Assembly: GCA_000961805.1 (NCBI GenBank)
Contig: LADV01000109.1
Span: 1 to 10,419, forward strand
Reading direction: 5' to 3'
Source of the DNA: Peptococcaceae bacterium BRH_c23
GTDB taxonomy: Bacteria > Bacillota_B > Desulfitobacteriia > Desulfitobacteriales > Desulfitobacteriaceae
DNA: 10,419 bases
Shown: positions 1 to 10,419 of the stretch, piece by piece
How positions within the stretch are numbered: position 1 is the first letter of the stretch
How the letters are laid out: every line of letters begins with the position of its first letter
Position numbers and translations under genes: made by a program
The notes under the pieces: model-generated
Told to the model about the DNA's origin: nothing
Database searches by the model: none
The model's input: only the letters and a program-made list of their open reading frames with translations

Positions 1-251
1 ACAGGAATCTTAATTCCGATTTTCCAAATCCCTAAGGTTTGGAGTAGTGTAGCAATACCACAAGTAAATAAGTCAGCGTTAATCAAAAAAGCCGTTTGTG
101 CTTGAGTTAAGCCAGCTGCTCCAGCAATAATCAACGGAACGGCAACCGCTCCGGCATACATCGCCAGTACGTGTTGTAACCCGTATAGAAAAAGTTTCCC
201 AGCAGGCAGCATCTCGTCGACCGGTGCCACTCCATGTTTGGTATTAGCCAT
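1..251 (-). CDS. NCS2-family urate/xanthine permease, N-terminal part (runs off the window)
   Basis: This is the first 83 codons of a nucleobase:cation symporter-2 protein; the rest lies beyond position 1. The stretch GLQHVLAMYAGAVAVPLII (about residues 24-42) is the family's first transmembrane signature. It is preceded by the amphipathic LPAGKLFLYGLQ and followed by a second hydrophobic segment (TAFLINADLFTCGIATLLQ). The pattern is closest to the UacT/PucJ/PbuX branch, which carries urate and xanthine, rather than the uracil permeases. The ATG at 249-251 follows a good ribosome binding site at 262-270. A sigma-54-type promoter about 200 nt upstream and the neighbouring xdh genes suggest purine import for the hydroxylase. 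The exact substrate cannot be told from this fragment. Confidence 0.9.
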   Translation of the reverse strand, partial: MANTKHGVAPVDEMLPAGKLFLYGLQHVLAMYAGAVAVPLIIAGAAGLTQAQTAFLINADLFTCGIATLLQTLGIWKIGIKIP

Positions 252-297
252 TATTTGCTTTCACTCCTTTATTTTTGATGCGGGCCAAAGATCTCAT
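244..297 (-). CDS. Possible 17-codon leader peptide overlapping the permease start
   Basis: A short ORF reads MRSLARIKNKGVKANNG and stops at TAA (244-246), overlapping the permease ATG by 8 nt in another frame. It is preceded by AAGGAGGTGATTT (305-317), which is nearly a full complement of the 16S anti-Shine-Dalgarno tail and stronger than the permease's own site. The gap from GGAGG to the ATG is 13 nt, somewhat long. The arrangement would allow translational coupling to the permease. The peptide is basic and has no recognisable domain. It may be a real leader, or the strong site may only be a ribosome-loading platform. Confidence 0.35.
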   Translation of the reverse strand: MRSLARIKNKGVKANNG

Positions 298-304
298 TAA
301 GCCT

Positions 305-317
305 AAATCACCTCCTT
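305..317 (-). promoter_or_regulatory. Near-perfect Shine-Dalgarno in the permease leader
   Basis: On the minus strand this reads AAGGAGGTGATTT, matching the anti-SD complement over at least ten bases. It lies 54 nt or more upstream of the permease ATG, too far to serve that start directly, but it does precede the ATG at 295-297 of the 17-codon ORF. The permease itself has a separate site, AAAGGAGTG, at 262-270. Confidence 0.6.
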
Positions 318-327
318 CAAATTTCGT

Positions 328-401
328 CCTTGAATTTAGTCCCGCAACTTTATCAAGGTGTCTATTTCAACCGACCTTTTATAGTAACCCGTAATGGTCG
401 G
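328..401 (-). other. Two small inverted repeats in the permease 5' leader
   Basis: The predicted leader RNA contains CCGACC/GGTCGG arms (371-376 with 396-401, 19-nt loop) and CCTTGA/TCAAGG arms (328-333 with 353-358, 19-nt loop). The second hairpin ends about 10 nt before the strong Shine-Dalgarno at 305-317. Neither has a U-run, so neither looks like an intrinsic terminator. I do not recognise a known riboswitch fold. Confidence 0.3.
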
Positions 402-462
402 GGGACAATAAGATTATGACGAAACAATTAAGACACAATTTTCTTCTTATTCAAGAAGTATG

Positions 463-480
463 TAGCAAGATTCGTGCCAA
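463..480 (-). promoter_or_regulatory. Sigma-54 (-24/-12) promoter for the permease
   Basis: The minus strand reads TTGGCACGAATCTTGCTA, matching the consensus TGGCAC-N5-TTGC exactly, with the invariant GG and GC separated by 10 bp. Taking the C of GC as -12 places the start of transcription near 453, giving a leader of about 200 nt before the permease ATG. A sigma-54 activator is encoded at 8233-10005, and three palindromic candidate activator sites lie upstream. Confidence 0.85.
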
Positions 481-542
481 CTCGACACTTACTGCAAATC
501 CAGCCTAAAATACACCTTTGGGGAATATTTACCGTAACGAAA

Positions 543-557
543 TTATCAAAATGGTAA
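543..557. promoter_or_regulatory. Activator binding site, proximal, upstream of the permease promoter
   Basis: TTATCA-AAA-TGGTAA is an imperfect palindrome with one base off TTATCA-N3-TGATAA. Its centre (550) is 85 bp from the C of the -12 GC, or about -97 from the predicted start. The proximal site of the xdhA promoter has exactly the same offset. That makes it a likely upstream activating sequence for the sigma-54 regulator. Confidence 0.65.
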
Positions 558-640
558 TCTCTTAGGATTCTAAAGGGTATCTTCACAAATTTCCGCCCTA
601 AATATACATTGATGCTGGATTTGAGGGAGGACTTTATTGA

Positions 641-655
641 TTATCATTTTGATAT
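641..655. promoter_or_regulatory. Activator binding site, distal, permease side
   Basis: TTATCA-TTT-TGATAT matches the palindromic consensus at all but the last base. Its centre (648) is about -195 from the predicted permease start and 21 bp, two helical turns, from the next site at 662-676. Confidence 0.6.
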
Positions 656-661
656 GCATAG

Positions 662-676
662 TTATCAGAATGAGTC
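662..676. promoter_or_regulatory. Activator half-site, distal, permease side
   Basis: TTATCA-GAA-TGAGTC has a complete left arm and a partial right arm. It is centred at 669, 21 bp beyond the site at 641-655. The weak arm suggests cooperative binding with that neighbour, if it is used at all. Confidence 0.4.
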
Positions 677-702
677 AGAATGCTCAATCTTTCCGTGTGG
701 CT

Positions 703-868
703 TCACCTGCCAAAGATAAAATTCTTTCTACCGAAAAAGAAATAGCCACGTCGAATCCGATTTAACATGGTTCGTTCCATCCCTTTTTGAGCAATCCATT
801 GTTGCATTTGATCGGCAGAGAGACTTAATTCATTCGTTATTATTCGGTAATACGACCCGTTCTTGCAT
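703..868 (-). pseudogene. Possible remnant of a small protein gene, frameshifted
   Basis: An ATG at 866-868 opens MQERVVLPNNNE and meets TGA at 830-832. A second frame then continues LSLSADQMQQWIAQKGMERT... to a TGA at 703-705. The two frames meet at a tandem ATTC-ATTC (828-835). Removing one copy would join them into a 53-residue protein. The second frame alone is open for 63 codons but lacks an early ATG. There is no clear ribosome binding site and I do not recognise the family. It may be a decaying gene, or chance open frame in the intergenic region after ygfK. Confidence 0.25.
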
Positions 869-892
869 GATTCGACATTAATAACAAGTGAA

Positions 893-932
893 ATTTAGAG
901 AGGCCCGCTATAATACTTCGACCTCTCTAAAT
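893..932 (-). terminator. Inverted repeat after ygfK, probable transcription end
   Basis: Eleven-base perfect arms ATTTAGAGAGG and CCTCTCTAAAT enclose an 18-nt loop, starting 12 nt after the ygfK stop codon. On the minus strand the right arm runs into AAATTTCAC, so the U-tract is short. A rho-independent terminator or 3'-end stabilising hairpin is the likeliest role. The permease further downstream has its own promoter, which fits an operon end here. Confidence 0.55.
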
Positions 933-944
933 ATGCGCATTTTT

Positions 945-3900
945 TTAAAGTTTATACAAATAACCGTATTCTTTATAAACTGTCCAAATAAAGGCTGCAA
1001 CCTTGTCATCCATCGGCAAACTTGGTTTACCGGCTTCATCAAACTTCACCTTGTGGATTTTCTCCTCTAGGCGAAGCATGAATTCCCCATTGCGACCACC
1101 ATCTAAGAAATAGAAGCCGATATTAGGACTATCCATGAAATCTTTCTCAGTCCAGAAGAGAGTTAGCTTTACCTTGTACGGCTCACTGGAATACGGGCAG
1201 AAGGTCCCGCAGTTTCCGCAGACATTACACATTCCATCCATATGCAGAATCTGATTCATATTCGTTAAACCTTGGCCCTTGACCGGAATCATAAGGTTGG
1301 CGCGGTTTGGGCAGACCTCAGCACAGATATTACAGACTTTATTGCACTCTAAACATCTGTCGGATTCCAGCTTGTGATCGGCAACAGGTTTCATTACGCC
1401 TTTCTTTTCAGCAATCTCTAATAACTGCTTTTCATTATTAAAGGAGATCTTAGACGTAAACTCTTGTTTGAATTCCAGCTGTTCCTTTTCTAGAATGGCT
1501 TTAGCCACAATTGTTCCGTGCTTAGCAGCACCGACCACTGTCCAAGGTCCAACCAGGGCATCTCCACCGATAAAGACATTTTCCACACTAGTTTCCAGGG
1601 TTTCTTGGTTGACGCGAATGATCCCTTTCTCCCCTACTTCAATACCGTTGCTCTTTAAGAGGTCATAATCGATCAGTTCCCCAATCGCTGACAAGACGGT
1701 ATCGATGGGCAGTTCTTCAAAGGCACCCGCCTTGGCCACTGGTTTCCTTCGCCCAGAGGCATCCGCTTGACCCAGCTCCATGGTCTGACATTTCAAGACG
1801 CCCTTAGTCAAGGAGACTGGCGCAAGAAGCTCCTTGAAGATAACCCCATCTTCCTGAGCATAGTGAAGCTCTTCTTTGTCAGCAGGCATGTAGTCTTTTG
1901 TTCTACGATAGACAATATAGACATTCTCCACGCCTTTCACTCTCAGGGCAGCCCGAGCAGCATCCATCGCAGAATTACCGCCCCCGACAACTGCCACGTT
2001 CTTACCCAGCTTTAGGGCCTCTTTGTCAGCGTTAAAGGCTTCCAGGAAGGGTATCGCTCCCATCACCCGTTCCCTATCCCCTTGGATCTCCAGATCATTG
2101 GTCTTTCCTGCACCGATTGCTAGATAGACATACTGGAACCCTTTCGCTTTGTAATCAGCTACGGAAACCTTGGGATCAATCCCAAATTGGAACTTAACGC
2201 CCATTTTTTCGATCAGTTTAATGTCTTTAGTGATCGCTTCTCTTGAGATTCTGAAATCCGGGATAACGTATTCGACGGTACCGCCGGCTTTCTGACGTTT
2301 ATCAAAAACAGTAACCTCCATGCCCCCTTTGGCAAGGAAATAAGCGGCCGCCAGGCCAGATGGACCTGCTCCAATGACGGCTACTTTGGCAGATGACTCA
2401 GGTTTCAGGGTAGGAAGCTTCTGCATATAGGCATCAAACCCTTTTTCTGCAGCCACCAATTTTTGTCCCCGGATATGCACTGACTCATCATAATATAAAC
2501 GGGTACACTTGGTCATACAGTTGTGGGTACAAATCGTCCCCGTAATAAAGGGGAATGGGTTTTTGGAGACTATGACATCAAACGCTTCCTCATAGCGTTC
2601 CTCGCCTACCAAGCGAAGGTACTCAGGGACATCTTGTTCAATGGGACATCCAACAGTACATGGGGCCATGAAACAATCAAGCACAGGGAGCTTAAGCTCT
2701 GTTTTACGATTGACCAGGTCTCTCTTTTCCTTGAGATGGTTAGCATCGTCCAAGGAACTTTCAGCTAGGGCTTTTAGTTTTTTCATATCCAGCTTATCGG
2801 AGTCTTGCTTACCCATGAGTGGATCTAAGAGATCTGCCATTTGCTTAAAGCGCGTATAGGCTCCGGGTTTTAACAGAGTTGTTGCCACGGTGATTGGCTG
2901 GATTCCCGTCTCAAAGATTCGATCAATATTAAAGGCATCCGCTCCACCTGAATAGGAGATCTTGAGATCCCCTCCGAACTCCGCAGCTAACTTATACGCC
3001 AGATTAATCGTTAAGGGATAAAGTGCTCGACCGGACACGTACATTTCCTCGCCCGGCAATTCCGATTTCATGATCCTTACAGGCAACGTATTAGACATCT
3101 TGATGCCAAAATCTTTTTGCTTCTCCAGGGCGAAAACTTTGAGACGTTTTAACATCTCAACGCCATCTTTAAATTGAAGGTCATGGGTAAAGGATTCTTC
3201 CTTCAACTCAATATATTTGTAACCCATTTTATCGAAGGTGTTCCTCACATACTCATATCCTAAAAGCGTCGGATTCATCTTCACAAAGGTATGCAATTTC
3301 TTTTCACTGATTAAGTATTTAATGATAGCTTCGATTTCTGCCGGTGGGCAGCCATGCATGGTCGATAAGGTAATCGACGTGCAAATATTAGGTGAAATCT
3401 GTTCAATAAAAGCTCGATCAATCGTTTTAAACTGATCAACATTTTCCAGTAAAGAAGCAAGACACTCCTTAAAAATCAACCTTTCTGAAGCGTCTTTAAG
3501 CCCTTCGATGAATTGATCAACTTTAGGAGATTGAATCCCTTTCAAGTCATACCCTACGCTCATATTGAACATAAATCGTCGATCACTTTGGTTAAAGAAC
3601 TCCTTTTGTAAGACGTGGAGAGCAAACCAGGCTTTTACATACTCGTCAAAGGCACCCATAATCGGAAGCTCCGTAGACCACTCCGTGTTATAGCATTCGT
3701 CCTCCGCCAGGATACAGGGCTTAGGAATCTCTAACTCATCCATGATTTGAACAGATTTCAACTCGAAGAAACGACTCCCGCTCAGGTAAGAAGCGATAAT
3801 GTTTTGTGCGAGTTGAGTATGCGGACCAGCCGCCGGACCAACTGGAGTATCCATGGTTTCACCAAAAAGTCCAATCTGGTGGTCATTCTTCTTTTGGAAA

Positions 3901-4007
3901 AATTTAACCTCAGATACGCCGAAAATAGTCTGAGTGCGCTTATATTCTTCGAACATCCAGTTAACCAAGTTCTTGAAGGGAATTTGAATCATTTTATCAC
4001 TCATCAT
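945..4007 (-). CDS. ygfK: YgfK-type iron-sulfur flavoprotein (annotated as putative selenate reductase subunit)
   Basis: This 1020-residue protein closely follows E. coli YgfK (about 1030 residues) from end to end. Residues 50-390 are a dihydropyrimidine-dehydrogenase-like barrel (TPVGPAAGPHTQLAQN at 54-69, STMHGCPP at 215-222, PGEEMYVSGRALYPL at 318-332). Residues 445-501 carry GltD-type cysteines (C445, C450, C454, then C493, C497, C501). An FAD fold starts at VAVIGAGPSGLAAAYF (542-557) and an NAD(P)H fold at VAVVGGGNSAMDAARAAL (671-688). C-terminal clusters are CLECNKVCNICAEVCP (885-900) and CNVCGNCGTFCP (927-938). The start is the first of two adjacent ATGs, 9 nt after GAGGAA. It follows xdhC by 118 bp and is probably co-transcribed. 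The selenate label comes from E. coli genetics; its electron partner here is unknown, and purine metabolism is likelier given the context. Confidence 0.92.
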   Translation of the reverse strand: MMSDKMIQIPFKNLVNWMFEEYKRTQTIFGVSEVKFFQKKNDHQIGLFGETMDTPVGPAAGPHTQLAQNIIASYLSGSRFFELKSVQIMDELEIPKPCILAEDECYNTEWSTELPIMGAFDEYVKAWFALHVLQKEFFNQSDRRFMFNMSVGYDLKGIQSPKVDQFIEGLKDASERLIFKECLASLLENVDQFKTIDRAFIEQISPNICTSITLSTMHGCPPAEIEAIIKYLISEKKLHTFVKMNPTLLGYEYVRNTFDKMGYKYIELKEESFTHDLQFKDGVEMLKRLKVFALEKQKDFGIKMSNTLPVRIMKSELPGEEMYVSGRALYPLTINLAYKLAAEFGGDLKISYSGGADAFNIDRIFETGIQPITVATTLLKPGAYTRFKQMADLLDPLMGKQDSDKLDMKKLKALAESSLDDANHLKEKRDLVNRKTELKLPVLDCFMAPCTVGCPIEQDVPEYLRLVGEERYEEAFDVIVSKNPFPFITGTICTHNCMTKCTRLYYDESVHIRGQKLVAAEKGFDAYMQKLPTLKPESSAKVAVIGAGPSGLAAAYFLAKGGMEVTVFDKRQKAGGTVEYVIPDFRISREAITKDIKLIEKMGVKFQFGIDPKVSVADYKAKGFQYVYLAIGAGKTNDLEIQGDRERVMGAIPFLEAFNADKEALKLGKNVAVVGGGNSAMDAARAALRVKGVENVYIVYRRTKDYMPADKEELHYAQEDGVIFKELLAPVSLTKGVLKCQTMELGQADASGRRKPVAKAGAFEELPIDTVLSAIGELIDYDLLKSNGIEVGEKGIIRVNQETLETSVENVFIGGDALVGPWTVVGAAKHGTIVAKAILEKEQLEFKQEFTSKISFNNEKQLLEIAEKKGVMKPVADHKLESDRCLECNKVCNICAEVCPNRANLMIPVKGQGLTNMNQILHMDGMCNVCGNCGTFCPYSSEPYKVKLTLFWTEKDFMDSPNIGFYFLDGGRNGEFMLRLEEKIHKVKFDEAGKPSLPMDDKVAAFIWTVYKEYGYLYKL

Positions 4008-4069
4008 TCGTTATCATTCCTCAATTCTTTATTGATTTGATCTGCTGCTCAGCGCCAATCATTGCCACA

Positions 4070-4084
4070 TTTTCATAATGGTAA
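4070..4084. promoter_or_regulatory. Activator-site-like palindrome between xdhC and ygfK
   Basis: TTTTCA-TAA-TGGTAA resembles the TTATCA-N3-TGATAA sites found before the two sigma-54 promoters. No properly spaced -24/-12 element follows: the nearby TGGCAATGATTGGC has GG and GC 9 bp apart instead of 10. It may be a residual or chance site. Confidence 0.25.
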
Positions 4085-4125
4085 TAAGTTTCGCCGAGCC
4101 CTAGCTAAGCTTAAGTAAATTTCGT

Positions 4126-4632
4126 TTATTTTCCTTTATAATGAGGGCTGTCAACACACGTGCAAATATGCCCTTCTAAGGACTTTTCAGCAGCTTTTAA
4201 GATACTCTGGTAACCTGTACACCGACATAAATGACCTGAGAGTTCTCGTTTAATCTCCTCACGAGTGTAATCTTTGCCACTCTCCACCATAGCCGTAGTG
4301 GTCAGAACGAGGCCAGGGGTACAGAAGCCACACTGCACAGCCCCTTCTTCGACGTAGGTTTTCTGAACATCAGAAAGTTCCCCATTTTTTGCCGCCAAAC
4401 CCTCTATCGTCCTAATCTCCTTACCGTCCGCCCAAACGGCTAAGTATATGCAGGTATCATAAGGCGTACCATCAATCAGTACGCTGCAGGCGCCACATTC
4501 GCCAACCCCACAGCCTTGTTTAGCACCCGTAAAACCCAATTGACTTCTCAAAACATCCAGCAACGATTCGCGTACATCCACCTCAAAATTATAGGCTCTT
4601 CCATTCACCGTAAAGGCAATTCGCTTAAACAA
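4126..4632 (-). CDS. xdhC: Xanthine dehydrogenase-type [2Fe-2S] subunit XdhC
   Basis: This is the electron-transfer subunit of a molybdenum hydroxylase, 168 residues from the chosen start (E. coli XdhC has 159). A plant-type ferredoxin cluster is bound by C41, C46, C49 and C61 (CGVGECGAC...C). The second, helical-domain cluster is bound by C101, C104, C136 and C138 (CGFCTPG...CRCTGYQ). Together they carry electrons from the molybdenum site to the FAD of XdhB. I chose the TTG at 4630-4632 because GGAGGTG ends about 6 nt upstream and family similarity begins just after it. A longer frame opens with another TTG at 4656 but has no comparable site. The chosen start overlaps the xdhB stop by 8 nt, implying translational coupling. 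A short tail with CTC (HICTCVDS) is an extra of unknown meaning. Confidence 0.93.
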   Translation of the reverse strand: MFKRIAFTVNGRAYNFEVDVRESLLDVLRSQLGFTGAKQGCGVGECGACSVLIDGTPYDTCIYLAVWADGKEIRTIEGLAAKNGELSDVQKTYVEEGAVQCGFCTPGLVLTTTAMVESGKDYTREEIKRELSGHLCRCTGYQSILKAAEKSLEGHICTCVDSPHYKGK

Positions 4633-5506
4633 CTTCCGCACCTCCTGCGTTGACAACAGCTATTTTCAGGGCTCTTTGCGTGAGTTCTTCGACAAGATGT
4701 TCCCTATACTCTTTAGAAGCCCGCCAAGAGGTTCGTGCCTTGGCTGATTTAACCGCCAGCTTGCCAATCTCCGTCAACGTAGCGGATGAAACTTTCTTCC
4801 CCTTGGCGTACTCTTCTGCTTCAAGGCACCTTAAGGGAGTTGGACCTGCAACCCCTAGTCCAATTCTTACGTCTGCAAAGTATCCGCTCTGCAGTTTGCA
4901 GACAACGGCCACTCCCAGGGTGGCAATATCCATCGCTTCACGCATGGCAAACTTAATATATTGCCCGCCAAAGCCTTGATAATCTTCCGGCGCAATCAGA
5001 ATCTCGGTAAGAATTTCCCCTGGCTTCAAAGCAACTTTACCAGGCCCAAGATAAAATTCACGGATGGTCACGACACGTTCCCCATTTGCATCCTGTAATT
5101 TCAGCTGGGCATTCAGCGCAAACAAGGAAGAGGCGCTGTCTGCAGACGTTGCTCCATTACAAACGTTTCCTCCGATAGTGGCGATATTTCTGATTTGCGG
5201 CCCCCCCATGGAGATCGCCGCTTCGGTGAGAATTGGGATTGCCTCCCGAAGAATCGGATTGTGGAAAATCATCGAAAAGGTAGCCATTGCTCCGATCACG
5301 ATCGTCCCATTTTCTGATATTTGAATACTCTCCAAGGATTTAATCTTGCGAAGGCTCAAGAGCTCTGCATCTTCAAGTTGCCCTCCGTGCATTTTGATGA
5401 GCACGTCTGTCCCACCGGCAATAATTCTCAGATTGGGGTTTTGTGAAAGGAGCGCAGTCGCTTCACTAACGGTCTCGGCATCGTAATATCCTTTAATATC
5501 GTACAT
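4625..5506 (-). CDS. xdhB: Xanthine dehydrogenase-type FAD-binding subunit XdhB
   Basis: A 293-residue protein of the CoxM/XdhB family, nearly the same length as E. coli XdhB (292). It binds FAD through AGGTD (30-34) and the long motif GGPQIRNIATIGGNVCNGAT with SADS after it (101-124). The C-terminal CO-dehydrogenase flavoprotein domain includes GVAGPTPLRC and the conserved RTSWRASKEYREHL. It takes electrons from the iron-sulfur subunit and passes them to NAD or another acceptor. The ATG lies 15 nt after the xdhA stop, preceded by AAGGCGGTGA. Its last codons contain the ribosome binding site of xdhC, and the stop lies within the xdhC start. Confidence 0.94.
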   Translation of the reverse strand: MYDIKGYYDAETVSEATALLSQNPNLRIIAGGTDVLIKMHGGQLEDAELLSLRKIKSLESIQISENGTIVIGAMATFSMIFHNPILREAIPILTEAAISMGGPQIRNIATIGGNVCNGATSADSASSLFALNAQLKLQDANGERVVTIREFYLGPGKVALKPGEILTEILIAPEDYQGFGGQYIKFAMREAMDIATLGVAVVCKLQSGYFADVRIGLGVAGPTPLRCLEAEEYAKGKKVSSATLTEIGKLAVKSAKARTSWRASKEYREHLVEELTQRALKIAVVNAGGAEVV

Positions 5507-5521
5507 CGTTTCACCGCCTTA

Positions 5522-7882
5522 CTAGATTAATCCAACTTCTTTAAACTTTTCGAAAACACGTTGCGGATTCATCGGGATCCGATTGAAAGCCACGTCCGTC
5601 GCATCCAATACAGCATTGCGAATTGCCGGAGCCGGAGAAACAATCGGAGGCTCTCCCAAGGATTTGACGCCAAAGGGCCCTGTTGGATCATCTTGTTCCA
5701 CGAAAGCTGCGCCAATATCAGGTGTATCCATCATGGTCGGAAGTTTATAATCCAGCAAATTATTGTTAAGAGGTTTACCCGTCACCTCATCAAAGAGCAA
5801 CTGTTCGGAGAGGGCATAGCCAATGGCCATACTCACCCCGCCATGCACTTGCCCCTCTGCCAAGAGTGGATTGATGATCTTACCAGAATCATGGACATTG
5901 AAGATTTCCGATATCTTAATTTTCCCAGTCTTGATGTCGACTTCCACTTCTACAAAGGTTACCCCAAAAGGTATGGCATTAAGGCGAGCATTATTTGAAA
6001 CATCACTGGTAATAGGTTGGGCATGAACTCTGTCATAATAGGACTGCATCGCAACCACTTCCAGGGCTAGGATTTGTTCGCCAGACTCTTTAAAGACAAT
6101 GAATTGATCTTGAAGATCTAAGAGATGGGCAGGGATATCTGTCATCCTCTGGGCAAAACCAAGCACTTTTGCCTTAACTTCCAGGGCAGCCTTTTCCACA
6201 GCCATCCCTGTTACATAGGTTTGCCTCGAAGCATAAGACCCCGTATCAAAGGGGGTAATATCTGTATCTTGGGTGGAGACGACATGGACCATATACATGG
6301 GAAGACCGAGGACCTCAGCCACCATTTGAGCGAAGACTGTGTCACTCCCTTGGCCGATTTCTGTTGCACCGAGTTGAACTTGCACTGAACCATCTTGGTT
6401 CATGACAATACGCACTCCAGCAAGTTCTAAGGCTACCGGATAGGTTCCCGAAGCATAGCTAAAGCAGGCCATGCCTAACCCTCGACGCAGATCTCCGCTC
6501 TGCTCCTTGTACAAGGCTTTCTTGACGTCCCACTTGATTAACTCTCGACCCTTATCGATGCATTCCCGGATAGCACAGCTCATGATCTTATTTTTACTCA
6601 ACGGTTCTACAAACCCAACTTCAACTAGGTTTTTCTTCCGAATCTCGATGGGGTCCAGGTTGAGTTTCTTGGCAATATCTTCGATATGAGATTCAAAGGC
6701 AAAGAATATCTGGGGAGTACCATACCCCCGCATCGCTCCAGCAACCGGCAAATTGGTATAAACCGTTATAGGATCATATTTCAAGGCCTTGGTTGGATAT
6801 AGATAGCGGAATTTACCGCCCCCGCTTGAAGCAATAGAATGACCATGTGACGCGTAGGCGCCAGTGTTGGAAACGGCAGAAATATGTATTCCGTTAATTT
6901 TTCCATCCTGATTGATTCCAGTCTTGATTTTAAACTTGAAAGCATGACGGGTTCGGGTGTCAATCATGGCTTCCTCTCGCGAAAGTTCCAGTTTGACAGG
7001 TCTCCCACCCACAGCCAAACTCATAGCAGCATTCAAAGGTTCAATAGTCACATCCTGCTTATTACCGAACCCACCCCCAACGTAAGGCTTGATCACTCGT
7101 ACCCGACCCCAAGAAACACCTAAGGATTGAGCAACGATCCTGCGCACAATGTGGGGGATCTGAGTTGAGGTCATGATCACGATTCGTCGATCTGCATCGA
7201 CATAGGCATGGGATACTTGATTTTCCATATGACAATGCTGAACTATACTTGTGTGGTACTCACCTTCTATGACATGATCGGATTCAGCAAAAGCTGCTTC
7301 CATATCCCCTATTGCATAACCACCTAAAGCCAGTATGTTTCGTTCACAGTCATCATGAATCAAAGGGGCACCATCTTTAAGGGCAGCATCTGTGCTGGTT
7401 AACGCTTCCAACACTTCATATTCAACCTCAATCAGCTTCAAAGCCTTGGAGGCGATAAGAGCATCCGTGGCAACCACAGCTGCAATATTATCTCCCACAA
7501 ATCGAGCCTTCTGCGTCAAAATATGGCGATCCTCTTTATCCCGATGGCTTTCATCGAGGGAAAAAGGATGCCCCGCGGTTCCATATTTAAGCTGCGCAAC
7601 ATCCACTTCATCCGTTGCGATAGCCTCTATAACTCCCGGCATAGCCGTAGCGAATCGAATATTCGGCAAATCATGGTACGTTAAAACAGCCTCGACTCCA
7701 GGTAAAGCTTTGGCTTTACTGACATCGATTGATTTAACAAGGGCATGAGCATAAGGACTATGTAGAATTTTCCCAATCAACATATCCCGTTCAGAAAAAT
7801 CATCCGTATACTTGGCCTTCCCTGTTACTTTGGCGACAGCATCGACTCTTCTGACGCTTTTCCCTACCACCGTATAAGCCAT
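5522..7882 (-). CDS. xdhA: Xanthine dehydrogenase-type molybdopterin-binding subunit XdhA
   Basis: The catalytic subunit (786 residues; E. coli XdhA 752) of a molybdenum hydroxylase that adds oxygen from water to a purine ring. An N-terminal a/b hammerhead domain (about 15-160) is followed by the molybdopterin domains. Visible motifs are VQHCHMENQVSHAYV (214-228), GGGFGNKQD (269-277), GAMRGYGTPQ (382-391), GATEIGQGSDTVFAQM (505-520), SYASRQTYV (549-557) and KSLGEPPI (740-747). E744 matches the general-base glutamate and R385 the substrate-binding arginine of xanthine oxidase. At 276 there is glutamine where bovine xanthine oxidase has a second glutamate. There is no in-frame UGA, so selenium, if used, would be a labile ligand and not selenocysteine. 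The ATG lies 7 nt after GGGAGG. A sigma-54 promoter lies about 86 nt upstream. Purine is the likely substrate; xanthine, hypoxanthine or another cannot be separated by sequence. Confidence 0.94.
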   Translation of the reverse strand: MAYTVVGKSVRRVDAVAKVTGKAKYTDDFSERDMLIGKILHSPYAHALVKSIDVSKAKALPGVEAVLTYHDLPNIRFATAMPGVIEAIATDEVDVAQLKYGTAGHPFSLDESHRDKEDRHILTQKARFVGDNIAAVVATDALIASKALKLIEVEYEVLEALTSTDAALKDGAPLIHDDCERNILALGGYAIGDMEAAFAESDHVIEGEYHTSIVQHCHMENQVSHAYVDADRRIVIMTSTQIPHIVRRIVAQSLGVSWGRVRVIKPYVGGGFGNKQDVTIEPLNAAMSLAVGGRPVKLELSREEAMIDTRTRHAFKFKIKTGINQDGKINGIHISAVSNTGAYASHGHSIASSGGGKFRYLYPTKALKYDPITVYTNLPVAGAMRGYGTPQIFFAFESHIEDIAKKLNLDPIEIRKKNLVEVGFVEPLSKNKIMSCAIRECIDKGRELIKWDVKKALYKEQSGDLRRGLGMACFSYASGTYPVALELAGVRIVMNQDGSVQVQLGATEIGQGSDTVFAQMVAEVLGLPMYMVHVVSTQDTDITPFDTGSYASRQTYVTGMAVEKAALEVKAKVLGFAQRMTDIPAHLLDLQDQFIVFKESGEQILALEVVAMQSYYDRVHAQPITSDVSNNARLNAIPFGVTFVEVEVDIKTGKIKISEIFNVHDSGKIINPLLAEGQVHGGVSMAIGYALSEQLLFDEVTGKPLNNNLLDYKLPTMMDTPDIGAAFVEQDDPTGPFGVKSLGEPPIVSPAPAIRNAVLDATDVAFNRIPMNPQRVFEKFKEVGLI

Positions 7883-7978
7883 TTCATTTCCTCCCGTCCT
7901 TAAAACTTATTAAGACCTCTCTGTCGATTAGAATTCCATCTTCAGAGAATGAAATACCAGCAATCCAAAATTATAACA

Positions 7979-7996
7979 ATGCAATATTCATGCCAA
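7979..7996 (-). promoter_or_regulatory. Sigma-54 (-24/-12) promoter for the xdhABC-ygfK operon
   Basis: The minus strand reads TTGGCATGAATATTGCAT, with GG and GC 10 bp apart. It differs from the permease promoter core only at a few positions outside the invariant bases. The predicted start of transcription is near 7969, leaving a leader of about 86 nt before the xdhA ATG. Candidate activator sites lie at 8059-8182, and the sigma-54 regulator gene is the next one upstream. Confidence 0.82.
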
Positions 7997-8047
7997 TGAG
8001 CTCAGATGTCGAAAAGAGGCTGAATCTGTGATTTGTTGTAATACTCG

Positions 8048-8084
8048 GAGGACAGGCCTTATCATAATGATAACGTCTGTCCTC
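8048..8084. repeat. 37-bp nested palindrome between the regulator and xdhA
   Basis: Outer arms GAGGACAG (8048-8055) and CTGTCCTC (8077-8084) are perfect. Inside them, separated by 3 bp on each side, is the perfect inner palindrome TTATCAT-A-ATGATAA (8059-8073). As RNA it would form a long hairpin about 150 nt after the regulator stop, but no U-tract follows on the minus strand. It may end or stabilise the regulator transcript while also holding the proximal activator site. Confidence 0.5.
8059..8073. promoter_or_regulatory. Activator binding site, proximal, upstream of xdhA
   Basis: TTATCA-TAA-TGATAA is a perfect palindrome around a single central base. Its centre (8066) is 85 bp from the C of the -12 GC, or about -97 from the predicted xdhA start. 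The proximal permease site has the same offset. Confidence 0.7.
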
Positions 8085-8128
8085 GATTTCACTTATAATT
8101 CATTTATATCATTTGAGTCTATGACTAA

Positions 8129-8143
8129 ATATCATTTTGATAT
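8129..8143. promoter_or_regulatory. Activator binding site, distal 1, upstream of xdhA
   Basis: ATATCA-TTT-TGATAT is part of longer arms AAATATCA/TGATATTT (8127-8145) that are fully complementary. Its centre (8136) is about -167 from the predicted start. Confidence 0.55.
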
Positions 8144-8147
8144 TTTC

Positions 8148-8162
8148 TTATCATATTGAACT
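8148..8162. promoter_or_regulatory. Activator half-site, distal 2, upstream of xdhA
   Basis: TTATCA-TAT-TGAACT has a complete left arm and a degenerate right arm. It is centred at 8155, between full sites 19 bp and 20 bp away, close to two helical turns in each direction. Confidence 0.4.
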
Positions 8163-8167
8163 GCCTT

Positions 8168-8182
8168 TTATCAATTTGATAA
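8168..8182. promoter_or_regulatory. Activator binding site, distal 3, upstream of xdhA
   Basis: TTATCA-ATT-TGATAA is a perfect match to the consensus palindrome. Its centre (8175) is about -206 from the predicted xdhA start and roughly 50 bp after the regulator's stop codon. Confidence 0.6.
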
Positions 8183-8232
8183 GAAAAGAGTAAAGAAAAG
8201 CCCAGTCAAGATCTAAGCAACTTGTATTTCAA

Positions 8233-10005
8233 TTAATCAATGTTATAACGTGCTAATTTGCGATATAAGGTTGCTACTCCAATTCCTAAGGCCTTGGCCA
8301 CTTTCTCTTTTCCTCGAACACCAGCTTCCGCGGCTTGGTAACAGCGGAGAATTGTTTCCCGTTCAACATTTTCCAGATTAAACCCATTGAGTTCAGTATG
8401 ATTTTGAGGAGCTGTTTTCAATCTCGGAGATAAATGTTCCTCAGTCAAAGTCGAACCTTCGGCTAAATTCATAGCATATTCAATCACGTTCTGAAGTTCT
8501 CGGACATTGCCTGGCCAAGAATAGTCTTGTAATCTCTGCCGAAATCCATCCGTTAAAAACTGAACGTTTTTATTCAGCTGTGGATTGTAACTCTTGATAA
8601 AATGCTGACTCAAAATATCCAAGTCTTCTTTTCTATCTCGCAGAGAGATAATCTCAATGGGAATCACATTAATCCTGTAATATAAATCTTCACGAAACTC
8701 ACCTTTCGCCATCATTTGCTCAAGGTTACGATGGGTTGCAGCGATGACTCGGACATCTACAGGGATAGGAGTTATGCCCCCAATTCGTTCAATTTGACGT
8801 TCTTGGAGCACCCTAAGAATTTTGGCCTGTAAAAATAAGGGCATATCTCCAATTTCATCGAGGAATAGGGTTCCTTTGTTTGCCAATTCAAACTTGCCGA
8901 TCTTGCCCCCTTTGCGAGCACCTGTAAAGGCCCCATCTTCGTATCCGAAGAGCTCACTTTCCAGCAACATTTCCGGAATCGCCGTACAATTAATCGCCAT
9001 AAACATCCCTTGTTGTCTGGGACTGAGATTATGAATGGAGCGAGCTAACATTTCTTTACCTGTTCCACTCTCCCCCCGAATCAAGACCGTTGATTTCGTG
9101 TTAGCTACGACCTTTGCCCGCTCTCGGATTTGGCTTATACTCTGACTATTTCCCAAAATATCCTCGATGGTATAGCCTGCATCTTGAAGTGAGAGTCGGT
9201 TAACGATTCGACCGATTTCATCAAGCGGTCGCAAGGTGATAGCGATACTCTGCACCCTGTCTTCACTAGCAATGGGTAGAGCACGCAAAACCATCTGCAC
9301 TCGGTTCTTCTTGGTTTCGACATGAACTTCACGTTCCACGACTTCGTCCATGTTTTTCCCGGCTTTTAGAATGTCCGCAACAATTTGTGGTGTGAATAAG
9401 GATTTTAATTGACTCCGTGGGGTAAGCAGATTAGCACTAAACAAGCGTTTAGCTGCTTGGTTATAGTGAAGGACATTTCCATCAAGATCCACCGTCAGCA
9501 GTCCCTCTTCCAAGCAGTCAATAATGGAGTTGAGATAATGATTGGACGATACCAGACCAGCTAAAAACTCCTGTTCCTTTAACTTTAAAGCAATAGTTTC
9601 AGCCATTTTCGTTAAAAAGATGAGATAGGATTGCTGATTTTCTTGGATGAGTTTCGCTTGGGCATCACTAAAGCAGATCAGTCCGATCACACCCACAGCT
9701 TTACCATCCACATTGATCGGGGATACCACTTCATATTTTTCGGAGCAATTTCCTCGAGCTTTACATGGGGCGCAAAGCGGATGGGTTCCCGGCGTTTCGA
9801 TCACAAACTGATGTCCTGTCCGCAGTACTTCCTGATACACGTATCCCTGCCGATCCATGGATAGACCTACCCCTTTGTGATACCTTCCGGTTCCAGCAAT
9901 ACGCACCAAATTATGATCCGCTATCTCAATATCGATTTTCACAACAGTGGCAATCGCTTCAGCAATTTGTTGAGCATAATCTCTAACGGCCATAAGTTCA
10001 ACCAT
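8233..10005 (-). CDS. Sigma-54-dependent transcriptional activator, YgeV-like
   Basis: A 590-residue enhancer-binding protein. Residue numbers count from a TTG one codon before the chosen ATG. The N-terminal sensory region (1-130) holds [10 protein letters not shown], a CX2CX5C motif (C79, C82, C88), plus GVIGLICF, a GAF-like pattern shared with E. coli YgeV, which lies beside xdhABC there. A PAS-like region (about 155-260) includes [20 protein letters not shown]. The AAA+ domain shows Walker A GESGTGKE (312-319), the sigma-54 contact loop GAFTGA (359-364), Walker B LFLDEIGD (381-388) and [15 protein letters not shown] (498-512). The C-terminus is a Fis-type HTH ([16 protein letters not shown]). 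The ATG at 10003-10005 fits better with the GGGGGT upstream than the preceding TTG does. Its position directly before the xdhA control region suggests that it activates xdhABC-ygfK and the permease. The inducer is unknown; a purine or a redox signal is possible. Confidence 0.92.
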
Positions 10006-10118
10006 CAAGTTACCCCCATAACTATTATTCTCATTAAAATCTTATAATATGACAATATTCCTTTTGATTGGCCTATTTTTTAATTCGTTAAGAATTCACT
10101 TTATCCTTTAACCTAGTT
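10006..10118 (-). promoter_or_regulatory. AT-rich upstream region of the regulator gene
   Basis: This 113-bp gap should hold the regulator's own promoter unless it is read through from the DUF1294 gene. On the minus strand TTGTCA (10048-10053) followed 17 nt later by GAGAAT is a weak sigma-70-type candidate. TTGTCA-TAT also resembles one half of the activator palindrome, so autoregulation is conceivable but unsupported. No terminator hairpin is evident after the DUF1294 gene. Confidence 0.25.
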
Positions 10119-10400
10119 TCATTTTGCTAATGTTTGCAGATAAACGTACCCTAACATTAAAAAATTCACAAAGATCATAATAGGAGCACCTATAACGAAT
10201 TTCTTGTGCTGGGTCTTATGACGAAAGAACTTCATCCCAGCAAAAAGTCCGATTCCTCCCAGTACAAATCCCATGAGGAGAAGATTTAACTCTTGTATCC
10301 TCCACTGTCCTAACTTAGCCAGGCGTTTATCTCTGCCCATTGCAATAAAAACGTAAATATTCCAAATCAAGTAGGCCCCCAAAAAAACTTCAATCCTCAT
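10119..10400 (-). CDS. DUF1294 family small membrane protein
   Basis: A 93-residue protein with three predicted membrane segments (about residues 4-20, 37-56 and 69-88). It has the DUF1294 pattern: N near the end of the first helix, MGRDKRLA, WRIQELNLLL, a glycine-rich GFVLGGIGLFAGM and FFRHKTQHKKF. The family's function is not known. The ATG follows AAGGAGG (10410-10416) by 9 nt. The gene ends 113 bp before the regulator's ATG. Nothing ties it to purine metabolism, and it is likely a separate unit. Confidence 0.88.
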   Translation of the reverse strand: MRIEVFLGAYLIWNIYVFIAMGRDKRLAKLGQWRIQELNLLLMGFVLGGIGLFAGMKFFRHKTQHKKFVIGAPIMIFVNFLMLGYVYLQTLAK

Positions 10401-10419
10401 CGCTCTAGTCCTCCTTACT

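Follow-up and report, generated by a model that had tools for sequence, protein, structure and literature searches.

Sigma-54 promoters and conserved upstream palindromes at xdhABC and pbuX point to a probable landing site for a purine-cluster activator in Desulfosporosinus and its relatives

Results and Discussion

Gene content, sigma-54 elements and palindromes of the locus

The window analyzed here, a stretch of 10,419 nucleotides from contig LADV01000109.1 of Peptococcaceae bacterium BRH_c23, carries a DUF1294 gene, the gene of a sigma-54 activator (EBP1), xdhA, xdhB, xdhC, a ygfK-type reductase gene and the start of a pbuX-type permease gene, all on the minus strand (Table 1). The reductase gene probably belongs to the same operon as xdhC. 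A riboswitch in the 214-nt pbuX leader was ruled out, as there were zero Rfam matches to E 1 across the window. Searching the window for TTGGCAYGAATMTTGC with up to three mismatches returned two matches only, one upstream of xdhA and one upstream of pbuX, each with 0 mismatches; at the same tolerance, shuffled sequences gave a mean of 0.38 matches and reached two in 8 of 200 cases.

Table 1. Coordinates of genes, sigma-54 elements and palindromes in the window (palindrome distances, in bp, are from the palindrome centre to the -12 C)
Feature	Position	Strand	Remarks
pbuX-type xanthine permease, start only	3..251	-	Partial, gene cut by window edge; family resemblance, below cut-off
pbuX sigma-54 element, TTGGCACGAATCTTGC	465..480	-	0 mismatches
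pbuX proximal palindrome	543..557	.	1 mismatch; centre 550, distance 85
pbuX distal palindrome	641..655	.	1 mismatch; distance 183
pbuX weak distal palindrome	662..676	.	3 mismatches; distance 204; below matrix threshold
ygfK-type reductase	945..4007	-	118 bp past xdhC; own sigma-54 element absent at up to 1 mismatch
xdhC, iron-sulfur subunit	4126..4656	-	Curated cut-off exceeded
xdhB, FAD-binding subunit	4625..5506	-	Curated cut-off exceeded
xdhA, xanthine dehydrogenase molybdenum-binding subunit	5522..7882	-	Curated cut-off exceeded
xdhA sigma-54 element, TTGGCATGAATATTGC	7981..7996	-	0 mismatches
xdhA proximal palindrome	8059..8073	.	Perfect; centre 8066, distance 85; kept in relatives
xdhA distal palindrome	8129..8143	.	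2 mismatches; distance 155; overlooked in the earlier note
xdhA weak distal palindrome	8148..8162	.	3 mismatches; distance 174; below matrix threshold
xdhA distal palindrome	8168..8182	.	Perfect; distance 194
EBP1, one-component sigma-54 activator	8233..10008	-	GAF/SpoVT_C-like region, PAS, AAA+, Fis-type HTH with recognition helix

An earlier note, made from these letters alone, had described two sigma-54 promoters sharing the core TTGGCA-Y-GAAT-M-TTGC, each preceded by a cluster of TTATCA-N3-TGATAA palindromes in identical geometry, and a single sigma-54 activator in the window. The core is exact at both elements, and a check of the gene content left EBP1 as the sole such activator. The palindrome clusters are present upstream of both promoters, with only two copies being perfect, and the nearest palindrome lies 85 bp from the -12 C in both cases, as had been claimed. 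The distal positions given there as -195/-216 and -186/-206 are correct as start-site numbers, being 183/204 and 174/194 when counted from the -12 C; nevertheless, a better site at 155 was missed, and those at 204 and 174 are weak. The two promoters have unlike sets of distal sites (155/174/194 for xdhA and 183/204 for pbuX), three of which carry two or three mismatches, so the identical geometry is limited to the proximal site.

Over the whole window, palindromes with up to three mismatches are in weak excess (13 versus a shuffle mean of 7.31, equaled in 9 of 200 shuffles). With up to one mismatch there are four, every one of them upstream of the pbuX or the xdhA promoter. At least one palindrome of this quality arose in Markov-shuffled 300-bp upstream regions with a probability of 0.0034 for pbuX and 0.0062 for xdhA, and at least two arose in 0 of 20,000 shuffles of either region. 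Chance palindromes in AT-rich DNA are ruled out by the shuffle comparisons of these 300-bp regions and of the relatives' promoters.

Conservation of the palindromes in related genomes

We examined relatives, taken from genome contigs (22 loci) and from whole-genome searches, in which 39 of the 82 class-mates and 50 of the 398 phylum members gave a match at E <= 1e-130, paralogues included. From the scans we hand-picked 58 promoters beside EBP1 orthologues in 38 loci (28 of xdhA, 23 of pbuX and seven others), a list that includes near-duplicate species (L002/L003/L004, L001/L016, L008/L012/L085 and L013/L014). It omits the pbuX promoters of L018 and L094, which have neither a good sigma-54 element nor a site, that of L178, although it agrees (86, 178 and 196), and both promoters of L131, which disagree. 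A proximal palindrome was found in 57 of the 58 promoters, 48 of them at 83-87 bp, five at 64-75 bp and four at 96-97 bp. A matrix scan returned 168 sites against a mean of 2.48 over 50 shuffles, a comparison that is partly circular as the matrix was trained on these promoters. The arms of the proximal sites are near-constant and the 3-bp centre is variable, which is the pattern expected for a protein site. Most aligned xdhA promoters also carry an extra conserved block (consensus TTTtcGAcAt) about 15-30 bp upstream of TTGGCA.

In the genomes of 18 relatives, the exact palindrome occurs 47 times, against nine copies altogether of the reversed control. By our own count, 34 of the 47 are at EBP1 promoters or just 5' of the EBP1 gene; 12 of the remaining 13 fall within reading frames, and none of these 13 has a sigma-54 site at up to one mismatch within the surrounding 2.5-3 kb regions. 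With a combined half-site and sigma-54 pattern, 15 of the 18 genomes yielded 35 matches, and the reversed pattern yielded 0. Twenty-two of them are promoters of xdhA, pbuX, serine-hydroxymethyltransferase-type or ABC-transporter genes with palindromes (20 read and two assigned by known position). Among the other 13, four are ygeY promoters of EBP2, a sister activator described below, ten were examined at this stage and have no palindrome at up to one mismatch, and an eleventh was read inside the EBP2 region L151. On these readings, a larger regulon inside Desulfosporosinus is rejected. The palindromes, for which the earlier note had advised a search in relatives, are thus kept, along with their spacing and the adjacency of the regulator, across Desulfosporosinus and several remoter lineages. 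EBP1 control of pbuX looks to have been lost in L017 (sigma-54 element present, palindrome not found), L018 (neither found) and L094, which has no palindrome and no proper sigma-54 element, just a 2-mismatch element 634 bp off.

Targets within and outside the genus

Judged from the sites, the Desulfosporosinus regulon comprises xdhABC and pbuX. The target set of the earlier note, the xdhA and pbuX promoters, stands within the genus; outside it, there are other targets. EBP1 sites were found 5' of a serine hydroxymethyltransferase gene (G447, and G012/G013 as judged from the protein start), a threonine-synthase-type gene (G188), an ABC-transporter ATPase gene (G012 and G013) and a YgeY-family gene (G043). 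NCBIfam models confirmed the names YgeY (L099, and L095 by one of two models), diaminopropionate ammonia-lyase and SsnA (both L099), serine hydroxymethyltransferase (L129) and threonine-synthase type (L130). With a score of 177.7 against a YgeW cut-off of 500, the YgeW-like gene of L099 falls far short, and the ABC ATPase of L100 likewise stays below its best NCBIfam cut-off; other gene names in the relatives were assigned by eye. In L101, the downstream gene lies 638 bp on, with 91-94% DNA identity to L100.

A lone palindrome is also present 118-173 bp 5' of the regulator gene itself in 10 of 33 EBP1 loci (L002, L003, L004, L006, L007, L008, L012, L083, L084 and L085), several of which are near-duplicates and which do not include the window; no sigma-54 element was seen at these palindromes. 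This position suggests possible autoregulation of EBP1 in one part of the genus. In G007, another lone perfect palindrome (L179, 1532-1546) lies just 5' of a purine riboswitch (1575-1674; RF00167, 69.4 bits) that precedes another XdhB-like gene, and no sigma-54 element at up to three mismatches was found between 1300 and 1740.

Spacing and helical phase of the sites

Across relatives, the exact 85-bp spacing proposed earlier, which holds for both window promoters, loosens to 85 +/- 2 bp with turn-sized jumps and a few exceptions. The proximal distances are grouped about one helical turn apart (64-66, 74-75, 83-87 and 96-97 bp), with a mean resultant at 10.5 bp of 0.88 for all 57 proximal sites versus 0.40 for 95 distal sites, but most of the proximal sites share ancestry. 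Over nine classes of proximal sites, grouped by us after viewing the data, the resultant was 0.82 (p about 0.002 at 10.5 bp), whereas the best distal sites of 17 representatives have no phase (0.13, p about 0.76). Of 53 pairs of adjacent distal sites, 45 are spaced by 19-21 bp. These patterns are consistent with a helical spacing rule in which the proximal site is probably phase-locked and the distal array is floating yet internally phased. If such face-locking is true, EBP1 would approach the polymerase from a set position, quantised in helical turns.

Conceivably, the regulon and the motif are real and the near-constant spacing is merely inherited, without a functional need. Most of the promoters come from one genus, the phase classes were drawn with the data in view, and in G151, the remotest EBP1 genome examined (59% identity), the nearest sites are 192 and 196 bp from 1-mismatch elements, with none near 85. 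We regard this possibility as unlikely while granting it real weight, because xdhA and pbuX, which are different promoters, have equal spacing and because the deviant distances (64, 66, 74, 75, 96 and 97) are about one or two turns off, a regularity that the proximal classes have and the distal sites do not.

EBP1, its sister activator EBP2 and their motifs

EBP1 shares 91% identity with the corresponding protein of Desulfosporosinus sp. I2 and, over the best segment, 80-88% with those of other Desulfosporosinus loci, which makes it very probable that the window comes from Desulfosporosinus or a close relative of it. With its AAA+ motifs, a Fis-type HTH, and -24/-12 promoters with upstream sites nearby, it has the features of a sigma-54 enhancer-binding protein. 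The AAA+ sigma-54 interaction domain (PF00158) scored 243.4 bits against a cut-off of 20.2, with Walker A, Walker B and GAFTGA at residues 312, 359 and 381. The Fis-type HTH (PF02954) scored 20.5 bits in the window protein, just below the gathering threshold of 22, and was matched at E <= 0.01 by all 34 aligned homologues; its helices are predicted at 564-587 in a structure model (mean pLDDT 83.8, pTM 0.48). For the N-terminal region, Pfam hints of GAF and SpoVT_C are both below cut-off in the window protein, and structural re-alignment of the model returned AAA+ chains alone and identified no N-terminal fold. Three cysteines of this region (C79, C82 and C88, spaced C-x2-C-x5-C) are invariant in 34 of 34 aligned activators, also occur in YgeV, and may form a metal or iron-sulfur site. 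EBP1 falls outside PrdR (NCBIfam NF041552), scoring 412.5 bits against a curated cut-off of 795.

The sister activator EBP2 (L099, 5705-7471, and relatives) has the same domain plan and cysteines and likewise goes with a sigma-54 promoter and 6-3-6 palindromes; in G002, it is encoded 22-24 kb from EBP1 in the same purine gene cluster and is 45% identical. Unlike EBP1, it goes with the palindrome GTCTCA-N3-TGAGAC (motif B), the recognition helix GISRA[ST]LYRK and the target ygeY, and its proximal site is usually at 103-106 bp (also 96, 153, 190-192 and 200) rather than at about 85 bp. Motif B at up to one mismatch was found in all 20 EBP2 regions examined (L149-L168) and in 0 of 58 EBP1 promoters; TTATCA-N3-TGATAA (motif A) at the same tolerance was found in 0 of those 20 regions. 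In G076, where the one regulator at E <= 1e-130 is placed in the EBP2 clade, it is the pbuX promoter that carries motif B. Among the 54 rows of a tree, 29 form the EBP1 clade (support 100/100) and without exception carry the helix GIG[VLIM]ATLYRK, and nine form the EBP2 clade (97/100) and without exception carry GISRA[ST]LYRK; the sister relation of these clades is less well supported (83/87). The tree includes nine of the more than 20 EBP2 genes found, its EBP2 rows being limited to genes that have an exact GAFTGA and come from twelve of the L149-L168 regions.

Two of the six arm bases distinguish the two motifs, and whether the outer one is T or G tracks whether the recognition helix lacks or contains an arginine. 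Helices of EBP1 type are also seen in three tree rows outside EBP1 (L144, L145 and YgeV, with GIGIATLYRK), so the helix by itself does not define the motif. An activator outside both clades (L132; sigma-54 element at 11408 on the plus strand, palindrome 88 bp upstream) has the helix GISRATIYRK with GTATCAGGATGATAC nearby, pairing an SRA helix with an outer G in the manner of EBP2. The division of targets is not strict, as the EBP1 sites of G043 are at a YgeY-family gene, overlapping the EBP2 target type. At 13 ygeX (diaminopropionate ammonia-lyase-type) promoters with a perfect sigma-54 element (L149, L151, L152, L154-L159, L162, L163, L168, and L099 at 9021), neither motif was found at up to two mismatches within 300 bp, and a third activator or unseen sites must serve these promoters.

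Motif and activator type thus go together, a correlation that is the strongest support for EBP1 reading the palindromes. As this pairing shows no cross-over in the 20 EBP2 regions or the 58 EBP1 promoters, the adjacent EBP1 is most likely the protein that binds TTATCA-N3-TGATAA and activates xdhABC(-ygfK) and pbuX. The pbuX promoters of L017, L018 and L094, which lack sites, and the nearest sites of G151, at 192 and 196, speak against this reading. The palindromes could instead belong to another DNA-binding protein, a repressor or another activator, at the same promoters, with EBP1 reading something else. Activators are many per genome (67 activator genes are reported for Desulfosporosinus orientis; PMC12316311), and the regulator-gene palindromes of the 10 loci above stand apart from any sigma-54 element. 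However, the switch from TTATCA to GTCTCA with the activator type, including at the pbuX promoter of G076, and a site-to-sigma-54 spacing that fits an activator make such a protein improbable. A role of the proximal palindrome in a hairpin that terminates the regulator gene is scarcely credible. At xdhA in the window it is flanked by a longer inverted repeat that may be such a terminator (GAGGACAG, 8048-8055, and CTGTCCTC, 8077-8084), and a comparable outer stem is seen in L001, L016 and L088, but only nine of 58 promoters were flagged at 9 or more of 14 outer matches, with just these four convincing, the palindrome and its spacing remain without the stem, and the same palindrome stands at pbuX, which is not adjacent to the regulator; the rarity of the stem rules the hairpin out as a general explanation.

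Proposed mechanism and significance

We consider it very likely that EBP1 acts as follows, the palindrome probably being its landing site. The Fis-type HTH would bind TTATCA-N3-TGATAA. At the promoters of pbuX and of xdhABC, the latter probably including ygfK, one dimer would hold the proximal site, some 85 bp 5' of the -12 element and on one constant helix face. Further dimers would occupy the distal array, in which repeats of 19-21 bp equal two helical turns. Bound EBP1 would join via its AAA+ domains into a ring whose GAFTGA loops would open the sigma-54 polymerase complex, such that xanthine uptake and oxidation would be turned on jointly. The N-terminal region presumably senses a purine or a pathway intermediate, and EBP2, with its other recognition helix and GTCTCA-N3-TGAGAC, would run ygeY as a later step of the cluster.

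Taken jointly, the parts make a broader proposal, which we advance tentatively and with slightly less than even confidence. Two sisters from an old duplication would share an anaerobic purine-degradation cluster, EBP1 with GIGxA and TTATCA serving xanthine uptake and oxidation and EBP2 with GISRA and GTCTCA serving a later step; the outer T or G would go with the absence or presence of the helix arginine, and the proximal EBP1 site would keep to a single face of the helix relative to the promoter, with a distal array free to float. In a genus where dozens of sigma-54 activators per genome are possible, the locus offers a clean activator-motif pair, a contrasting sister pair in the same cluster and a spacing rule. 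It also links the control of xanthine utilisation with the reductive uric acid pathway, described recently, to which the cluster enzymes belong (PMC12507026).

Comparison with known systems

In Clostridiales, the regulon of DioR, a predicted sigma-54 activator, is described as covering pbuX, ygeW-ygfK-ssnA-ygeY, dpaL and yqeB (Nie et al., 2019; PMC6615313), and DioR has been discussed for xanthine and urate use (PMC11448449). As with EBP1, it is a predicted sigma-54 activator regulon with palindromic upstream sites in which pbuX and a ygfK-containing operon are targeted, and EBP1 sites are indeed at pbuX. Unlike for EBP1, xdhABC is not among the DioR targets listed, and the listed distribution does not name Desulfosporosinus (PMC6615313). 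The dpaL and ygeY promoters of the DioR regulon have no counterpart under EBP1, with G043 excepted; ygeY has motif B and ygeX (dpaL) has neither motif. Compared by targets, DioR looks more like EBP2 than EBP1. Among the papers listed in literature searches, we recognised none that describes TTATCA-N3-TGATAA at purine genes, a comparison that does not extend to the DioR motif, which Nie et al. give in their Fig. 3 and Table S3.

The earlier note had called the regulator YgeV-like, which is only loosely right: the roles are akin, yet full-length identity is 32.5% (37% to EBP2) and YgeV forms a long branch outside EBP1 and EBP2. The YgeV iModulon of E. coli comprises xdhABC, ygeWXY, ygfK and ssnA (PMC12132413), and, because of a role in responding to indole, the protein has received the new name IsrR (PMC9426417). 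In both systems the activator adjoins xdhABC and would control it, and YgeV has the recognition helix GIGIATLYRK with a perfect TTATCATAATGATAA 5' of ygfK in E. coli. Our matrix found five sites of at least 9 bits in the 35-kb YgeV locus of E. coli (mean of 20 shuffles 0.85, largest 3), three of them 5' of xdhA, ygeW and ygfK, the last being the perfect one, and two within genes. These E. coli sites are 140-222 bp from sigma-54-like elements chosen by eye and none is at 85, in contrast to about 85 bp for EBP1. The locus also hints that YgeV of E. coli may recognise a comparable palindrome. In essence, as the published DioR and YgeV regulons overlap in targets with that proposed here, the regulon of the window would be a further case of a known type.
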